Part shown: in pieces, positions 1-64,000 of the stretch
Numbering within the stretch: position 1 is the stretch's first letter
How the letters are laid out: each line of letters begins with the position of its first letter
Position numbers and translations under genes: made by a program
NCBI RefSeq assembly: GCF_000717645.1
Contig: NZ_JNZZ01000009.1
Span: 138,438-202,437 of the forward strand
DNA length: 64,000 bases
Reading direction: 5' to 3'
DNA from: Streptomyces californicus
GTDB lineage: Bacteria; Actinomycetota; Actinomycetes; Streptomycetales; Streptomycetaceae
The notes under the pieces: model-generated
What the model was told of the DNA's origin: nothing
The model's database searches: none
The model's input: the letters and a program-made list of their open reading frames with translations, nothing else

Positions 1-261
1 GCCCGCGCCACCGACGCGCCGGGCCGCGGCCGCCACTGGGGCATGGAGGCCGTCCACGAGGACGTGCCGCGCGGCAAGCTGGTCGACCTCGGCTCGGTCG
101 GGACGACGGAGGAGGTCCTCACCGGCCCCTCGCACACCCCGGACGGCTCGATGAACATCTTCGGGGCCCTGCGCCGCGCGATGGCCACCACCGGCTACAG
201 CGACCTCAAGGAGTTCCAGCGCGTCGAGGTGACGGTGGCGGACTCGCAGCACAGCCGCTGA
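1..261 (+). CDS. GuaB3-type IMP dehydrogenase-related protein, C-terminal end (5' truncated)
   Basis: The window opens inside this gene. The frame is open from base 1 and ends at TGA 259-261. The visible 86 residues contain GRHWGMEAVHEDVPRG, a late Gly-Ser-rich stretch (LVDLGSVGTTEEVLTGPSHT) and a C-terminal helix ending in QHSR. This matches the tail of the roughly 370-residue actinobacterial GuaB3 family, which is related to IMP dehydrogenase but usually sits beside a true guaB. The active-site loop lies outside the window, so activity cannot be judged. Family assignment is from memory of the conserved tail. A strong hairpin follows the stop codon. Confidence 0.75.
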   Translation, partial: ARATDAPGRGRHWGMEAVHEDVPRGKLVDLGSVGTTEEVLTGPSHTPDGSMNIFGALRRAMATTGYSDLKEFQRVEVTVADSQHSR

Positions 262-290
262 CCCCGCCGCCGCACGTCACGTACGGACGC

Positions 291-335
291 GAAGGGCCCG
301 GACCGGCTCCCCGAGGGGATCGGTTCGGGCCCTTC
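291..335. terminator. Bidirectional terminator hairpin
   Basis: GAAGGGCCCGGACC (291-304) pairs with GGTTCGGGCCCTTC (322-335), with a single G-T wobble and a 17-base loop. It lies between two convergent genes, so it can serve both. There is no clear U-tract, which is common in Streptomyces. Confidence 0.75.
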
Positions 336-355
336 CGCGTGGCGTGCTCGCGGTG

Positions 356-1003
356 TCAGCCGGCCTTCTTCGCGCCACCGACGGCGGCGACCGCGCCGAG
401 CGCGAGGAAGAGGTACGTCATGAAGTCGGCCTCTGCGGACCACGCCTTCGTCACGGTGTCGAAGTGGTCGCCGACGACCTCGGAGAACGGGATCTGCGCC
501 ACGTCGGCGAGGACCATCGAGATGCCGACGAGCTGGCCGAGGTAGACCGCGCCGATCGAGAAGACGGCCGCGGCGGCGACGATCACCGGGTTGGAGCCGC
601 CGAGCTTGCTCGCCGCGAAGCCGACGAGGAAGCCGACGCCGACCGCCGCGTAGCCGACCTCGCGCTCGATGGAGCCGGCGAGCACGCCGTACAGGATGCC
701 CGCGACGATCGCCACGCCGAGGGCGACGCCGATGCCGAGCAGGAGGTTTTCGCGTGCCGGGGGAGCCGGGGCGAACGGCGCGCCGCCGCCGAACGGGGCC
801 TGCTGGTCCGGCTGCTGACCCGCGAACGGGTTGCCGCTCGGGGGCTGCTGGCCGTACGGGGCGCCGGGGCCCTGCTGGCCGTACGGGTTGCCGGTCGGTG
901 CGGAGGGTGCGCCCTGGCCCGGACCGCCCGCGTACGGGTTGCCGTCGACCGGCTGACCGTAGGGCTGCTGGGGCTGGTTCGGCGGCTGCACGGGCTGACT
1001 CAC
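356..1003 (-). CDS. Small membrane protein with Pro/Gln/Gly-rich N-terminus
   Basis: 215 residues from a GTG at 1003, chosen because AGGGAGAG lies 7 bases upstream; an in-frame upstream extension has no ribosome site. Residues 1-80 are a disordered Pro/Gln/Gly/Tyr-rich tail of the QPPNQPQQPYGQ type. Four hydrophobic segments follow (about 85-105, 108-128, 133-155 and near 190-210), separated by short loops, ending AVGGAKKAG. The flexible cytosolic tail plus four-helix layout is common in Streptomyces membrane proteins of unknown function. It is convergent with the GuaB3 gene. No enzymatic motif is visible. Confidence 0.75.
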   Translation of the reverse strand: MSQPVQPPNQPQQPYGQPVDGNPYAGGPGQGAPSAPTGNPYGQQGPGAPYGQQPPSGNPFAGQQPDQQAPFGGGAPFAPAPPARENLLLGIGVALGVAIVAGILYGVLAGSIEREVGYAAVGVGFLVGFAASKLGGSNPVIVAAAAVFSIGAVYLGQLVGISMVLADVAQIPFSEVVGDHFDTVTKAWSAEADFMTYLFLALGAVAAVGGAKKAG

Positions 1004-1204
1004 GGCGGGACTCTCCCTGGGACGACGGCGCACGCATGTGCGGGATCGCACGTGTGTGCGCCCTGTGACGCCGCAGAGTAGCAGCACCCCCCTGATTCGG
1101 TCACGAACAATCTTTCGACAGTCCGTCACGTCTCAGTGGGCGGACAGTCACGGGCGTCCGGACGCCCCGTCAGCAGCCGTGCGAGGGGGCGTGCGCCGGG
1201 GCGG

Positions 1205-2467
1205 TCACAGCCGGTGGGCAGCCCCCGCCGGGGTGGCGCCCCGGGTGTCCAGGAGGAGTTGGGCCTTCACCGCGAGGCCCTGGAGGTCGTAAGTGCGGTG
1301 CTGCTGGAGCAGGACGGTCAGGTCGGCCGCGGCCGCCGCCTCGTACAGCGAATCGGCGCGCGGGACGGGGCGTTCGCGCACCCGCCAGTCCAGGACGTGC
1401 GGGTCGTGGTAGCCGATCTGCGCGCCCATGTCCATCAGCCGGGCGGCGATCTCCCGGGCGGGCGCGGCCTCCTGGTCGGCGGTGTCCGGCTTGTAGGTGA
1501 CGCCGAGCAGCAGGACCCGCGCGCCCCGGACGGACTTGCCGTGCTCGTTCAGGAGGGTGGCGCAGCGCTGGATGACGTAGCTGGGCATCCGGTCGTTGAT
1601 CTCCTGCGCCAGCGAGACCATCCGCAGCGGGTGCCCCGGGGTGCGGGAGCTGTAGGGCAGGCAGCCCGGGTCCACCGGCACGCCGTGGCCGCCGACGCCG
1701 GGTCCCGGGCGGAAGGGCTGGAAGCCGAACGGCTTGGTCTCGGCGCACCGGATGACGTCCCAGAGGTCGACGCCGAGGTCGTGGCAGAGCACCGCCATCT
1801 CGTTGACCAGCGCGATGTTGACGTGCCGGAAGTTGGTCTCCAGCACCTTCGTCATCTCCGCCTCGCGAGTGCCGCGCGCCCGGACGACCTTGTCGGTGAG
1901 CCGGCCGTAGAAGGCGGCGGCCGATTCGGTGCAGGCGGGGGTGAGGCCGCCGATGACCTTCGGCGTGTTGGCCAGGGTGCGGGTGCGGTTGCCGGGGTCG
2001 AGCCGGCCGGGGGAGCAGGCGAGGTGGAAGTCGCGTCCGGCGACCAGCCCGGAGCCCTCCTCCAGCAGGGGGCGCAGAAACGTCTCGGTGGTGCCGGGCG
2101 GTACGGCGGACTCCAGCAGCACGGTGGTGTGCGGGCGCAGTCTGGCCGCGAGCGCGCGGGCGGCGTCGCCGAGGGCGGTGAGGTCGAGCGTGCGGTCGGG
2201 GCCGAGGGGGACGGGGGAGCAGATCACGGCGGTACGGACCCGGCCCAGCTCGGCGGCGTCGGTGGTGGGCCGGAACCCCCCCGAGAGCATCCGGCGCACC
2301 TCGGAGGCGGTGAGGACGCCCTCGACGGGGGTGCGGCCCGCGCGCAGTTCGGCGTACGCGCGCGGGTCGGGGTCGTAGCCGACGGTGTCGATTCCTGCGG
2401 TCACGGCGGCCTGGGCGAGGGGCAGGCCGAGGTGACCGAGTCCGATGACGGCGAGGTCTGCTGGCAT
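1205..2467 (-). CDS. Nucleotide-sugar dehydrogenase family protein lacking catalytic residues
   Basis: 420 residues with the three-part layout of UDP-glucose/UDP-ManNAc dehydrogenases. The N-terminal Rossmann motif is VIGLGHLGLP (7-16), the central dimer region contains EAEMTKVLETNFRHVN (K207 is the conserved lysine), and the C-terminal UDP-binding Rossmann domain has GVTYKPDT. Two catalytic positions differ. The usual SPE motif reads CSPGRLDPGN (Gly154 where Glu is expected). The usual GGHCxPVDP reads GGHGVPVDP (Gly262 where the nucleophilic Cys is expected). Family chemistry is a two-step NAD-dependent oxidation of a sugar C6 alcohol to acid through a cysteine thiohemiacetal, so this protein probably cannot complete it. 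The ATG at 2467 has GGGGGG about 7 bases upstream. It is divergent from glpD. Confidence 0.85.
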   Translation of the reverse strand: MPADLAVIGLGHLGLPLAQAAVTAGIDTVGYDPDPRAYAELRAGRTPVEGVLTASEVRRMLSGGFRPTTDAAELGRVRTAVICSPVPLGPDRTLDLTALGDAARALAARLRPHTTVLLESAVPPGTTETFLRPLLEEGSGLVAGRDFHLACSPGRLDPGNRTRTLANTPKVIGGLTPACTESAAAFYGRLTDKVVRARGTREAEMTKVLETNFRHVNIALVNEMAVLCHDLGVDLWDVIRCAETKPFGFQPFRPGPGVGGHGVPVDPGCLPYSSRTPGHPLRMVSLAQEINDRMPSYVIQRCATLLNEHGKSVRGARVLLLGVTYKPDTADQEAAPAREIAARLMDMGAQIGYHDPHVLDWRVRERPVPRADSLYEAAAAADLTVLLQQHRTYDLQGLAVKAQLLLDTRGATPAGAAHRL

Positions 2468-2508
2468 GGGAGAGCCCCCCTAACGGCGGAGAACGAAGAT
2501 CGCAACTG

Positions 2509-2594
2509 CTGTGGACAGCGCTATGTCAGACTAGGCGTAAATATGACCTATATGTCGCATTGTGGGGCTCCGGACGCCGGGGTGTTGTCCACAG
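2509..2594. promoter_or_regulatory. Inverted DnaA-box-like pair around an AT-rich patch
   Basis: CTGTGGACA (2509-2517) and TGTCCACAG (2586-2594) are a perfect inverted repeat. The right copy contains TTGTCCACA (2585-2593), the preferred Streptomyces DnaA box. Between them, about 2533-2563 is unusually AT-rich for this genome and probably carries the divergent promoters of the dehydrogenase homologue and glpD. DnaA binding is inference. Confidence 0.4.
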
Positions 2595-2708
2595 GCGGTG
2601 GCTGAAGTCGCGGAGCGCGGACAGAATCGAGGGGTGGACACGGGCGGCCGGCCCCTCGGCCGGGTGGCACTCCCGTGTCCGACCACCCCGATCCACCGGG
2701 AGGCAGCA

Positions 2709-4415
2709 GTGAGGACAGCGACACTGGGACCCGTCGAGCGCGTCGAATCGCTCGCCGCCATGGCCGCGCGCGAACTGGACGTGCTGGTCGTGGGGGCGGG
2801 CGTGGTCGGCGCGGGCACGGCGCTGGACGCCGCCACCAGAGGTCTGACGACCGGGCTGGTCGAGGCGCGCGACTGGGCGTCCGGCACCTCCAGCAGGTCG
2901 AGCAAGCTGATCCACGGCGGTCTGCGCTATCTGGAGATGCTCGACTTCGCCCTGGTCCGCGAGGCCCTCAAGGAGCGCGGCCTGCTCCTGGAGCGGCTCG
3001 CCCCGCACCTGGTGAAGCCCGTGCCCTTCCTCTACCCCTTGCAGCACAAGGGCTGGGAGCGGCTCTACGCCGGCTCCGGCGTGGCGCTCTACGACGCGAT
3101 GTCGGTCTCCTCCGGCCACGGGCGCGGCCTGCCCGTCCACCGCCACCTCTCCCGCAAGCGCGCCCTCCGGGTGGCCCCCGCCCTGCGCAAGGACGCCCTG
3201 GTCGGCGCCCTCCAGTACTACGACGCCCAGATGGACGACGCCCGCTTCGTCACCGAGCTGGTGCGCACCGCCGCCTCCTACGGGGCCCACGTGGCGAACC
3301 GGGCGCGGGTCACCGGCTTCCTCCGCGAGGGGGAGCGGGTCGTGGGCGCGCTCGTCCAGGACACCGAGGGCGGCCGGGAGTACGCGATCCGGGCCAAACA
3401 GGTGGTCAACGCCACCGGCGTGTGGACCGACGACACCCAGGGGCTCATCGGCGAGCGCGGCCAGTTCCACGTCCGCGCCTCCAAGGGCATCCACCTGGTC
3501 GTCCCCAAGGACCGCATCCACTCCTCGACCGGCCTGATCCTGCGCACCGAGAAGTCCGTCCTCTTCGTCATCCCCTGGGGACGACACTGGATCATCGGCA
3601 CCACGGACACCGACTGGGATCTGGACAAGGCCCACCCGGCCGCCTCCAGCGCCGATATCGACTACCTCCTGGAGCATGTCAACGCCGTCCTCAGCACCCC
3701 GCTGACCAGGGACGACGTACAGGGCGTCTACGCCGGGCTGCGTCCGCTGCTGGCCGGCGAGTCGGACGCCACCAGCAAGCTGTCCCGCGAGCACACGGTG
3801 GCCCACCCGGCCCCGGGGCTCGTCGTCGTGGCGGGCGGCAAGTACACGACGTACCGGGTCATGGCGAAGGACGCGGTCGACGAGGCGGTGCACGGCCTCG
3901 ACCAGCGGGTCGCCGCCTGCGTCACCGAGGACACCCCGCTGGTGGGCGCCGAGGGGTACAAGGCCCTGTGGAACGCGCGGGCCCGGATCGCGGACCGCAC
4001 CGGCCTCCACGTCGTCCGGGTGGAGCATCTGCTCAACCGGTACGGCTCAATGACCGAGCAGATTCTGGAGCTGATCCTCGTCGACCCCGCCCTCGGCGAG
4101 CCGCTGCCCGCCGCCGACGACTACCTGCGCGCCGAGGTCGTCTACGCGGCCTCCCACGAGGGCGCCCGCCATCTCGACGACGTCCTGACCCGGCGCACCC
4201 GGATCTCCATCGAGACCTTCGACCGGGGCACCCGCAGCGCCCGGCTCTGCGCGGAGCTGATGGCCCCGGTGCTGGGCTGGGACCAGGAGCGGATCGACCA
4301 GGAGGTCGAGCACTACGAGAAGCGGGTGGAGGCCGAGCGCGAATCGCAGCTCCAGCCCGACGACCTGACGGCGGACGCCGCCCGGCTCGGCGCCCCGGAC
4401 ATCGTGCCGGGCTGA
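2709..4415 (+). CDS. glpD: Glycerol-3-phosphate dehydrogenase (FAD-dependent, GlpD)
   Basis: 568 residues from a GTG at 2709, preceded by GGGAGG at a good distance; a longer in-frame ATG start at 2562 has no ribosome site and runs through the probable promoter. It shows the FAD-binding LVVGAGVVGAG motif near residue 20, the GlpD signature SSRSSKLIHGGLRYLE, and a conserved late block (LRPLLAGES, then VVAGGKYTTYRVMAKDAV). It oxidises sn-glycerol 3-phosphate to dihydroxyacetone phosphate at the cytoplasmic membrane and passes electrons to the quinone pool. No glpF or glpK lies in view, so this copy stands apart from a glycerol-uptake operon. A hairpin at 4539-4573 follows. Confidence 0.93.
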   Translation: MRTATLGPVERVESLAAMAARELDVLVVGAGVVGAGTALDAATRGLTTGLVEARDWASGTSSRSSKLIHGGLRYLEMLDFALVREALKERGLLLERLAPHLVKPVPFLYPLQHKGWERLYAGSGVALYDAMSVSSGHGRGLPVHRHLSRKRALRVAPALRKDALVGALQYYDAQMDDARFVTELVRTAASYGAHVANRARVTGFLREGERVVGALVQDTEGGREYAIRAKQVVNATGVWTDDTQGLIGERGQFHVRASKGIHLVVPKDRIHSSTGLILRTEKSVLFVIPWGRHWIIGTTDTDWDLDKAHPAASSADIDYLLEHVNAVLSTPLTRDDVQGVYAGLRPLLAGESDATSKLSREHTVAHPAPGLVVVAGGKYTTYRVMAKDAVDEAVHGLDQRVAACVTEDTPLVGAEGYKALWNARARIADRTGLHVVRVEHLLNRYGSMTEQILELILVDPALGEPLPAADDYLRAEVVYAASHEGARHLDDVLTRRTRISIETFDRGTRSARLCAELMAPVLGWDQERIDQEVEHYEKRVEAERESQLQPDDLTADAARLGAPDIVPG

Positions 4416-4735
4416 CCCGCACGCCGCCGCTCCCGCCCGGCCGGCCCCCTCCCCGACGTGGGGCGTCTGCGCCGGACGGGCCGTCACCGTCGATGACCGG
4501 TGCGCCAGTTGGGGTTCACCGCGACGCCGGCCGCGCGCCGCCTCCGCTCCACGGGCCCGGGGGAGCGGAGGCGCGGCCCCGGTCCGGCCTGGACGGGGAG
4601 GCCCGGTTGGTAGCAGGCTGTGGGCATTCCCTCCCGGGCCGCGTCGCGGCGGACCCCGGACCCGGCACCAGGACCGGTCCCGGGGTGAGGGACAATGAAC
4701 GCTCTGCCAGGGCGGGTTGATCGCAGAGGGGACGC
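4416..4735. other. Intergenic region between glpD and the first kinase gene
   Basis: 320 bases without a gene. It holds the terminator-like hairpin at 4539-4573 and, near the right end, GACAAT at 4691-4696, which could be a -10 element for the kinase gene. No small reading frame with a ribosome site was found. Confidence 0.5.
4539..4573 (+). terminator. Terminator hairpin after glpD
   Basis: CGCCTCCGCTCC (4539-4550) pairs perfectly with GGAGCGGAGGCG (4562-4573) around an 11-base loop. It lies 120 bases past the glpD stop codon. Confidence 0.6.
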
Positions 4736-6850
4736 ATGTCGGAGGCGGAGCAGGCACGGGAGCCCCAAGGGGACAAGGACGGTCGTCTCCTCGCGGGGCG
4801 CTACCGGCTCGGGGGAGTGCTCGGCCGGGGTGGCATGGGCACGGTCTGGCGCGCCGACGACGAGACGCTCGGCCGCACGGTCGCGGTGAAGGAACTGCGG
4901 TTCCCCTCGGCGATCGACGAGGACGAGAAGCGCCGTCTGATCACGCGTACGCTGCGCGAGGCCAAGGCGATCGCGCGCATCCGCAACAACAGCGCGGTGA
5001 CCGTCTACGACGTGGTCGACGAGGACGACCGCCCGTGGATCGTCATGGAGCTGGTCGAGGGCAAGTCCCTCGCCGAAGCGATCCGCGAGGACGGCACGCT
5101 GACGCCGCGCAGGGCCGCCGAGGTCGGGCTCGCCATCCTCGACGTGCTGCGCTCGGCGCACCGCGAGGGCATCCTGCACCGCGACGTGAAGCCGTCCAAC
5201 GTGCTGATCGCCGAGGACGGGCGCGTCGTGCTCACCGACTTCGGCATCGCCCAGGTCGAGGGCGACCCCTCGGTCACCTCCACCGGCATGCTCGTCGGCG
5301 CCCCCTCGTACATCTCGCCGGAGCGGGCGCGCGGCCACAAGCCGGGACCGCCCGCCGACCTCTGGTCGCTCGGCGGCCTGCTGTACGCGAGCGTCGAGGG
5401 CTGCCCGCCGTACGACAAGGGCTCGGCCATCGCCACCCTGACGGCCGTGATGACCGAGCCGCTCGACCCGCCGAAGAACGCCGGTCCGCTCACCGACGTC
5501 ATCTACGGGCTGCTCGAACGGGACCCCGAGCAGCGGCTCGACGACGCCGGGGCGCGCGCGCTGCTCAACGCCGTCGTCAACGCCCCCGCCGTGCCCGCGC
5601 CCGCACCGGTGGACTCGACCCAGATCATGGCCATCCCGCCGGCCCCCACCACCGACCCCCTGGTCAAGCGGGTGCCGGGGCCCAAGGCCGCGAAGCCGTC
5701 GAAGCAGTCCCCCGGACCGGGTGAGACCGGCGAGGGCGCCCGCGACCGGCTGCGCGGGGCCCTGCGCTCCGTGCGCAACGCGAAGACCCCGGCCGTCGCG
5801 GCGGGCGCCGCCGCCGGTGCGGCCGCCGCCTCGACCGGCACTCCGGCCGCCGCGGCCACCGGTTCGCCCGCCGCCCCGCCCAAGCCCCCGACGCCGCCCG
5901 GGACGTCCGCCACCGGCGCGAAGCCGGCCGCTGCCTCCGCCCCGGCGGCCGCGAAGGGGTCCGCCTCGGGGGCCGCCGCCGCCACGACGACGGCGAGCCC
6001 CTCCGTACCGGGGCAGCGCCCGCCGTACGGTCCCCCGAGCACCCGTGCCTCGATCACCGACGTAGTGCCCCGCCGCACCCTCGCGATCATCGCGGCCGTC
6101 GTCGTCCTCGCCATCCTCGGCACGGTCCTCGCGCTCACCCTCGGCGGCGACGACGCCGACAACGGCGCCAAGGGCGACCCCGCCGCGTCGGCCGGGGCCT
6201 CGGCCGGCGGGGACGGCAAGGGCGAGGACACGGGCGGCGGTTCGCCCGGGGAGCAGGGCGGCGGCCAGAAGGAGAGCCAGGGCACGGAGGAAGGCAAGCC
6301 GAGCGGCGACCCGTCCGGCGACGCCTCCGAGGACCCGAAGACCGAGGAGCCCGGGGACGAGGGAGGCGAGCCGGACAAGGGCGACGCCCTGCCCGCGGGC
6401 TACAAGGAGATCAGCGACAGCCGGTTCCGCTTCACCATGGCGATGCCCGAGGACTTCACGCGTACCGGCATCGCCGGCCGCAACTCCGGCGGCATCTACA
6501 ACGCCGGGAAGGGCGGCTTCCCCCGCGTCCAGGTCGACTTCAACGACTCGCCCAAGGACGACGCGGCGGCGGCCTGGCGCGGGGCGGTCGGCAGCGCCAA
6601 GGCGTTCAGCGACGGCTACAAGCACGGCGGCATAAAGAAGGTCGAGTACAACGGCTATCCCACGGTCGCCGACTGGACGTTCGAGCGCACCCAGAACGGC
6701 GTCCGGGTCCGGGTGCTCAACCGGGGCTTCAAGGTGGACGCCCGGCGCGGCTACTCGATCATGATCAGCTGCAAGGCCGATGCGTGGGACGGCGAGGAGT
6801 GCACGACGCTCCGCGACACGGCGTTCGGCACGTTCGCGCCCACCGGCTGA
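4736..6850 (+). CDS. Membrane-anchored serine/threonine protein kinase with extracellular domain
   Basis: 704 residues; the ATG at 4736 follows AGAGGGGA. The N-terminal PknB-type kinase domain (about 20-280) has every catalytic element: glycine loop LGRGGMGTV (29-37), VAVK with Lys52, HRDVKPSN (Asp150), DFG (Asp168) and SPE in place of APE. An Ala/Pro-rich juxtamembrane linker leads to one membrane segment (about 448-470), then an acidic Gly/Ser/Glu stalk and a C-terminal domain of about 150 residues that starts LPAGYKEISDSRFRFTMAMPEDF. The last part should lie outside the cell and may sense a ligand. It is first of three related kinase genes in a row. The ligand and substrates are unknown. 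Confidence 0.92.
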   Translation: MSEAEQAREPQGDKDGRLLAGRYRLGGVLGRGGMGTVWRADDETLGRTVAVKELRFPSAIDEDEKRRLITRTLREAKAIARIRNNSAVTVYDVVDEDDRPWIVMELVEGKSLAEAIREDGTLTPRRAAEVGLAILDVLRSAHREGILHRDVKPSNVLIAEDGRVVLTDFGIAQVEGDPSVTSTGMLVGAPSYISPERARGHKPGPPADLWSLGGLLYASVEGCPPYDKGSAIATLTAVMTEPLDPPKNAGPLTDVIYGLLERDPEQRLDDAGARALLNAVVNAPAVPAPAPVDSTQIMAIPPAPTTDPLVKRVPGPKAAKPSKQSPGPGETGEGARDRLRGALRSVRNAKTPAVAAGAAAGAAAASTGTPAAAATGSPAAPPKPPTPPGTSATGAKPAAASAPAAAKGSASGAAAATTTASPSVPGQRPPYGPPSTRASITDVVPRRTLAIIAAVVVLAILGTVLALTLGGDDADNGAKGDPAASAGASAGGDGKGEDTGGGSPGEQGGGQKESQGTEEGKPSGDPSGDASEDPKTEEPGDEGGEPDKGDALPAGYKEISDSRFRFTMAMPEDFTRTGIAGRNSGGIYNAGKGGFPRVQVDFNDSPKDDAAAAWRGAVGSAKAFSDGYKHGGIKKVEYNGYPTVADWTFERTQNGVRVRVLNRGFKVDARRGYSIMISCKADAWDGEECTTLRDTAFGTFAPTG

Positions 6851-7062
6851 CCGCCGGACCGCCGTCGGGGGGACAGCGGGCAGACATCTGTTCGGGCCGG
6901 GTTGGCACGACCCGGCCCGTCCGCTCGCGTTGCCACGTATCGTAAGAGGCCGGAGACCGTACGCAGCCGGTACGGCGGGCCAACTGCCCGCCGCCCGGCC
7001 GTGGCTGACGGATACGTAGGGCCGTCATCGGCCGGGGGAACAGCGCGCTCTGGGGAGGCGAC

Positions 7063-10000
7063 GTGGACGACTACGCGGGTCGGGTGCTCGCCGACCGCTA
7101 CCGCCTTCCGCTGCCTCCGTCGGACGGGTACGAACTGGCGGAGACCCGGGCTTTCGACACGTACAGCGGGCAGGAGGTCCTGGTCCGCCAGGTGCCGTTG
7201 CCGGAGGTCGTGGACGCGGAGGTGCTCGACGCGGACGGCCGGCCCTCGGCATCCGGACGCGCCGCCGGGCACGCGGTCCGGCGCAGTGCGGACCCCGCCG
7301 TGCGGCGGGCGATCGAGGCCGCGCAGGCCGCCGCCCAGGTACCCGACCACCCCCGGCTCGACCAGGTCTTCGACGTGTTCGCCGAGGCCGGTTCGCTCTG
7401 GATCGTCAGCGAGCTGGTCGCGGCCCGCCCGCTCGCCGCGCTCCTCGCCGAACGCCCGCTGAACCCGTACCGGGCCGCCGAGATCGGCTCCGACGTCCTC
7501 GCCGCCCTGCGCGTGCTGCACGCCCACGGCTGGACCCACCGCAACATCACCGTCCGCACGGTCCTGGTCTGCGACGACGGGCGCGTCATGCTGACCGGCC
7601 TCGCGGCGGGCGCCGCCGAGGAGGCGCTCTGCGGGTACGCCCCCGCGCCGCTGCCCGACCCCGACCCGGCGGACGGCCCGACGACGTACGGCGTCCCGGA
7701 CCCCGGCCCGGACCCGCGCGAGGAGTTCGACGACACCCGCTCGCTGCCGCCGGGCAGGGGCGACGCCTACGAGGGCGTCGAGGACGTCCGGGAGTACGCG
7801 TACGCCGAGGACGACCGGGGGTACGGACGCGCTCCGGAGTACGCGGAGTACGGCGACGGGGAGCGGTACGCCGACGTGCTGGACGCCGAGGACGTCCAGG
7901 AGTACGACGGGGACCCCGGGCGGCGCGCGGACGACGAGGACGCTCAGGGGTACGGCGGATACGGCGCGTACGCCGAGGACGAGGACGCCGGGGAGTACGG
8001 CGCGTACGCCGGGGGCGAGGGCGCCGGGGAGTATGGCGCGTACGCCGGGGACGAGGACCGTGACCGCCGTGACGCCCCCGCGAGCGGCGGGCTGCCGGTG
8101 CCGCCGCTGCCGCAGGGGTACGTGCCGCGCGAGGACGAGCGGGGGTACGGCCGGGAGGACGGTCCGTACGACCGGGAGGACGGCCGGTACGGGCTGCCGC
8201 CGGGCCGGCAGCCGTACGAGGAGCCCTCCGGCCGGGACGACGCGCCCTCACGTGGGCCGGCGCGGCCCTCGGACGCGTACGAGGACGCGTACGACGGCGG
8301 TGAGGAGACCCGCCGCCCCGGCGCGCCCGACGCCGGGCAGGAGATAGTCCCGCGCCCCGCCGCGCCCACCGTCCCGTACACCGCGATACCGCCCGCCGAG
8401 CCGGGCGCGTCGAACGCCGCCCAGCTCCGGGCCGCCCGCGCCGGGGCCATCGCCGCCTACCGGGCGGGGGCGCGCGCCGCCGCCCGGGTCACCGAGGACC
8501 GGCAGGAGGCCGACCGCGCCCGGACCGCCCCGGCCGACCTCACGAAGTCCCCGCAGCGGGACGGGCGCACGCCGCACCCCGCCCCGCCGGGCGACGCGCC
8601 GACGCCGGCCGGTGCCGGCGGATACCCGGACGGCGGGCGCGCGCCGCACCCCGCCCCGCCGGGCGACGGGCCGACGCCGGCCGGTGCCGGCGGATACCCG
8701 GACGAGGGCCCCGACGCGGTCACTGGCGACCACGGCGCGGGCACCGACAGTGGCGCAGGCACCGGCCACCAGAGCGACCACGGCGACCACGGCGCGGGCA
8801 CCGGCCGCCAGGGCGACCACGGCGACCACCGCGCAGGCATGGGCGACAGCGGCACCGCCGGCCGTGCCGTCGGCACGGGCGACCCCGGCTCGGGCGGCCC
8901 CGGCGCCACCCCCGACGTCCTGCCCCTCCAGCGCCGTCCCGGCGCGCCCGCCCCGGACGCCCCCGCCGCGCCCCGGCCGCTGTCCGCCCCCTGGGGCGCT
9001 CCGGCCGAGAGCCCCTACGACGACGAGGACGACGAGGACGACGACGAGGGCCCCCGGCCGCCCGCCCGGCGCGTCCACCTCGCCGGCACCTGGGACGACG
9101 GGCCCGGCGCCGGACGGCCCGTGCCCGCCGGCGGCTCCGGCGCGGACGCCCTGCGCGCCGACTCCCGCCGCCCCGGGCAGGCGCCCCCGGCCCCGCGCCC
9201 GTCGGCGGAGCGCGCCCCCGCCTCCGCCTGGGAGGACGCCGTCACCGGCGGCCGTGAACCCGCCGTCCACCGGGGCCCCGCCACCCCGCTCGCCGCCGAA
9301 CGCGCCCGCCAGGCACGGATCACCGTCGTCGGGGCCGTCACCGAGCGCTGGGCCCCCGAGCAGGCGGGCCCGGTCCACGAGAACTGGCAGCTCGCGCCGC
9401 CCATCGGCCCCTCCACCGACCTGTGGGCGCTCGGCGCGCTGCTCTACCGGGCCGTGCAGGGCCACGCCCCCTACCCCGAGGAGAACGCGGCCGAACTGGT
9501 CCAGATGGTGTGCGGCGAGCCGCCCGCCTTCGCGGAGGAGTGCGGTCCGCTGCGGCCCGTCGTCGAGTCGCTGCTGCGCCAGGACCCGAGCGAGCGGCCC
9601 GACGTCGAGGAGCTGAGCGGCTGGCTGCGCTCCCTGGTGCGCTCCGCGCCGGAGCCGGAGGCGGGCGCCGACGTCGTGCCGTTGCCCGCGCCCGACGCGG
9701 CCAAGCTCCCCGTCGTACGCCGCAGGGGCGAGCTGGTCCGGCGGCGTCGGGGCCGGTTCGGCGGCGGAGCGAACCAGGGGCGGCACCGCCAAGGCAGGGG
9801 GCGCAAGCCCGCGCGGCGGTTCGACGACGACCACCACGACTCGCTGCTGCCGCCGCCCGAGCGGACCGCGCCCATGGCCGTGGGGCACTGGGAGGAGGAG
9901 CGCCCGGCCCGCGCGCCGCGCGCGCCCAAGGGCCCCCGGGTGCTGCGGGAGCCGCCGCGCCGGGACGAGCGGCCGTCCTCGCCGCGCAGCCTGGGCCGGC

Positions 10001-10671
10001 TGCTGCTCATCCTGATCCTCCTGCTGATGGCCGCCGCCGTCGCGTTCGCCGTGATGTTCATGCCGAAGCAGGAGCCGGGCCAAGACGGCGGGGCGCCCGC
10101 GCCCTCCGGCTCCGCCGCGCCGCCCGCCGCCTCGGCGGAGCCCCGCCCGTCCGCCTCCGACGACGACGCCGGCACCGGTTCGCAGCAGCCGCAGACCAGC
10201 CGCTCGGCCGTCGCGCTCCCCTCCGGCTACGCGCTCCGCAAGGACGCGGAGGGCTTCGAGGTCGGCGTACCGAAGGACTGGCAGCGCAGCCCCGCCAACG
10301 CGGACCGTCAGATCCGTTACGGCAGCGACGGGTTCACCCTGCTCGTCGTGCCAGGCCGGGACACGGTGAAGTCCGGCGGCAGCGATCCGCTGGACTACCA
10401 GCGGGACAAGGAGCCCGAGCTCCAGCCGTTCCGGGATTCGAGCTGGTCCTCCTCGTCCGGGGTGCGCCGTGTCGACGTCGGGCGGCAGGCCATGGCCGAG
10501 GGGCAGTTCACCTGGCAGGAGAGCGGCGGGCGCGAGGTGTTCGTCCGCAACCTCGCGATGATCGTCGACGGCCGCTACCACGTCATCCAGGTCATCGGCC
10601 CGGAGAACGACCGGGACCGGGTCACCGAGGTCTACCAGCAGGCCGTCGCCTCGTACCGGACCACCGGCTGA
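7063..10671 (+). CDS. Giant membrane-anchored pseudokinase with a large repetitive insertion
   Basis: 1202 residues from a GTG at 7063 with GGGGAGG upstream. The kinase fold is recognisable but dead: the lysine site reads VLVRQ (Arg42), HRDxKxxN reads HRNITVRT (159-166), and DFG reads TGL (178-180). The N-lobe and catalytic loop end near residue 190. The C-lobe resumes near 783 with PSTDLWALGALLYRAVQGHAPYP. Between them lie nearly 600 disordered residues rich in Asp, Glu, Tyr, Gly and Pro, including 12-residue and 24-residue tandem repeats. One membrane helix (about 978-1001) leads to an ectodomain (PSGYALRKDAEGFEVGVPKDW) like those of the flanking kinases. A scaffold or signalling platform role is inferred, possibly as a substrate of the neighbouring kinases. 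Confidence 0.85.
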   Translation: MDDYAGRVLADRYRLPLPPSDGYELAETRAFDTYSGQEVLVRQVPLPEVVDAEVLDADGRPSASGRAAGHAVRRSADPAVRRAIEAAQAAAQVPDHPRLDQVFDVFAEAGSLWIVSELVAARPLAALLAERPLNPYRAAEIGSDVLAALRVLHAHGWTHRNITVRTVLVCDDGRVMLTGLAAGAAEEALCGYAPAPLPDPDPADGPTTYGVPDPGPDPREEFDDTRSLPPGRGDAYEGVEDVREYAYAEDDRGYGRAPEYAEYGDGERYADVLDAEDVQEYDGDPGRRADDEDAQGYGGYGAYAEDEDAGEYGAYAGGEGAGEYGAYAGDEDRDRRDAPASGGLPVPPLPQGYVPREDERGYGREDGPYDREDGRYGLPPGRQPYEEPSGRDDAPSRGPARPSDAYEDAYDGGEETRRPGAPDAGQEIVPRPAAPTVPYTAIPPAEPGASNAAQLRAARAGAIAAYRAGARAAARVTEDRQEADRARTAPADLTKSPQRDGRTPHPAPPGDAPTPAGAGGYPDGGRAPHPAPPGDGPTPAGAGGYPDEGPDAVTGDHGAGTDSGAGTGHQSDHGDHGAGTGRQGDHGDHRAGMGDSGTAGRAVGTGDPGSGGPGATPDVLPLQRRPGAPAPDAPAAPRPLSAPWGAPAESPYDDEDDEDDDEGPRPPARRVHLAGTWDDGPGAGRPVPAGGSGADALRADSRRPGQAPPAPRPSAERAPASAWEDAVTGGREPAVHRGPATPLAAERARQARITVVGAVTERWAPEQAGPVHENWQLAPPIGPSTDLWALGALLYRAVQGHAPYPEENAAELVQMVCGEPPAFAEECGPLRPVVESLLRQDPSERPDVEELSGWLRSLVRSAPEPEAGADVVPLPAPDAAKLPVVRRRGELVRRRRGRFGGGANQGRHRQGRGRKPARRFDDDHHDSLLPPPERTAPMAVGHWEEERPARAPRAPKGPRVLREPPRRDERPSSPRSLGRLLLILILLLMAAAVAFAVMFMPKQEPGQDGGAPAPSGSAAPPAASAEPRPSASDDDAGTGSQQPQTSRSAVALPSGYALRKDAEGFEVGVPKDWQRSPANADRQIRYGSDGFTLLVVPGRDTVKSGGSDPLDYQRDKEPELQPFRDSSWSSSSGVRRVDVGRQAMAEGQFTWQESGGREVFVRNLAMIVDGRYHVIQVIGPENDRDRVTEVYQQAVASYRTTG
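7960..8060 (+). repeat. 36-bp tandem repeat within the pseudokinase gene
   Basis: TACGGCGCGTACGCC (third copy TATGG) starts at 7960, 7996 and 8032. This encodes YGAYAxDExAGE-type 12-residue units. Confidence 0.85.
8563..8706 (+). repeat. 72-bp tandem duplication within the pseudokinase gene
   Basis: Two near-identical 72-bp copies encode a 24-residue unit, GRTPHPAPPGDAPTPAGAGG followed by YPDG. A looser His/Asp/Gly-rich repeat follows to about 8850. Confidence 0.85.
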
Positions 10672-10702
10672 CCGCACGTCACCGCGCCGTCCGCGCCACG
10701 GC

Positions 10703-10784
10703 GGTTGTAGGACGGCGACAACCATCACGGTGCGGTCTCGTGGGCGATCCCCGGTTCCGCCCGCGCGCTCCGCCTCCGTACTGT
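10703..10784 (+). promoter_or_regulatory. Promoter and possible operator of the third kinase gene
   Basis: TTCCGC (10755-10760), an 18-base spacer and TACTGT (10779-10784) form a plausible promoter about 25 bases upstream of the start region. Upstream, GGTTGT (10703-10708) and ACAACC (10718-10723) form a 21-base inverted repeat that could be an operator. Confidence 0.4.
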
Positions 10785-10815
10785 GGCTTTTCGAGGAACG
10801 GGGCGGGGACTTCAC

Positions 10816-12549
10816 GTGGATCGATCACACGGCACGGACGCGGGACTGGTGCTGGCGGGGCGCTACCGGCTGGGCGACGTGCTCGGCCGGGGCGGCATGG
10901 GCAAGGTCTGGCGGGCCCACGACGAGGTGCTGCACCGCACCGTCGCCGTCAAGGAGTTGACCGCCGGGCTGTACGTCGCCGAGGCCGACCGGCTCGTCCT
11001 GCACGCCCGGACGCAGAAGGAGGCGCGGGCGGCGGCGCGCATCACGCACCCCGGGGTCGTCACCGTCCACGACGTCATCGAGTACGACCAGCGCCCGTGG
11101 ATCGTCATGCAGTACGTCGACGGGCCCTCGCTCGCCGACGCCGCCAAGGAGAGCGGCGAGATCGCCCCGCGCGAGGCGGCCCGCATCGGACTCCACGTAC
11201 TGAGCGCCCTGCGCGCCGCCCACAGCGCCGGGGTGCTGCACCGCGACGTCAAGCCGGGCAACGTCCTGCTCGCCCGCGACGGGCAGGTGCTCCTCACCGA
11301 CTTCGGGATCGCCGCGATCGAGGGCGACTCCACCATCACCCGGACCGGCGAACTGGTCGGCTCCATCGACTACCTGGCCCCCGAACGGGTACGCGGCGGC
11401 GATCCCGGCCCCGCCTCCGACCTCTGGTCGCTGGGCGCCACGCTGTACACGGCGGTCGAGGGGACCTCCCCGTTCCGCCGTACGTCCCCGATCTCCACCA
11501 TGCAGGCCGTCGTCACCGACGAGCCGCCCGCCCCCGTCAACGCCGGTCCGCTCGGGCCCGTGATCACGGCGCTGCTCCGCAAGGACCCGGACGACCGGCC
11601 CACCGCCGCGCAGACCGAGCAGATGCTGCTGGACGCCATGGAGGGGCGTGAGCCCCGGGCCGCGCAGGCCCATGTGCCCACCCAGCGCTACCCGGAGGAG
11701 TCCCGCTACGGCTACCGGGACCCGCGCGGCGCCGACGCCCCGGCCGACCCGCCCGGCTCCGACGGCTCCACCGCCCGGCTGCCCGGAGCGGCCGATCCCG
11801 CCGCCGAGCGCACGGCCCCCGACCAGCCCGCCCCGGCCCCGGCGCACCCGGTCACCGGCCCCGCCTCCGCGCCGGTGACCCGGCGCTCCGGCTCCCGGTG
11901 GCGCACGGTGCTCGCCGTGGTCGTCGCCGCCGCTGTGCTCGGCGGCGCGGCCGGACTGGTCGCGATGAAGTACGGGGAGGGCTCGGACACCCCCGGCGGC
12001 ACCGGCGGCGGCACGGCCGCGAGCAGTCCGCAGGCCACGCCCGGCACCACCCCGGAGGCCACCGACCCCGCGCAGGGCGTCCCGGACGTGCCCGACGGCT
12101 GGCAACGGGTCGAGGATCCGGCGGGCTTCAGCCTGGTCGTCCCCGACGGCTGGAGGCGGCAGGTCCAGGACGGCCAGATCGACTACACCCCGGACGGCGG
12201 GGCCCACCGCATACGCGTCAGCGTCGATCCGGACCCGGACTTCGACCACCCGTTCCTGCACATGGAGAGCATGGAGGAGCAGCTTTCCGAGCGGCTGCCC
12301 GGCTACCGGCGGATCGGCCTGGAGAAGAACACCTTCCGCGACCGGCCGGGCGCCCTCTGGGAGTTCACCTGGAACGAGACCAAGGACCACGCGGGGCTCC
12401 GGCACGGGATCGACCAGATGTACTACGGCGGCCCGGGCGGTCCGGAGTACGCGCTGTACCTGACCGCCCCCGAGGACGGCTGGGCGGAGAGCCGCGAGAA
12501 GTTCGACATCATGCTGCGGAGCTGGCGCGCCCCCAAAGCCCAGCGGTGA
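10816..12549 (+). CDS. Membrane-anchored serine/threonine protein kinase
   Basis: 577 residues from a GTG at 10816 (GGGGCGGGGA upstream); an ATG at 10783 is in frame but lacks a ribosome site. The kinase domain is complete: glycine loop LGRGGMGKV (23-31), VAVK Lys46, HRDVKPGN (Asp144), DFG (Asp162), APE (188-190). A Pro/Ala linker follows, then one membrane segment (about 362-385). The C-terminal ectodomain opens with PDGWQRVEDPAGFSLVVPDGW, the same type found in the two upstream kinases. The three genes look like products of local duplication. It could phosphorylate the pseudokinase encoded next door, but nothing in the sequence proves this. Confidence 0.92.
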   Translation: MDRSHGTDAGLVLAGRYRLGDVLGRGGMGKVWRAHDEVLHRTVAVKELTAGLYVAEADRLVLHARTQKEARAAARITHPGVVTVHDVIEYDQRPWIVMQYVDGPSLADAAKESGEIAPREAARIGLHVLSALRAAHSAGVLHRDVKPGNVLLARDGQVLLTDFGIAAIEGDSTITRTGELVGSIDYLAPERVRGGDPGPASDLWSLGATLYTAVEGTSPFRRTSPISTMQAVVTDEPPAPVNAGPLGPVITALLRKDPDDRPTAAQTEQMLLDAMEGREPRAAQAHVPTQRYPEESRYGYRDPRGADAPADPPGSDGSTARLPGAADPAAERTAPDQPAPAPAHPVTGPASAPVTRRSGSRWRTVLAVVVAAAVLGGAAGLVAMKYGEGSDTPGGTGGGTAASSPQATPGTTPEATDPAQGVPDVPDGWQRVEDPAGFSLVVPDGWRRQVQDGQIDYTPDGGAHRIRVSVDPDPDFDHPFLHMESMEEQLSERLPGYRRIGLEKNTFRDRPGALWEFTWNETKDHAGLRHGIDQMYYGGPGGPEYALYLTAPEDGWAESREKFDIMLRSWRAPKAQR

Positions 12550-12931
12550 CCCCGGCTCGGCCCGGAGGTGGCCCCGGCACCCGGCGGTGGTCCAGGCCCG
12601 ACGGTGGCCCCCGGCACCCGGCAAAGTTCCGCCCGGCGCGGCCCGCCGCCCGGGCCAAGCCTCGTCCGCCGTCCCCGTCCCCTGACACCGCCTCCGAGCC
12701 CCCTGACACCGTCCCCGTGCCCCGTGGCACGGTCCCCGTGAACATTCGCGCCTTCCGGGCGCGGAGGGCCGACCGTCGTCCGGCGGTCAGTCGCAACACC
12801 ACTGATCAGCGGTTATGTCGCCAGCGATCACTGGCTTGGTCGGAGAGGGTGCCGGACGGGGGCGGCGGGTCCTGTGAAAAACTGTTACCCACGGGTACCC
12901 AAAGGCTCCGGCGGGACATACTCTCGGCCTC
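12550..12931. other. Intergenic region before the semialdehyde dehydrogenase gene
   Basis: 382 bases without a gene. The left part contains short GC-rich direct repeats (CCCTGACACCG twice near 12680-12710). Near 12803-12834 there is an imperfect inverted repeat (CCACTGATC / GATCACTGG). The right end carries the palindrome and -10 element listed separately. Confidence 0.5.
12886..12924 (+). promoter_or_regulatory. Palindrome and -10 element for a leaderless transcript
   Basis: TACCC-AC-GGGTA (12886-12897) is a short palindrome. TACTCT (12919-12924) is a good -10 element, placing the transcript start at about 12931, on or next to the ATG at 12932. No Shine-Dalgarno sequence is present. The palindrome would sit around -35 to -46, where a regulator could act. 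Confidence 0.5.
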
Positions 12932-14548
12932 ATGACGGACTCGCAGGCCCCTGACGCCCCTCTCGGTAGCAACCCCGTGGCGGTCGCCCCCGCCGGCGTG
13001 CGCACCGCCGCCGACGTGGTCACCCCCGAGGTGATCGCCCAGCTCACCCGCGGTGTCGTCGGGTCGGGCCGTACGGCCAACCACACCCCGTTCACCGGGG
13101 AGAAGCTGGCCGACCTGCCCGAGTCCACCCCCGAGGACGTCGCCACCGCCTTCGACCGGGCCCGCGCCGCCCAGCCCGCCTGGGCCGCCGTGCCCGTACG
13201 GCAGCGGGCCGCGGTCCTCCTGCGCTTCCACGACCTCGTCCTCAGCCGCCAGTCCGAGGTCCTCGACCTCATCCAGCTGGAGACCGGCAAGGCCCGTCTG
13301 CACGCCCACGAGGAGGTGCAGGCCGTCGCGGTCGCCGCCCGCCACTACGGGCGCAAGGCCGCCGGCTACCTCAAGCCCCGCCGCCACACCGGCGTCGTCC
13401 CGACCCTCACGAAGGTCACCGAACTGCGCCAGCCGCGCGGCGTCATCGGCCAGATCGCCCCGTGGAACTACCCGCTGGAGCTGTCCGTGGGCGACGCGCT
13501 GCCCGCGTTCGTCTCCGGCAACGCCGTCGTGATGAAGCCCGACACCGAGACCGCGCTCACCGCCCTGTGGGCCCGCGACCTGCTGATCGAGGCCGGCCTG
13601 CCCGCCGAGGTCTTCCAGGTCGTCCTCGGCGAGGGCCCGGTCGTCGGCCCGGAGGTCGTCAGCCGCGCCGACTACGTCTCCTTCACCGGCTCCACCCGCA
13701 CCGGCCGCGAGGTCGCCGTCGGCGCCGCCTCCCGGCTGGTCGGCGTCTCGCTGGAGCTCGGCGGCAAGAACGCCATGCTCGTCCTGGCGGACGCCGACGT
13801 GGAGAAGGCCGCGGCGGGCGCCGTCCGCGCCTGCTTCTCCTCGGCCGGACAGCTCTGCATCTCCATCGAGCGGCTGTACGTCCACGAGTCCATCGCCGAC
13901 GACTTCGTGCAGCGGTTCGCCGCCCGCACCCGGGCCATGCGGCTCGGCAGCTCCCTCGCGTACGGGGCCGACATGGGCTCGCTCGTCGGTGAACGCCAGC
14001 TGGAGACAGTCGCCCGCCACGTCGAGGAGGCCGTCGAGAAGGGCGCGACCCTCATCGCCGGCGGGGTCGCCCGCCCCGACATCGGCCCGCTGTTCTACGA
14101 GCCGACCATCCTCGACGGGGTCGAGGCCCCGATGGCCGTCTGCACCGAGGAGACCTTCGGCCCGGTCGTCTCGATCTACCGCTTCAGCGACGAGGACGAG
14201 GTGATCGGACTGGCCAACGCCACCCCGTACGGCCTCAACTCCAGCGTCTGGACCACCGACTCCCGGCGCGGCCACGAGGTCGCCGCCCGGCTGCGCACCG
14301 GCACCGTCAACATCAACGAGGGGTACGCCCCCGCCTACGGCAGCGTCCAGTCCCCGATGGGCGGCATGAAGGACAGCGGCCTCGGCAGGCGGCACGGCTC
14401 CGAGGGCATCCTCAAGTACACCGAGGCCCAGACCGTCGCCCAGCAGCGGCTGATCCCGCTCGCGCCCGCCTTCGGGATGGACGACGAGAAGTACGCCGCG
14501 TTCATGACCCGCAGCCTCAAGGCGATGAAGGCGTTCAGACTGCGCTGA
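12932..14548 (+). CDS. Succinate-semialdehyde dehydrogenase (NADP+), GabD2-like
   Basis: 538 residues of the aldehyde dehydrogenase superfamily. Visible elements are the cofactor loop GQIAPWNYPLEL, the lysine in VVMKPDTETALT, SFTGSTRTGRE, the catalytic Glu in LELGGKNAML and the nucleophile Cys in SSAGQLCIS. Placement in the GabD2-like succinate-semialdehyde dehydrogenase group is by overall resemblance; another aldehyde as substrate is possible. The reaction would feed succinate to the TCA cycle. The start is taken at the ATG at 12932 because a -10 element lies 8 bases upstream and no ribosome site exists. A GMC oxidoreductase gene follows after 153 bases. Confidence 0.85.
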   Translation: MTDSQAPDAPLGSNPVAVAPAGVRTAADVVTPEVIAQLTRGVVGSGRTANHTPFTGEKLADLPESTPEDVATAFDRARAAQPAWAAVPVRQRAAVLLRFHDLVLSRQSEVLDLIQLETGKARLHAHEEVQAVAVAARHYGRKAAGYLKPRRHTGVVPTLTKVTELRQPRGVIGQIAPWNYPLELSVGDALPAFVSGNAVVMKPDTETALTALWARDLLIEAGLPAEVFQVVLGEGPVVGPEVVSRADYVSFTGSTRTGREVAVGAASRLVGVSLELGGKNAMLVLADADVEKAAAGAVRACFSSAGQLCISIERLYVHESIADDFVQRFAARTRAMRLGSSLAYGADMGSLVGERQLETVARHVEEAVEKGATLIAGGVARPDIGPLFYEPTILDGVEAPMAVCTEETFGPVVSIYRFSDEDEVIGLANATPYGLNSSVWTTDSRRGHEVAARLRTGTVNINEGYAPAYGSVQSPMGGMKDSGLGRRHGSEGILKYTEAQTVAQQRLIPLAPAFGMDDEKYAAFMTRSLKAMKAFRLR

Positions 14549-14701
14549 TCCGGGACCGCCGCGCCTCCCGGGGGCCGTTCCCGGAGGCGTGGCGGGGCCC
14601 GGGGCCGCCGGGCCCGTACCGGCACGCCGACCCGTGTCCGCCGGTCCGCCCGCCGCCGCACCGTCCGCCCTTTTCGTACCGATTCCGTTCCGAGGAGTGC
14701 C

Positions 14702-16582
14702 ATGTCCCAGGTCAGCCCTGCCCAGAAACCGGCCGTGAGCCATGTCCCGGCCGAGGACGACGCCGCGTACGACTACGACGTGCTGGTCGTGGGCTCGGGC
14801 TTCGGCGGCGCGGTGACGGCCCTCCGGCTGACCGAGAAGGGCTACCGCGTCGGCGTCCTGGAGGCGGGCCGCCGCTTCACCCGCGAGACGCTCCCCAAGA
14901 ACTCCTGGGACATCAAGAACTACCTCTGGGCTCCCGCCCTCGGCCTCTTCGGCCTCCAGCGCATCCACCTGCTCGGCAACGTCATGGTGCTCGCCGGGGC
15001 GGGCGTCGGCGGCGGATCGCTCAACTACGCCAACACGCTGTACGTGCCGCCCGCCCCGTTCTTCGAGGACCGTCAGTGGGCCTCGATCACCGACTGGCAG
15101 GACGAGCTCAAGCCGTACTACGACCAGGCCCGCCGGATGCTCGGGGTCCGCCTCAACCCGACCATGACCCCCTCCGACGTCCACCTCAAGGCCGTCGCGG
15201 AGACCATGGGCGTCGGGGACACCTTCCACCTGACCCCGGTCGGCGTCTTCTTCGGCGACGGCAAGGACGCCGACGGCACCGCGAAGGCCAAGGCCGGCGG
15301 CACCGTCCCCGACCCGTACTTCGGCGGCGCGGGACCCGACCGCAAGGCGTGCACCGAGTGCGGCGAGTGCATGACGGGCTGCCGCCACGGCGCGAAGAAC
15401 ACGCTCAACGAGAACTACCTCCACCTCGCGGAACAGGCGGGCGCGGTCATCCACCCGATGACCTCCGTCGTCGCCGTCACCGACGACGCCCGGGGCGGCT
15501 ACCGCGTCCTGACCGTCCCCACCGACCGCCGCCGCCGGGCCCGGCCCACCAGGCTGCGGGCCCGCGAGGTCGTCATCGCCGCCGGGACGTACGGCACCCA
15601 GACCCTGCTGCACACCATGAAGGACCGGGGGCTGCTGCCCCGGATCTCCGCGAAGCTCGGCGAGCTGACCCGGACCAACTCCGAGGGACTGGTGGGCGCG
15701 CAGACCAGCGACCGCCGCTACCGCAAGAAGCACGGGGTCGCCCGGGCCGACTTCACCCGGGGCGTGGCGATCACCTCGTCGATCCACCCCGACGAGAACA
15801 CCCACATCGAACCCGTCCGCTACGGCAAGGGCTCCAACGCCATGGGCTCGCTGACGATCCTCCAGGTCCCCTACGGCGGCCGCCGGGTCCTCGGCTGGCT
15901 CGGCAACATGGCCAAGCACCCCACCCTCGCGCTGCGTTCGCTCTCCAACCGCCGCTGGTCCGAGCGCACCATCATCGGCCTCGTCATGCAGTCGCTCGAC
16001 AACTCTCTGACCACGTACCGCAAGCCGGGCGGCGTCGGCAAGGGCCTGCTCACCGCACGCCAGGGCCACGGCGCGCCGAACCCGGTCCAGATCCCCGACG
16101 CCACCCGGGGCGCGACCCTGCTCGCCGAGGAGATCAACGGCTTCGCCGGGTCCAACATCGGCGAGCTGATGGGCACCCCGCTCACCGCCCACTTCCTCGG
16201 CGGCTGCCCGATCGGCGCGAGCGCGGAGGAGGGCGTCATCGACCCGTACCACCGCCTCTACGGCCACCCCGGCATCAGCGTCGTCGACGGCTCCGCGGTC
16301 TCCGCCAACCTCGGCGTCAACCCGTCCCTGACGATCACCGCCCAGGCCGAGCGCGCGATGTCGTTCTGGCCGAACAAGGGCGAGGCGGACCCGCGCCCGG
16401 AGCAGGGGGCGGCGTACGAGCGGCTCACCCCGGTCGAACCGCGCACGCCCGCCGTGCCGAAGGAGGCGTTCGGCGCGCTGAAGCTGCCGTTCCTGGGCAT
16501 CCCGGTGGTGCCGCCGAAGGGGACGACGGAGGCGGGGAAGGGCGTGGAGGGCGTCGGGAACACGCCTGTGCCCAATCCGTGA
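14702..16582 (+). CDS. GMC-family FAD oxidoreductase (cholesterol-oxidase-like)
   Basis: 626 residues; the ATG at 14702 follows GAGGAG. An N-terminal FAD-binding motif DVLVVGSGFGGAVTALRL (about 25-42) is followed by a GAGVGGGSLNYAN block. A cysteine cluster CTECGECMTGCRHGAKNT lies near residues 218-235. The C-terminal GMC block ends HPGISVVDGSAVSANLGVNP (about 521-540). The Cys cluster resembles a ferredoxin-type ligand set (CxxCxxCxxxC) and recurs in cholesterol-oxidase-like relatives; whether it binds a metal centre cannot be seen. The natural substrate is unknown. It may act with the upstream aldehyde dehydrogenase in alcohol-to-acid oxidation, which is inference from adjacency. Confidence 0.82.
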   Translation: MSQVSPAQKPAVSHVPAEDDAAYDYDVLVVGSGFGGAVTALRLTEKGYRVGVLEAGRRFTRETLPKNSWDIKNYLWAPALGLFGLQRIHLLGNVMVLAGAGVGGGSLNYANTLYVPPAPFFEDRQWASITDWQDELKPYYDQARRMLGVRLNPTMTPSDVHLKAVAETMGVGDTFHLTPVGVFFGDGKDADGTAKAKAGGTVPDPYFGGAGPDRKACTECGECMTGCRHGAKNTLNENYLHLAEQAGAVIHPMTSVVAVTDDARGGYRVLTVPTDRRRRARPTRLRAREVVIAAGTYGTQTLLHTMKDRGLLPRISAKLGELTRTNSEGLVGAQTSDRRYRKKHGVARADFTRGVAITSSIHPDENTHIEPVRYGKGSNAMGSLTILQVPYGGRRVLGWLGNMAKHPTLALRSLSNRRWSERTIIGLVMQSLDNSLTTYRKPGGVGKGLLTARQGHGAPNPVQIPDATRGATLLAEEINGFAGSNIGELMGTPLTAHFLGGCPIGASAEEGVIDPYHRLYGHPGISVVDGSAVSANLGVNPSLTITAQAERAMSFWPNKGEADPRPEQGAAYERLTPVEPRTPAVPKEAFGALKLPFLGIPVVPPKGTTEAGKGVEGVGNTPVPNP

Positions 16583-16750
16583 TCTTCCTCCGGGCAACTG
16601 TCCGGGGAGCGGCGCGGTCGAACCCGTACCGTGTCACCTGCCGCAGCGACCGCAGGGGACACGGCGACCGCAGTGAGCGCGGCCCCCGCGACCGGGGCAG
16701 CCGCGAGGGTCCTGCCGGGCGGCGGGCCCCGCCGAGTACCAGAGGTTTCG

Positions 16751-18559
16751 ATGACACGCTTGTCCCCGAGGAACGCGCTGCGCCGTGCGGCGGGTCTCCT
16801 CGCCGCCGCGGGGCTGCTGGCCGTGGTCCCGCTCGCCGGGGCGGCGGCCCCGGCCCGCGCCGACGAGCCGCCGGTGTTCACGCTCGGCGGCCCCGCGGAG
16901 ACGAGTCTGCACCCGTACCGGGCGGGCGGCGGGCCGAAGCCGTCCAGGCTGGGGATCACCGTCACCGCCCCCTCCGGCGAGGAGGGGACCGGCTTCGCGG
17001 GGCGGTTCACGCTCACCTTCGACCTGAGCGGTGTCGCGGGCGTCGCCGACGTGGCGTTCGACGGGGCTGCGTCCGGCGCCGAGACATCTGACGGCGGGGC
17101 GTCCGGCGGCGAGGCGTCCGGCGGTGGGGCGCTCGGTGCCGGGACGTCCGGCGGCGGGACGGCTCCGGACTGCGATGTCACCGGGGCGAAGGCGGTCTGC
17201 GTGGGCACGGGCGTCCGGCCCGGCACCCACCCCGTCGCCGTCCTCGTCGTCACGGCCGCCGCCGGCGGCGAGCGGGGCGACAGCGGCACGATCACGGTGA
17301 CCGGCGAGGCGGAGGGCGCCGCCTTCACGCCGTTCACCACGCGGGTCACGGTCGGCGGCCCCGACCTCGTGATGGAGGAGCTGCCCTTCCGGACGGAGCT
17401 GGTTCCGGGCGACCGCCAGCAGGCCCCGATCACCTTCGCCAACCGGGGGGCCGGGGACGCCGAGGGCGTGCTGCTCACCCTGCGGTACACCCGCGGCCTG
17501 GACATCCCGCAGCGCTACTCCAACTGCCGCTACTCCGAGGACGACCCCGGCCCGTCCGGCGTCGGCCGGACCACGGCGCTCTGCACCGTCGAGGGCGCGT
17601 TCGAGGCGGGGGAGGCGTACACCCTGGCCACCCCGCTGACCATCGAGGCCACCGAACGCGCCTACCGCGACACCTTCCTGTACCGGATCGAGGAAGCGGG
17701 CCCGCCCCGGCCCGCCCCCGCCGCGTTCGAGCGCGGCGACGGCGCCGTCCTGAGGGCGGTCCCGGTGACCGGCCCGCAGAACCGCGTGGCGGGCCGGACC
17801 GCCGACCCCACCCCGCACGACAACGAGCGCGAGGCCGACTTCCGTACGGAGAACACGGCGGACTTCGCGGCCTACGGCGACCGGGTCTCCGGGGCCCGGG
17901 GCGCGACCGTCACGGCCGACGTCGGGTTCCACAACGTGGGCCCGGCCTGGATCGGCCACCTCCGCTCGGGCGAGGACGTGGCCGTCGTCGACTTCACCGT
18001 GCCCCGGGGCGCGTCGGTCGTCGCGAAGCCGGACCGCTGCCGCGCGGTGACGGCCGCGGGCGAGTACCGCGAGGACCAGCGGAGCCCGGCGCCGCGCTAC
18101 CTCTGCCCGACCTCGCCGGCCGTCCACGACGGGGAGGGCCTCGACCTGCCGTTCGCGCTGCGGATCGAGGAGGTCCTGATCGGGGCGGAGGGCGAGGTCA
18201 CCGTCCGCGCGCCCAGCGCGCGGAACCCGGCGCTCCCGTTCGACCCGGCCCCCGCCAACAACACCGCGCGGCTCGTCCTCAACGCGGGCGACGACGGCGA
18301 CGGAGGCCCGTCCACCCCGCCGACCTCGGACCCGGGCCCGGACGCGAGCCCGTCCGGGGCGCCGGCCACCTCCGCCCCGGGCGGGGGAGCGGCGGGTGCG
18401 TCCGGCGGCTCGGACTCCGGTACCGGTTCCGGGCACGGGGGCGGCCTCGCCTCGACGGGATCGGGCGCGCTGACGGTCGCGGGCGCGGCGGCGGTGGCGC
18501 TGACGGCGGGCCTGGCGCTGGTCGCGGCGGCACGACGGCGGACGGGCCGGCACTCCTGA
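16751..18559 (+). CDS. Sortase-anchored (LAxTG) surface protein
   Basis: 602 residues from the ATG at 16751 (AGAGG upstream); the longer in-frame start lacks a ribosome site. Residues 1-37 form a Sec signal (NALRRAAGLLAAAGLLAVVPLAGAA in outline), probably cut after ARA. The body looks like several beta-sandwich segments typical of adhesin-like proteins, with a Ser/Gly/Ala repeat-like insert near residues 105-135. A Pro/Ser/Gly-rich wall-spanning linker precedes LASTG (566-570), a hydrophobic helix and an ARRRTGRHS tail. LAxTG is the class E sortase signal known from Streptomyces chaplins, so covalent attachment to peptidoglycan is expected. No ligand is known. Confidence 0.85.
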   Translation: MTRLSPRNALRRAAGLLAAAGLLAVVPLAGAAAPARADEPPVFTLGGPAETSLHPYRAGGGPKPSRLGITVTAPSGEEGTGFAGRFTLTFDLSGVAGVADVAFDGAASGAETSDGGASGGEASGGGALGAGTSGGGTAPDCDVTGAKAVCVGTGVRPGTHPVAVLVVTAAAGGERGDSGTITVTGEAEGAAFTPFTTRVTVGGPDLVMEELPFRTELVPGDRQQAPITFANRGAGDAEGVLLTLRYTRGLDIPQRYSNCRYSEDDPGPSGVGRTTALCTVEGAFEAGEAYTLATPLTIEATERAYRDTFLYRIEEAGPPRPAPAAFERGDGAVLRAVPVTGPQNRVAGRTADPTPHDNEREADFRTENTADFAAYGDRVSGARGATVTADVGFHNVGPAWIGHLRSGEDVAVVDFTVPRGASVVAKPDRCRAVTAAGEYREDQRSPAPRYLCPTSPAVHDGEGLDLPFALRIEEVLIGAEGEVTVRAPSARNPALPFDPAPANNTARLVLNAGDDGDGGPSTPPTSDPGPDASPSGAPATSAPGGGAAGASGGSDSGTGSGHGGGLASTGSGALTVAGAAAVALTAGLALVAAARRRTGRHS

Positions 18560-18621
18560 CCCGTACGGGCCGGAGAGGAGACGGCGGAGGAGGGAGCGGG
18601 CCTCCGCCCGAGGACGTTCCG

Positions 18622-18659
18622 ATGCGGCCGGTCCCGGGCGTCCCCGGCACCGGCCGCAT
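18622..18659 (+). terminator. Terminator hairpin after the surface-protein gene
   Basis: ATGCGGCCGGT (18622-18632) pairs perfectly with ACCGGCCGCAT (18649-18659) around a 16-base loop, 63 bases past the stop codon. Confidence 0.65.
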
Positions 18660-18940
18660 ATGGGGTGACCGGGCTGCTGTCCCCTGCGGACCGGTCACAT
18701 ACGCCGGGATGTGGTCCCACGACGCACCTGCAGTACGTCACACGTCCCGGCGGAGCCACGCGTGGTTGTTTCCTAGCGGCGCCGCCCCTGGTTGGCACGG
18801 ACACCGGGAACAACGAAGGCACCGTGCTCCCGGTCACGCGCCGTACGGGTGAGACGGCTCCCGAACGCAGGTGCGTCCCTGGCACGCCAAGCGGAGAACC
18901 GTTCCCTCGCCGGGGCCCGCCGCACGCCGGTCCGCCCGCC

Positions 18941-18970
18941 GCACGCCGGTCCGCGCGGGGACCGGCGTGC
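18941..18970 (-). terminator. Hairpin downstream of chorismate mutase
   Basis: GCACGCCGGTCC (18941-18952) pairs perfectly with GGACCGGCGTGC (18959-18970) around a 6-base loop. It lies about 155 bases past the chorismate mutase stop on the minus strand. Related sequence around 19050-19080 could form a second stem. Confidence 0.45.
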
Positions 18971-19126
18971 CCGCACGGGGAGGGACCGGGGTTCCCCGCC
19001 CCCGGGCTCGCGGGAGCGCACCGGTCCGTCCCGGCCCGCCCGCGCGAGGACCGGCGTGCGGCACGCGGACGGACCGGCGCGCCCCGCCCCGGCTCGCGGG
19101 GACGTACGTACGACTGCCCGGCGTCC

Positions 19127-19426
19127 TCACACCCGGCCGCGGCACAGCTCCAGGAGCGTCATCGCGAGCGCGGTGCCCGGCTTGCCCAGCGCGTCCCTGT
19201 AGTGGCCGAGCACGGCGGTCTCGCGCGAGAGGTTGACCCGGCGGCCGCCCGAGGTGATCCGCGCCTCCTGGATCACCGCCGAGACGGCCATCCGTTCCTG
19301 GACGAGGCCGATGATCCGGTCGTCGAGGGCGTCGATGCGCTCCCGGGCCCCGCCGATCAGGGCGGCGGCCTCCTCGGTGCGGGCTCCGGTGGCCGTGGTG
19401 GTGCCGGTGGTGGTGGTGCTGCTCAT
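19127..19426 (-). CDS. Chorismate mutase (AroQ, short actinobacterial type)
   Basis: 99 residues; the ATG at 19426 is preceded by GGGAG. After a Thr-rich leader the protein shows RERIDALDDRIIGLVQERMAVSAV and ARITSGGRRVNLSRE. The basic residues R28, R45, R56, R68 plus E69 have the same spacing as the active-site residues I recall for Mycobacterium tuberculosis Rv0948c (R18, R35, R46, R58, E59), where an arginine replaces the lysine of E. coli AroQ. The enzyme rearranges chorismate to prephenate, the first committed step to Phe and Tyr. The mycobacterial enzyme gains full activity only in complex with DAHP synthase; the similar short C-terminal tail (LLELCRGRV) makes this likely here. A leader peptide and hairpins upstream suggest attenuation. 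Confidence 0.9.
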   Translation of the reverse strand: MSSTTTTGTTTATGARTEEAAALIGGARERIDALDDRIIGLVQERMAVSAVIQEARITSGGRRVNLSRETAVLGHYRDALGKPGTALAMTLLELCRGRV

Positions 19427-19481
19427 GGCGGTGACTCCCGGTGGGTCGGTGGGCGGCGACCCCGGGGCGAACGGGCCCGGA

Positions 19482-19529
19482 CAACGCAGAGCGCCCCGGG
19501 CCTGTCGGCCCGGGGCGCCTGGAGCGTTG
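19482..19529 (-). terminator. Attenuator-type hairpin before chorismate mutase
   Basis: A 12-bp perfect stem, GCGCCCCGGGCC (19491-19502) with GGCCCGGGGCGC (19507-19518), has a 4-base loop. An outer stem, CAACGC (19482-19487) with GCGTTG (19524-19529), extends it. It lies between the leader peptide stop and the chorismate mutase start. There is no U-tract, so it could instead control translation. Confidence 0.6.
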
Positions 19530-19541
19530 CTTGTCAGTTGC

Positions 19542-19613
19542 TCAAGCAGCACGACCATGGCAGCCGGCGGGCCGGATGCCATAGGTAAAGACGAAGGTCG
19601 TGTGCTGACGCAT
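19542..19613 (-). CDS. Leader peptide for chorismate mutase (23 aa)
   Basis: The frame reads ATG at 19613 to TGA at 19542 and encodes 23 residues: MRQHTTFVFTYGIRPAG, then CHGRAA. Residues 7-11 are FVFTY, with codons TTC, TTT and TAT; TTT and TAT are rare in this genome. The ATG lies just past a predicted transcript start, so the frame would be translated without a Shine-Dalgarno sequence. A strong hairpin (19557-19582) lies over the codons right after the aromatic cluster and a terminator-like hairpin follows the stop. The arrangement resembles amino-acid attenuators sensing charged Phe/Tyr tRNA. Function is inferred from architecture and the downstream gene. Confidence 0.6.
   Translation of the reverse strand: MRQHTTFVFTYGIRPAGCHGRAA
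19557..19582 (-). promoter_or_regulatory. Pause-type hairpin within the leader frame
   Basis: On the minus strand ATGGCA-T-CCGGC, a CC loop, then GCCGG-C-TGCCAT gives an 11-bp stem with one T-C mismatch. It starts at the Tyr codon of the leader peptide, as expected if ribosome stalling at FVFTY decides which structure forms. Confidence 0.5.
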
Positions 19614-19620
19614 GGCGGAC

Positions 19621-19650
19621 AGTATGGCCCCGCCTCCGCCGCCCCGGCAA
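19621..19650 (-). promoter_or_regulatory. Promoter for leader peptide and chorismate mutase
   Basis: On the minus strand, TTGCCG (19650-19645), an 18-base spacer and CATACT (19626-19621). The predicted start is about 19614, one base before the leader ATG. Confidence 0.55.
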
Positions 19651-19706
19651 AACGGGGCCCGGATCGTGAGACGCGGCGGGCGGGGTGCGCCCGCGACCGG
19701 CCCGGA

Positions 19707-19733
19707 CGGCCGTGCGCGCACGGCCGGTAGAAT
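19707..19733 (+). promoter_or_regulatory. guaA promoter with a 20-bp palindrome
   Basis: TAGAAT (19728-19733) is a strong -10 element about 43 bases before the guaA GTG. Just upstream, 19707-19726 is a perfect 20-bp palindrome (CGGCCGTGCG and its complement) filling the -35/spacer region, where a bound repressor would block RNA polymerase. The binding protein is unknown. Confidence 0.55.
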
Positions 19734-19775
19734 CGGAAGAACCGACCCCCTTCACCACCGCCGGAAGGCCGCCCC

Positions 19776-21362
19776 GTGCCAGCAGCACCCCCCGCCGCCC
19801 CCGACGCCACGGCCGACGTGGTCCTCGTCGTCGACTTCGGCGCGCAGTACGCCCAGCTCATCGCCCGCCGTGTCCGTGAGGCCCGGGTCTACAGCGAGAT
19901 CGTCCCCTCCACCATGCCGGTGGCGGAGATGCTGGCCAAGAACCCCCGCGCGATCATCCTCTCCGGCGGCCCTTCGTCGGTGTACGCGGAGGGCGCGCCG
20001 TCCCTGGACCGCTCGCTGTTCGAGGCCGGCGTCCCGGTCTTCGGCATGTGCTACGGCTTCCAGCTGATGGCCACCGCGCTCGGCGGCACGGTCGACGACA
20101 ACGGGGCCCGGGAGTACGGCCGTACCCCGCTGCACGTCACCAAGGCGGGCTCGACGCTCTTCGAGGGCACGCCCACCGAGCAGCCGGTGTGGATGTCGCA
20201 CGGCGACGCCTGCTCGGCCGCCCCCGAGGGCTTCACGGTCACCGCCTCCACCGACGTGGTCCCGGTCGCCGCCTTCGAGAACGACGAGAAGAAGCTGTAC
20301 GGCGTCCAGTACCACCCGGAGGTCATGCACTCGACCCACGGCCAGCAGGTCCTGGAGCACTTCCTCTACCGCGGCGCGGGCATCGAGCCGAACTGGACCA
20401 CCACCAACGTGGTCGAGGAGCAGATCGCCCTCATCCGCGAGCAGGTCGGCGACAAGCGCGCCATCTGCGGCCTCTCCGGCGGCGTGGACTCCGCCGTCGC
20501 CGCCGCGCTCGTCCAGAAGGCCATCGGCTCGCAGCTCACCTGCGTCTACGTCGACCACGGCCTGATGCGCAAGGGCGAGACCGAGCAGGTCGAGAAGGAC
20601 TTCGTGGCCGCGACCGGCGCGAAGCTGAAGGTGGTCGACGCGGAGAAGCGCTTCCTCGACGCCCTCGCCGGGGTCTCCGACCCGGAGCAGAAGCGGAAGA
20701 TCATCGGCCGCGAGTTCATCCGCGTCTTCGAGCAGGCCCAGCTGGAGATCCTCCAGGAGGAGGGCCCCGAGGTCGCCTTCCTCGTCCAGGGCACGCTCTA
20801 CCCGGACGTCGTCGAGTCCGGCGGCGGCACCGGCACCGCCAACATCAAGTCGCACCACAACGTCGGCGGTCTCCCCGACGACATCGAGTTCCAGCTCGTC
20901 GAGCCGCTGCGCCAGCTGTTCAAGGACGAGGTCCGCATGGTCGGCCAGGAGCTGGGCCTCCCCGAGGAGATCGTCCAGCGCCAGCCGTTCCCCGGCCCCG
21001 GCCTCGGCATCCGGATCGTCGGCGAGGTCACCAAGGACCGCCTGGACCTGTTGCGCGACGCCGACGCCATCGCCCGCGAGGAGCTGACGGCGGCCGGTCT
21101 CGACCGTGACATCTGGCAGTGCCCGGTGGTCCTCCTCGCGGACGTCCGCTCGGTCGGCGTCCAGGGCGACGGCCGCACCTACGGCCACCCGATCGTGCTG
21201 CGCCCGGTCTCCTCCGAGGACGCCATGACGGCCGACTGGTCGCGTCTGCCGTACGAGACGCTGGCGAAGATCTCGACCCGCATCACCAACGAGGTCGCCG
21301 ACGTCAACCGCGTCGTGCTCGACGTGACGAGCAAGCCGCCGGGGACGATCGAGTGGGAGTGA
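19776..21362 (+). CDS. guaA: GMP synthase (glutamine-hydrolysing)
   Basis: 528 residues from a GTG at 19776 with GGAAGG upstream. The N-terminal class I glutamine amidotransferase has its nucleophile Cys92 in FGMCYGF and the His-Glu pair in QYHPEV. The ATP pyrophosphatase domain carries the PP-loop SGGVDS (234-239). The C-terminal dimerisation domain ends in the usual KPPGTIEWE. The enzyme aminates XMP to GMP with glutamine and ATP, the last step of guanine nucleotide synthesis. It complements the GuaB3-type gene at the window start. Length and motifs are full and normal. Confidence 0.97.
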
Positions 21363-21500
21363 CCTTCCCGCTCCTGGTGAGCCCGTAGGGCCTCTCCTGG
21401 TCAACGCCGATGCCGTCGCTCATTCGTTTGGGCGGCGGCATTGTCGTATCGCATGGGTACGCTGAGTGAAGAGACGAGACTTCGGCGTATGGGAGCAACT

Positions 21501-22112
21501 ATGAGCGCCGCACCCGAGGACAGGCTTGAGCAGGAGCCGAACCGGTGGCCCGTACCGCCGGAAGGCGGCTGGACGGCGGACGACCTCGACCGGATTCCGG
21601 GCCTCCCGCCCCACACCGAGCTGATCGACGGGAGTCTCGTCTTCATGAGTCCGCAGCGGAAGTTCCACACGCGAGCCCTGTGGCTCCTGGAATCCGCCCT
21701 CCTCGCCCACGTCCCCGCGGATCTGGACGTCGACCGGGAGATGACCATCAGGCTGGACACGAGCAACCGCCCGGAGCCCGATCTGCTGGTGTACCGGGCC
21801 GACGCCGACACCGGACCCGACCAGACCTGGTACGCACCGGAGGACGTCGTCCTCGCCGTCGAGGTCGTGTCCCCCGATTCCGTCGAGCGCGACCGGGGCG
21901 TCAAACCGCGCAAGTACGCCGAGGCCGGGGTCAAGCACTTCTGGCGGGTCGAGCAGGGAGACGACGATCTGCCGGTCGTCTACGTCTACGAGCTCGACCC
22001 GGCGACGCGCGCCTACACGCCCACCGGAATCCACCACCAGAAGATGAACCTGTCCGTTCCCTTCCCGATCGATGTGGACCTCGGCGACCTCTACCGCCGG
22101 GGCCGCCGGTAA
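21501..22112 (+). CDS. Uma2-family (DUF820) putative nuclease
   Basis: 203 residues from the ATG at 21501, chosen because GGGAG lies 5 bases upstream; in-frame ATGs at 21441 and 21453 lack this. The restriction-endonuclease-like PD-(D/E)xK layout is visible: PDLLVYR (Asp94), LAVEVVSP (Glu121) and RKYAEAGV (Lys138), followed by KHFWRVE. Uma2/DUF820 proteins are abundant in Streptomyces and cyanobacteria; their target is generally unknown. It sits just downstream of guaA and 43 bases upstream of a methyltransferase gene, but this pair does not look like a restriction-modification system because the methyltransferase lacks DNA methylase motifs. Confidence 0.85.
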   Translation: MSAAPEDRLEQEPNRWPVPPEGGWTADDLDRIPGLPPHTELIDGSLVFMSPQRKFHTRALWLLESALLAHVPADLDVDREMTIRLDTSNRPEPDLLVYRADADTGPDQTWYAPEDVVLAVEVVSPDSVERDRGVKPRKYAEAGVKHFWRVEQGDDDLPVVYVYELDPATRAYTPTGIHHQKMNLSVPFPIDVDLGDLYRRGRR

Positions 22113-22155
22113 TTCCCTGGCACGGGCCGCTCCGCCCGTGCCAGGCTCCACCCCC

Positions 22156-22926
22156 ATGTCCGCCGAAGAAGTCCGCGCTCTCATGTCCGCCGCCGGTAAC
22201 GACCGCCTCACCTGGAACACCCCGCTCTCCGAGGAGCACGCCGCCCGGCTCGTCGCCGCCTGCGCGCCCGCGCCCGGTTCCCGGATCGCCGACCTCGGCT
22301 GCGGGTGGGGCGAGCTGCTGACGCGGCTCGTGGAGGCCGCGCCCGGGGCCGCCGGGGACGGGATCGAGACCGACCCGGCCGCCGTGGCGCGCGGACGGAG
22401 GCTCGCGGAGGAACGGGGACTCGCGGAACGGGTGCGGTTCCACGAGACGCCCGCCGCCGCATGGGCCGAGGGCGGCTACGACCTCGCGGTCTCCATCGGC
22501 TCCTCGCACGCCTGGCCCGGCGCCACGGCGCGGGAGTCGACCGGGAACGCCCTCGCCGCCCTCGCCGCCGCCGTGCGCCCCGGCGGGCGGGTGCTGTTCG
22601 GGGAGGGGATCTGGCAGCAGGAGCCGACCCCCGCCGCGCTGGCGGGCCTCGGCGCCGAGCCCGGCGACTACGGCTCGCTCCTGGAGCTGATCCGGCTGGC
22701 GGAGTCCCACGGGCTGCGCGCCCTCCAGATCACCGTCGCCGACCAGCGCGAATGGGACCTCTTCGAATCGGAGGGCCCGATCGGACGCGGACAGCGCTGG
22801 GCCCTGGAACACCCCGGCCACCCGCTGCACGCCGAGGTGACGGCCGAGGTCGACGCCCGCCGCACCGGCTACTACGGCGGCTACCGCTCCTCCTTCACCC
22901 TCGCCTATCTGGTGCTCTCCACCTGA
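22156..22926 (+). CDS. SAM-dependent methyltransferase (class I)
   Basis: 256 residues from the ATG at 22156 (MSAEEVRALM). The SAM-binding motif I is IADLGCGWGELL near residue 50, followed by an acidic residue after strand 2 (GIETDPAAV) and a motif IV-like region YDLAVSIGSSHAW. The C-terminus (TGYYGGYRSSFTLAYLVL) fits small-molecule methyltransferases. The ribosome site is poor, so the start is moderately sure. The substrate cannot be told. It may be cotranscribed with the Uma2 gene and the downstream aldolase gene. Confidence 0.8.
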   Translation: MSAEEVRALMSAAGNDRLTWNTPLSEEHAARLVAACAPAPGSRIADLGCGWGELLTRLVEAAPGAAGDGIETDPAAVARGRRLAEERGLAERVRFHETPAAAWAEGGYDLAVSIGSSHAWPGATARESTGNALAALAAAVRPGGRVLFGEGIWQQEPTPAALAGLGAEPGDYGSLLELIRLAESHGLRALQITVADQREWDLFESEGPIGRGQRWALEHPGHPLHAEVTAEVDARRTGYYGGYRSSFTLAYLVLST

Positions 22927-23009
22927 TCCCGCCCGGCGGAGCCCTTCTCACCGACCCCACCCGGCGGTAACTTCCGGTCCCGTACGCCCTGGGAACACGA
23001 GGAGCCGCC

Positions 23010-23798
23010 ATGTCCGAGCACGTCGCCGTGCCCGCCCCCGCCCCGATACCCGTCGAACAGCTCCACTTCGCGATGCCGCCCGTGCACGCCTCGCCGGACG
23101 AGGAACGCGCGTACCGCAGGGAGCGGCTGGCGGGCGCGTTGCGGCTGTTCGGACAGCTCGGGTACGAGGACGGGGTGTCCGGGCACATCACCGTCCGCGA
23201 TCCCGAGCTGGCCGACTGCTTCTGGGTCAACCCGTTCGGCGCGCCCTTCGCCGATATCGCCCCGCAGGACCTCATCCTCGTCAACGGCGACGGCCAGGTG
23301 GTGCGGGGCCGCTTTCACGTCAACCAGGCCGCGTTCGCCGTCCACGCGGCCGTGCACCGGGCCCGTCCGGACACGGTGGCCGTCGCGCACACCCACTCCA
23401 CGCACGGCCGGGCACTGGCCGCGCTCGGCGAGCCGATCGAGCCGATCACCCAGGAGTCCTGCGCCTTCTACGAGGACCACGCGCTGTACGACGCGTACAC
23501 GGGGGTGGTCGTGGACGAGGAGGAGGGGCGCCGCATCGCCGCCGTGCTCGGCCCGCGCAAGGCGGTGATCCTGCGCAACCACGGGCTGCTGACCGTGGGG
23601 GACTCGGTGGACGCGGCGGCCTGGTGGTTCCTCACGCTGGAACGCGCCTGCCAGGTGCAACTGCTGGCGCGGGCCGCCGGGAAGCCCGTGCTGATCTCAC
23701 ACCAGGACGCCCTCACCACCCGCGACCAGCTCGGCAGCGACCTGGTGGCCTGGATCAACTACCAGCCCCTGTGGCAGCGGATCAGTCGAACGTTCTGA
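23010..23798 (+). CDS. Class II aldolase/adducin-family protein
   Basis: 262 residues; the ATG at 23010 follows GAGGAG. The zinc site of this family is visible as HTHSTHG (His127, His129) and NHG (His191); the usual catalytic acidic residue may lie in the loop before HTH. Family members cleave phosphorylated sugars such as fuculose 1-phosphate or act on other small aldols; several Streptomyces members have no assigned substrate. No sugar kinase or transporter is adjacent. The protein is full length for the family. Confidence 0.85.
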   Translation: MSEHVAVPAPAPIPVEQLHFAMPPVHASPDEERAYRRERLAGALRLFGQLGYEDGVSGHITVRDPELADCFWVNPFGAPFADIAPQDLILVNGDGQVVRGRFHVNQAAFAVHAAVHRARPDTVAVAHTHSTHGRALAALGEPIEPITQESCAFYEDHALYDAYTGVVVDEEEGRRIAAVLGPRKAVILRNHGLLTVGDSVDAAAWWFLTLERACQVQLLARAAGKPVLISHQDALTTRDQLGSDLVAWINYQPLWQRISRTF

Positions 23799-23910
23799 CG
23801 AGGCCCGCCCCCGGGCCGCCCCGCCGCGCGGCCGGCCCGCCCGGTACGGCACAATTCGCAGATATCGCGGGTGAGTTGGCTGGACGGGCCGGGAAAGGGC
23901 GTAATCCTCC

Positions 23911-25179
23911 GTGGCGTTGGACGAAGCACAGGTGAACGGCACGCACGGGGGCGGTTGTACGTGCGGCGACTGCCCGCACGGGGCACGCCGGGGACATCGG
24001 CGCGCGGTCGCCGCGTTCCTGGCCAAACGGGACGCACTGGCCGCCGGCGACGGGCTGCCCGCAGGGGTCGCGCAGTCGCCCTCCGCGTCCCGGCAGTGGG
24101 TCTCCGACGAGCTGACCGGGTCCGCCCGCACCGTCGCCGAACGGGCCCGGGAAGCCGGGGACGCCTGGCTCCACCAGGTGTGGCGGACCACCCTGTTCAC
24201 CGTCTGGGGCGCGGTCGGGGCGCTCCTCGTCGGCACCTGCGCCACCGCGGTCGGGGCCGGCTGGTCCACCGCCCGCACCGCCGCTCTCCTCGCCGCCCTC
24301 GTCACGGCCGCCCTGCTCACCGCCGCCGCCCGCTACCACCGCGCCCGGGGCGGCCTCCTCGCCCCGCTGATCGGTGAGGACAACCGGCTCTCCACCTCCC
24401 GGACGGTCGCCGCCGCCTGGGTGCTGCTCGTCGTCTTCGCGGTCCTCGTCCTCGCCCTCCAACTGGCCGGGGCCTCCGACCCGGACGAGCGGGACGCGCT
24501 CATCGAGGGGCTCGACCTGGTGCGCTCCGCGGGCGTGGTGGCCGTGCTGGCTCTGGTGTGCGCGGTCGCCGTCGTCGTACGCCGGGTGGTGACCGTACGG
24601 GTGTTGGGCCGGCGGCTCCAGAAGCTGCGCGCGGACCGGCCGCGCGCCGCCGACCTGCTCACCGACGACTCGGGGCGCGGGTCGTTCACCGATGTGCAGT
24701 ACGTGCTGGTCAGCGCCGTCGCCGTGCTGTTCGCCGCGGTCCGCCTGGCCCGCCGCCCCGAGCAGGTGCCTGATCTGCCGTGGGGGCTCGCCCTGCTGGT
24801 GGCGGTCTCGGCGGCGACCTACTTCGCCGGGAAGTACGCGGAGGGCGGCCGCCCCGTCGTGCTCTCCGTCGTACGGGCCCGGGAGGCCGGGGACCTCGAC
24901 GCCCCGATCCGTACCGGCGACGACATCGAGATCCGGGGTGCGGGCTTCGTACCGCCCGGCGCGGGCACGCCCGACCTGTTGGCCCGGCTCGTCGTCCGGA
25001 TAGGGACCGTCCACGTACACGTCCCGCTGGTCCCGGTCGCCGGGGGCTTCGCCAACCCGACGGACACCGTCCTCACCGTGCCCGTCCCGGTCGAGGTCGA
25101 GCCGGGCACCGTGGACGTCCAGGTCATCACCGCCGCCGGGGTGGAGACCGAACGCGTCGCCATCGACGTCACCGACTGA
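23911..25179 (+). CDS. Multi-pass membrane protein with N-terminal Cys motif
   Basis: 422 residues from a GTG at 23911 (GGGAAAGGG about 11 bases upstream; a second GTG at 23932 is possible). A short N-terminal part carries HGGGCTCGDCPHG, a compact Cys-x-Cys-x-x-Cys cluster with nearby His. Five or so hydrophobic segments follow (about 95-115, 118-138, 165-187, 205-227 and in the 265-312 region). A soluble C-terminal domain of about 95 residues looks like an immunoglobulin-type beta sandwich (IRTGDDIEIRGAGFVPPG). I do not recognise the family. The Cys cluster could bind metal; this is inference. Confidence 0.7.
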   Translation: MALDEAQVNGTHGGGCTCGDCPHGARRGHRRAVAAFLAKRDALAAGDGLPAGVAQSPSASRQWVSDELTGSARTVAERAREAGDAWLHQVWRTTLFTVWGAVGALLVGTCATAVGAGWSTARTAALLAALVTAALLTAAARYHRARGGLLAPLIGEDNRLSTSRTVAAAWVLLVVFAVLVLALQLAGASDPDERDALIEGLDLVRSAGVVAVLALVCAVAVVVRRVVTVRVLGRRLQKLRADRPRAADLLTDDSGRGSFTDVQYVLVSAVAVLFAAVRLARRPEQVPDLPWGLALLVAVSAATYFAGKYAEGGRPVVLSVVRAREAGDLDAPIRTGDDIEIRGAGFVPPGAGTPDLLARLVVRIGTVHVHVPLVPVAGGFANPTDTVLTVPVPVEVEPGTVDVQVITAAGVETERVAIDVTD

Positions 25180-25305
25180 CCGGCTCTCCCGCCTCCTTCC
25201 TCCCACCGCCCGGCCGCTCTGCTCGCATACGGCCCCCGGTGCGCGGCGCACCGGAGGCGTGCGTAGGGTCTGGAGGATGGGATTCCGGACAGTGGGTCGG
25301 CGGCG

Positions 25306-25815
25306 ATGAACGGGTACGGCGGCGGATCGTACGGTCCGGGCGGGCGCAGGACGCCGAAGGAGCAGGCGGGCAGGTACGCCCTGCTGCCCCTGCGGATCTT
25401 CCTCGGCGTCACCTTCGTCTACGCGGGGCTCGACAAGCTCACCGACGGCGCGTTCCTCGCCGCGGACGGGGCCGGATCGATCGCCGCGGTGATGCGCGGG
25501 GTGCGCGACTCCTCCGCGATCCCCGCCCTCGTCGACCTGGCGCTCAAGAGCCCCGAGGGGTTCGGCTACGCCATCGCGATCGGCGAACTCCTCGTCGGAC
25601 TCGGCACCCTCGTCGGCCTCTGGACCCGGCTCGCCGCGCTCGGCGGCGCGCTGATCTCGCTGAGCCTGTGGCTGACGGTGAGCTGGCAGTCCACCCCGTA
25701 CTACTACGGCAACGACCTGCCCTATCTGATGGCGTGGCTGCCGTTGGCACTGGCCGGCGCGACGGTGTTCTCCGCCGACGCCTTCCTCGCCTCGCGACGC
25801 CGCCGCACCCTGTAG
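25306..25815 (+). CDS. DoxX-family membrane protein
   Basis: 169 residues from the ATG at 25306. A cytosolic Gly-rich leader is followed by four membrane segments. The first carries RIFLGVTFVYAGLDKLTD, the DoxX signature, and the third IGELLVGLGTLVGLWTRLAALGG in outline. DoxX proteins are small quinone-related or redox-associated membrane proteins, often of unknown function. A -10-like TAGGGT lies at 25264-25269. The 3' end overlaps the small minus-strand gene at 25722-25985 by 94 bases. Confidence 0.85.
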   Translation: MNGYGGGSYGPGGRRTPKEQAGRYALLPLRIFLGVTFVYAGLDKLTDGAFLAADGAGSIAAVMRGVRDSSAIPALVDLALKSPEGFGYAIAIGELLVGLGTLVGLWTRLAALGGALISLSLWLTVSWQSTPYYYGNDLPYLMAWLPLALAGATVFSADAFLASRRRRTL

Positions 25816-25985
25816 GCGACCCAGGTCACCGTCGCGGCCAGCCACAGCCCGCCGAGGAACAGCGGCAGGAAGAACGCCCACGGGGCGTCCCAGGCCCCGG
25901 CGGCGTCGGCCGCGTAGCCACCGGCCAGACCCAGCATCGTCAGGCCCGCCACCGCGCGGCCGGGCCGGAACTCATGACGCGGCAC
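25722..25985 (-). CDS. Small membrane protein coupled to the PspC gene
   Basis: 87 residues from a GTG at 25985 with an excellent GGAGGT six bases upstream, inside the end of the PspC gene; the two overlap by 14 bases, indicating translational coupling. Two hydrophobic segments (about 12-28 and 35-58) are followed by a basic tail RVRRRREARK. The last 94 bases run antisense to the DoxX coding sequence, so one of the two ends uses a stretch that must encode protein on both strands. No family is recognised. The coupling suggests a partner of the PspC protein. Confidence 0.7.
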   Translation of the reverse strand: MPRHEFRPGRAVAGLTMLGLAGGYAADAAGAWDAPWAFFLPLFLGGLWLAATVTWVAYRVRRRREARKASAENTVAPASANGSHAIR

Positions 25986-27312
25986 GGGTGACCTCCACCT
26001 GTCCGATGCCCACTTCCACCCTCAGCTCGATCGTCCCGGCGGGCGGCGTGCCCTTCGGGGGTCTCAGTGTGCGCTCGGTCGACTCGCCGTTGTCGATCCG
26101 GACCCGGACCCGCTGCCCGTCCTCCAGCCGGACCTCCCCGAGATCCGCCTCGGCCCGCACCTTCACCGTCACGTTCGCCGGGACGACGACGGCCGCCCGG
26201 CCCGCCGCCACGTCGAGCCGGGTGCGGACGGTCTCGCCCGCCGGGACCTTCAGCCCGGACAGGTCCAGCCGCGCGTCGCCCGTGCTCAGCTCGTAGTGCG
26301 GCCGCACCGCGCCCGCCGAGACGGGCCGCCAGTCCCGCTCCCCCCACGAGGCGTCGATGTCCTTCGGCAGCGCCGACGCACCCGCCAGCAGACCCGCCGT
26401 GGCGACCGCCAGGAAGACCGTGCCGAAGCCGGTCCGCCCCAGCACCGAGGCGATCAGCAGGCCGAGCCCGAAGACGCCGAGCGCCGCGGCCAGGCCGATC
26501 TGGAGCGCGGTGCCCAGCGGCTGGTGGTCCCAGCTCAGGCCGGTGCCCAGACCGCCCGCCACCAGCGCGGTCAGGAAGACCGGGCCGCCGATGGAGCGCG
26601 GACCGCGCGGGGAGGACGCCGGCGCCGGCGTCCGGAACGGGGCGTCCGGGCCGGGCCGGGACGCCCTCAGATCGTCGCGCGCCGCCGCGGGGTCCGTGTC
26701 CGACGGGCCCCACAGATACCCCGCGCCCACCGGACCGGTCGTGCCGTCCTTGACGATCGGGTCCCGCCACCACGACGGGCCGCCCGGCTTCGGCGGGGCC
26801 TTCACCTCCGGCGGCGGGGCGCCGAGCCCGCCGGTGTGCGCGGGACCGGCCGGGGCCGCCGGAGCGCCGGGCGGGGCCGCCGGGTCCTCGGGGGCCGAGG
26901 AGCGGGTCCACACGAAGAAGCCGACGACGGCCACCGAGAGCAGCGCGGCGAAGGACAGCATGCCCCGGTTGTGCAGCATCGAGAGGAACATCCCGCAGCC
27001 GATGAGCGCCAGCAGCAGCGCCGCCAGCGCCGCCCCGTCGACCCGGCCGGACAGCAGCTTGCGCCCCTCGTTCTGGTCCTCGCCGTCGGCGGGCAGCAGC
27101 AGCCAGGCGAAGCCGTAGAAGATCAGACCGATGCCGCCGGTCACCGAGAGGACGCCGAGCACGATCCGGAAGATCACCGGGTCCACGTCGCAGTACCGGC
27201 CCAGCCCGCCGCACACCCCGGCGACGACCTTCTGGCGCGGGGTGCGCCGCAGCGCCGGCTTCGGCGCTTCGGGGGGCGCGACGCCGGGAGCGGCGTTGGA
27301 GGGAGCGGTCAT
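25972..27312 (-). CDS. PspC-domain membrane protein with LiaF-like C-terminus
   Basis: 446 residues from the ATG at 27312 (GGAGG lies unusually close upstream). Residues about 22-75 form a PspC domain (RTPRQKVVAGVCGGLGRYCDVDP, then a membrane helix). Further hydrophobic segments lie around 90-135, and the middle region (about 280-350) holds four more. The last ~95 residues are a beta-rich domain, LKVPAGETVRTRLDVAAGRAA in outline, like the LiaF/DUF2154-type C-termini that work with LiaRS cell-envelope stress systems. It is divergent from a PspC-domain histidine kinase and LuxR-type regulator, so the three genes probably form one envelope stress module. Confidence 0.85.
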   Translation of the reverse strand: MTAPSNAAPGVAPPEAPKPALRRTPRQKVVAGVCGGLGRYCDVDPVIFRIVLGVLSVTGGIGLIFYGFAWLLLPADGEDQNEGRKLLSGRVDGAALAALLLALIGCGMFLSMLHNRGMLSFAALLSVAVVGFFVWTRSSAPEDPAAPPGAPAAPAGPAHTGGLGAPPPEVKAPPKPGGPSWWRDPIVKDGTTGPVGAGYLWGPSDTDPAAARDDLRASRPGPDAPFRTPAPASSPRGPRSIGGPVFLTALVAGGLGTGLSWDHQPLGTALQIGLAAALGVFGLGLLIASVLGRTGFGTVFLAVATAGLLAGASALPKDIDASWGERDWRPVSAGAVRPHYELSTGDARLDLSGLKVPAGETVRTRLDVAAGRAAVVVPANVTVKVRAEADLGEVRLEDGQRVRVRIDNGESTERTLRPPKGTPPAGTIELRVEVGIGQVEVTRAAS

Positions 27313-27691
27313 GCCTCCATGGTGACGGGCCGGAACGCCCGCCGGGACCCGCCCCGACCCTGGCCGGTCCCTGATATTGCCCGCGTACGCCCCTGAAGGG
27401 CCGGGGAGGCGGGACGCGGCGCGGGGGAGCCGGACGCGCCGGGAGGCGGGGGGCGTCGGGGGTCGCGGGCCGGGCTCACGGAGACACGCCGGGTACGCGG
27501 GCCGGACGCGTCGGGGAGGCGACGGCGTGGGGCCGACGGGCGCGGGGAGCCGGCGGCGCGCGCGAACCCGCGCGCGCCGGTCGTGAAGGTGAGGGGGGCT
27601 GCCACCAGGCCGTGCGCGGGGGAGGGCGTCAGGGTCAGTTCGGGGGACTACCCTGATGCCGCCCCGCACCCGCCCGTGTGACGATCGGGGT
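27313..27691. promoter_or_regulatory. Divergent control region with repeated TCAGGG half-sites
   Basis: 379 bases between the PspC gene and the kinase gene. CCCTGA at 27369-27374 and 27391-27396 gives two direct TCAGGG sites 22 bases apart on the PspC side, beside a CAATAT -10 element on the minus strand (27379-27374). TCAGGGT (27629-27635) and ACCCTGA (27650-27656) form an inverted pair 21 bases apart on the kinase side, overlapping a TACCCT -10 element (27649-27654). Autoregulation by the adjacent response regulator is inferred. The middle (27400-27600) is GC-rich without a gene. Confidence 0.5.
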
Positions 27692-28978
27692 ATGCCAGCC
27701 GCCACCGCCCGAGCCGCCAGCTCCCTCGCCGCCGACGCGGAGGAGCCCGCACCGCGCAAGCTCTACCGCAGCGCCGACGGACGGCTGCTCGGCGGCGTCG
27801 CGCGCGGGCTCGCCGGACACCTCGGGCTGCCGGTCGCCTGGGTGCGGCTCGTCTTCCTCGGACTGTTCGTCACCGACGGCCTCGGCTCCCTGCTCTACGC
27901 GGTCTTCTGGATCGTCGTCCCGCTCGGCGTCGGCGGCGTCGAGCCGACCCGCTCCGTGTTCGAGACCTCCCCGGACGGCCGCCGCAAGCTCCGCAGACCG
28001 GACAAGGGGCAGGTCTTCGCGCTGGTGGCCCTGGCCGTCGGCGCCGTCGCGTACTTCGTCAACGTCGACATGGGCGGCGAGACCGGCCGCTACATCTGGC
28101 CCACCCTCATGATCGGCGCCGGCTCCGTGCTGGTCTGGCGGCAGGCGGACAACGCCCGCCGCGCCCGCTGGATGGAGGTCGGCCGCAACCGCAAGCTGCT
28201 CCACCTCGCCCGCGGCCTCGCCGGGGTCGCCCTGGTCGGCCTCGGCCTCGCGGTCTTCCTCGTCGTGCGCGGTTCGGCCGCCCAGCTCGGCAACGTCCTC
28301 ACCGCCGCCATCGCCGTGCTGACCGGCATCTTCCTGCTCGCCGGCCCCTACCTGGTGCGGATGACCCAGGACCTCTCCGAGGAGCGGCTGATGCGCATCC
28401 GCGCCCAGGAGCGGGCCGAGGTCGCGGCCCACGTCCACGACTCCGTGCTGCACACCCTCACCCTGATCCAGCGCAACGCCGACGACGGCGGCGAGGTCCG
28501 GCGCCTCGCCCGCGCCCAGGAACGCGAACTGCGCAACTGGCTCTACAACCCCGAGGGCACCGGCAAGGACGAGGCCGAGGAGCCGGAGACCCTGGCCGAG
28601 GCGGTCAAGCGGGCCGCCGCCGAGGTCGAGGACAAGCACGGCGTGCCCCTGGAGGTCGTCGTGGTCGGCGACTGCCCCCTCGACGAGAAGCTGACCGCAC
28701 AGCTGCAGGCCGCGCGCGAGGCGATGGTCAACGCCGCCAAGTACGGTGGCGACGGCGGGGCGGTCCAGGTCTTCGCGGAGGTCGAGGGACGCACGGTCTT
28801 CGTGTCCGTACGGGACCGGGGCCCGGGATTCGACCTGGACGAGGTTCCCGCCGACCGCATGGGCGTACGAGAATCAATCATCGGCCGGATGCAGCGCAAC
28901 GGCGGGACCGCCCGGCTGCGTTCGGTGCCCGGCGGGGGCACCGAGGTCGAGCTGGAGATGGAGAGGGCGAGCGAATGA
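27692..28978 (+). CDS. Sensor histidine kinase with N-terminal PspC domain
   Basis: 428 residues from the ATG at 27692. An N-terminal PspC domain (KLYRSADGRLLGGVARGLAG in outline) is followed by about five membrane segments with very short outside loops, typical of intramembrane-sensing kinases. The dimerisation/phosphoacceptor box reads ERAEVAAHVHDSVLHTL with His249 before Asp (HisKA_3 type). The ATPase domain has an N box (EAMVNAAKYG), G1 (RDRGPGFD) and G2 (PGGGTEVELEM). It should phosphorylate the regulator encoded next, whose ATG overlaps this stop codon. The PspC domain and the divergent PspC gene point to envelope stress. Confidence 0.92.
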   Translation: MPAATARAASSLAADAEEPAPRKLYRSADGRLLGGVARGLAGHLGLPVAWVRLVFLGLFVTDGLGSLLYAVFWIVVPLGVGGVEPTRSVFETSPDGRRKLRRPDKGQVFALVALAVGAVAYFVNVDMGGETGRYIWPTLMIGAGSVLVWRQADNARRARWMEVGRNRKLLHLARGLAGVALVGLGLAVFLVVRGSAAQLGNVLTAAIAVLTGIFLLAGPYLVRMTQDLSEERLMRIRAQERAEVAAHVHDSVLHTLTLIQRNADDGGEVRRLARAQERELRNWLYNPEGTGKDEAEEPETLAEAVKRAAAEVEDKHGVPLEVVVVGDCPLDEKLTAQLQAAREAMVNAAKYGGDGGAVQVFAEVEGRTVFVSVRDRGPGFDLDEVPADRMGVRESIIGRMQRNGGTARLRSVPGGGTEVELEMERASE

Positions 28979-29670
28979 CCGAGAACACCGAAGCCACCGG
29001 GGGCCCGGAGCGACGGGTACGGGTCGTGCTCGTCGACGACCACCGGATGTTCCGCACCGGGGTGCAGGCGGAGATCGGCCGCACCGAGGAGACCGGCGTC
29101 GAGGTGGTCGGCGAGGCCGCCGACGTCGACCAGGCGGTCACCGTCATCACGGCGACCCGCCCCGAGGTCGTCCTCCTCGACGTCCACCTCCCGGGCGGCG
29201 GCGGCGTCGAGGTGCTGCGCCGCTGCGCCCCCCTGATGGGCACGGCCGAGGATCCCGTCCGCTTCCTCGCGCTGTCCGTCTCCGACGCGGCGGAGGACGT
29301 CATCGGCGTCATCCGGGGCGGGGCGCGCGGCTACGTCACCAAGACGATCACCGGCACCGACCTGGTCGACTCCGTCTTCCGGGTCCAGGAGGGCGACGCG
29401 GTCTTCTCGCCCCGCCTGGCCGGTTTCGTACTGGACGCCTTCGCCTCCACGGACGCCCCGCCCGTCGACGAGGACCTGGACCGCCTGACCCAGCGCGAGC
29501 GCGAGGTGCTGCGGCTGATCGCCCGGGGGTACGCGTACAAGGAGATCGCCAAGCAGCTGTTCATCTCGGTGAAGACGGTCGAGTCCCACGTCTCCGCGGT
29601 GCTGCGCAAGCTCCAGCTCTCCAACCGGCACGAACTGACCCGCTGGGCGACGGCCCGCCGCCTGGTCTGA
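28975..29670 (+). CDS. LuxR/NarL-family response regulator
   Basis: 231 residues; the ATG overlaps the kinase stop as ATGA, so translation is coupled. The receiver domain has the acidic pair DD (21-22), phospho-acceptor Asp69 in VVLLDVHLPG and the Lys in GYVTKTI. A LuxR-type helix-turn-helix follows (about 167-222): LTQREREVLRLIARGYAYKE, then IAKQLFISVKTVESHVS. It is the cognate partner of the upstream kinase. TCAGGG repeats in the control region at 27369-27656 are candidate binding sites. The gene ends 19 bases before a convergent hydrolase gene. Confidence 0.95.
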   Translation: MTENTEATGGPERRVRVVLVDDHRMFRTGVQAEIGRTEETGVEVVGEAADVDQAVTVITATRPEVVLLDVHLPGGGGVEVLRRCAPLMGTAEDPVRFLALSVSDAAEDVIGVIRGGARGYVTKTITGTDLVDSVFRVQEGDAVFSPRLAGFVLDAFASTDAPPVDEDLDRLTQREREVLRLIARGYAYKEIAKQLFISVKTVESHVSAVLRKLQLSNRHELTRWATARRLV

Positions 29671-29689
29671 GGCCGGGGCGGGGCGGGGA

Positions 29690-30769
29690 CTACGCCACCC
29701 GCGTCGCTCCGGCGAAAGGCATCTGGTCGATCGGCGCGATGCGTACCGGCGCACCCGGGCGCGGGGCGTGGATCATCTGGCCGCCGCCGATGTAGAGGCC
29801 GACATGGCTGATCCCGGAGTAGAAGAAGACCAGGTCGCCCGGGGCCAGTTGGGAGCGCGGGACGCGCTGTCCGGCGTTGATCTGCGTGTACGTGGTGCGC
29901 GGCAGGCTGATGCCGGCCGCCTTCCAGGCCGCCTGGGTCAGGCCGGAGCAGTCGAAGGCGTTCGGGCCGGTCGCGCCCCAGACGTACGGCTTCCCGATCG
30001 CACCGTGGGCGAAGGCGATAGCCTGCCCCGCGCGGGAGTTCGGCGCCGAGACCGGGGCGGCGCGGCCGGTGGAGCGGTCGGCGTGGGCGGGGCCGCCGCC
30101 GTGCCGGGCGTCGGCGGAACGCTCGTAGGCGGCGCGCTGCTCGGCGGTCAGGGTGGCCAGCAGCTTGCGGGCGTCGGCCAGTTTGGTGCGGATCGCGGTG
30201 CGGTGCTCGCGCAGTTCGGCGCGGCGGGCGGCGAGGCGTTCGCTCTCCTGGTCGGCGCGGGCCTTGACCCGGGCGATCCGGGACACCTGCCGCTTGATGT
30301 CGCGCAGCAGCCCGCTCTGCCGGTCGCCCGCCCGATCGAGGTAGGCGGCGCGTTCCAGGTAGGTGTCGGGGTCGGAGGAGAGCGCCAGTTGCACGGCGGG
30401 GTCGAGGGAGCCGGAGCGGTACTGCGCGGTGGCCAGCGCACCCAGGGCGTGCCGGGCGGTGTTGAGGCGGCCCGTGCGGCGGGCGGCCTCGTCGGTCAGG
30501 GCGTCCACGGCGCGGGTGGCGGCGTCCGCCCGCTCCTTGGCCCCGTTGTACTTCTCGGTGGCGACCTCGGCGTCGTGGTAGAGCCGGTCCACCTTCGCGC
30601 GGACCTGGGCGGCGGTGGGCGCCGGTTCGGCGGGGGCCGCGCCCGCCGAGGTGACCGAGCCGGCGGTGGCGGCCCCGGCGAGCGCCAGGGAGGCGGCGGT
30701 ACGGGCAGCAGAGCCGGCGAGGGGGCGCTGCTTGGGTTTCCGGTGGGCTGACCTACGGTGCGCTGCCAC
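29690..30769 (-). CDS. Secreted NlpC/P60 peptidoglycan hydrolase
   Basis: 359 residues from a GTG at 30769. A basic Sec-type signal (about 1-45, ending SAGAAPAEP) leads to a long coiled coil (about 50-215) and a C-terminal NlpC/P60 domain (about 245-359). The Cys nucleophile is in FDCSGLTQAAW, the first His in ISHVGLYIG and the second polar His in MIHAPRPG. Such enzymes cut the D-gamma-Glu-diaminopimelate bond in stem peptides, and the coiled coil may tie activity to division or growth-zone partners. It is a paralogue of the gene at 31497-32684 but lacks the c-di-AMP riboswitch found there. Confidence 0.92.
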   Translation of the reverse strand: MAAHRRSAHRKPKQRPLAGSAARTAASLALAGAATAGSVTSAGAAPAEPAPTAAQVRAKVDRLYHDAEVATEKYNGAKERADAATRAVDALTDEAARRTGRLNTARHALGALATAQYRSGSLDPAVQLALSSDPDTYLERAAYLDRAGDRQSGLLRDIKRQVSRIARVKARADQESERLAARRAELREHRTAIRTKLADARKLLATLTAEQRAAYERSADARHGGGPAHADRSTGRAAPVSAPNSRAGQAIAFAHGAIGKPYVWGATGPNAFDCSGLTQAAWKAAGISLPRTTYTQINAGQRVPRSQLAPGDLVFFYSGISHVGLYIGGGQMIHAPRPGAPVRIAPIDQMPFAGATRVA

Positions 30770-30878
30770 GGGGGCGGCATCCTTCCTCTCGGCTGCCCAC
30801 CGGAGGGGCGGCGGGTCCGGGATGGACGCTAGGTCCCGGCGCGAGGAAAAGAGTCGCCATGACAGCTATTGCTCTGAA

Positions 30879-30890
30879 GTGACGTTTCAC
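30879..30890. promoter_or_regulatory. Short palindrome upstream of the NlpC/P60 gene
   Basis: GTGACGTTTCAC has arms GTGA and TCAC around 4 bases. It lies about 110 bases upstream of the GTG start. The spacing is too short for a normal Crp site, so the binding protein is unknown. Confidence 0.25.
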
Positions 30891-31011
30891 CGCACGTCGA
30901 TGATCGGCGATGCGCCCCTTTACCGGTCCTAACGGGTCAAGACGGTCGATACCGGAGGAAGGGCGCAAGGAAGGCTAGCCTCACTGGAAGGTAAAACTTT
31001 GGCCATGGCTA

Positions 31012-31023
31012 GGCTCCGGAGCC
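31012..31023 (+). promoter_or_regulatory. Palindrome covering the ribosome site
   Basis: GGCTCCGGAGCC is a perfect 12-bp palindrome that ends right before the ATG at 31024 and contains the GGAG ribosome site. A second palindrome, AGGCTAGCCT, lies at 30970-30979. The first could hide the ribosome site in a two-molecule or local structure. Confidence 0.3.
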
Positions 31024-31377
31024 ATGGACGTACTCATCAACGTTGTCGTGGCCCTGCACATCATCGGTATCGCCTCCCTGCTGGGCGGCTTCCTGACCCA
31101 GATGAAGGCCATGGGCGCCGGCACCGCCCGGTTCACCCCCGCGATGCTCCACGGCGCGCTGACCATGCTGGTCACCGGCATCGCCCTGGTCGGCCTCAAC
31201 CAGGCCGACGACCACGCCGTCAACAACGTCAAGATCGGCATCAAGCTGGCGCTGCTGGTCGTGATCCTCGCCCTGGTCTACGTCAAGCGCGACGAGGAAA
31301 AGGTCGACAAGGGCGCGTTCCTGGCGGTCGGCGGGCTGACCGTCGTCAACATCTTCATCGCCACGGTCTGGACCTGA
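31024..31377 (+). CDS. Small four-helix integral membrane protein
   Basis: 117 residues. Nearly the whole protein is hydrophobic: segments at about 4-24, 40-58, 68-88 and 97-116, with charged loops QADDHAVNN and KRDEEKVDK. No motif indicates a function. Homologues are, from memory, frequent single genes in Streptomyces. It sits alone between two minus-strand NlpC/P60 genes and ends at a 17-bp terminator stem. A link to cell-wall remodelling is suggested only by location. Confidence 0.75.
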   Translation: MDVLINVVVALHIIGIASLLGGFLTQMKAMGAGTARFTPAMLHGALTMLVTGIALVGLNQADDHAVNNVKIGIKLALLVVILALVYVKRDEEKVDKGAFLAVGGLTVVNIFIATVWT

Positions 31378-31380
31378 GGT

Positions 31381-31422
31381 CCGAGCGGGCGCGCCCGAGG
31401 AGCCCCGGGCGCGCCCGCTCGG
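31381..31422. terminator. Bidirectional terminator hairpin
   Basis: A perfect 17-bp stem (31381-31397 with 31406-31422) has an 8-base loop. It lies between the convergent membrane-protein and NlpC/P60 genes. Confidence 0.8.
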
Positions 31423-31496
31423 CCGGATGGCGGCCGCTCGCGGACCCGACCCGGCTCGCGGACCGCGCCGGCTCGCGGGCCCGCCCCGGCGCCGCG

Positions 31497-32684
31497 TCAG
31501 GCGGGGCGCACGCTGCCGTAGATCGGCATGGAGTAGATCGACTCCTCGCGCACGTTCGCACCCGGCTTCGGGGCGTGGATCATCATCCCCTCACCTTTGT
31601 AGATCCCGACGTGGCTGATGTCGTCGTAGAAGAAGACCAGATCCCCCGGCTTCAGGTCGGACGTGGCGACCCGGGTGCCGAACTCCACCTGGTCCCAGGT
31701 GGTCCGGGGCAGGGTCACGCCCGCCTCCCGCCAGGCCGCCTGCGTCAGCCCCGAGCAGTCGTACGAGGCGGGGCCGGAGGCTCCCCACACGTACGGCTTC
31801 CCGATCTGGGCGCGGGCGAAGGCCAGCACCTTCTCGGCCTTGGCGGTGTAGCCGCTGCCCGTACCGGAACCGGAGCCGCCGCCCGTCCCCGTACCGGAGC
31901 CACTGCCCGTCCCCGTACCGCCGCCGGACCCCTTGCCCGCCTCCTCGCGGGCCTTCTCCTCGGCCGCGGCCCGCTCCTTCGCCTCGGCGGCCTGCCGGGC
32001 GGCCAGCTTCGCCGCCTTCTCCTTGGCCTCGGCCTCCTTCTTCCGCTCCAGCTCCGCCAGCCGCGCCTTCTCCTCGGCGGTCAGCCGGGACAGCAGCCCG
32101 CGCGCCTCGCTGAGCTTGCTCTGCACGTCCTTCTTGCTGGAGGCCAGCGTGGCCTGCGTCTCGGTGAGGCTCTCCAGGCTCTTCACGGCCTCCGCGCGCT
32201 TCTTCGCCGCCGACGCCTGCTGCGTACGGAACTCGCTCACGGCCTTCTGCTGCCGCTCCGTCGCCCGGTCCATCATCCGGCTCTGGTCGAAGTACCCCTG
32301 CGGGTTCTCCGCCAGGAAGAACGTCGCCATGGGCGCGATGCCGCCGTCGCGGTACTGTGCCGCCGCGTAGGAGCCCAGCGCCCGGCGGGCCTCGTTGATC
32401 TTCTCGGTCCGCTTCGCCACGTCCGAGAGCAGCGCGTCGACCTTCTTCTGCTGCGCCCCGGACGCGGCCTTCGCCCGGTTGTACTCCTGGGTCGCGACGC
32501 CCGCCTGCCGGTACAGGTCGTCGACCTTCTTCCGGACCTCCTCGATCGCGGGCTTCGGCTCCGCGGGCGCGGCCGTGGCGTTCTGCGTGGAGAGCAGGGT
32601 CACGGAGGCCAGCGCGGCCGTCGTCAGCCCGATGGCGGGAGTGGTCGAGCGCAGCTTCGTGCGCGGCTTGCGATGCGATGCCAC
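31497..32684 (-). CDS. Secreted NlpC/P60 peptidoglycan hydrolase under c-di-AMP control
   Basis: 395 residues from a GTG at 32684 with AAGGAG upstream. A Sec signal (about 1-40, ending NATAAPAEP) precedes a long coiled coil rich in Lys, Glu and Ala (about 45-240), a Gly/Ser/Thr linker of GSGTGTG repeats and an NlpC/P60 domain (about 275-395). Catalytic elements: YDCSGLTQAAW, ISHVGIY and MIHAPKPG. The domain order matches RipA-like D,L-endopeptidases. The leader carries a ydaO-type riboswitch, so c-di-AMP should control production, as known for other Streptomyces wall hydrolases. It is divergent from pcrA. Confidence 0.93.
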   Translation of the reverse strand: MASHRKPRTKLRSTTPAIGLTTAALASVTLLSTQNATAAPAEPKPAIEEVRKKVDDLYRQAGVATQEYNRAKAASGAQQKKVDALLSDVAKRTEKINEARRALGSYAAAQYRDGGIAPMATFFLAENPQGYFDQSRMMDRATERQQKAVSEFRTQQASAAKKRAEAVKSLESLTETQATLASSKKDVQSKLSEARGLLSRLTAEEKARLAELERKKEAEAKEKAAKLAARQAAEAKERAAAEEKAREEAGKGSGGGTGTGSGSGTGTGGGSGSGTGSGYTAKAEKVLAFARAQIGKPYVWGASGPASYDCSGLTQAAWREAGVTLPRTTWDQVEFGTRVATSDLKPGDLVFFYDDISHVGIYKGEGMMIHAPKPGANVREESIYSMPIYGSVRPA

Positions 32685-32702
32685 GACGGCATCTCCTTCC
32701 GT

Positions 32703-32832
32703 GGACCGCCTACCGGGTTAGCTGTCGGGTTCGGACGGAACGGAAGGCTGTCCTACGGTCCGGGCGCGCGGGCGCGGACCGATTCACCCCGGTTCTGCGT
32801 GTGGGTCCCCGGTTCCGAACTGCCAGGCGGCA
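32703..32832 (-). ncRNA. c-di-AMP (ydaO/yuaA) riboswitch
   Basis: On the minus strand the leader contains, in order, GGAACCGGGGACCC, then GGGGTGAATC, then CCGAACCCGACAGC joined to TAACCCGGTAGGCGG. These match the conserved core of the ydaO class as I know it from Bacillus subtilis and from Streptomyces. CCGCCT near 32826 can pair with AGGCGG near 32706 to close the aptamer. The aptamer ends just before the AAGGAG ribosome site, so it may control translation or early termination. A -10 element TAGCGT lies upstream at 32907-32902. Confidence 0.88.
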
Positions 32833-33082
32833 GGCCGGATTCGGCAGAGGTGTCCGTCAGGCGCGGTTCGCCTCAGGGAGGTACGGATCACCTGACCGAG
32901 CACGCTAGCCAAAGGGCCCCGCCGCTGGGAAGGACGGTGAGCGATATGCCCGATACATTTTCGTGACCTTTCCGGATCGGGGGTGCCGCACCCCCTCCGA
33001 CCGGGCCCTCTTTCACGGAATGTGGGCGTCCGCTCTCTGCGGGTAGGGGTGCGGGCGGCCGCTCGCGGGCTTCGGAGGAAGG

Positions 33083-33105
33083 TTGTCGGCGGGGCACTCT
33101 AGACT
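33083..33105 (+). promoter_or_regulatory. RecA-NDp/PafBC-type DNA-damage promoter of pcrA
   Basis: TTGTCGGCG (33083-33091), 8 bases, then TAGACT (33100-33105). The mycobacterial RecA-NDp consensus is TTGTCRGTG-N8-TANNNT, so there is one mismatch (C for T at position 8). The predicted start is about 33112, three bases before the pcrA ATG. Confidence 0.6.
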
Positions 33106-33114
33106 CGGAAGGCG

Positions 33115-35553
33115 ATGAGCAGCCTCTTTGACGACAGTTTCCTGACCGGCCTCCAGTCCTCGGAGGACGGCCCGCCGCCGCCCCCCGAGGACCACGCGCC
33201 CGAGGAGGTGCCGGAGGGACTCTTCGAGAGCGTCTACGACGCGCCCCCGCCGCCCCGGGACGGGTACTACCGGGACGGCCACCCGCGCCCGGCGGTCGAC
33301 CCCGCCGCTCTGCTCGACGGGCTGAACACCGAGCAGCGCGCCGCCGTCGTCCACGCCGGGTCCCCGCTGCTCATCGTGGCCGGGGCCGGCTCCGGCAAGA
33401 CCCGGGTGCTCACCCACCGCATCGCCCACCTGCTGGCCGAGCGCGGCACCCACCCCGGGCAGATCCTCGCGATCACCTTCACCAACAAGGCCGCGGGCGA
33501 GATGAAGGAGCGCGTCGAACAGCTCGTGGGCCCGCGCGCCAACGCCATGTGGGTCATGACCTTCCACAGCGCGTGCGTGCGCATCCTGCGCCGCGAGTCG
33601 AAGAAGCTCGGCTTCACCTCGTCGTTCTCGATCTACGACGCCGCCGACTCCAAGCGGCTGATGGCCCTGGTCTGCCGCGATCTGGACCTGGACCCCAAGC
33701 GCTACCCGCCGAAGTCCTTCACCGCCAAGGTCTCCAACCTCAAGAACGAGCTCATCGACGAGGAGACCTTCGCCGGGCAGGCCGCCGATGGCTTCGAGAA
33801 GACGCTGGCCCAGGCGTACGCGCTCTACCAGGCGCGGCTGCGCGAGGCCAACGCCCTGGACTTCGACGACATCATCATGACCACGGTCCACCTGCTCCAG
33901 GCGTTCCCGGACGTCGCCGAGCACTACCGCCGCCGCTTCCGCCACGTCCTCGTCGACGAGTACCAGGACACCAACCACGCCCAGTACACGCTGGTCCGCG
34001 AGCTGGTCGGCCCGGCCGGGGAGAACGACGCACCCGCCGAGCTGTGCGTGGTCGGCGACGCGGACCAGTCGATCTACGCCTTCCGGGGCGCGACCATCCG
34101 CAACATCCTCCAGTTCGAGGAGGACTACCCGAACGCGACGACGATCCTCCTGGAGCAGAACTACCGCTCCACACAGACGATCCTCTCCGCCGCCAACGCC
34201 GTCATCGAACGCAACGAGAGCCGCCGCCCCAAGAACCTGTGGACCAACGCCGGCTCCGGCGCCCGCATCACCGGCTACGTCGCGGACACCGAGCACGACG
34301 AGGCCCAGTTCGTCGCGGACGAGATCGACCGGCTGACCGACGCGGGCGACGCCAAGGCCGGCGACGTCGCGATCTTCTACCGCACCAACGCCCAGTCGCG
34401 TGTCTTCGAGGAGATCCTCATCCGCGTCGGCCTGCCCTACAAGGTCGTCGGCGGCGTGCGCTTCTACGAGCGCAAGGAGGTCCGGGACGTCCTGGCCTAC
34501 CTCCGCGTCCTCGCCAACCCCGAGGACACCGTCCCGCTCCGCCGCATCCTCAACGTGCCCAAGCGCGGCATCGGCGACCGCGCCGAGGCCATGATCGACG
34601 CCCTCTCGATGCGCGAGAAGATCTCCTTCCCGCAGGCCCTGCGCCGCGTCGACGAGGCGTACGGCATGGCCGCCCGCTCGTCCAACGCGGTCAAGCGCTT
34701 CAACACGCTGATGGAGGAGCTGCGCACGATCGTCGAGTCCGGCGCCGGGCCCGCCGTCGTACTGGAAGCCGTGCTGGAGCGTACGGGCTACCTCGCCGAG
34801 CTCCAGGCGTCCACCGACCCGCAGGACGAGACCCGGATCGAGAACCTCCAGGAACTCGCCGCCGTCGCCCTGGAGTTCGAGCAGGAGCGCGGCGACGAAG
34901 AGGGTGCGGGCACCCTCGCCGAGTTCCTGGAGAAGGTCGCCCTCGTCGCGGACTCCGACCAGATCCCCGACGAGGAGGAGGACGGCTCCGGGGTCATCAC
35001 GCTGATGACGCTGCACACGGCGAAGGGCCTGGAGTTCCCCGTCGTCTTCCTCACCGGCCTGGAGGACGGCGTCTTCCCGCACATGCGCGCCCTCGGCCAG
35101 ACCAAGGAGCTGGAGGAGGAGCGCCGCCTCGCCTACGTCGGCATCACCCGCGCCCGCGAACGGCTCTACCTGACCCGCGCCGCGATGCGCAGCGCCTGGG
35201 GGCAGCCCTCGTACAACCCGCCCTCGCGGTTCCTGGAGGAGATCCCGGAACAGCACCTGGACTGGCGGCGCAAGGGGCCGATGGCCGCCCCCGCCGGACC
35301 CACCTCCGGCATCACGTCCTCGCTGTCCTCCTCGCGCTCCCGTTCCGGCCCCTCGGGCTTCGCGACCCGGCGCGGCGCGGAGAAGCCCACGGTCGCCCTG
35401 GCGGTCGGGGACCGGGTCACGCACGACCAGTTCGGCCTGGGCACGGTGACGGCCGTCGAGGGCCACGGCGACCAGGCGAAGGCCACGGTCGACTTCGGCG
35501 ACGAGCGCCCGAAGAAGCTGCTCCTGCGGTACGCGCCGGTCGAGAAGCTGTAG
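33115..35553 (+). CDS. pcrA: ATP-dependent DNA helicase PcrA/UvrD1
   Basis: 812 residues; the ATG at 33115 follows GGAAGG. All superfamily 1A motifs are present: Q motif LNTEQRAAV, Walker A AGAGSGKT, TFTNKAAGEM, Walker B VDEYQDT, DADQSIYAFRGA, QNYRST, LHTAKGLEFPVVFLTGLEDG and VGITRARERLYL. The C-terminal ~50 residues (VGDRVTHDQFGLGTVTAVEG) form the Tudor-like domain that binds RNA polymerase in PcrA/UvrD. It unwinds DNA 3' to 5' in nucleotide excision repair, replication restart and transcription-coupled repair. A DNA-damage-type promoter lies directly upstream. Confidence 0.97.
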   Translation: MSSLFDDSFLTGLQSSEDGPPPPPEDHAPEEVPEGLFESVYDAPPPPRDGYYRDGHPRPAVDPAALLDGLNTEQRAAVVHAGSPLLIVAGAGSGKTRVLTHRIAHLLAERGTHPGQILAITFTNKAAGEMKERVEQLVGPRANAMWVMTFHSACVRILRRESKKLGFTSSFSIYDAADSKRLMALVCRDLDLDPKRYPPKSFTAKVSNLKNELIDEETFAGQAADGFEKTLAQAYALYQARLREANALDFDDIIMTTVHLLQAFPDVAEHYRRRFRHVLVDEYQDTNHAQYTLVRELVGPAGENDAPAELCVVGDADQSIYAFRGATIRNILQFEEDYPNATTILLEQNYRSTQTILSAANAVIERNESRRPKNLWTNAGSGARITGYVADTEHDEAQFVADEIDRLTDAGDAKAGDVAIFYRTNAQSRVFEEILIRVGLPYKVVGGVRFYERKEVRDVLAYLRVLANPEDTVPLRRILNVPKRGIGDRAEAMIDALSMREKISFPQALRRVDEAYGMAARSSNAVKRFNTLMEELRTIVESGAGPAVVLEAVLERTGYLAELQASTDPQDETRIENLQELAAVALEFEQERGDEEGAGTLAEFLEKVALVADSDQIPDEEEDGSGVITLMTLHTAKGLEFPVVFLTGLEDGVFPHMRALGQTKELEEERRLAYVGITRARERLYLTRAAMRSAWGQPSYNPPSRFLEEIPEQHLDWRRKGPMAAPAGPTSGITSSLSSSRSRSGPSGFATRRGAEKPTVALAVGDRVTHDQFGLGTVTAVEGHGDQAKATVDFGDERPKKLLLRYAPVEKL

Positions 35554-35569
35554 GGCCGGCCGGGACGAC

Positions 35570-35609
35570 GGAAGGAGGGGGAGGGCCGCGAAGCCCTCCC
35601 CCTCCTTCC
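35570..35609. terminator. Bidirectional terminator after pcrA
   Basis: A perfect 17-bp stem (35570-35586 with 35593-35609) with a CGCGAA loop. It lies between convergent pcrA and the M23 peptidase gene. Confidence 0.85.
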
Positions 35610-35639
35610 GTGTGTGCCGTTCTCCGTGCCGCGCGCCTC

Positions 35640-37460
35640 TCAGGCGGGGTTGAGGCCCTTGCCGCGCAGCCACACCAGCGGGTCGATCGCCGAGCCGCCG
35701 CCGGGCCGGACCTCGAAGTGGAGATGCGGGCCGGTGGAGTTCCCGGAGTTCCCGGAGTACGCGATGACGTCGCCGGCCTTCACCGGGCCCGAGCGGATCT
35801 TGGTGCTGCTGAGGTGGCAGTACCAGGTCTCGGTGCCGTCGGCCGCCGTCACGATCGCCATGACTCCGTAGGCGCTGTTGAGCTGCGTGCGCACGGTGCC
35901 GTCGGTCGCGGCCATCACCGGAGTGCCGTACGAGACGGGGAAGTCGATGCCCGAGTGCGCGGACATCCAGTTGATGCCGGCCTGGCCGTAGTAGGCGCTC
36001 AGCCCGTGCTGCTTGACCGGCAGGACGAACTTGGGGCGCAGCGCCTCGCGGCGGGCGGCCTCCTCCTCGCGCTTCTTCTTCTCGGCCGCCTGCCTCTCGC
36101 GCAGGTCGATGCGCTCCTGGGTGCGGCTCGCCCGCTCGCGGAAGTCGTCGCTCCCCGCGGAGAGCTGCTCCAACTGGCTGTCCAGGCGGCTGTTCGCGGC
36201 GACCACTTCGGCCGAGCCGGGGTCCGCGACCGCCAGCGAAGCGGTCTTGTCCTCCGTCGCGTCGTCGCCGCCGGGCAGCCCGCCGACCGAGGCGGCCGCG
36301 ATGCCCGCGACGCTCATCACGCAGGCGGAGGGCACCGCGACGGTCAGCAGCGCGGAGCGCTTGGCGGGGGTGCGGCGGCGGGCCCGGCCGCGCGAGGCGG
36401 AGGCGCGGCCCGCGGAGCGGTTCACGGGGTGCGGTGCGGGGAAGGCGTCTCCGCCGCCGTGCTCGGGCGCGTCATCGGGGGCGACGTCGAACGCCGGCTC
36501 CGGGACGGTCTCCGGCGCGAGGGCGGCGAACTCGGCGGTGGAGGACGGGTCGGCCCCGGGCTCCTCGGCCGCGTGGTCCGGCTCGGCCGGGCCCTCGGAC
36601 GCCGTCGCGTCGGCCGATACCTGTTCGTACGCGGAATCCGACGTCTGTTCAGACCCGTACGCGGTCTCCCCGGGCGTGGCGCCGGAGTTCCAGGCGGTCG
36701 CGTCGTAGGCGCCGGAGTCGTACACGGAGGTGCCGTAGGCGGTGTACGCGCCGGTGGCGTACGTGCCGGTGTCCTGGGCGTCCGGGGCGAACGCGCCGGT
36801 GGCGAAGGCGGTGGTGGCGTACGTCCCGGTGTCGGCGGCGACGGCGGCCGCGCCGTACGCGCCGATGGGGTACGCGCCGGTCTCGTGGGCGTCCGTGCCG
36901 TACGCGCCGCCGGTTCCGTAGGCCGTTCCGGCCGGGTACGTGCCGGTGTCGTACGGGTCGGTGCCGTACGCGCCCACCCCGTACGCCTCCGTGGCGTACG
37001 ACGCGTCCGTGCCGTACGACGCGTCCGTGCCGTACGGGGTCTCCGTGCCGTACGACGTGTCCGTGCCGTACCCGGTGTCGGCGAAGCCGGTGGCCGGGAA
37101 CGCGCCGGTCTGGTCCTGGCCGGGGACCTGCTGCCACGCCCCGGTGGCGTCCCACTGCTGCGGGACCTGGGGGGCCTGGTCCTGGGCGGCGTAGCCGTCG
37201 TCGTAGGTCAGGGTCTGCTGGGCGCCGGTGTTCCAGGCGGACGCGTCGTACTGGCCGCTGTGGTCCGGCTGTCCGGTCGCGTAGGTGGTGGCGTAACCCG
37301 CGCCGTAGGCGCTGTCGCCGTATCCGGCCGCGGAAAGGTCCGCGTCGTAGCCGGTTCGGTGGTCCCCGGGGAAGGAACCCAAGAGCGGGTCGGTGGCGAA
37401 GCTGCCGGTCGGTCGGCCGTCGTGCCCGACATGCCCGGCGGGGGGGTGCTGGTCGTTCAC
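35640..37460 (-). CDS. Membrane-anchored M23-family peptidase with Tyr-Gly-Thr repeats
   Basis: 606 residues from a GTG at 37460; a TTG one codon upstream is also possible. Residues 1-330 are a low-complexity cytosolic region of YGTDAS, TGTYATGAY and similar repeats, then an acidic stretch. RRRTPAKRSALLTVAVPSACVMSVAG in outline marks the membrane anchor (about 375-400). A coiled coil (about 430-480) precedes the M23 domain, which shows the zinc ligands HSGIDFPV and HLHFEVR. The enzyme should cut peptidoglycan cross-bridges or, if degenerate, activate other hydrolases; the visible ligands look intact. A very long intracellular repeat tail is unusual for this family. It is in the position of Rv0950c in the mycobacterial order. 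Confidence 0.9.
   Translation of the reverse strand: MNDQHPPAGHVGHDGRPTGSFATDPLLGSFPGDHRTGYDADLSAAGYGDSAYGAGYATTYATGQPDHSGQYDASAWNTGAQQTLTYDDGYAAQDQAPQVPQQWDATGAWQQVPGQDQTGAFPATGFADTGYGTDTSYGTETPYGTDASYGTDASYATEAYGVGAYGTDPYDTGTYPAGTAYGTGGAYGTDAHETGAYPIGAYGAAAVAADTGTYATTAFATGAFAPDAQDTGTYATGAYTAYGTSVYDSGAYDATAWNSGATPGETAYGSEQTSDSAYEQVSADATASEGPAEPDHAAEEPGADPSSTAEFAALAPETVPEPAFDVAPDDAPEHGGGDAFPAPHPVNRSAGRASASRGRARRRTPAKRSALLTVAVPSACVMSVAGIAAASVGGLPGGDDATEDKTASLAVADPGSAEVVAANSRLDSQLEQLSAGSDDFRERASRTQERIDLRERQAAEKKKREEEAARREALRPKFVLPVKQHGLSAYYGQAGINWMSAHSGIDFPVSYGTPVMAATDGTVRTQLNSAYGVMAIVTAADGTETWYCHLSSTKIRSGPVKAGDVIAYSGNSGNSTGPHLHFEVRPGGGSAIDPLVWLRGKGLNPA
36979..37075 (-). repeat. 18-bp tandem repeat in the M23 gene
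   Basis: GTACGACGCGTCCGTGCC-type units with an 18-base period encode the YGTDAS repeat. The repeat degenerates on both sides. Confidence 0.75.
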
Positions 37461-37537
37461 CAACTTCTCTCTCGCCTCGGCAACAGGACAGTTCTGGGTC
37501 CCGGTCAGGGGTGTCCCAGGGGGAAGCAGTGGCCGCG

Positions 37538-37567
37538 ACTGTACCCGGCGGTATGTGAGGACGACAA
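37538..37567 (-). promoter_or_regulatory. Promoter of the M23 peptidase gene
   Basis: On the minus strand, TTGTCG (37567-37562), an 18-base spacer and TACAGT (37543-37538), about 78 bases before the GTG start. Confidence 0.55.
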
Positions 37568-37665
37568 TCTTCGACAGGTTTTACGTGCACAGGAAACGGG
37601 CAATCGAGCGTCTTTCGGAGATCGACAGACGCGCTCTTGGCCCTACGTTCGACGGGTGTTCTATT

Positions 37666-38652
37666 TCAGGCCGCGGATGTCGCACCGGTAACCGGAACGT
37701 CGGCCTCACCTGTCTCCGGAGTCTCCAGAACCTCACGGACCGCGGCGGCCACCGCGGGGTGCACCGGCAGGGCGAGGTGCCCGATGCCGGTGACGCGCAC
37801 GTTCACCGCGTCCAGATCCGGATGGTCGACGCACGCCGTCTCGACGGGCACCATCACCTGGTCCAACTCCGCCCAGAAACTGACGAACCGGGTGCGGCAG
37901 CCCGGGGCCGGAAGCCGCAGCTCCTCGATCACGGGGGAACCGCCGCGCATCTGACGCACGATGGGGTGAAGGCCGGCCCCGGGGGCGACGGCGGTGCCGC
38001 CGTGCGGCGTGCCGAGCGTGACCAGGGTGCGCACCCGGCGGTCCCCGCCCAGCCGTTGCACGTAGTACCGGGCGATCAGCCCGCCGAGGCTGTGCCCGAC
38101 GATGTCCACCCGGTCGTGCCCGGTGCGCGCGCGGACGGCCTCCACCTGGCGGCCGAGCAGGGCGGCGGCGGCCCGGATGTCGCGGGTCAGCGGCGAGTAG
38201 TTGAGCGAGGCAGTCCGGCGGTGGCCGTGCCGGGTCAGGGCGCGGCGCAGGACGAGGAACACGGAGCGGTTGTCGATGAAGCCGTGCAGCAGGACGACGG
38301 GGGGTGCGGCGGCGGGGGCGGTGGGGTCGCCCGTGACCGGGAGGGCGAGGGGACGGGCGGGGGCGTTCTCGGAGCGGTCTGTGCGGGCGGGACTCTCCGG
38401 GCGTTCACTGCCCGCACTGCCCGCACTGCCCGCACTGCCCGCACTGCCTGCGCGGCTCTCGGGGTGTTCGGGACTCTCGGGGCGCTCGGGGGTGAGGCCG
38501 AGGGGATAGGTGATCAGGTGTCCGGCGAGGACGGCCAGTTCCAGTGCGGTGGCGCCGACCAGAGCGGACGAGAGCCGGGGGCCAGGAAGGCGGGGGAGAC
38601 GCGGCGGTGAGGGGAGGGGCGGAAGGAACGAGAGAGGTGGGGGGAGCTTCAC
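37666..38652 (-). CDS. Alpha/beta-hydrolase (lipase/esterase) with N-terminal anchor
   Basis: 328 residues from a GTG at 38652, with AGGAGG seven bases upstream; the longer in-frame start at 38976 runs through Pro/Arg-rich non-coding-like sequence. A hydrophobic segment (about 30-55) anchors the protein. A linker with the tandem Gly-Ser-Ala repeat follows. The hydrolase domain has VVLLHGFIDN (oxyanion region), the nucleophile elbow GHSLGG, and a late GHLALP carrying the probable catalytic His. These match the esterase/lipase family found in Streptomyces. The substrate is unknown. It precedes the M23 gene on the same strand by 205 bases, which include a separate promoter. Confidence 0.85.
   Translation of the reverse strand: MKLPPPLSFLPPLPSPPRLPRLPGPRLSSALVGATALELAVLAGHLITYPLGLTPERPESPEHPESRAGSAGSAGSAGSAGSERPESPARTDRSENAPARPLALPVTGDPTAPAAAPPVVLLHGFIDNRSVFLVLRRALTRHGHRRTASLNYSPLTRDIRAAAALLGRQVEAVRARTGHDRVDIVGHSLGGLIARYYVQRLGGDRRVRTLVTLGTPHGGTAVAPGAGLHPIVRQMRGGSPVIEELRLPAPGCRTRFVSFWAELDQVMVPVETACVDHPDLDAVNVRVTGIGHLALPVHPAVAAAVREVLETPETGEADVPVTGATSAA
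38407..38451 (-). repeat. 9-bp tandem repeat (five copies) in the hydrolase gene
   Basis: ACTGCCCGC repeated five times (the last copy has one change) encodes a Gly-Ser-Ala linker. Such short repeats can change length by slippage in whole codons. Confidence 0.85.
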
Positions 38653-39018
38653 GACCGGCCTCCTGACGCAGGCGGGCGCGGCGGCCCGTGCGGTGCGCTG
38701 GCGGGTGGGCCGGTGCGAGGTCCGCCGCCCGGATGGTGGGGGAAGGGGGGCGGGCGGCGACGGGGCCGTACCACCGTGCCGTGCGGCTGGCGGCGCGGTG
38801 GTACGGCGACCTCGTAGCGGCTCCCGGGAGACGGGTCCTGCGCCTGCCCCCGTGCGGCCTGGCGGCCGTGTGACTCGGGGGACGACGCCTGACGAACATG
38901 TCCCACGTGTGATTTCCCCCTCCCCGCCTGCCGCGAAACTGCGCCTTGCGAGATGCTGTGGATAACGTTCGTTCACATCCCCGTCCCTTCAGGCGCGGGA
39001 GACCAGGTGGAGGCAGTG
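38653..39018. other. Divergent intergenic region with a DnaA-box-like site
   Basis: 366 bases between the hydrolase gene and icmB. Most is Arg/Pro-type GC-rich sequence without a gene. TGTGGATAA (38957-38965) is a perfect complement of the TTATCCACA DnaA box, within the less GC-rich stretch that probably carries the icmB promoter. Confidence 0.4.
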
Positions 39019-39432
<414 letters not shown>

Positions 39433-39510
39433 GCCCATCCCGGTGGCGGGCCCGGAGGTGCGGATGAACGCGCGGCCCCGGGGGCGGGGAGGACCGGACC
39501 CGGCCGCCGG

Positions 39511-39571
39511 GCCACGGGCGGGCGCGCCGGGCCACGGGAGGGCGCGCCGGGCCACGGGCGAGGCGCGCCGG
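39511..39571. repeat. 20-bp tandem repeat (three copies) downstream of icmB
   Basis: GCCACGGGCGGGCGCGCCGG and two close variants lie head to tail between the convergent icmB and DUF5691-type genes. The copies contain GGCGCGCC palindromes and could form termination structures. The rest of 39433-39715 shows no gene. Confidence 0.7.
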
Positions 39572-39715
39572 ACTGGGCCCGGGGCACACCGGACAGGGCA
39601 GGGCGCCGAACGCCGCAGGGGGAACGGCCGGTGCCGGGGACGCGCCCGCGCACACGGGCCGTTCCGCCGCCTCGTCCTCCCGCACCGGTCGCTCTCCCGC
39701 TCCGCTCTCCGCCCG

Positions 39716-41689
39716 TCAGGCCGCCAGCAGTTCCGCCTCCATCGTGGCGCGCAGCCGCAGGGTGGAGACCAGCCGCTGGAACGCCTCCGACCAGTAGCCG
39801 CCCGCCCCCGGTGAGGCCCCCTCCTGTTCGTCCTGTGCTGCCGTCAGGACCTCCAGCCGGTCGGCCTCGGCCGGGTCCAGGCAGCGTTCCGCGAGACCCA
39901 TCACCCCGCTGAAGCTCCACGGGTAGCTGCCGCCGTCCCGCGCGATGTCGAGCGCGTCGACCACGGCCCGCCCGAGCGGCCCGGCCCACGGGACCGTGCA
40001 GACCCCGAGCAGCTGGAACGCCTCCGAGAGGCCGTGCGCGGCGATGAACCCGGCGACCCAGGACGCGCGTTCGCCCTCCTCCAGGACGGAGAGGAGCTTC
40101 GAGCGCTCGGCGATCGAGGCCGTCCCGGGGCCGCTCGCCGGAGGGGCCGACGGGCGCCCGAGCAGAGCCCGCGACCAATGCGGGTTCCGCTGCCGCACCG
40201 CCGCCCGGCACCACGCCGCGTGCAGCTCACCGGCCCATTCGTCGGCCACGGGCAGGGCCACGACCTCCTCGGCGGCCCGCCCGCCGAACCGCTCCTCCCA
40301 CACGTCGAGCGGCGTCGCCTCCACCAACTGGCCCAGCCACCAGGACCGTTCACCGCGACCGGCGGGCGGGACCGCGGCGACCCCGTCGCGCTGCATGCCC
40401 GCGTCGCATTCGTGCGGGGCCTCCACGGCGATGCCCGGGGAGACGCCCGTACGGTCCAGGTGAACGCAGGAAAGGGCGCGGGCGGCCATCCGTCCGGCGA
40501 GCGCCGACGCGGGCAGGGCGGAGAGCAGTTCGGCGGCGGTGGCGCGCACGTTGCGGCTGCGGTCGGACAGGGCCTGCTCCAGGAAGGGCTCGTCGGCGTT
40601 CCCGAGGCCCGACCGCAGGGAGTCCAGGAACATCAGCCGGTCCTCGGCCCGTTCGGCCGCCCAGGTGGTGGCGAGCAGGGCCGTCCCGGCGGGCGGGTCC
40701 TGTGCCCGTACGGCGTCGAGCAGCGCGATCCGCTCGGCGAACAGCCCCTCCTCCCACAGCCGCGCCACCGCGTCCGGGTCCGTGACGTCGGGGCGGAGGG
40801 TGCCGCCCGCCGAACCGCGCAGCGCGAACCTCCAGTCGGGGTTGAGGCCGGCCAGCCACAGCCCGCGCGGTCCGGCGAACGCGAGCGCCTGCGGCCGCAG
40901 GTCCGTCCGGGCGCGGGCGGCGTCCAGCAGGGGCGGCAGCAGCGAGGCCGGGGCCCGGTAGCCCATCCGGTTGGCGGTGGCCAGCCACTGCGGGATCAGC
41001 TCCGTGAGGTCGGGTGCGGCACCGCGCCGGCCGCCGGCCGAGGGCGCGGCCCGGTCGGCGAGCAGGTGGGCGAGCCGGAGCCGGGCGGCTTCGGGGAGCG
41101 CGGGGCGCGGGTCCGGCGCGGCCGGCGCGGGCCGGGCCTGCGGCACGGCGGGCCGTAGCCCTGCGCGCTGCCGCACGGTGTGCAGCGCGGCGGCGTCCAG
41201 CAGGGCCGCCGGGACGTCGGCCGGCGCGGGTCCGCCGCGCGGGGCGGGAGGGCGGCGGTCGGTGCCGAGGAGCGCCGAGGTGACCAGCTCCTCCCAGGAC
41301 AGCCCGGCGACAGCGTCGAAGCCGGAGGCGGAGGGGGAGGCGGAGGCGGAGCCAGGGCCGGAGGCGGATCCGGAGACGGAGGGGGAGCCCGGGGCGGAGG
41401 CGGATCCGGGACCGGGGCCGCGGTCGGGCGCGGGGCCCGGGCCGGAATGCGCGGATCCGGAGCCGGATCCGGATCCGGATCCGGATCCGGAGCCGGTGGC
41501 GATGCTGGTGCCGGTGGCGGTGACATTCGTGAAGGGGGCGGCCGTCGTGGGAGCGGTCGTCATAAGGGCGGTGCGTGCGGGAACGGCCGTCGCGCGGCCG
41601 GCCGTTGGGGGGCCCGCCATTGCTGAGCCGGTCGTCGTGGGGCCGGACGTGGTGGGTGTGGTCGTTGCGAGGGCGGTCGTGCGAGGCAT
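39716..41689 (-). CDS. DUF5691-type protein of the SWIM/MoxR/VWA cassette
   Basis: 657 residues; the ATG at 41689 has GGGAGGGG upstream. The first 125 residues are Thr/Ala/Ser/Gly/Pro-rich low complexity, including a (GS)n run. The remaining ~530 residues look helical, with HEAT-like spacing of Leu/Ala helices: WEELVTSALLGTDRRPP near the start, a LNPDWRFALRG block and a FLEQALSDRSRNVRATAAEL block that reads like a HEAT unit. No catalytic motif is visible. I assign DUF5691 from memory of the conserved neighbour order in Streptomyces. It follows the SWIM zinc-finger gene by 37 bases and is probably cotranscribed with it. Confidence 0.8.
   Translation of the reverse strand: MPRTTALATTTPTTSGPTTTGSAMAGPPTAGRATAVPARTALMTTAPTTAAPFTNVTATGTSIATGSGSGSGSGSGSGSAHSGPGPAPDRGPGPGSASAPGSPSVSGSASGPGSASASPSASGFDAVAGLSWEELVTSALLGTDRRPPAPRGGPAPADVPAALLDAAALHTVRQRAGLRPAVPQARPAPAAPDPRPALPEAARLRLAHLLADRAAPSAGGRRGAAPDLTELIPQWLATANRMGYRAPASLLPPLLDAARARTDLRPQALAFAGPRGLWLAGLNPDWRFALRGSAGGTLRPDVTDPDAVARLWEEGLFAERIALLDAVRAQDPPAGTALLATTWAAERAEDRLMFLDSLRSGLGNADEPFLEQALSDRSRNVRATAAELLSALPASALAGRMAARALSCVHLDRTGVSPGIAVEAPHECDAGMQRDGVAAVPPAGRGERSWWLGQLVEATPLDVWEERFGGRAAEEVVALPVADEWAGELHAAWCRAAVRQRNPHWSRALLGRPSAPPASGPGTASIAERSKLLSVLEEGERASWVAGFIAAHGLSEAFQLLGVCTVPWAGPLGRAVVDALDIARDGGSYPWSFSGVMGLAERCLDPAEADRLEVLTAAQDEQEGASPGAGGYWSEAFQRLVSTLRLRATMEAELLAA
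41452..41495 (-). repeat. 6-bp tandem repeat encoding a Gly-Ser run
   Basis: GGATCC/GGAGCC-type hexamers in tandem encode the Gly-Ser linker of the DUF5691-type protein. Confidence 0.75.
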
Positions 41690-41726
41690 CTTTCCCCTCC
41701 CGTGGCAGGGACGCGCGGATGTCGGA

Positions 41727-43127
41727 TCAGACCAGGGGGACGACGGACCGGGCGGCGGCGGGCGCGGCCTCCCCTTCCTCCGGATCGCCCGGGTCCCAGG
41801 CGGCGTACGGATCGAAGCCGCGGTGGCCGATCTCCCCGAACACCGTGACCGGCCCCCCGCCGGACAGCGCGACGAGCTTCCACAGCCCCGGCCGGGAGAG
41901 CGCGGCCGGGGCGATCGGCACCGCGGAGGCGGACCGGGCGTCGGCCAACTGCCAGCCGTCCCCGGCCGGCACGGGTACGACGTCGCGCAGGACGACCGGC
42001 CAGGCGTCCAGCCACGGATCGTCCCGCAGGGCGTTCCCGTAGACCGCGGGCGCCTCCGCCGCGGCGATCCCCGGCGGGGGGCCGGCCGGGGGCACCGCTC
42101 CGAACTGCTCGCCCAACTCCGCGCGGAGCTGTCCGCCGCCCGGATACGGCGTCAGCTCGGCGTCGATCGCCGTGCCCACCGGCAGCGCCTGCGCCGGGGG
42201 CCGGCCCGGCGCGCCGAACGAGAGCAGCAGCGCGGTGCGGTGCGAATCCCGCCCGTACAGCCAGATCCGCCGCGCGACGATCCTCCCGTCCGGGGTGTCG
42301 TACTGCGCGAGCACCGACCAGTGGTCCCGGACCGGCGGACCCTCGGCGGACGCGGGCAGCCCCACTCTGGTCCGTACGGTCGCGGCCAGCGGCTCCGGCA
42401 GCCGCTCCCGGCCGAGCCACGCCGTGTCCAGCAGGTGGAGCAGACCGCACTCCTCCAGCAGCCGCACCGGCCCGCCGGGCCCGGACCCGGTGATCGCCCC
42501 CAACTCCCGCACCCGGGCGGCGAGACCGGGGGCCTGGGCGTCGACCATGCGGGCGGCGGTCTCCTCCCATAGGCCGTAGCCCGCGCGTTCGGTCGTGGCG
42601 AGCCCGCCGCGCAGCAGATCGGACAGCCGCTGCTCCAGCTCCCGGACCCCGCCCGTCACCCGCTCGGCGCGGCGCTCCGCCCGCTTCCTGGCGGCGTCCG
42701 TGCTCGTCGGCTCCCGCGCGGCCCCGCTCCCCGGTGAGCCGTCCGCGCGTCGGCGCCGGCCCTCGATCCACGCCGCCGCCCAGTCGGCCGGATCCGACCG
42801 CCGGAACGCGGCCTCGTCCGCCGCCCGCAGCAGCAACAGGCCCAGGGCGTGCTTGCAGGGGAACTTCCGGCTGGGGCAGGAGCAGTGGTACGCCGGGCCC
42901 GTGAGATCGACCACCGTCCGGTACGGCGCGCTTCCGCTCCCCTCGCACCGGCCCCACACCGCTCCCGCGCCGTCCCCGCCCGTGCCGGACCACGGCCCGG
43001 CCGTGCCGAGTCTGCCGCCCGCCGTCCGTGATGCCGCGTCAGGAGCCAGTGCCAGCACCTGCTCCACCGACCAGCGCGCCACCGGCGCGGCGGCGGGCGA
43101 CGTCTCTCCCCCGTGAGATAGCTGCAT
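41727..43127 (-). CDS. SWIM zinc-finger protein
   Basis: 466 residues from the ATG at 43127. The SWIM motif CxCx6CxH is clear as HCSCPSRKFPCKH (Cys82, Cys84, Cys91, His93), preceded by TVVDLTGPAY. SWIM fingers are zinc-binding modules for nucleic acid or protein contacts. The remaining 370 residues are Arg/Glu helical up to about 230, then beta-rich, without known motifs. The predicted transcript start from the DNA-damage-type promoter at 43135-43157 falls one base before the ATG, so the mRNA is probably leaderless, which fits the weak ribosome site. It is the first gene of the minus arm of the cassette, followed by the DUF5691-type gene. Confidence 0.88.
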   Translation of the reverse strand: MQLSHGGETSPAAAPVARWSVEQVLALAPDAASRTAGGRLGTAGPWSGTGGDGAGAVWGRCEGSGSAPYRTVVDLTGPAYHCSCPSRKFPCKHALGLLLLRAADEAAFRRSDPADWAAAWIEGRRRRADGSPGSGAAREPTSTDAARKRAERRAERVTGGVRELEQRLSDLLRGGLATTERAGYGLWEETAARMVDAQAPGLAARVRELGAITGSGPGGPVRLLEECGLLHLLDTAWLGRERLPEPLAATVRTRVGLPASAEGPPVRDHWSVLAQYDTPDGRIVARRIWLYGRDSHRTALLLSFGAPGRPPAQALPVGTAIDAELTPYPGGGQLRAELGEQFGAVPPAGPPPGIAAAEAPAVYGNALRDDPWLDAWPVVLRDVVPVPAGDGWQLADARSASAVPIAPAALSRPGLWKLVALSGGGPVTVFGEIGHRGFDPYAAWDPGDPEEGEAAPAAARSVVPLV

Positions 43128-43134
43128 GTCTCCG

Positions 43135-43157
43135 ACGGTAGGGGTCGGCACTGACAA
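43135..43157 (-). promoter_or_regulatory. Perfect RecA-NDp/PafBC-type DNA-damage promoter before the SWIM gene
   Basis: On the minus strand TTGTCAGTG (43157-43149), 8 bases, TACCGT (43140-43135). This is an exact match to TTGTCRGTG-N8-TANNNT, the LexA-independent DNA-damage promoter known from mycobacterial recA and bound by PafBC. The predicted start is about 43128. Confidence 0.75.
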
Positions 43158-43194
43158 TCGCTCCGACCTGCGAAAGCGCCCGTTCGGTATCAAT

Positions 43195-43223
43195 TTGACT
43201 TTGCCTGCTCTTTGCGTTTCTCT
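43195..43223 (+). promoter_or_regulatory. Housekeeping-type promoter of the lipoprotein gene
   Basis: TTGACT (43195-43200), a 17-base spacer and TTCTCT (43218-43223), about 57 bases before the ATG at 43280. Confidence 0.55.
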
Positions 43224-43279
43224 GCGGTCTCCGCGTACGGAACGGATCCGTGCCCGGACCGATCCAGGGGGGATCCCAG

Positions 43280-43705
43280 ATGAACCGCACCACCCGTGTC
43301 ACCCGCGCCCTCGCGGTCTCCGTCCTCGTGCTCGGACTCGGCGCCTGCTCGGCCGAGTCGGTGGACCAGGCGGTCAACAAGGCGGTCGACGAGGCCGTGG
43401 ACGAGACCTACGAGGTCACGTACGAGGTCACCGGCACGAGCGTCGACGAGATCACGTACCACGGAGGCGGCGGCAAGGCCATGGAGCCCGAGCTGGAGAC
43501 CGTCGACGCGCCCACTCTGCCGTGGAAGAAGACCGTGAAGCTGCGCGGCATCATGCCGCCCGCCGTCATGCCGCTGGCCTTGGACGCGGGCGGCTCCGAC
43601 GTCACCTGCACCATCACCTACAAGGGCAAGGTGATCAAGGAGGCGAAGGGTGAGGGCATGCTCTCGGCGGGCGGCTGCGTCGCCGTGTCGCCGATCGCGG
43701 GCTGA
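43280..43705 (+). CDS. MmpS-family lipoprotein
   Basis: 141 residues from the ATG at 43280 with GGGGGGA upstream. A lipoprotein signal ends LVLGLGAC, with Cys23 as the lipidated residue. After an acidic helix (SVDQAVNKAVDEAVDET) the domain YEVTYEVTGTSVDEITYHGG, WKKTVKLRG and DVTCTITYKGKV follows the pattern of MmpS transport-accessory proteins, including the two Cys of the mature domain. In mycobacteria MmpS partners MmpL exporters; no MmpL gene is nearby. It lies between the two arms of the SWIM/MoxR cassette with its own promoter, so membership is uncertain. Confidence 0.8.
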   Translation: MNRTTRVTRALAVSVLVLGLGACSAESVDQAVNKAVDEAVDETYEVTYEVTGTSVDEITYHGGGGKAMEPELETVDAPTLPWKKTVKLRGIMPPAVMPLALDAGGSDVTCTITYKGKVIKEAKGEGMLSAGGCVAVSPIAG

Positions 43706-43763
43706 CGCCCCCGGGCGGTAACGCCTCCCGCGCGGACGGGCTCTGACCTGCGGTCAGGGCCCG

Positions 43764-43786
43764 TTGTCAGTGCCATGGTGCACGGT
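43764..43786 (+). promoter_or_regulatory. RecA-NDp/PafBC-type promoter before the MoxR gene
   Basis: TTGTCAGTG (43764-43772), 8 bases, CACGGT (43781-43786). The -35-type element is perfect and the -10 differs at one position (CANNNT instead of TANNNT). The predicted start is about 43793, 32 bases before the ATG. A TGACC-TGC-GGTCA palindrome lies just upstream at 43744-43756. Confidence 0.55.
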
Positions 43787-43824
43787 GGGAACCACATCGG
43801 GTCGACCGATCTGGAGGGGGAACC

Positions 43825-45030
43825 ATGACCGTGCCCGCAACCACTCCGACCACCCCGGCCACCCCGGGCGCCGCGACCGCTCCGGCCGCCGCGAACACCC
43901 CGCCCGCGCCGGGTGCCGCGACCGGGGCGGCCCGTGCGCCGGGGGCGGGGGCGGAGGCGCTGCGCCCGCACGCCGAGGACGCGTTCGCGGACGAGCTCGC
44001 GGCGCTCGCGGCCGCCGACGACCGCCCCCGCCCCGCCCGTTGGCGGCTCTCGCCGTGGGCCGTCGCCACCTATCTGCAGGGCGGGGTGCTGCCGGACGGG
44101 ACGGTGATCACGCCCAAGTACGTGGGCCCGCGCCGTCTGGTCGAGGTGGCCGTGACCACGCTCGCCACCGACCGGGCGCTGCTCCTGCTCGGCGTCCCGG
44201 GCACGGCCAAGACCTGGGTGTCCGAACACCTCGCGGCCGCCGTGAGCGGTGACTCGACCCTGCTCGTGCAGGGCACCGCCGGGACGCCCGAGGAGGCCGT
44301 CCGCTACGGGTGGAACTACGCCCAGCTCCTCGCCCACGGCCCCAGCCGCGACGCCCTGGTGCCCAGTCCGCTGATGCGGGCCATGTCCGAGGGCATGACG
44401 GCCCGGGTCGAGGAGCTGACCCGCATCCCCGCCGACGTGCAGGACGCGCTCATCACGATCCTGTCCGAGAAGACCCTCCCGGTTCCCGAGCTGGGCCAGG
44501 AGGTGCAGGCCGTCCGGGGGTTCAACCTCATCGCCACGGCCAACGACCGGGACCGGGGCGTCAACGAGCTGTCCAGCGCACTGCGCCGCCGGTTCAACAC
44601 CGTCGTGCTGCCGCTGCCCGCCACCGCGCAGGACGAGGTCGACATCGTGTCCCGGCGCGTCGACCAGATAGGCCGGTCGCTCGACCTCCCGGTCGCCCAG
44701 GAGGGGCCGGCCGAGATCCGCCGCGTGGTGACGGTCTTCCGCGAACTGCGCGAGGGGATGACCACCGACGGGCGCACCAAGCTCAAGTCCCCCTCGGGCA
44801 CGCTCTCCACCGCCGAGGCGATCTCGGTCGTCACCAACGGCCTGGCGCTCGCCGCCCACTTCGGCGACGGCGTGCTGCGCCCCGACGACGTCGCGGCCGG
44901 CATCCTCGGCGCGGTCGTCCGGGACCCCGGGACCGACCGGGTGGCCTGGCAGGAGTACCTGGAGACCGTGGTCCGCGAGCGGGACGGCTGGAAGGACTTC
45001 TACCGCGCCTGCCGCGAGGTGTCCGCATGA
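43825..45030 (+). CDS. MoxR-type AAA+ ATPase
   Basis: 401 residues; the ATG at 43825 follows GGAGGGGG. A disordered Ala/Thr/Pro leader of about 60 residues precedes the AAA+ core. Walker A is GVPGTAKTW (from Gly123), a Walker B-like region lies near ARVEELTRIPADVQDAL, and sensor/arginine-finger elements read NLIATANDRDRGVNELSSAL and RRRFN. MoxR ATPases act as chaperones that remodel targets together with VWA-domain proteins. The stop codon overlaps the next ATG (ATGA), and a VWA gene follows third, which fits that partnership. A DNA-damage-type promoter lies upstream. Confidence 0.92.
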   Translation: MTVPATTPTTPATPGAATAPAAANTPPAPGAATGAARAPGAGAEALRPHAEDAFADELAALAAADDRPRPARWRLSPWAVATYLQGGVLPDGTVITPKYVGPRRLVEVAVTTLATDRALLLLGVPGTAKTWVSEHLAAAVSGDSTLLVQGTAGTPEEAVRYGWNYAQLLAHGPSRDALVPSPLMRAMSEGMTARVEELTRIPADVQDALITILSEKTLPVPELGQEVQAVRGFNLIATANDRDRGVNELSSALRRRFNTVVLPLPATAQDEVDIVSRRVDQIGRSLDLPVAQEGPAEIRRVVTVFRELREGMTTDGRTKLKSPSGTLSTAEAISVVTNGLALAAHFGDGVLRPDDVAAGILGAVVRDPGTDRVAWQEYLETVVRERDGWKDFYRACREVSA

Positions 45031-47561
45031 CGTCCCCCGCGCCCGCGCGGCCCGCCGCCTCCGCACGGCCCACGGTGCCCGCCGCGTCCGCACGGCCCGC
45101 CGCCTCCGCGCCGCCCGCCGGGCCGTGGCTGCTGGGGGTGCGGCACCACGGGCCCGGATCGGCGCGGGCGGTGCTCGCCGCGCTCGCGGCCGCCCGCCCG
45201 GCCGCCGTCCTCATCGAGGGACCGCCCGAGGGCGACGCGTTGCTGCCGCTGGCCGCCGATCCGGCGATGCGCCCGCCGGTCGCCCTCCTCGCGCACGCCG
45301 TGGACGACCCGGGCCGGGCCTCCTTCTGGCCGATGGCCGCGTTCTCGCCGGAGTGGGTGGCCCTCCGCTGGGCCCTCGACCACGGCGTCCCGGTCCGCTT
45401 CATCGACCTGCCCGCCGCGCACTCGCTCGCGATCGAGGCCCCCGCGCCCGGGGCGGGGGAGGCCCCCCGCGCCGAGGAGGGGGAGCCGTCGGGGGAGCGG
45501 GCAGAGGACGAGGTCACACCCGCCGTGGACCCGATCCGGGTGCTTGCCGAGACCGCCGGGTACGACGACCCCGAGCGCTGGTGGGAGGACGTCGTCGAAC
45601 ACCGCTCCCCGGGCGGCGGGACCGGGACGGGCGGCACGACCGGGACGGACAGCGGCACCGGGACAGGCGACGGGTCCGGTGCGACCGGGGCAGCCGGCGG
45701 GGACGGTGGGACCGGCGCGGGCGACGAGTACGACCCGGGGGCCGCGCTCGCCCCGTTCGCCGCGCTGGCGGAGGCCATGGGCGCGCTCCGCGAGGCGTAC
45801 GGCGACGGCGACCGGCCCCGGGACGCGGTGCGCGAGGCGTACATGCGGATTCAGCTGCGCACGGTGCGCAAGGAGTTCGGGGACGCCGTCGCCGTGGTCT
45901 GCGGGGCCTGGCACGTGCCCGCCCTCGCCGCGCGGACCACCCTCGCCGCCGACCGCGCCCTGCTCAAGGGGCTCCCGAAGGTCAAGGCGGAGCTGACCTG
46001 GGTGCCGTGGACCCACCGCCGCCTCGCCCGGCACAGCGGTTACGGCGCCGGGATCGACGCCCCCGGCTGGTACGGGCACCTCTTCGACGTCCCCGACCGG
46101 CCGATCGAGCGCTGGATGACCAAGGTCGCCGGGCTGCTCCGCGCCGAGGACCGGTCCGTCTCCACCGCCCATGTCATCGAGGCGGTCCGGCTCGCGGAGA
46201 CCCTCGCCGCCCTCCGGGGCCGCCCGCTGGCCGGTCTGGGCGAGACGACCGACGCCGTACGGGCCGTCATGTGCGAGGGGTCCGACGTCCCGCTCGCCCT
46301 CGTCCAGGACCGGCTGATCGTCGGCGAGAGCCTCGGCGAGGTGCCGGACTCCGCCCCGGCCGTCCCGCTGCAACGGGACCTGACCCGCACCCAGCGGACC
46401 CTGAGACTCAAGCCCGAGGCGGCGGAACGCGGGCTCGGCCTCGACCTGCGCAAGGACACCGACGCCGCCCGCAGCCGCCTCCTGCACCGGCTGCGCCTCC
46501 TCGACGTGCGCTGGGGGGAGCCGGTCGAGGGGCGCAGCGGCACCGGCACCTTCCGGGAGAGCTGGCGGCTGAGCTGGCAGCCGGAGCTGTCCGTCCGGGT
46601 CGCGGAGGCGGGCATGTGGGGCACCACGGTCCTCACCGCCGCCACGGCGAAGGCCGAGTCCCTGGCCCGGGAGGCGGCGGCGCTCGCCGGCATCACCGCC
46701 CTCGCCGAGCGCTGTCTCCTGGCCGGCCTGCCCGACGCCCTGCCCGCGGTGATGAGGGCCCTCGCCGACCGGGCCGCGGTCGACGCGGACGTCGGCCACC
46801 TCGCGGACGCGCTGCCCGCCCTGGCCCGCGCCCTGCGGTACGGGGACGTGCGCTCCACGGACACGGCTGCGCTCGCCGAGGTCGCCGCCGGACTCGCCGA
46901 GCGGATCTGCGTCGGCCTCCCGCCCGCCTGCACCGGCCTCGACGCGGACGGGGCCGAGGCGCTGCGCCGCCAGGTGGAGGCCGTGCACGGCGCGATCGGG
47001 CTGCTGGACTCCGGCCCGGCCCGCGCCGAAGGGCTCCGGGACCGCTGGGACGCCGTGCTGCACAAGCTGGCGGCCCGGGACACGGTCGCCGGGGTCATCC
47101 GGGGCCGGGCCGCCCGGCTGCTCCTGGACGAGGGGCGGCTGGCGGAGGACGAGGCGGCCCGGCTGATGGGCCTGGCCCTCTCGCCCGGCACCCCGCCCGC
47201 CGACGCCGCCGCCTGGATCGAGGGGTTCGCCGGCGGCGCGTCGGGCGGCGGCATGCTGCTGGTCCACGACGAACGGCTGCTCACCCTCGTCGACGCCTGG
47301 CTGGCCGGTATCCCCGCCGACCGGTTCACGGACGTGCTGCCGCTGCTGCGCCGCACGTTCTCCGCGTACGAGCCTGCCGTACGGCGCACCCTGGGCGAGC
47401 TGGTCCGGCGCGGGCCCGCCGCCGGGGCCGCGCGTGGCGACGCCGGCCGCTCGGTCGGCGGCTTCGGGCCCGGCCTCGACCGGGGCAGGGCGGACGCGGT
47501 GGAGCCGGTGCTGCGCCTGCTGCTCGGCCGCCCGCCCGAGCCCGCGGGGGCGGCCGGATGA
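45027..47561 (+). CDS. DUF5682-type protein of the MoxR/VWA cassette
   Basis: 844 residues; the ATG overlaps the MoxR stop as ATGA, with GAGG upstream. After an Ala/Pro leader the N-terminal domain starts PWLLGVRHHGPGSARAV and VLIEGPPEGD. A second conserved block is AVVCGAWHVPAL near residue 290, before LKGLPKVKAELTWVPWTHRR. The paired GVRHHGPGS and GAWHVPAL blocks recall ChaN/TraB-like folds that use conserved His and Glu residues, but I cannot confirm this. The C-terminal half (about 450-844) is a long helical array. DUF5682 is assigned from memory. Function is unknown; the operon predicts action with the MoxR ATPase and VWA protein. Confidence 0.82.
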   Translation: MTSPAPARPAASARPTVPAASARPAASAPPAGPWLLGVRHHGPGSARAVLAALAAARPAAVLIEGPPEGDALLPLAADPAMRPPVALLAHAVDDPGRASFWPMAAFSPEWVALRWALDHGVPVRFIDLPAAHSLAIEAPAPGAGEAPRAEEGEPSGERAEDEVTPAVDPIRVLAETAGYDDPERWWEDVVEHRSPGGGTGTGGTTGTDSGTGTGDGSGATGAAGGDGGTGAGDEYDPGAALAPFAALAEAMGALREAYGDGDRPRDAVREAYMRIQLRTVRKEFGDAVAVVCGAWHVPALAARTTLAADRALLKGLPKVKAELTWVPWTHRRLARHSGYGAGIDAPGWYGHLFDVPDRPIERWMTKVAGLLRAEDRSVSTAHVIEAVRLAETLAALRGRPLAGLGETTDAVRAVMCEGSDVPLALVQDRLIVGESLGEVPDSAPAVPLQRDLTRTQRTLRLKPEAAERGLGLDLRKDTDAARSRLLHRLRLLDVRWGEPVEGRSGTGTFRESWRLSWQPELSVRVAEAGMWGTTVLTAATAKAESLAREAAALAGITALAERCLLAGLPDALPAVMRALADRAAVDADVGHLADALPALARALRYGDVRSTDTAALAEVAAGLAERICVGLPPACTGLDADGAEALRRQVEAVHGAIGLLDSGPARAEGLRDRWDAVLHKLAARDTVAGVIRGRAARLLLDEGRLAEDEAARLMGLALSPGTPPADAAAWIEGFAGGASGGGMLLVHDERLLTLVDAWLAGIPADRFTDVLPLLRRTFSAYEPAVRRTLGELVRRGPAAGAARGDAGRSVGGFGPGLDRGRADAVEPVLRLLLGRPPEPAGAAG

Positions 47562-48949
47562 CGACGGACACGGGGGCGCACCCGGCCACGACCGACCCGA
47601 CGGGGGAGACGATGGACCACCCGACGACCACGAACCAGCCGATGGCCACCAACCACCCGACGGCCACGAGCCACCCGACCACCGCGAACCACCCGATCAC
47701 CGCACCGGAGGCCCCCGCCCCCGCCCATGCCACCGCGCCCCCGCCCACCCCGGGCGTGCCCGACGACGAGCGGCTGCGGCGGTGGCGGATGGTGCTCGGA
47801 GCCGACAGCACCGAAGGCACGGGCTGCACCCCCACCGGCCAGGACGCGGCGATGGACGGTGCGCTGACCGCGCTCTACGGCGGGGACAGCGGCGGCAGAA
47901 GGCCCGGTGGCCGGGGTTCCGGCGGACGGGCGGCGGGGCTCGGCGCGTCGGCGCCCGCCGTCGCCCGCTGGCTCGGGGACATCCGGACGTACTTCCCCGC
48001 CTCCGTGGTCCAGGTCATGCAGCGCGACGCGATCGACCGGCTCGGCCTCTCCGCCCTGCTCCTGGAGCCGGAGATGCTGGAGGCGGTCGAACCGGACGTC
48101 CACCTCGTCGGCACCCTGCTCTCGCTCGGCAAGGCGATGCCCGAGACGACCAAGGAGACCGCGCGCGCCGTCGTCCGCAAGGTCGTCGCGGACCTGGAGA
48201 AGCGGCTGGAGAGCCGTACCAGGGCCACCCTGTCCGGGGCCCTCGACCGCTCCGCGCGGACCAGCCGGCCGCGACACCACGACATCGACTGGGACCGCAC
48301 CGTCCGGGCCAACCTCAAGCACTACCTCACCGTCCCCGGCCGGGACGGCGGGGAGCCCACGGGCACGATCGTGCCGGAACGCCTCATCGGCCACGGCCGC
48401 GCCGCCCGGTCCGCGAAGAAGGAGGTCGTCCTCTGCGTCGACCAGTCCGGCTCGATGGCCGCGTCCGTGGTCTACGCCTCGGTCTTCGGCGCGGTGCTCG
48501 CCTCCCTGCGCACCCTCTCCACCCGGCTCGTCGTCTTCGACACGGCGGTCGTCGACCTCACGGACCAGCTCGCCGACCCGGTCGACGTCCTGTTCGGCAC
48601 CCAGCTCGGCGGCGGCACCGACATCAACCGCGCGCTCGCCTACTGCCAGTCCCGGATCACCCGCCCGGCCGACACCGTCGTCGTCCTCATCAGCGATCTC
48701 TACGAGGGAGGCATCCGCGACGAGATGCTGAAGCGGGTCGCCGCGATGAAGGCGGCCGGAGTGGAGTTCGTGACGCTGCTGGCCCTGTCGGACGAGGGCG
48801 CGCCCGCGTACGACCGCGACCACGCGGCGGCGCTCGGCGCACTCGGCGCGCCCGCCTTCGCCTGTACGCCGGACCTCTTCCCGGACGTCATGGCCGCCGC
48901 GATCGAGAAGCGTCCGCTGCCCGTGCCCGACCCGGAGCCCCGGCCCTGA
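47558..48949 (+). CDS. VWA-domain protein (MoxR partner)
   Basis: 463 residues; the ATG overlaps the DUF5682-type stop as ATGA. A Thr/His/Asn/Pro-rich leader with a six-residue repeat (PTTTNQ, PMATNH, PTATSH, PTTANH) covers about 1-60. A helical middle region follows. The VWA domain (about 285-450) has a complete metal-ion adhesion site: DQSGSMAAS (Asp295), GGGTDINRAL (Thr) and ISDLYEGG (Asp). Such proteins bind substrates or effectors for MoxR ATPases. A hairpin at 48956-48978 ends the operon. Confidence 0.92.
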   Translation: MTTDTGAHPATTDPTGETMDHPTTTNQPMATNHPTATSHPTTANHPITAPEAPAPAHATAPPPTPGVPDDERLRRWRMVLGADSTEGTGCTPTGQDAAMDGALTALYGGDSGGRRPGGRGSGGRAAGLGASAPAVARWLGDIRTYFPASVVQVMQRDAIDRLGLSALLLEPEMLEAVEPDVHLVGTLLSLGKAMPETTKETARAVVRKVVADLEKRLESRTRATLSGALDRSARTSRPRHHDIDWDRTVRANLKHYLTVPGRDGGEPTGTIVPERLIGHGRAARSAKKEVVLCVDQSGSMAASVVYASVFGAVLASLRTLSTRLVVFDTAVVDLTDQLADPVDVLFGTQLGGGTDINRALAYCQSRITRPADTVVVLISDLYEGGIRDEMLKRVAAMKAAGVEFVTLLALSDEGAPAYDRDHAAALGALGAPAFACTPDLFPDVMAAAIEKRPLPVPDPEPRP

Positions 48950-48955
48950 GGGGCG

Positions 48956-48978
48956 CCCGGCGGCCGTGTGCCGCCGGG
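48956..48978 (+). terminator. Terminator hairpin after the VWA gene
   Basis: CCCGGCGGC (48956-48964) pairs perfectly with GCCGCCGGG (48970-48978) around a 5-base loop, 7 bases past the stop codon. Confidence 0.65.
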
Positions 48979-49030
48979 CCCGGAGTCGATCTCGGGCCGC
49001 CGGCCGCGGGGCCCGCGTCCGGCACCCTCT

Positions 49031-49072
49031 GTGACCGTTATCACCGCTCAGGCGCTATCCGCGATTTAGGGT
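49031..49072 (+). promoter_or_regulatory. Crp-like site and promoter upstream of sucC
   Basis: GTGA-CCGTTA-TCAC (49031-49044) is a perfect GTGA-N6-TCAC Crp-type site. TAGGGT (49067-49072) is a good -10; a start at about 49079 puts the site centre at -41.5, the class II activator position. The remaining leader to 49223 contains no gene. Confidence 0.5.
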
Positions 49073-49223
49073 CACACGGGGCGCGGGGATAACCTGCCGG
49101 ATGGACATGCCGCGTATTCGGACACCGTGTGCGCCTTCCTGGTGACAGAGCAGTCACGATGCCCTTCGCGGCACGCCCACGCAGAAGAACGAACCGCGAT
49201 ACCACTAAAAGGGACGGACGCGC

Positions 49224-50405
49224 GTGGACCTGTTCGAGTACCAGGCGAGGGACCTCTTCGCCAAGCACGGTGTACCGGTGCTGGCCGGTGAAGTCATCGA
49301 CACGCCTGAGGCAGCCCGCGAGGCGACCGAGAAGCTGGGCGGCAAGTCTGTCGTCAAGGCTCAGGTGAAGGTCGGCGGCCGCGGCAAGGCCGGCGGCGTC
49401 AAGCTGGCCGGCGACGCCGACGAGGCGGTCGCCCGGGCGACCGACATCCTCGGCATGGACATCAAGGGCCACACGGTCCACAAGGTGATGATCGCCGAGC
49501 TGTCGCCCGAGATCGAGGCGGAGTACTACGTCTCGTACCTCCTGGACCGCACCAACCGCACCTTCCTGGCCATGGCCTCGGTGCAGGGCGGCATGGACAT
49601 CGAGGAGGTCGCGGAGAAGACCCCCGAGGCCCTCGCGAAGGTCCCGGTCGACTCCAACTCCGGCGTGGACATCGCCAAGGCCCGCGAGATCGTGGCCCAG
49701 GCGAAGTTCCCGGCCGACGTGGCCGAGGGCGTCGCCGAGGCCCTGGTGACCCTGTGGGAGACCTTCGTCGCCGAGGACGCGCTCCTCGTCGAGGTCAACC
49801 CGCTGGTGAAGACCAAGGACGGCCGCATCCTGGCCCTGGACGGCAAGGTCTCGCTCGACGAGAACGCCGACTTCCGCCAGCCGGACCACGAGGCCCTCGA
49901 GGACAAGGACGCAGCCAACCCGCTCGAGGCTGCCGCCAAGGCCAAGAACCTCAACTACGTCAAGCTGGACGGCGAGGTCGGCATCATCGGCAACGGCGCC
50001 GGCCTGGTCATGTCGACCCTGGACGTCGTCGCGTACGCCGGTGAGAACCACGGCAACGTGAAGCCCGCCAACTTCCTCGACATCGGTGGCGGCGCCTCCG
50101 CCGAGGTCATGGCGAACGGCCTGGAGATCATCCTCGGCGACCCGGACGTCAAGTCCGTCTTCGTCAACGTCTTCGGCGGCATCACCGCCTGTGACGAGGT
50201 CGCCAACGGCATCGTGCAGGCGCTCGCGCTCCTGGAGTCCAAGGGCGAGAAGGTCGAGAAGCCGCTGGTCGTGCGTCTCGACGGCAACAACGCGGAGCTG
50301 GGTCGCAAGATCCTCTCCGACGCCAACCACCCGCTCGTTCAGCGCGTGGACACCATGGACGGCGCGGCCGACAAGGCCGCCGAGCTCGCCGCGGCTGCGA
50401 AGTAA
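49224..50405 (+). CDS. sucC: Succinyl-CoA synthetase beta subunit
   Basis: 393 residues from a GTG at 49224, with AGGGACG upstream. The N-terminal ATP-grasp domain begins [19 protein letters not shown] and has [16 protein letters not shown] and the metal-binding VEVNPLV. The C-terminal ligase domain has [21 protein letters not shown] and [14 protein letters not shown]. With SucD it converts succinyl-CoA, ADP (or GDP) and phosphate to succinate, CoA and ATP (or GTP) in the TCA cycle. Length is standard. sucD follows after 21 bases. Confidence 0.97.
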
Positions 50406-50426
50406 GGGACGAGGGACTCCAACACC

Positions 50427-51311
50427 ATGGCTATCTTCCTCACCAAGGACAGCAAGGTCATCGTCCAGGGGATGACCGGCGCCACGGGCATGAAGCACAC
50501 CAAGCTCATGCTGGGTGACGGCACCAACATCGTCGGTGGCGTCAACCCGCGCAAGGCCGGTACGTCCGTCGACTTCGACGGCACCGAGGTACCGGTCTTC
50601 GGCTCCGTCAAGGAGGCGATGGAGAAGACCGGCGCGAACGTGTCCGTCCTCTTCGTGCCGCCGGCCTTCTCGAAGGCCGCCGTCGTCGAGGCGATCGACG
50701 CCGAGATCCCGCTCGCGGTCGTCATCACCGAGGGCATCGCCGTTCACGACTCCGCCGCTTTCTGGGCGTACGCGAACGAGAAGGGCAACAAGACCCGGAT
50801 CATCGGCCCGAACTGCCCCGGCCTCATCACCCCGGGCCAGTCGAACGCCGGCATCATCCCGGGTGACATCACCAAGCCCGGCCGCATCGGTCTCGTGTCC
50901 AAGTCCGGCACGCTGACCTACCAGATGATGTACGAGCTGCGTGACATCGGCTTCTCCTCCGCCGTCGGCATCGGTGGCGACCCGGTCATCGGCACCACGC
51001 ACATCGACGCCCTCGCGGCGTTCGAGGCGGACCCGGAGACGGACCTCATCGTGATGATCGGCGAGATCGGCGGCGACGCCGAGGAGCGTGCCGCCGACTT
51101 CATCAAGGCGAACGTCACCAAGCCGGTCGTCGGCTACGTCGCGGGCTTCACCGCCCCGGAGGGCAAGACCATGGGCCACGCCGGCGCCATCGTCTCCGGC
51201 TCCTCGGGCACCGCCCAGGCGAAGAAGGAGGCCCTTGAGGCCGCCGGCGTCAAGGTCGGCAAGACGCCGACCGAGACCGCCAAGCTGGCGCGCGAGATCC
51301 TCGGCGCCTGA
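50427..51311 (+). CDS. sucD: Succinyl-CoA synthetase alpha subunit
   Basis: 294 residues. The N-terminal CoA-binding domain has [13 protein letters not shown]. The phosphorylated active-site residue is His251 in [22 protein letters not shown] and SKSGTLTYQ are also typical of the family. It forms a complex with SucC. GAGGGA upstream of the ATG gives it its own ribosome site within the sucCD operon. A 21-bp terminator stem follows 28 bases after the stop. Confidence 0.97.
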
Positions 51312-51339
51312 GCCCCGGCCCGGTCCCCGGGCACGCTCG

Positions 51340-51390
51340 AACGGCGCGGGCCCGCACCCCTTTTCCTCGGGGGTGCGGGCCCGCGCCGTT
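51340..51390 (+). terminator. Strong terminator after sucCD
   Basis: A perfect 21-bp stem (51340-51360 with 51370-51390) has a 9-base loop beginning TTTT. It is among the longest perfect stems in the window. Confidence 0.9.
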
Positions 51391-51455
51391 GGCGTACGCC
51401 GTCGGGTCCGCCCGGTTCGGCTAGAGCCCCGTACCTGCTCGGCGGGGCTCCCGGA

Positions 51456-51540
51456 ACCAGTCCGGCACGACACGGGACCCGGCACCAGTCCGGCACGACG
51501 CGTGCCCCGGTACCAGTCCGGCTCGGCGCGGGTCCCGGTG
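51456..51540. repeat. 28-bp tandem repeat between sucD and the XRE/sigma-like gene
   Basis: ACCAGTCCGG recurs at 51456, 51484 and 51512, exactly 28 bases apart, with most of the intervening bases (cacgac, gcgggtcccggt-type) also similar. It is non-coding and lies just past the 3' end of the minus-strand gene. Confidence 0.75.
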
Positions 51541-51552
51541 CCGGCCCTCGGC

Positions 51553-52980
51553 TCAGCGGGTTTCCGGAACCAGCCTCTCCGGGCCGTGCGCCACCTGCTC
51601 GCGCAGCGACCGCTGGAGCTTCAGGTCCTGGGCGGTGAGCTGCTGCGGTCCTCCGCGCGGCGGTACGCCCCCGACCCGTTCGGCGGGGGAGATCGGCTGC
51701 TCGTAGTGGGTGGGCGCGGTGTGCAGGGTGAGCCCGGTGACGACCATGAGCAGCGCGACGCCCGCGATGGCGGCCCTGGTCCACAGCCGGGCCCGGTTCT
51801 CGCCGCCGGTGCGCACGGCCTCGGCGGGGCGCGGTACGGGGACGTTCTCGGCGCGGGCGAGGCCGCCGAGCCGCTCGTGCAGCAGGGCCGACTGCGCGGC
51901 GGGCGATGCGGCCTCCGCCACCTCCGGGAACCGCTCCGCGAGGGCGGCGCGGGCGGTCATCAGCCGGCCCGCGGCCGCCGGAGTGCTGGCCTCCGTCTCG
52001 GCGGCGGTCTCCGGAAGGTCCAGGCCGACCCCGTCGTACAGGAGCAGGGTGCGCCGGTAGGCCGGGGGCAGGTCGAGCAGCGCGTCGAACAGCGCCCGCC
52101 TGCCCGGTTCCGTGGGCGGGGCGTCGGGGTGCCGGTGCGTGCGGCGCATCCGGTGCCAGGGCGACATCGCGAACTCGTACGCGGCGGCCCGCACCCAGCC
52201 GGCCGGATCGCGGTCGACGGCCACCTCGGGCCAGCGGTGCCAGGCCAGTTGGAAGGCGCGCTCCACGGATTCGAGGGCCAGGGCGCGGCGGCCGGTCAGC
52301 AGGCACGTCTGCCGGACGAGGCCGGGGGCGGTCCGGGCGTACAGCTCGTCGAACGCGTCGGCGGGAGAGAAGTCCGGCTCCTCGGGCGGCGGCGCGGGAA
52401 GGCCCCGTTCCGGCTCCGCCCCGGTCTTCACGGACTCGGGCCGCGTCACGGGGTGCGGCGCCGGTTTCACCGCGGCTTTCGTCGACGCCTTCCCGGCCGC
52501 CCGTCCCGCCGGTTTCGCGGCCGGACGCGCATCCGCCGAATCCGCGCCGGGCTCCACCTCCGGCTCGGTGGCCACCGCCACCACGGCCGCAGGCTTCACG
52601 GCCGCCGGTTTCACCGTCGTTGGTTTCACCGCCGGCTCGACCGCCGGCTCCGTGGCCGTCGGCTCCGTCACGGACTCGACGCCCGCTCCCGCCGTCGGCT
52701 CCGTCACGGACTCGACGCCCGGCCCCGGCCCCGCTCCCGGGCTCGCCTCCGGTTCCGCTTCCGGTTTCGTCTCTGCGGCGAGCACCTTCGCGTACAGCGC
52801 GCGCTTGCGTCCGCGCGGGCTCGTGCGCCCCGTCTCCCAGGAGCGCACGGTGGCGCGTGTGACCCCCACGGCCGCCGCCACCTGATCCTCGCTCAGGGAT
52901 TTCGCCTCGCGCAGTCTGCGGCGCTCCTTGGGCGAGGGCAGCGGTTCCGCGGCGGCCTCGTCGGTCGTACTCCGGGTCAT
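51553..52980 (-). CDS. Membrane-tethered XRE / sigma-factor-like fusion protein
   Basis: 475 residues from the ATG at 52980. An N-terminal XRE-type helix-turn-helix (about 20-62) reads [21 protein letters not shown] Pro/Val/Lys/Thr-rich linker with VESVTEPTA and [10 protein letters not shown] repeats runs to about 205. The next ~150 residues follow the ECF sigma pattern: a region 2-like helix pair ([28 protein letters not shown]) and a region 4-like part ([20 protein letters not shown]). One membrane helix lies at about 400-420, followed by a short outside tail. I infer a membrane-held transcription regulator. The sigma-like part may bind protein rather than promoter DNA, because the linker between its regions is short. 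Confidence 0.75.
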
Positions 52981-53007
52981 GGACGACCCCCGGCCCCATC
53001 GCACACG

Positions 53008-53034
53008 GAGAAAAAGTACATAAACATATATTGA
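53008..53034 (-). promoter_or_regulatory. AT-rich promoter patch
   Basis: About 27 bases of almost pure A and T (AAAAAGTACATAAACATATA in part) stand out against the GC-rich background. They lie 28 bases upstream of the XRE/sigma-like ATG and likely hold its promoter, with TATGTT or TATGTA on the minus strand as a -10. Confidence 0.4.
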
Positions 53035-53096
53035 GCGACACAGCGGCTGTTCGCGCGTTACGCGCAGAAAGCGCGTGTCGTTGGCAGCATGGCCGC

Positions 53097-55016
53097 GTGA
53101 CCCAAGTGACGCAGCGCGCCCCCCAGGTGACGGCTGATCGGAATCGCGCGCCGGCCCTCGTCTCCGCCTTGCTGCGGGGCGTCGTCGCCGCCGGGCTCGG
53201 GCTCGGCGCGCTGGCGGTGCTGGTCGTCGTGGTCTGGATCAGCTCCCCGTATCCCGACAGCGGGCCGGACGGTGCGCTGCGCGCCGCCGCCGGGATCTGG
53301 CTGCTCGCGCACGGCGCGGGGCTCGTGCGGCCCGACACCCTGAGCGGTGTCCCGGCCCCCGTGGGCGTGGTGCCGCTGCTGCTCGCGGTGGGCCCGCTCT
53401 GGCTGACGCACCGGGCAGCGCGCGACGCGGCGGACCCGGAGGAGGGGGGCCCGGCGCCCTCGCGGACGGGCGCGTTCTGCGCGGTGACCGCCGGCTACCT
53501 GCTGGTCGTGGCGGGCGCGGCGGCCTACGCGCGCGGCGGTGCGCTGCGCGCGGACCCGGACACGCTGGCGTTCCCGGTGGCGGTGGTGGTGGCCGGCGCG
53601 GCGGCGGCCGGGGTGTGGACGGCGGCCGGACGGCCGCTCGGGCCCCTGCCGTCCTGGTCGCCCCTCGCCCTTCAGGAGGCCGTCGCCCGGACGCTGTTCC
53701 GGGACCGGGCCGATGCGGCGTGCCGGTCGGCGGCGGTGGGCGTCGCGGTGCTGCTCGGAGGCGGTGCGCTGCTGGTGGCCGTGGCCCTCGGCCGGAACGC
53801 GGCGGTGGCGCAGGACGCGTTCCTCGGGCTCGCGGGGGACTGGGCGGGGCGCATCGCCGTCCTGCTGCTGGCCGTCGCGCTCGTGCCGAACGCCGCGCTG
53901 TGGGGAGCGTCCTACGGGCTCGGGCCCGGGTTCGCGCTCGGTGCGGGAGCCACCGCCACCCCGCTGGGCCTCGACGGGGCCCCGGCGTTGCCGCGCTTCC
54001 CCCTGCTGGCGGCCGTGCCGGAGCCGGGGCCGGGGAACTGGTCGAACTGGGCGGCCGCGGCGGTCCCTGTGGCGGCCGCGATGGCCGTCGCCTGGTTCAC
54101 CGTACGCAGGGCCGCCCCGGCCGACGTGCCCCGCGCGCAGGCGTGGAGCTGGCGCGAGACGGCCCGGGTGACTCTGCTCGCCGCGCTGGGGTGCGGCCTG
54201 GCGACGGCGGTGCTCGCGGCGTGGGCCGGGGGGCCGCTCGGCACGGGGGAGCTGAGCGCGTTCGGCCCGGTGTGGTGGCTGACCGGACCGGCCGCCTTCG
54301 CGTGGACGGCCGTCATCGGCGTACCGGCGGCTCTGCTGCTGCGCCTGTGGCGGCTGCGTACGCCGGGCTGGGCCTGGCGCGGGGACGTCGCCGATGCGCA
54401 GGAACCCCCGGCGGCCGACGCGGACGCCGGGGACGGACGGGCCACGTACGAGGAGGCGTTCGAGGACGAGTTCGAGGGGGCGTACGAGGAGGACGCGGGC
54501 GGAGCCGCCGGGCGTCCGCGCCGCTGGTGGGCGCCGTGGCGCGGACGGGTCGCGGCGGACGGTGACGGCGGGCCGGGCGGTCCTGCGGACCCGGCCCCCG
54601 CCAAGGCGTCCGCCAAGTCCCCGGCCAAGGCCCCCGGGGCGGCCTTCGGCGCGCAGTCCGGAACGGTGGCGGGCTCGGACGGCCCGGGGTTCGAGCCGTA
54701 CGACTTCCTGCCGACCGACCCGTGGCACGAGAAGGGCGCGAGGGAGGCCCGGTGGGCCTCCCTGCAACGGAGTTCCGGCGGCCTGATGGCCGACTTTCCC
54801 GCCGGACCCGCCGGACCCGCTGGCCCCTCCGAACCGGCCGGCCCTTCCGAACCCGCCGGCCTCGCCGGACTCGCCGAACCTGCCGGGACTGCCGGACCCG
54901 CCGCTTCCGGTGCGGGCCGTGGTGCCGACGGCGCAGCCGCGAAAGACGCGAAAGCCGTGAAGGACACGACGGACGGGCAGGGCGCGGACGGCGACGGCCC
55001 GGCGGCTACTCCTTGA
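53097..55016 (+). CDS. perM: PerM-like (DUF6350) cell-division-associated membrane protein
   Basis: 639 residues from a GTG at 53097; the ribosome site is weak and a second GTG at 53106 is possible. About eight to ten membrane segments fill residues 20-440. The C-terminal ~200 residues are acidic, then Pro/Ala/Gly-rich and cytosolic, with a [15 protein letters not shown] helix and degenerate [10 protein letters not shown] repeats. The position between sucCD and purNH is the same as that of Mycobacterium tuberculosis perM (Rv0955), a membrane protein needed for division under stress. Assignment rests on membrane topology plus this conserved order; sequence identity was not computed. Confidence 0.8.
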
Positions 55017-55956
55017 CGCCGAAGAACGGTTCCAGCGGCTTCGGCAGCTGGTCGTTGCAGGCCAGCGCGCCGGACTTGGTCAGGGCGTCGTTCACGCAGG
55101 TGTAGTAGTCGCGGTAGACGAGCTGCACGGTGAACGTCGTCGCCACGATGAGGAGCGCCAGCAGAGCGGTGACCAGGCCGCTGACGGCCGCCGTGGTCTG
55201 CTGGCGACCGGCGACGCTCCGCCCCGGCGCTCCCGCCCCGCCCTCACCGGCCGAAGCGGAAGCCGCAGCCGAAGCGGAGGCCGGGGCTGAGGCGGACGCG
55301 GAACCGGATCCGGACGCGGCCCCCGGCGTGCCCGTGCCGTCGCCCCCGGAGGCGTCCTTCGCCGGGGCGCGGAGCGCGCTGATCGCCCAGTACGTCGCGA
55401 GCGAGCCGAGCAGCAGGGCGATCTCCGGGAAGTCGAAGAGCGCGAAGAAGAAGGCCCACATACCGCCGAGCACCGCGTAGCGGGCGCGCCGCTGCGCGGG
55501 GTCCCGGGGGTCCCAGCGCAGGCCGCCGGGCCCGCCGCGGTCGTTGCCGTTCTTGCCGCCCGGCCCGCCGGACCCGTTGCCGCCGGGCCGGCCGCCGAAA
55601 CCGCCGCCGCCCCGGCCGGGCTGCCGGTCGCTCCACTGGCTGCCCCACGCCGGGCGGTCGGCCGAGGAGCCGGAGCCGTTCCCGTTCTCGTCGGAGCCCT
55701 CGGTTCCGTGCCGGCCGCCCTGACCGCCCGACGCGTGGGGGCGGCGCGGCCGCCACGGCTGGTCGGGCCGGTCCGCGGGCGGCGGCGCGAACGGGTTGTC
55801 GTCCTGCGAGCCTCCACCGGTGGGCGAGCCGGAGGACCCGGACGAGCCGGAGGACCCGGACGGCTCCTGCGAGGAGGACGAGCGCTCCCGCGTCAGCGGG
55901 GCGGGCCGCTCGGGCCGGGGAAGGCGGAAGTCGGTGCGACGGCGTCGGTCCGGCAT
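55006..55956 (-). CDS. Membrane protein with disordered Gly/Pro/Arg-rich N-terminus
   Basis: 316 residues from the ATG at 55956. Residues 1-150 are low complexity ([21 protein letters not shown]). Two membrane segments follow around 165-190, read from [22 protein letters not shown] Ser/Ala-rich spacer precedes a third segment (about 265-290, [15 protein letters not shown]). The last ~30 residues hold two Cys ([18 protein letters not shown]) that could form a disulfide outside the membrane. The 3' end overlaps the perM end by 11 bases on the opposite strand. No family is recognised. Confidence 0.75.
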
Positions 55957-56113
55957 GTGGTGAACGTCTTCCCCATCTCGTCATGTGCGCCCGTGGGACG
56001 GGTCCGTCCGCGTGCGGGACGGTTCGTCCGCCCGGTGGACGGTTCGCTGTCCCCTGACGCTACCTCCCGGTCACGCCCCCGTCCCGTGGGGGCCGTCGGG
56101 TGTGCCGGTATCG

Positions 56114-56181
56114 TTGCTGACGGTCGGCCCGTTCGTAGGGTTCCCCGTATCGGGCGAAGCGATTCTCTCGTACGACCCTAC
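56114..56181 (+). promoter_or_regulatory. purNH promoter and inverted repeat
   Basis: TTGCTG (56114-56119), a 16-base spacer and TAGGGT (56136-56141). GTAGGGT (56135-56141) and ACCCTAC (56175-56181) are perfect inverted arms spanning the -10 and early leader. The leader to the purN GTG is about 100 bases and could fold. Confidence 0.5.
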
Positions 56182-56248
56182 AAAGAGCGTCTCCGCACCG
56201 TCGCCACCTGCGTCATCGCGCGGTCATCACCTGAGAAAGGGCCCCGAC

Positions 56249-56911
56249 GTGGCCTCCCCGCCCTCCCCGTCCCCCGTCGCTCCTCCCGCCCGGCTGGTCG
56301 TGCTGGTCTCCGGCTCCGGTACGAATCTCCAGGCGCTCCTCGACGCCATCGGCGACGATCCGGCGTACGGGGCGGAGATCGTCGCGGTCGGCGCGGACCG
56401 CGACGGGACCGGCGGCGTGGAGCGCGCCGAGCGGGCCGGGATCCCCACGTTCGTGTGCAAGGTCAAGGACCACGCGACGCGCGGGGCGTGGGACGAGGCG
56501 CTCGCCGCGCTGGTCGCCGAGCACCGTCCGGATCTCGTGGTGTCGGCGGGCTTCATGAAGATCGTGGGCCCGGCGTTCCTCGCCGCCTTCGGCGGGCGGA
56601 CCGTCAACACCCACCCCGCCCTGCTGCCCAGCTTCCCCGGCGCCCACGGGGTGCGCGACGCGCTCGCGTACGGCGTCAAGGTCACGGGCTGCACCGTCCA
56701 CTTCGTCGACGACGGCGTCGACACCGGTCCGATCATCGCGCAGGGCGTGGTCGAGGTGACCGAGGAGGACACCCCGGAGGGCGAAGCGGCCCTCCATGAA
56801 CGCATCAAGGAAGTCGAGCGCTCGCTGCTCGTCGAGGCCGTGGGGCGGATCGCCCGTGACGGCCATCGCATTGAGGGACGAAAGGTTCATCTCGGTCATG
56901 TCGGTGAATAA
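56249..56911 (+). CDS. purN: Phosphoribosylglycinamide formyltransferase
   Basis: 220 residues from a GTG at 56249 (GAGAAAGG upstream); the longer in-frame start at 55985 lies before the promoter. It shows [12 protein letters not shown] at the nucleotide-binding end and [15 protein letters not shown], in which Asn120 and His122 are catalytic. Asp158 in [10 protein letters not shown] completes the site. It transfers a formyl group from 10-formyl-THF to GAR, step three of purine synthesis. The stop overlaps the purH start by 14 bases. Confidence 0.96.
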
Positions 56912-58451
56912 GCCCATCCGCCGCGCCCTGGTCAGCGTCTACGACAAGACGGGGCTCGAAGACCTCGCCCGCGGTCTGCACGAGGCGGGCGTCGAACTCG
57001 TCTCCACCGGCTCCACCGCCGGGAAGATCGCCGCCGCCGGGGTCCCGGTCACCAAGGTCGAGGAGCTGACCGGCTTCCCGGAGTGCCTGGACGGCCGGGT
57101 CAAGACCCTGCACCCCCGCGTGCACGCCGGCATCCTCGCCGACCTGCGCCTGGACGCCCACCGCGAGCAGCTCGCCGAGCTGGGCGTCGAGCCCTTCGAC
57201 CTGGTCGTGGTGAACCTCTACCCGTTCAAGGCGACCGTCGCCTCGGGCGCCTCCGACGACGAGTGCGTCGAGCAGATCGACATCGGCGGCCCCTCGATGG
57301 TCCGCGCCGCCGCCAAGAACCACCCCTCCGTCGCCGTCGTCACCAGCCCCGAGCGGTACGCGGACGTCCTCGCGGCCGTCAAGGCGGGCGGCTTCGACCT
57401 GACCGCCCGCAAGCGGCTCGCCGCCGAGGCGTTCCAGCACACCGCCGCCTACGACGTGGCCGTCGCCTCCTGGTTCGCGGACGACTACGCGGCCGCCGAC
57501 GACTCGGGCCTCCCGGAGTTCCTGGGCGACACCTTCGCCCGCAAGAACGTCCTGCGCTACGGCGAGAACCCGCACCAGCCCGCCGCGCTCTACACCTCCG
57601 GCGACGGCGGCCTCGCCGAGGCCGAGCAGCTGCACGGCAAGGAGATGTCCTACAACAACTACACGGACACCGACGCCGCCCGCCGCGCCGCGTACGACCA
57701 CGCCGAGCCGTGCGTCGCGATCATCAAGCACGCCAACCCGTGCGGCATCGCGATCGGCGCCGACGTCGCCGAGGCGCACCGCAAGGCCCACGCCTGCGAC
57801 CCGCTCTCCGCGTTCGGCGGCGTCATCGCCGTCAACCGCCCGGTCACCGTCGAGCTGGCCGAGCAGGTCGCGGAGATCTTCACCGAGGTCATCGTCGCCC
57901 CGGCCTACGAGGACGGCGCCGTCGAGGTGCTGGCCCGCAAGAAGAACATCCGCGTGCTGCGCGCCCCCGAGGCCCCCGCCGCCGCGTTCGAGGTCAAGCC
58001 GATCGACGGCGGCGCGCTGCTCCAGGTCGCCGACCGCCTCCAGGCCGACGGCGACGACCCGGCCGGCTGGACGCTCGCCACCGGTGAGGCGCTCTCCGAG
58101 GACCAGCTGCGCGAGCTGGCCTTCGCGTGGAAGGCCTGCCGCGCGGTCAAGTCCAACGCGATCCTGCTCGCCAAGGACGGCGCGTCGGTCGGCGTCGGCA
58201 TGGGCCAGGTCAACCGGGTCGACTCCGCGAAGCTCGCCGTCGAGCGGGCGGGCGAGGAGCGGGCCGCCGGCTCGTACGCCGCGTCCGACGCGTTCTTCCC
58301 GTTCCCCGACGGCCTGGAGATCCTCACGGCCGCCGGGATCAAGGCCGTCGTCCAGCCCGGCGGATCGGTCCGCGACGAGCTGGTGATCGAGGCCGCGCAG
58401 AAGGCCGGCGTGACGATGTACTTCACGGGCACGCGCCACTTCTTCCACTGA
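56898..58451 (+). CDS. purH: Bifunctional AICAR transformylase / IMP cyclohydrolase
   Basis: 517 residues from the ATG at 56898, overlapping purN; GTG 56904 is an alternative. The N-terminal IMP cyclohydrolase (about 1-190) begins [20 protein letters not shown], with STGSTA and [13 protein letters not shown]. The transformylase domain has [19 protein letters not shown] and [12 protein letters not shown], and ends [11 protein letters not shown]. It makes the last two steps to IMP. The order purN-purH with overlap implies coupled synthesis. A 22-bp terminator stem follows at once. Confidence 0.97.
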
Positions 58452-58457
58452 TCGCTC

Positions 58458-58506
58458 CACGAGGACGGCGGCCGCACCCACTCCGGGTGCGGCCGCCGTC
58501 CTCGTG
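58458..58506 (+). terminator. Terminator after purNH
   Basis: A perfect 22-bp stem (58458-58479 with 58485-58506) with a 5-base loop, 6 bases past the purH stop. A 20-bp direct repeat (58501-58540, CTCGTGCGTCG type) follows. Confidence 0.9.
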
Positions 58507-58661
58507 CGTCGTTGTGCGTCCTCGTGCGTCGTGGTGCGTCGTACGGAAGAGGCTCGCCGCTCTGTTCTAATGACACGGCGTTCTCACGGCACGGCACAGC
58601 ACCCTCCTGACCGGACCCTTCGAGAACACGGCCGCAGCGATCCCCGGCGGGAGCAGTCACC

Positions 58662-60176
58662 GTGCTTGAGCTGAACAAGAGTGGAACGGACCGATCGGAG
58701 CCGGGGCGCCTGCCCGCCCAGGACCCGGGCCCGGACGCCCGCCCGGCGGACGGCTCCCCGGCCGCGGGGGAGGCCGCCCCCGCCCGCGTCCCGTGGCGCC
58801 CGTACCTCATCGCCGCCACGGTCCTCTGCGCGCTCTACTTCCTCTACGGGTACTTCCAGTGGGCCCGCTTCGGCTCGCCCTCCTGGGACCTCGGGATCTT
58901 CGAGCAGGAGGTCCGGGCGTACGCCGGGTTCGACGCCCCGGTCGTGAACATCAAGGGCCCCGGCTATCTGATCCTCGGCGACCACTTCTCCCCGATCGTG
59001 GCGCTGCTGGCCCCGCTGTACTGGGTCTGGCCGTCCGCCGCCGCCCTCCTCTTCGCCCAGGCCGCGCTGTTCGCCCTCGGCGCCGCCGTCGTCGGCCGTA
59101 CCGCACAGCAGGTCCTCGGCGGCCGTTCCGGCCTCTGCGTCACCGTCGCGTACGGGCTCTCCTGGGGCATCCAGGAGGCGGTCAAGGCCGACTTCCACGA
59201 GATCGCCTTCGCCGTTCCGCTGCTCGCCCTGGTCTGCCGGGCGCTGCTCCTGGAGCGGTACACGGCCGCCCTGCTCTGGTCGCTCCCGCTCGTCCTGGTC
59301 AAGGAGGACCTCGGCGCGACCGTCGCGGTCGTCGGCTTCCTGCTCTTCGTGTACGGCCGCCGGCTCCAGGGCGCGCTGCTCGCCGCGTTCGGGGTCGCCG
59401 CGTTCGTGGTCACGCTCATGGTGCTCATCCCGGCGGCCAGCAGCGCCGGAACGTACGACTACTGGCAGAAGATCGACAAGAACGGCGAGCAGGACGTCTC
59501 GATGCTGGACTCCGTCCTCGGCGTCCTCAACTCCTCGGTCAAGATCGAGATGCTGGTCTTCCTGCTCGGCATCACCGGTTTCCTGGCGCTGCGTTCACCG
59601 CTGACGCTGCTGATCGTCCCCACCCTCGGCTGGCGGCTGCTCTCGCAGGACAGCAACCACTGGGGCATGGTCTGGCACTACAGCGCGATCCTCATGCCGG
59701 TGCTCTTCCTCGCGCTGGTCGACGGCGTCCGCCGCAGCCGCGGTTCGCACCGCCCCTGGCTCGCCTCGTACGCCAAGGTCGCCGTCCCCGTCGCGGCCGC
59801 GATCGCCGTCGCGATGACCCAGCACCTGCCGCTGCGCGATCTGTTGCGCCCGGAGACCTACCGCACCGACGACGTCCGCAGCCAGACGGCGCGGGCGGCG
59901 CTCGACGCCATCCCGCCGGGATCGCGGGTCGAGACGGACATCACGCTGATGGCCCACCTCACCTCCGACCGCACCGTCTACTGGGTCGGCGGAGCGCCCG
60001 GCACCGCGCCCGACATCGTCGCCATCAACCTCGACTTCGGCTGGTCGCGCCCGATCGAGGACCCGGTGGCGTACGCCGAGCAGCTGCACCCCGAGGCGCG
60101 CTACCGGCTCAAGCACCGGGCCGGCAGCTTCGTGGTGATGGAGCGGACGACGCCGGCGCCGGACCGGTTCCGCTGA
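58662..60176 (+). CDS. DUF2079 multi-pass membrane protein
   Basis: 504 residues from a GTG at 58662 with GGGAG upstream. A charged Pro/Ala-rich leader of 45 residues is followed by about nine or ten membrane segments. Loop motifs SPSWDLGIFEQEVRAYA, GDHFSPIVAL and KADFHEIAFAVPLL are typical of DUF2079, which resembles GT-C glycosyltransferase membrane parts: the acidic-aromatic first loop (SWDLGIFEQ) is where such enzymes carry catalytic Asp. A soluble tail (about 400-504) contains a nucleotide-like LDAIPPGSRVETDITLMAHL. Function is unproven; envelope sugar transfer is the best guess. A -10-like TCTAAT lies at 58566-58571. Confidence 0.85.
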   Translation: MLELNKSGTDRSEPGRLPAQDPGPDARPADGSPAAGEAAPARVPWRPYLIAATVLCALYFLYGYFQWARFGSPSWDLGIFEQEVRAYAGFDAPVVNIKGPGYLILGDHFSPIVALLAPLYWVWPSAAALLFAQAALFALGAAVVGRTAQQVLGGRSGLCVTVAYGLSWGIQEAVKADFHEIAFAVPLLALVCRALLLERYTAALLWSLPLVLVKEDLGATVAVVGFLLFVYGRRLQGALLAAFGVAAFVVTLMVLIPAASSAGTYDYWQKIDKNGEQDVSMLDSVLGVLNSSVKIEMLVFLLGITGFLALRSPLTLLIVPTLGWRLLSQDSNHWGMVWHYSAILMPVLFLALVDGVRRSRGSHRPWLASYAKVAVPVAAAIAVAMTQHLPLRDLLRPETYRTDDVRSQTARAALDAIPPGSRVETDITLMAHLTSDRTVYWVGGAPGTAPDIVAINLDFGWSRPIEDPVAYAEQLHPEARYRLKHRAGSFVVMERTTPAPDRFR

Positions 60177-60194
60177 CGCGGCCGCCCGGCACAG

Positions 60195-60226
60195 CACGAG
60201 GGGCCGGATTCCTCCGGCCCCTCGTG
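60195..60226. terminator. Bidirectional terminator
   Basis: A perfect 14-bp stem (60195-60208 with 60213-60226) with a TTCC loop, between the convergent DUF2079 and RDD genes. Confidence 0.85.
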
Positions 60227-60263
60227 GTCGTGCGGACGCGCACCGTCGCCCCGCGGTTACCTC

Positions 60264-60971
60264 TTACTTCTTGATGACCAGCGTGCCGGCGGCGCGGTCG
60301 TGCCAGCCCTGGAGCTTGCCGGAGTTGTCGAAGAACGGCGACAGGTAGACCAGGATGGCCCCGATGTAGCAGAGGAAGGCGCCGACGATCGGGATGATGT
60401 AGCGGATGAAGCTGCCGCCGATGCCCGGAAGGCCGCCGCTGTTCTCCTTGACGACGCGCAGGCCGAGGGCGAGCTTGCCGACGGTGGCGCCGAGGAACGA
60501 GACCATCAGCCACTCGTAGAGCAGCGTGAAGACGGCGATGACGGCGATCCAGGTGAACATCACGGCGACGAGACTGGCGCCGGCGTCGTTCACGCAGTCG
60601 TTGTACTCGGGGGAGTAGGGCGAGTACGAGTCGCAGTCCTGCGCGATCCCGACGGCTCCGGCCAGCCCGACCGCCATCAGGATGCTCAGGATGATGCTCA
60701 TGACCACGCCGTCGATGGCGCGAGCGCCGAGGCGGCGGCCCATCGAGGCGATCTGGACGGTGCCCAGGGCCGGGATGTTGATGTAGCCGTTGTTGGCCTG
60801 GAGGGTGCCGGGCTGCTGCCCGCCCGCCTGGGGGTAGCCGTACCCCTGCTGCGGCACCCCTCCGGGAGCCTGCGGGTAGCCGTAACCGGGCTGCTGCGGC
60901 GGCTGGCCGGGCTGCTGCGGGGGCTGGCCGGGCTGCTGGGCGTACGGGTTATTGGGGTCGCCGAAACTCAT
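60264..60971 (-). CDS. RDD-family membrane protein
   Basis: 235 residues from the ATG at 60971 with GGAGGAAG upstream. A Gln/Pro/Gly/Tyr-rich cytosolic tail (about 1-70, with QPPQQPGQPP repeats) precedes the RDD domain: RRLGARAIDGVV (Arg-Asp pair), then two or three membrane helices, GKLALGLRVV, a further helix near FIRYIIPIVGAFLCYIG, and WHDRAAGTLVIKK, the RDD C-terminal signature. Two Cys lie in the first outside loop (QDCDSY, NDCVND). RDD proteins are of varied function, some in ion exchange. It is divergent from folD. Confidence 0.88.
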   Translation of the reverse strand: MSFGDPNNPYAQQPGQPPQQPGQPPQQPGYGYPQAPGGVPQQGYGYPQAGGQQPGTLQANNGYINIPALGTVQIASMGRRLGARAIDGVVMSIILSILMAVGLAGAVGIAQDCDSYSPYSPEYNDCVNDAGASLVAVMFTWIAVIAVFTLLYEWLMVSFLGATVGKLALGLRVVKENSGGLPGIGGSFIRYIIPIVGAFLCYIGAILVYLSPFFDNSGKLQGWHDRAAGTLVIKK

Positions 60972-61207
60972 GCGGGGTCTTCCTCCAACGATGCGCGGGG
61001 ACGTCGTGCCGCCCTGCGGGCACACGGAGGAAAGAGGTGTCAGCGATCCGCCCCCCGTTACTCCCTGCGGCACTGCGGACATCATGCTTATAAACGTGAA
61101 GTAAGTTTGTCCAGTCCAGCCCGTGAGCGTTGTGCAAGTGCAATGTGGGGCGGGTGGTGCGCGGCGGCAATTGGTAAGCGGGCGGGGTCATCCGCGAGGA
61201 TGGGCCC

Positions 61208-62089
61208 ATGACTGCCCAGATTCTCGACGGCAAGGCCACCGCTGCCGCGATCAAGTCCGACCTGACCGTCCGTGTGGCGGCCCTCAAGGACCGGGGTATC
61301 ACTCCCGGCCTCGGCACCCTGCTCGTCGGGGACGACCCGGGCAGCCGGTGGTACGTCAACGGCAAGCACCGCGACTGCGCGGAGGTCGGCATCGGCTCCA
61401 TCCAGCGCGAACTCCCCGACACCGCCACCCAGGAGGAGATCGAGGACGTCGTCCGGGAGCTGAACGCCAACCCGGAGTGCACCGGCTACATCGTCCAGCT
61501 GCCGCTGCCGAAGGGCATCGACACCAACCGGGTCCTGGAGCTGATGGACCCGGCGAAGGACGCCGACGGGCTGCACCCGATGAGCCTCGGCCGTCTCGTC
61601 CTCAACGAGACCGGTCCGCTGCCCTGCACCCCGCAGGGCGTCGTCCAACTGCTGCGCGCGCACGGTGTGGAGATCGCCGGGGCGCACGTCGTGGTCGTCG
61701 GACGCGGCGTCACCATCGGCCGGTCCATCCCGCTGCTGCTGACCCGCAAGTCGGAGAACGCCACGGTGACCCAGTGCCACACCGGCACCCGGGACCTCTC
61801 CGCCCATCTGCGGCAGGCCGACATCATCGTCGCCGCCGCCGGGGTCCAGCACCTGATCAAGCCGGAGGACGTGAAGCCGGGCGCGGCCGTGCTCGACGTC
61901 GGCGTCAGCCGCGACGAGAACGGCAAGATCGTCGGGGACGTGCACCCTGGGGTCCGCGAGGTGGCCGCCTGGGTCGCCCCGAACCCCGGGGGCGTCGGCC
62001 CGATGACCCGCGCCCAGCTGCTGGTCAACGTGGTCGAGGCGGCCGAGCGCGCCGCCGCCGAGGCCGCCGACGCCGCCACCGCGGGCTGA
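61208..62089 (+). CDS. folD: Methylene-THF dehydrogenase / methenyl-THF cyclohydrolase
   Basis: 293 residues; the ATG at 61208 follows GAGGAT. Catalytic Tyr49 and Lys53 lie in [16 protein letters not shown]. Further family blocks are [30 protein letters not shown], the NADP loop [12 protein letters not shown], and [18 protein letters not shown] at the C-terminus. It interconverts 5,10-methylene-THF and 10-formyl-THF, the cofactor used by PurN and PurH, so its location next to purNH makes functional sense. The stop is 5 bases before the DUF3017 gene. Confidence 0.97.
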
Positions 62090-62093
62090 CCCC

Positions 62094-62768
62094 ATGGGTG
62101 CTGGTACGAGTCCGGCCGACCCCGCCCCGGCGGGCCGGGCGGCGGACGGGCCGGACGGGGCTGCCGAGCCGTCCGCCGCGCGGCCCGGGGGCGGGTCGGC
62201 CGGGCGGGGCGACGGCGATTCCGCCGAGCGGCCTGCGGACGACTCCGCTTCCGCCTCCGCCGAGCAGGGCGGCGGTGAGCCCGCCGAGCGGTCCGCAGGC
62301 GCTTCCGCCTCCGACCCCGGTTCCGCCTCCGCCGCCTCCGCCGAGCAGGGGGGTGCGGCCCGCGGCCGAACCAGGTCGCGGCGGTTCCCCCGGTTCACCC
62401 GGGACACCGCCCGGCCCGAGGGCGGCGGCCGGGCGGCGTCCGGCGACGCGCCCGCCCCGGCCCGGCAGTGGCCACTGCTCACCGTGCTCTGCGCGGCGGG
62501 CCTCGGGCTGCTGATCGTGGCGCTGGACCCGTTCGCGGAGGCGTTCCGCACCGGGACCATCCTCATCGGCTGCGCGCTGATCACCGGCGCCGTACTGCGG
62601 TGGGCGGTGCCCTCGGTCGGGATGCTGGCGGTACGGTCCCGCTTCACCGACCTGGTCACGTACGGGCTGATGGGCACGTTGATCGTGCTGCTCGCACTGG
62701 TCGCGCAGCCCCGGCCGTGGCTCGACGTCCCGATCCTGGAGGACGCGGTCCGCTTCACGATCCGCTAG
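62094..62768 (+). CDS. DUF3017 membrane protein
   Basis: 224 residues from the ATG at 62094, 5 bases after folD. A low-complexity Ser/Ala/Gly/Glu-rich part with repeats like SAEQGG and PAERS covers 1-120. Three hydrophobic segments follow (about 128-145, 150-170, 185-205). The compact three-helix end resembles DUF3017, a family I recall downstream of folD in Streptomyces. No function is known. Close spacing implies cotranscription with folD. Confidence 0.82.
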   Translation: MGAGTSPADPAPAGRAADGPDGAAEPSAARPGGGSAGRGDGDSAERPADDSASASAEQGGGEPAERSAGASASDPGSASAASAEQGGAARGRTRSRRFPRFTRDTARPEGGGRAASGDAPAPARQWPLLTVLCAAGLGLLIVALDPFAEAFRTGTILIGCALITGAVLRWAVPSVGMLAVRSRFTDLVTYGLMGTLIVLLALVAQPRPWLDVPILEDAVRFTIR

Positions 62769-63336
62769 GAGGGCGTCCGGCGGCCGGTCGTCGGGCCGGG
62801 GGCGTGAGGCTCCGCCCGTGGTGTCCGTCCCTACCCCCGAGAAGGGACGGACACCACGGCGGAAACGGGGCGACCGGGGAAGAAGCCCCGATATGCGCCG
62901 AGATGGGCTGTCTTGCCCCGTCCCGCATCCAGCGTCATGGACATGAGGGACCGGAACAAGCGATCACTGTGGCCTGTGGCACGGAAGTGACCATTCCGGC
63001 ACGGTGTGATCGTCGCGCAACGATGGCAGACTGGCACGGCGCAGAGCCACGGCGCACGGCCACGGCGCACAGAGCGGTACGGAGCAGCGGTGCGGCTGCC
63101 GGGCGGTGACCGGCGCGGTGTTCGAGGCGCGGGGGACGCGCTCCCCGATCCGTGTGCTTCCGTGCGCCCCCTTGTCAGGAGCGGACGTCCGGCTCGACGC
63201 ACGCTCGGGGGCGGCCCGCCGCCGGGCCCGGACGGCCCTGCGGCGGACGGGCCGGGGAGCACGGGCCGGAGGCCGGCCACGGCGCGGTACAAGCAAGCAC
63301 ACCCCGGGGGACACGAAGGGGGAAGGGAAGAAGACC
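62769..63336. other. Long intergenic region before the HTH gene
   Basis: 568 bases with no convincing gene on either strand. It holds the terminator at 62816-62859, a run of short CACGGCGCA-type repeats near 63035-63075, and arms CGATCAC / GTGATCG around 62962-63012. TTGCCC near 62912 may be part of a promoter. Confidence 0.5.
62816..62859 (+). terminator. Terminator after folD-DUF3017
   Basis: A perfect 17-bp stem (62816-62832 with 62843-62859) with a 10-base loop, extended on the outside by GCC/GGC with one bulge. Confidence 0.9.
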
Positions 63337-64000
63337 ATGTCTCGTTGGAACGCTCTGCCCGAAGAACTCGATCCGCAGATCAGGGAGTTCGCCGGCCGAC
63401 TGCGCGGACTCGTCGGCCGGAGCGGGCTGACCCCCGACGCCTTGGCCGCCCGCACGGGGTGCGGCACGGCATCCTGGGAGCAGTACCTCGACGGGCGGCA
63501 ACTCCCCCCGCGCGAGGCCGTCGTGGCCCTCGCCGAGGTGACGGGCGTCCCGCCGCACCACCTCGCGTCCGTGTGGGAGCAGGCCGAGCGGGCCTGGAAC
63601 CGGGCGGAGACGGGCCACGGCGGGACGACGGACACCCTTCGCATCAGGCGGATACCGGGTGCGCTCGAACACCACGGCGCGGCGGGCCCCGGCGCCTTCG
63701 CGGCCGGCCCGCCCGGCGGCCCCGCCACCGCGAGCCCCGCCACCATGAGCCCCGGGCACGACGTGCCCCGCCAGCGCGGCGCCGAGACGGAGGCCCGCCC
63801 ACCCCAGCCGGACGCGCCCAGCACCTCGTATTCGCCGCACCCGGACGCCTCCTGGGCCCCCCAAGCGCCGGAAACGTACGCGCCCCACACCTCGCACGCG
63901 CCGGAGCCGGACGCCTCCTGGCCGCCCCATTCGCCGCAGTCCCACGCCCCCTGGACCCCCCACTCGCCGCAGCCCCACGCCCCCGGCGCCTCCCCCTCAC
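63337..64000 (+). CDS. XRE-type helix-turn-helix regulator (3' truncated by window end)
   Basis: The ATG at 63337 is preceded by AAGGGAAG. The frame is open to the last base, giving 221 residues without a stop. The N-terminal XRE-like fold (about 15-72) reads LRGLVGRSGLTPDALAARTG and then REAVVALAEVTGVPP; the helix-turn-helix part, LAARTGCGTASWEQYLDGRQ, resembles those of Streptomyces developmental regulators. After about residue 105 it becomes low complexity, with a PDASW, SPQ, HAP repeat rich in Pro, His and Ser. Many such proteins carry a C-terminal membrane or sensory domain, which would lie outside the window. Confidence 0.8.
   Translation, partial: MSRWNALPEELDPQIREFAGRLRGLVGRSGLTPDALAARTGCGTASWEQYLDGRQLPPREAVVALAEVTGVPPHHLASVWEQAERAWNRAETGHGGTTDTLRIRRIPGALEHHGAAGPGAFAAGPPGGPATASPATMSPGHDVPRQRGAETEARPPQPDAPSTSYSPHPDASWAPQAPETYAPHTSHAPEPDASWPPHSPQSHAPWTPHSPQPHAPGASPS

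Follow-up and report, generated by a model that had tools for sequence, protein, structure and literature searches.

A MoxR, VWA and DUF5682 gene cassette in Streptomyces with putative PafBC-type DNA-damage promoters

Results

Five genes encoding SWIM, DUF5691, MoxR, DUF5682 and VWA proteins are arranged as two divergent arms within the 64,000-nucleotide Streptomyces stretch analysed here (the window). All five lie where the sequence-only reading had put them and are identified by Pfam, and both arms are headed by a promoter element of RecA-NDp/PafBC type, TTGTCAGTG-N9-AnnnT.

39716..41689, minus strand: DUF5691 protein (Pfam PF18944, E 1.2e-173; 657 aa as longest ORF)
41727..43127, minus strand: SWIM zinc-finger protein (Pfam PF04434, E 5e-6; ATG 43127 preferred)
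42849..42884, minus strand: SWIM motif CxCx6CxH, CSCPSRKFPCKH (residues 104-115 of P0003)
43135..43157, minus strand: RecA-NDp/PafBC-type element heading the SWIM-DUF5691 arm, TTGTCAGTGCCGACCCCTACCGT (exact motif match)
43280..43705, plus strand: small lipoprotein-like gene between the divergent promoters (Pfam PF05423, E 9e-5)
43764..43786, plus strand: RecA-NDp/PafBC-type element heading the MoxR-DUF5682-VWA arm, TTGTCAGTGCCATGGTGCACGGT (exact motif match)
43825..45030, plus strand: MoxR-family AAA+ ATPase (Pfam AAA_5, E 1.8e-37; MoxR tree; PDB matches)
44191..44214, plus strand: Walker A GVPGTAKT of MoxR (residues 123-130 of P0005)
45027..47561, plus strand: DUF5682 protein (Pfam PF18934, E 3.9e-290; structure models)
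45135..45149, plus strand: GVRHH motif of DUF5682 (R-H-H-G-P-G invariant across 64 window-type sequences)
45900..45920, plus strand: CGAWHVP motif of DUF5682 (C-G-A-W-H-x-P invariant in 64 window-type sequences)
47558..48949, plus strand: VWA protein of the CoxE-like family (Pfam VWA_CoxE PF05762, E 3.7e-61)
48440..48454, plus strand: VWA metal-site motif DQSGS (DxSxS; residues 295-299 of P0002)

The coordinates confirm the ATGA overlaps proposed for the plus arm (45027-45030 and 47558-47561). Walker A, the CxCx6CxH SWIM motif and the VWA metal-site residues are likewise all present in the translations, the T (GGGTD) and D (ISDL) found further along in the VWA site having been identified by eye. 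PDB sequence matches of MoxR are to midasin and NorQ, and a PDB sequence search with the VWA protein pointed to no function; an NCBIfam search of the cassette proteins gave nothing above its cut-offs. The conserved portion of the DUF5691 protein covers residues 134-654, with a weak, sub-threshold HEAT match (Pfam, E 0.018). The SWIM frame is also opened by a TTG at 43193, upstream of the ATG at 43127. Counting the first T of the minus-arm element as 1, this ATG is at position 31. Because 65 of 70 related sites likewise have an ATG at position 31, the ATG is the most likely start, and the predicted transcript would be leaderless. The lipoprotein gene, which the sequence-only reading had set at the centre of the cassette, matches in just 8 of 80 related loci by tblastn and was rejected as a core part; it is an optional insertion. 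SWIM and MoxR are separated by less than 300 bases at 61 of the 77 loci, and by 585-749 bases at the 8 loci with the lipoprotein.

Damage-type promoters had been proposed for both arms, and these are real elements, beyond chance and conserved at related loci. The window holds two matches to the motif in all, both exact, one per arm, against 0.05 expected even when one mismatch is allowed; none of 100 shuffles gave two. Among 77 Streptomycetaceae loci, the core of the plus-arm element is exact in 76 and that of the minus-arm element in 70, the remaining one and seven carrying a single mismatch. Elsewhere in the 1.39 Mb of these loci, the exact core does not occur. The actinobacterial LexA-type pattern GAACN4GTTC is absent from the cassette and has a single window copy, at 4892; LexA control of the cassette was discarded.

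The RecA-NDp consensus TTGTCAGTG-N9-AnnnT, adopted from general background, was then checked by a genome-wide control and by gene content. The exact element has 34 sites in the whole genome and none in the reversed control, and 17 Streptomyces genomes carry 12-74 sites apiece (control 0). Behind 32 of the sites, 20 downstream ORFs were scanned; they include recA, uvrB, dinB (Y-family polymerase), genes for O6-methylguanine methyltransferase and uracil-DNA glycosylase (UDG), and the gene of a DEAD/Helicase_C_2 protein. The genome also encodes PafB and PafC homologues as a pair of neighbouring WYL genes, close to a PafA-like and a proteasome-like gene (PafB, PafC and PafA homologues were named by eye). 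Judged from these sequences, PafBC-type regulation of the cassette in Streptomyces is very likely. Counting against it, an initial published search suggested that S. venezuelae does not conserve the PafBC motif of M. smegmatis (PMC9380542), although a RecA-NDp promoter has been published upstream of S. coelicolor recA and SCO6735 (PMC5087735). Separately, deletion of pafBC decreases MoxR1, MoxR2 and the von Willebrand factor protein MSMEG_5511 (PMC5656591).

Streptomyces genomes contain three further MoxR-DUF5682-VWA lineages (B, C and D), and in 12 of their 14 loci the element heads the operon: 3/3 in lineage B, 7/9 in lineage C (five exact, two with one mismatch, two loci without) and 2/2 in lineage D. 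The chance of an element in one 150-nt operon head is about 3e-4. In the MoxR tree the lineages form separate clades, the window MoxR falling in clade A. E. coli YehL, which gives its name to a subfamily of MoxR, groups with lineage D (100/99), although YehL is flagged as a long branch; clade A lies across the tree, and the window MoxR is not in the YehL clade. Lineage D has the gene order WGR/DUF4132-MoxR-DUF5682-VWA-SWIM-like, with WGR and DUF4132 both on a leader protein of this lineage, and resembles E. coli yehI-yehLMPQ. This E. coli-like order belongs to two lineage D loci (L179 and L180), not to the window. In E. coli, yehL-yehM-yehP-yehQ encode AAA_5, DUF5682, VWA_CoxE and SWIM (yehQ) proteins together. 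The cluster is located near molR, listed as LexA-regulated (PMC11039860). A LexA-like box upstream of yehF (L003 4450), some 8 kb upstream of yehL, is not significant on its own (6 hits at the threshold applied, against a shuffle mean of 3.0), so the E. coli LexA claim is taken from the literature. In Deinococcus radiodurans, WGR and DUF4132 genes are under DdrO control (PMC8533742).

Structure prediction gives DUF5682 an N-terminal alpha/beta domain followed by a long helical repeat region. A fold search with the whole length was dominated by helical-repeat proteins and returned nothing specific, and only the separate model of the N-terminal domain was informative. With moderate support, this modelled domain appears TraB/erythromycin-esterase-like, with no Foldseek match at E≤0.001. 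It differs from the known fold by about 100 inserted residues, mostly of low confidence, and by the additional helical repeat region. Besides the two listed motifs, an E-G-P is invariant among the 64 window-type sequences; lineages B and C conserve the motifs less well, with E-L-P replacing E-G-P in most C loci, and a simple motif search of lineage B gave no match. A PDB sequence search found no significant match and pointed to no function, and a search of the literature available found no publication for the family names DUF5682 and DUF5691. The odds that DUF5682 is an active enzyme appear even. Size (814 aa in S. coelicoflavus) and gene order make it very probable that sco4804 is the DUF5682 gene of this cassette.

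DUF5691 exceeds the Pfam cut-off in 27 of 346 Actinomycetota genomes, and all 27 also hold DUF5682, 26 of them on the same contig. Frequent separate occurrence, which would have spoken against a linked cassette, is therefore not seen for DUF5691. DUF5682, MoxR and VWA are also found without DUF5691, but in related systems. DUF5682 occurs in 32 of the 346 genomes (17 of the 32 in the genus itself), and some DUF5682 in 119 of 121 Streptomyces genomes, in about 112 of these with scores comparable to this cassette's. The cassette is syntenic with sucC in 68 of 80 related loci, and its genes stay linked across phyla. In Hymenobacter sp. HDW8, SWIM and DUF5691 share a single 1010-aa reading frame, which suggests joint action. 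In S. coelicoflavus, the SWIM ORF lacks the finger, which is thus dispensable there, and one locus (L076) has no VWA, though 1681 bases remain downstream of DUF5682.

In 12 cassettes of other actinobacteria, TTGTCAGTG is missing. Simple patterns for LexA, RDRM, alphaproteobacterial SOS and PafBC were scanned in E. coli and in ten loci of a plasmid collection, taken from 10 of the 16 matching records; matches were scattered, and none lay ahead of the first cassette gene on its strand, the eight loci from other phyla included. Damage control as a property of the cassette everywhere is not borne out, and we therefore claim it for one family only.

Discussion

We favour, at a probability of roughly 60%, a DNA-damage-induced, PafBC-driven MoxR/VWA protein-remodelling machine related to E. 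coli YehL. Its regulation is well supported by sequence, and the biochemical step is what we infer. PafBC would switch on both arms jointly after damage, and the SWIM protein and DUF5691 would recognise damaged or stalled nucleoprotein; in the sister lineages, WGR/DUF4132 would replace them as the recognition part. The VWA protein would hold the target via its metal site and dock it on the MoxR ring, and MoxR would spend ATP to remodel or extract it. DUF5682 may act, as catalytic or client subunit, on whatever MoxR hands over, pairing a helical-repeat scaffold with a TraB/erythromycin-esterase-like head that bears the conserved RHH, E and WH residues. A single complex of MoxR, VWA and DUF5682 is likely and the recruit-and-remodel mechanism plausible, while nucleoprotein as the target, suggested by domain types only, has somewhat less than even odds. 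The cassette would work like YehL systems, outside the clade of YehL proper.

MoxR/VWA pairs activate or metal-load CO dehydrogenase, NO reductase and chelatases, and the window pair might likewise mature DUF5682, the true effector, damage induction then serving an unknown chemical reaction of DUF5682 itself. The VWA protein does belong to the CoxE family by Pfam, the solved chains matched by the MoxR sequence are, midasins aside, NorQ, and DUF5682 has conserved His/Glu positions in a predicted TraB/EreC-like head; the SWIM, DUF5691 and WGR/DUF4132 partners are nevertheless left unexplained, and we regard such maturation as unlikely. More improbable is an operon that senses supercoiling rather than damage, with DUF5682 activating topA and, transiently, gyrB. 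SCO4804 was proposed as a topA transcription activator, with three predicted DNA-binding regions: sco4804 insertion lowered TopA, overexpression transiently raised topA and gyrB, and TopA depletion induced sco4804 and its neighbours about eightfold (PMC8120823). Pfam finds no DNA-binding family in DUF5682, however, topA control does not account for relatives across phyla, and the conserved RecA-NDp element offers another cause of the induction, since TopA loss may damage DNA; we count the TopA-depletion data in favour of the damage-induced machine as well.

The sequence-only reading had named conflict and cell fate, besides repair, as possible functions, and a conflict or cell-suicide system could resemble the ternary MoxR-vWA systems described by Kaur et al. 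2020 (PMC7159879). Such systems have the same MoxR-VWA pairing with a third protein; there is also a weak bpMoxR match (Pfam, E 1.3e-4, below cut-off), and DUF5682 is patchily spread (32/346 Actinomycetota genomes). Against this, Pfam at E≤0.1 found no VMAP, iSTAND or EAD domain, the anti-phage defence models of PADLOC (E≤0.1) gave only two weak IetA hits, on the AAA domain (E 0.014 and 0.03), and one viral-contig scan, run with the window protein, returned no relative. Within Streptomyces, moreover, the wide spread and sucC synteny are easier to square with a core stress function than with an anti-phage island; a conflict role is very improbable. Finally, the elements could be ordinary promoters with no role in damage that share a motif by coincidence, and no damage box was recognised outside the family. 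This is scarcely credible given 34 genome sites against 0 reversed, the 12-74 sites per genome in 17 Streptomyces, their position before repair genes, and conservation at the heads of cassette and sister lineages.

Distant versions of the remodelling machine share the PafBC-type switch, suggesting that the bacterial DNA-damage response has an arm as yet unstudied. At somewhat less than even odds, MoxR-DUF5682-VWA machines may constitute a branch of this response that is general and has escaped recognition: four deep Streptomyces lineages have PafBC-type promoters, the E. coli cluster neighbours molR, and DdrO controls WGR and DUF4132 genes in Deinococcus. If true, exchangeable recognition subunits (SWIM/DUF5691 or WGR/DUF4132) would direct a single ATP-driven extraction core with a TraB/Ere-like enzyme to differing lesions or stuck protein-DNA complexes. 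DUF5682, DUF5691 and DUF4132, whose functions are unassigned, acquire a common, testable context in DNA damage, and damage control becomes an alternative cause for the supercoiling response published for sco4804 and the adjacent genes. In E. coli, why a LexA-controlled molR should lie close to yehLMPQ becomes a testable question, and Streptomyces gains a conserved PafBC-type target set where the published initial motif search was negative (PMC9380542).

Among known systems, E. coli yehLMPQ likewise encodes MoxR, VWA_CoxE, DUF5682 and SWIM proteins together, but lacks DUF5691 and instead has WGR (yehF) and DUF4132 (yehI) proteins upstream. The MoxR/VWA pairs RavA-ViaA, NorQ-NorD and CoxD-CoxE share protein families with the window MoxR and VWA, the former matching NorQ and the latter, weakly, ViaA (NCBIfam, E 1.8e-4; 20.9 bits, where the cut-off is 500); they differ in operon partners. 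The MoxR-vWA ternary conflict systems also join a chaperone pair to further partners, but these third parts are VMAP, iSTAND and FtsH (PMC7159879), whereas the window has DUF5682, SWIM and DUF5691. None of the six proteins contains VMAP, iSTAND or FtsH (Pfam, E≤0.1), and an nSTAND3 match on the MoxR P-loop (E 0.014) is below cut-off. In the sections available of the PafBC/RecA-NDp regulon literature (PMC8223512, PMC5087735), no such MoxR/VWA cassette was found named, and the element described there has the same type and position as at the window cassette. Within the genome itself, this element type is common to the cassette and to recA, uvrB and dinB.

Cassette layout and linkage

The divergent five-gene cassette of the sequence-only reading is confirmed in the window, on contig C9 of a Streptomyces genome, and a motif search recovered the motifs named for it. 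The proteins nearest to its DUF5682 carry the names Streptomyces sp. AFD10 and S. californicus. SWIM and DUF5691 form the minus arm; on the plus arm MoxR, DUF5682 and VWA follow one another, each pair of neighbours sharing an ATGA overlap. The flanking genes are presumably icmB-like and sucC-like, judged from their sequence.

39716..48949, both strands: five-gene cassette
43135-43157, minus: RecA-NDp/PafBC-type promoter element
43280..43705, plus: small lipoprotein gene
43764-43786, plus: RecA-NDp/PafBC-type promoter element

Also in the window, a minus-strand ORF (35640-37463) carries, by eye, a long Tyr/Gly/Thr/Ala-rich low-complexity stretch and an M23-peptidase-like C-terminal part.

The related loci used here are the 80 best among at least 579 confirmed stretches (78 Streptomyces, one Streptantibioticus, one Actinacidiphila). 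Among these, tblastn detected DUF5682 in 80/80, MoxR in 78, SWIM in 77, VWA in 76 and DUF5691 in 71, and the flanking SucC and IcmB in 68 and 67. All missing MoxR, SWIM and DUF5691 genes correspond to contig ends, as do three of the four VWA absences; in the remaining locus, L076, tblastn found no VWA despite 1681 bases beyond DUF5682. The lipoprotein gene, proposed as the centre of the cassette, was detected in 8 of these best 80 loci, and that role is unsupported. Across the genus, 119 of 121 Streptomyces genomes encode DUF5682, with the best score at the level of this cassette in about 112 (manual count by score).

The linkage extends beyond the family. DUF5682 occurs in 32 of 346 Actinomycetota genomes (31 above cut-off) and DUF5691 above cut-off in 27, all of which belong to those 31, with both genes on one contig in 26. 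Five more genomes have sub-threshold DUF5691 matches only and lack DUF5682. Ten actinobacterial loci (L165-L174) hold the gene set; in L169 the profile alone reveals DUF5691, and in five of these loci it matches no more than the first part of that protein. From a plasmid collection, 10 of 16 matching records were fetched, several of them chromosome-sized. With the help of annotation, a unidirectional SWIM-DUF5691-MoxR-DUF5682-VWA order was seen in Deinococcus, Hymenobacter, Methylobacterium, Rhizobium, Nonomuraea and Nocardia. DUF5691 was not detected at the Fusobacterium locus and comes from annotation alone at the Methylosinus locus, where the VWA frame is fragmented. In Hymenobacter sp. HDW8 (L127 3183-6212), SWIM and DUF5691 are annotated as a single CDS of 1010 aa without internal stop, and at the similar locus of H. 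radiodurans two CDS are annotated. The cassettes on the plasmids of Methylosinus trichosporium (L128; VWA match in pieces) and H. radiodurans (L131; DUF5682 annotated as three pieces) appear to be decaying.

A damage-type promoter element heads both arms

Damage-type regulation of the cassette, proposed from the window, is reinforced far outside it by sites across the genome, a footprint in related loci and sister lineages. The pattern TTGTCAGTG-N9-AnnnT has two copies in the window, one for each arm, and 34 genome-wide; reversed, the pattern has 0. At the 32 sites beyond the window ORFs were picked mechanically, and 20 were chosen by ORF clearness for Pfam. These include RecA, UvrB, a Y-family polymerase, O6-methylguanine methyltransferase, UDG and a DEAD/Helicase_C_2 protein; known repair functions account for 5 of the 20, and one further ORF is a repair-type helicase by eye. 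Others are three glyoxalase-type proteins, Imm21, DUF2277, DUF4259, LRR, Fer4, AAA_16 and SnoaL, and four had no Pfam match at E<=0.001. At 11 of the 32 sites the top-ranked ORF starts 29-32 nt past the first T of the element, a spacing that fits leaderless mRNAs. Seventeen Streptomyces genomes carry 12-74 copies each (control 0), and 13 other genomes 0-2 (control 0-2). The genome also encodes, near one another, proteins identified by eye as PafB, PafC and PafA homologues.

Several individual sites are recorded here as observations. A second operon headed by the element (L040 2147-6309; contig C15, element at 93646) encodes a SWIM-type protein, whose PF04434 match falls slightly short of the cut-off, and then a long protein, repeat-like by eye, making a further pairing of SWIM with repeats; MoxR was not seen by eye in this stretch. 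Two similar proteins follow elements at C11:179478 and C15:7234 (L021 and L024, start offset +31); L021, the one of the pair scanned with Pfam, is a leucine-rich-repeat protein. The element at C3:9445 (L011) is followed by an immunity-type protein (Imm21) whose start lies 29 nt downstream of the element's first base.

The footprint at the cassette was read in the 77 of these best 80 loci with both SWIM and MoxR. TTGTCAGTG is directed at the plus arm in 76 and at the minus arm in 70, with zero copies in the other 1,394,607 bases of these loci. A scan of the seven loci lacking an exact minus site gave, as a plain match count, a one-mismatch minus copy in each; one of them, the sole locus without an exact plus site, has a one-mismatch plus copy. 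On the minus arm, ATG lies at position 31 in 65 of the 70 exact sites. The S. coelicoflavus SWIM ORF (L117 6518-7579, 353 aa) lacks the CxCx6CxH finger and retains the promoter and the rest of the domain; in L073, L079, L089 and L095 the SWIM match starts at residue 179, past the finger.

Sister lineages in Streptomyces share the element

Seventeen genomes of the genus yielded 14 further DUF5682 loci, all fetched; more are possible because at most three candidates were scored per genome.

Table. Sister lineages of the window's cassette type (lineage A) and elements at their operon heads in Streptomyces
Lineage; gene set; heads with element
B (n=3); SWIM-like protein, VWA, MoxR, DUF5682; 3/3
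C (n=9); 284-aa-type DUF4132 protein, ~1700-aa protein, MoxR, DUF5682, VWA; 7/9 (5 exact, 2 one-mismatch)
D (n=2); WGR/DUF4132 or DUF4132 protein, MoxR, DUF5682, VWA, SWIM-like protein; 2/2

"SWIM-like" is our own reading of the extra B and D proteins; the two scanned with Pfam gave no match. L164 (lineage C) meets a contig end before the VWA position. The element is absent at the heads of L178 and L188 (lineage C); an exact site in one 150-nt head has a chance of ~3e-4. Outside the genus it was found at 0/2 B heads and 0/1 C heads, and TTGTCAGTG is absent from the fetched loci of L123, L124 and L165-L174, 12 cassettes of the window's type from other actinobacteria, and from eight loci of other phyla. 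The L165-L174 genomes hardly or never use the element, so its absence there is uninformative about another damage box. In a MoxR tree of 47 rows, with long branches flagged (E. coli included), A, B, C and D are separate and E. coli YehL adjoins D (100/99).

Comparison with known systems

The conflict-system reading of the cassette is unsupported, and its biochemical role is something we infer. According to PMC8120823, insertion in sco4804 (product 815 aa) lowers TopA, and TopA depletion raises sco4804 and adjacent genes about eightfold. S. coelicoflavus has an 814-aa ORF at the corresponding DUF5682 place; by matching ORF size and place, sco4804 is very probably this gene. PMC5087735 and PMC9411070 describe a RecA-NDp promoter upstream of SCO6735, inducible by UV and aligned with S. 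coelicolor recA, and PMC9380542 suggests that the M. smegmatis PafBC motif is unconserved in S. venezuelae. No PafBC link to the cassette was found in the largely open-access literature covered.

In E. coli K-12, a LexA-like box, CTGGATAAAATTACAG (L003 4450-4465), lies immediately 5′ of yehF (molR), upstream of yehI and yehLMPQ. MolR is described as part of the LexA regulon in PMC8533742, and molR is listed with the LexA-regulated genes in PMC11039860. In D. radiodurans, DdrO depletion raises DR2173 (WGR) and DRA0166 (DUF4132), as reported in PMC8533742.
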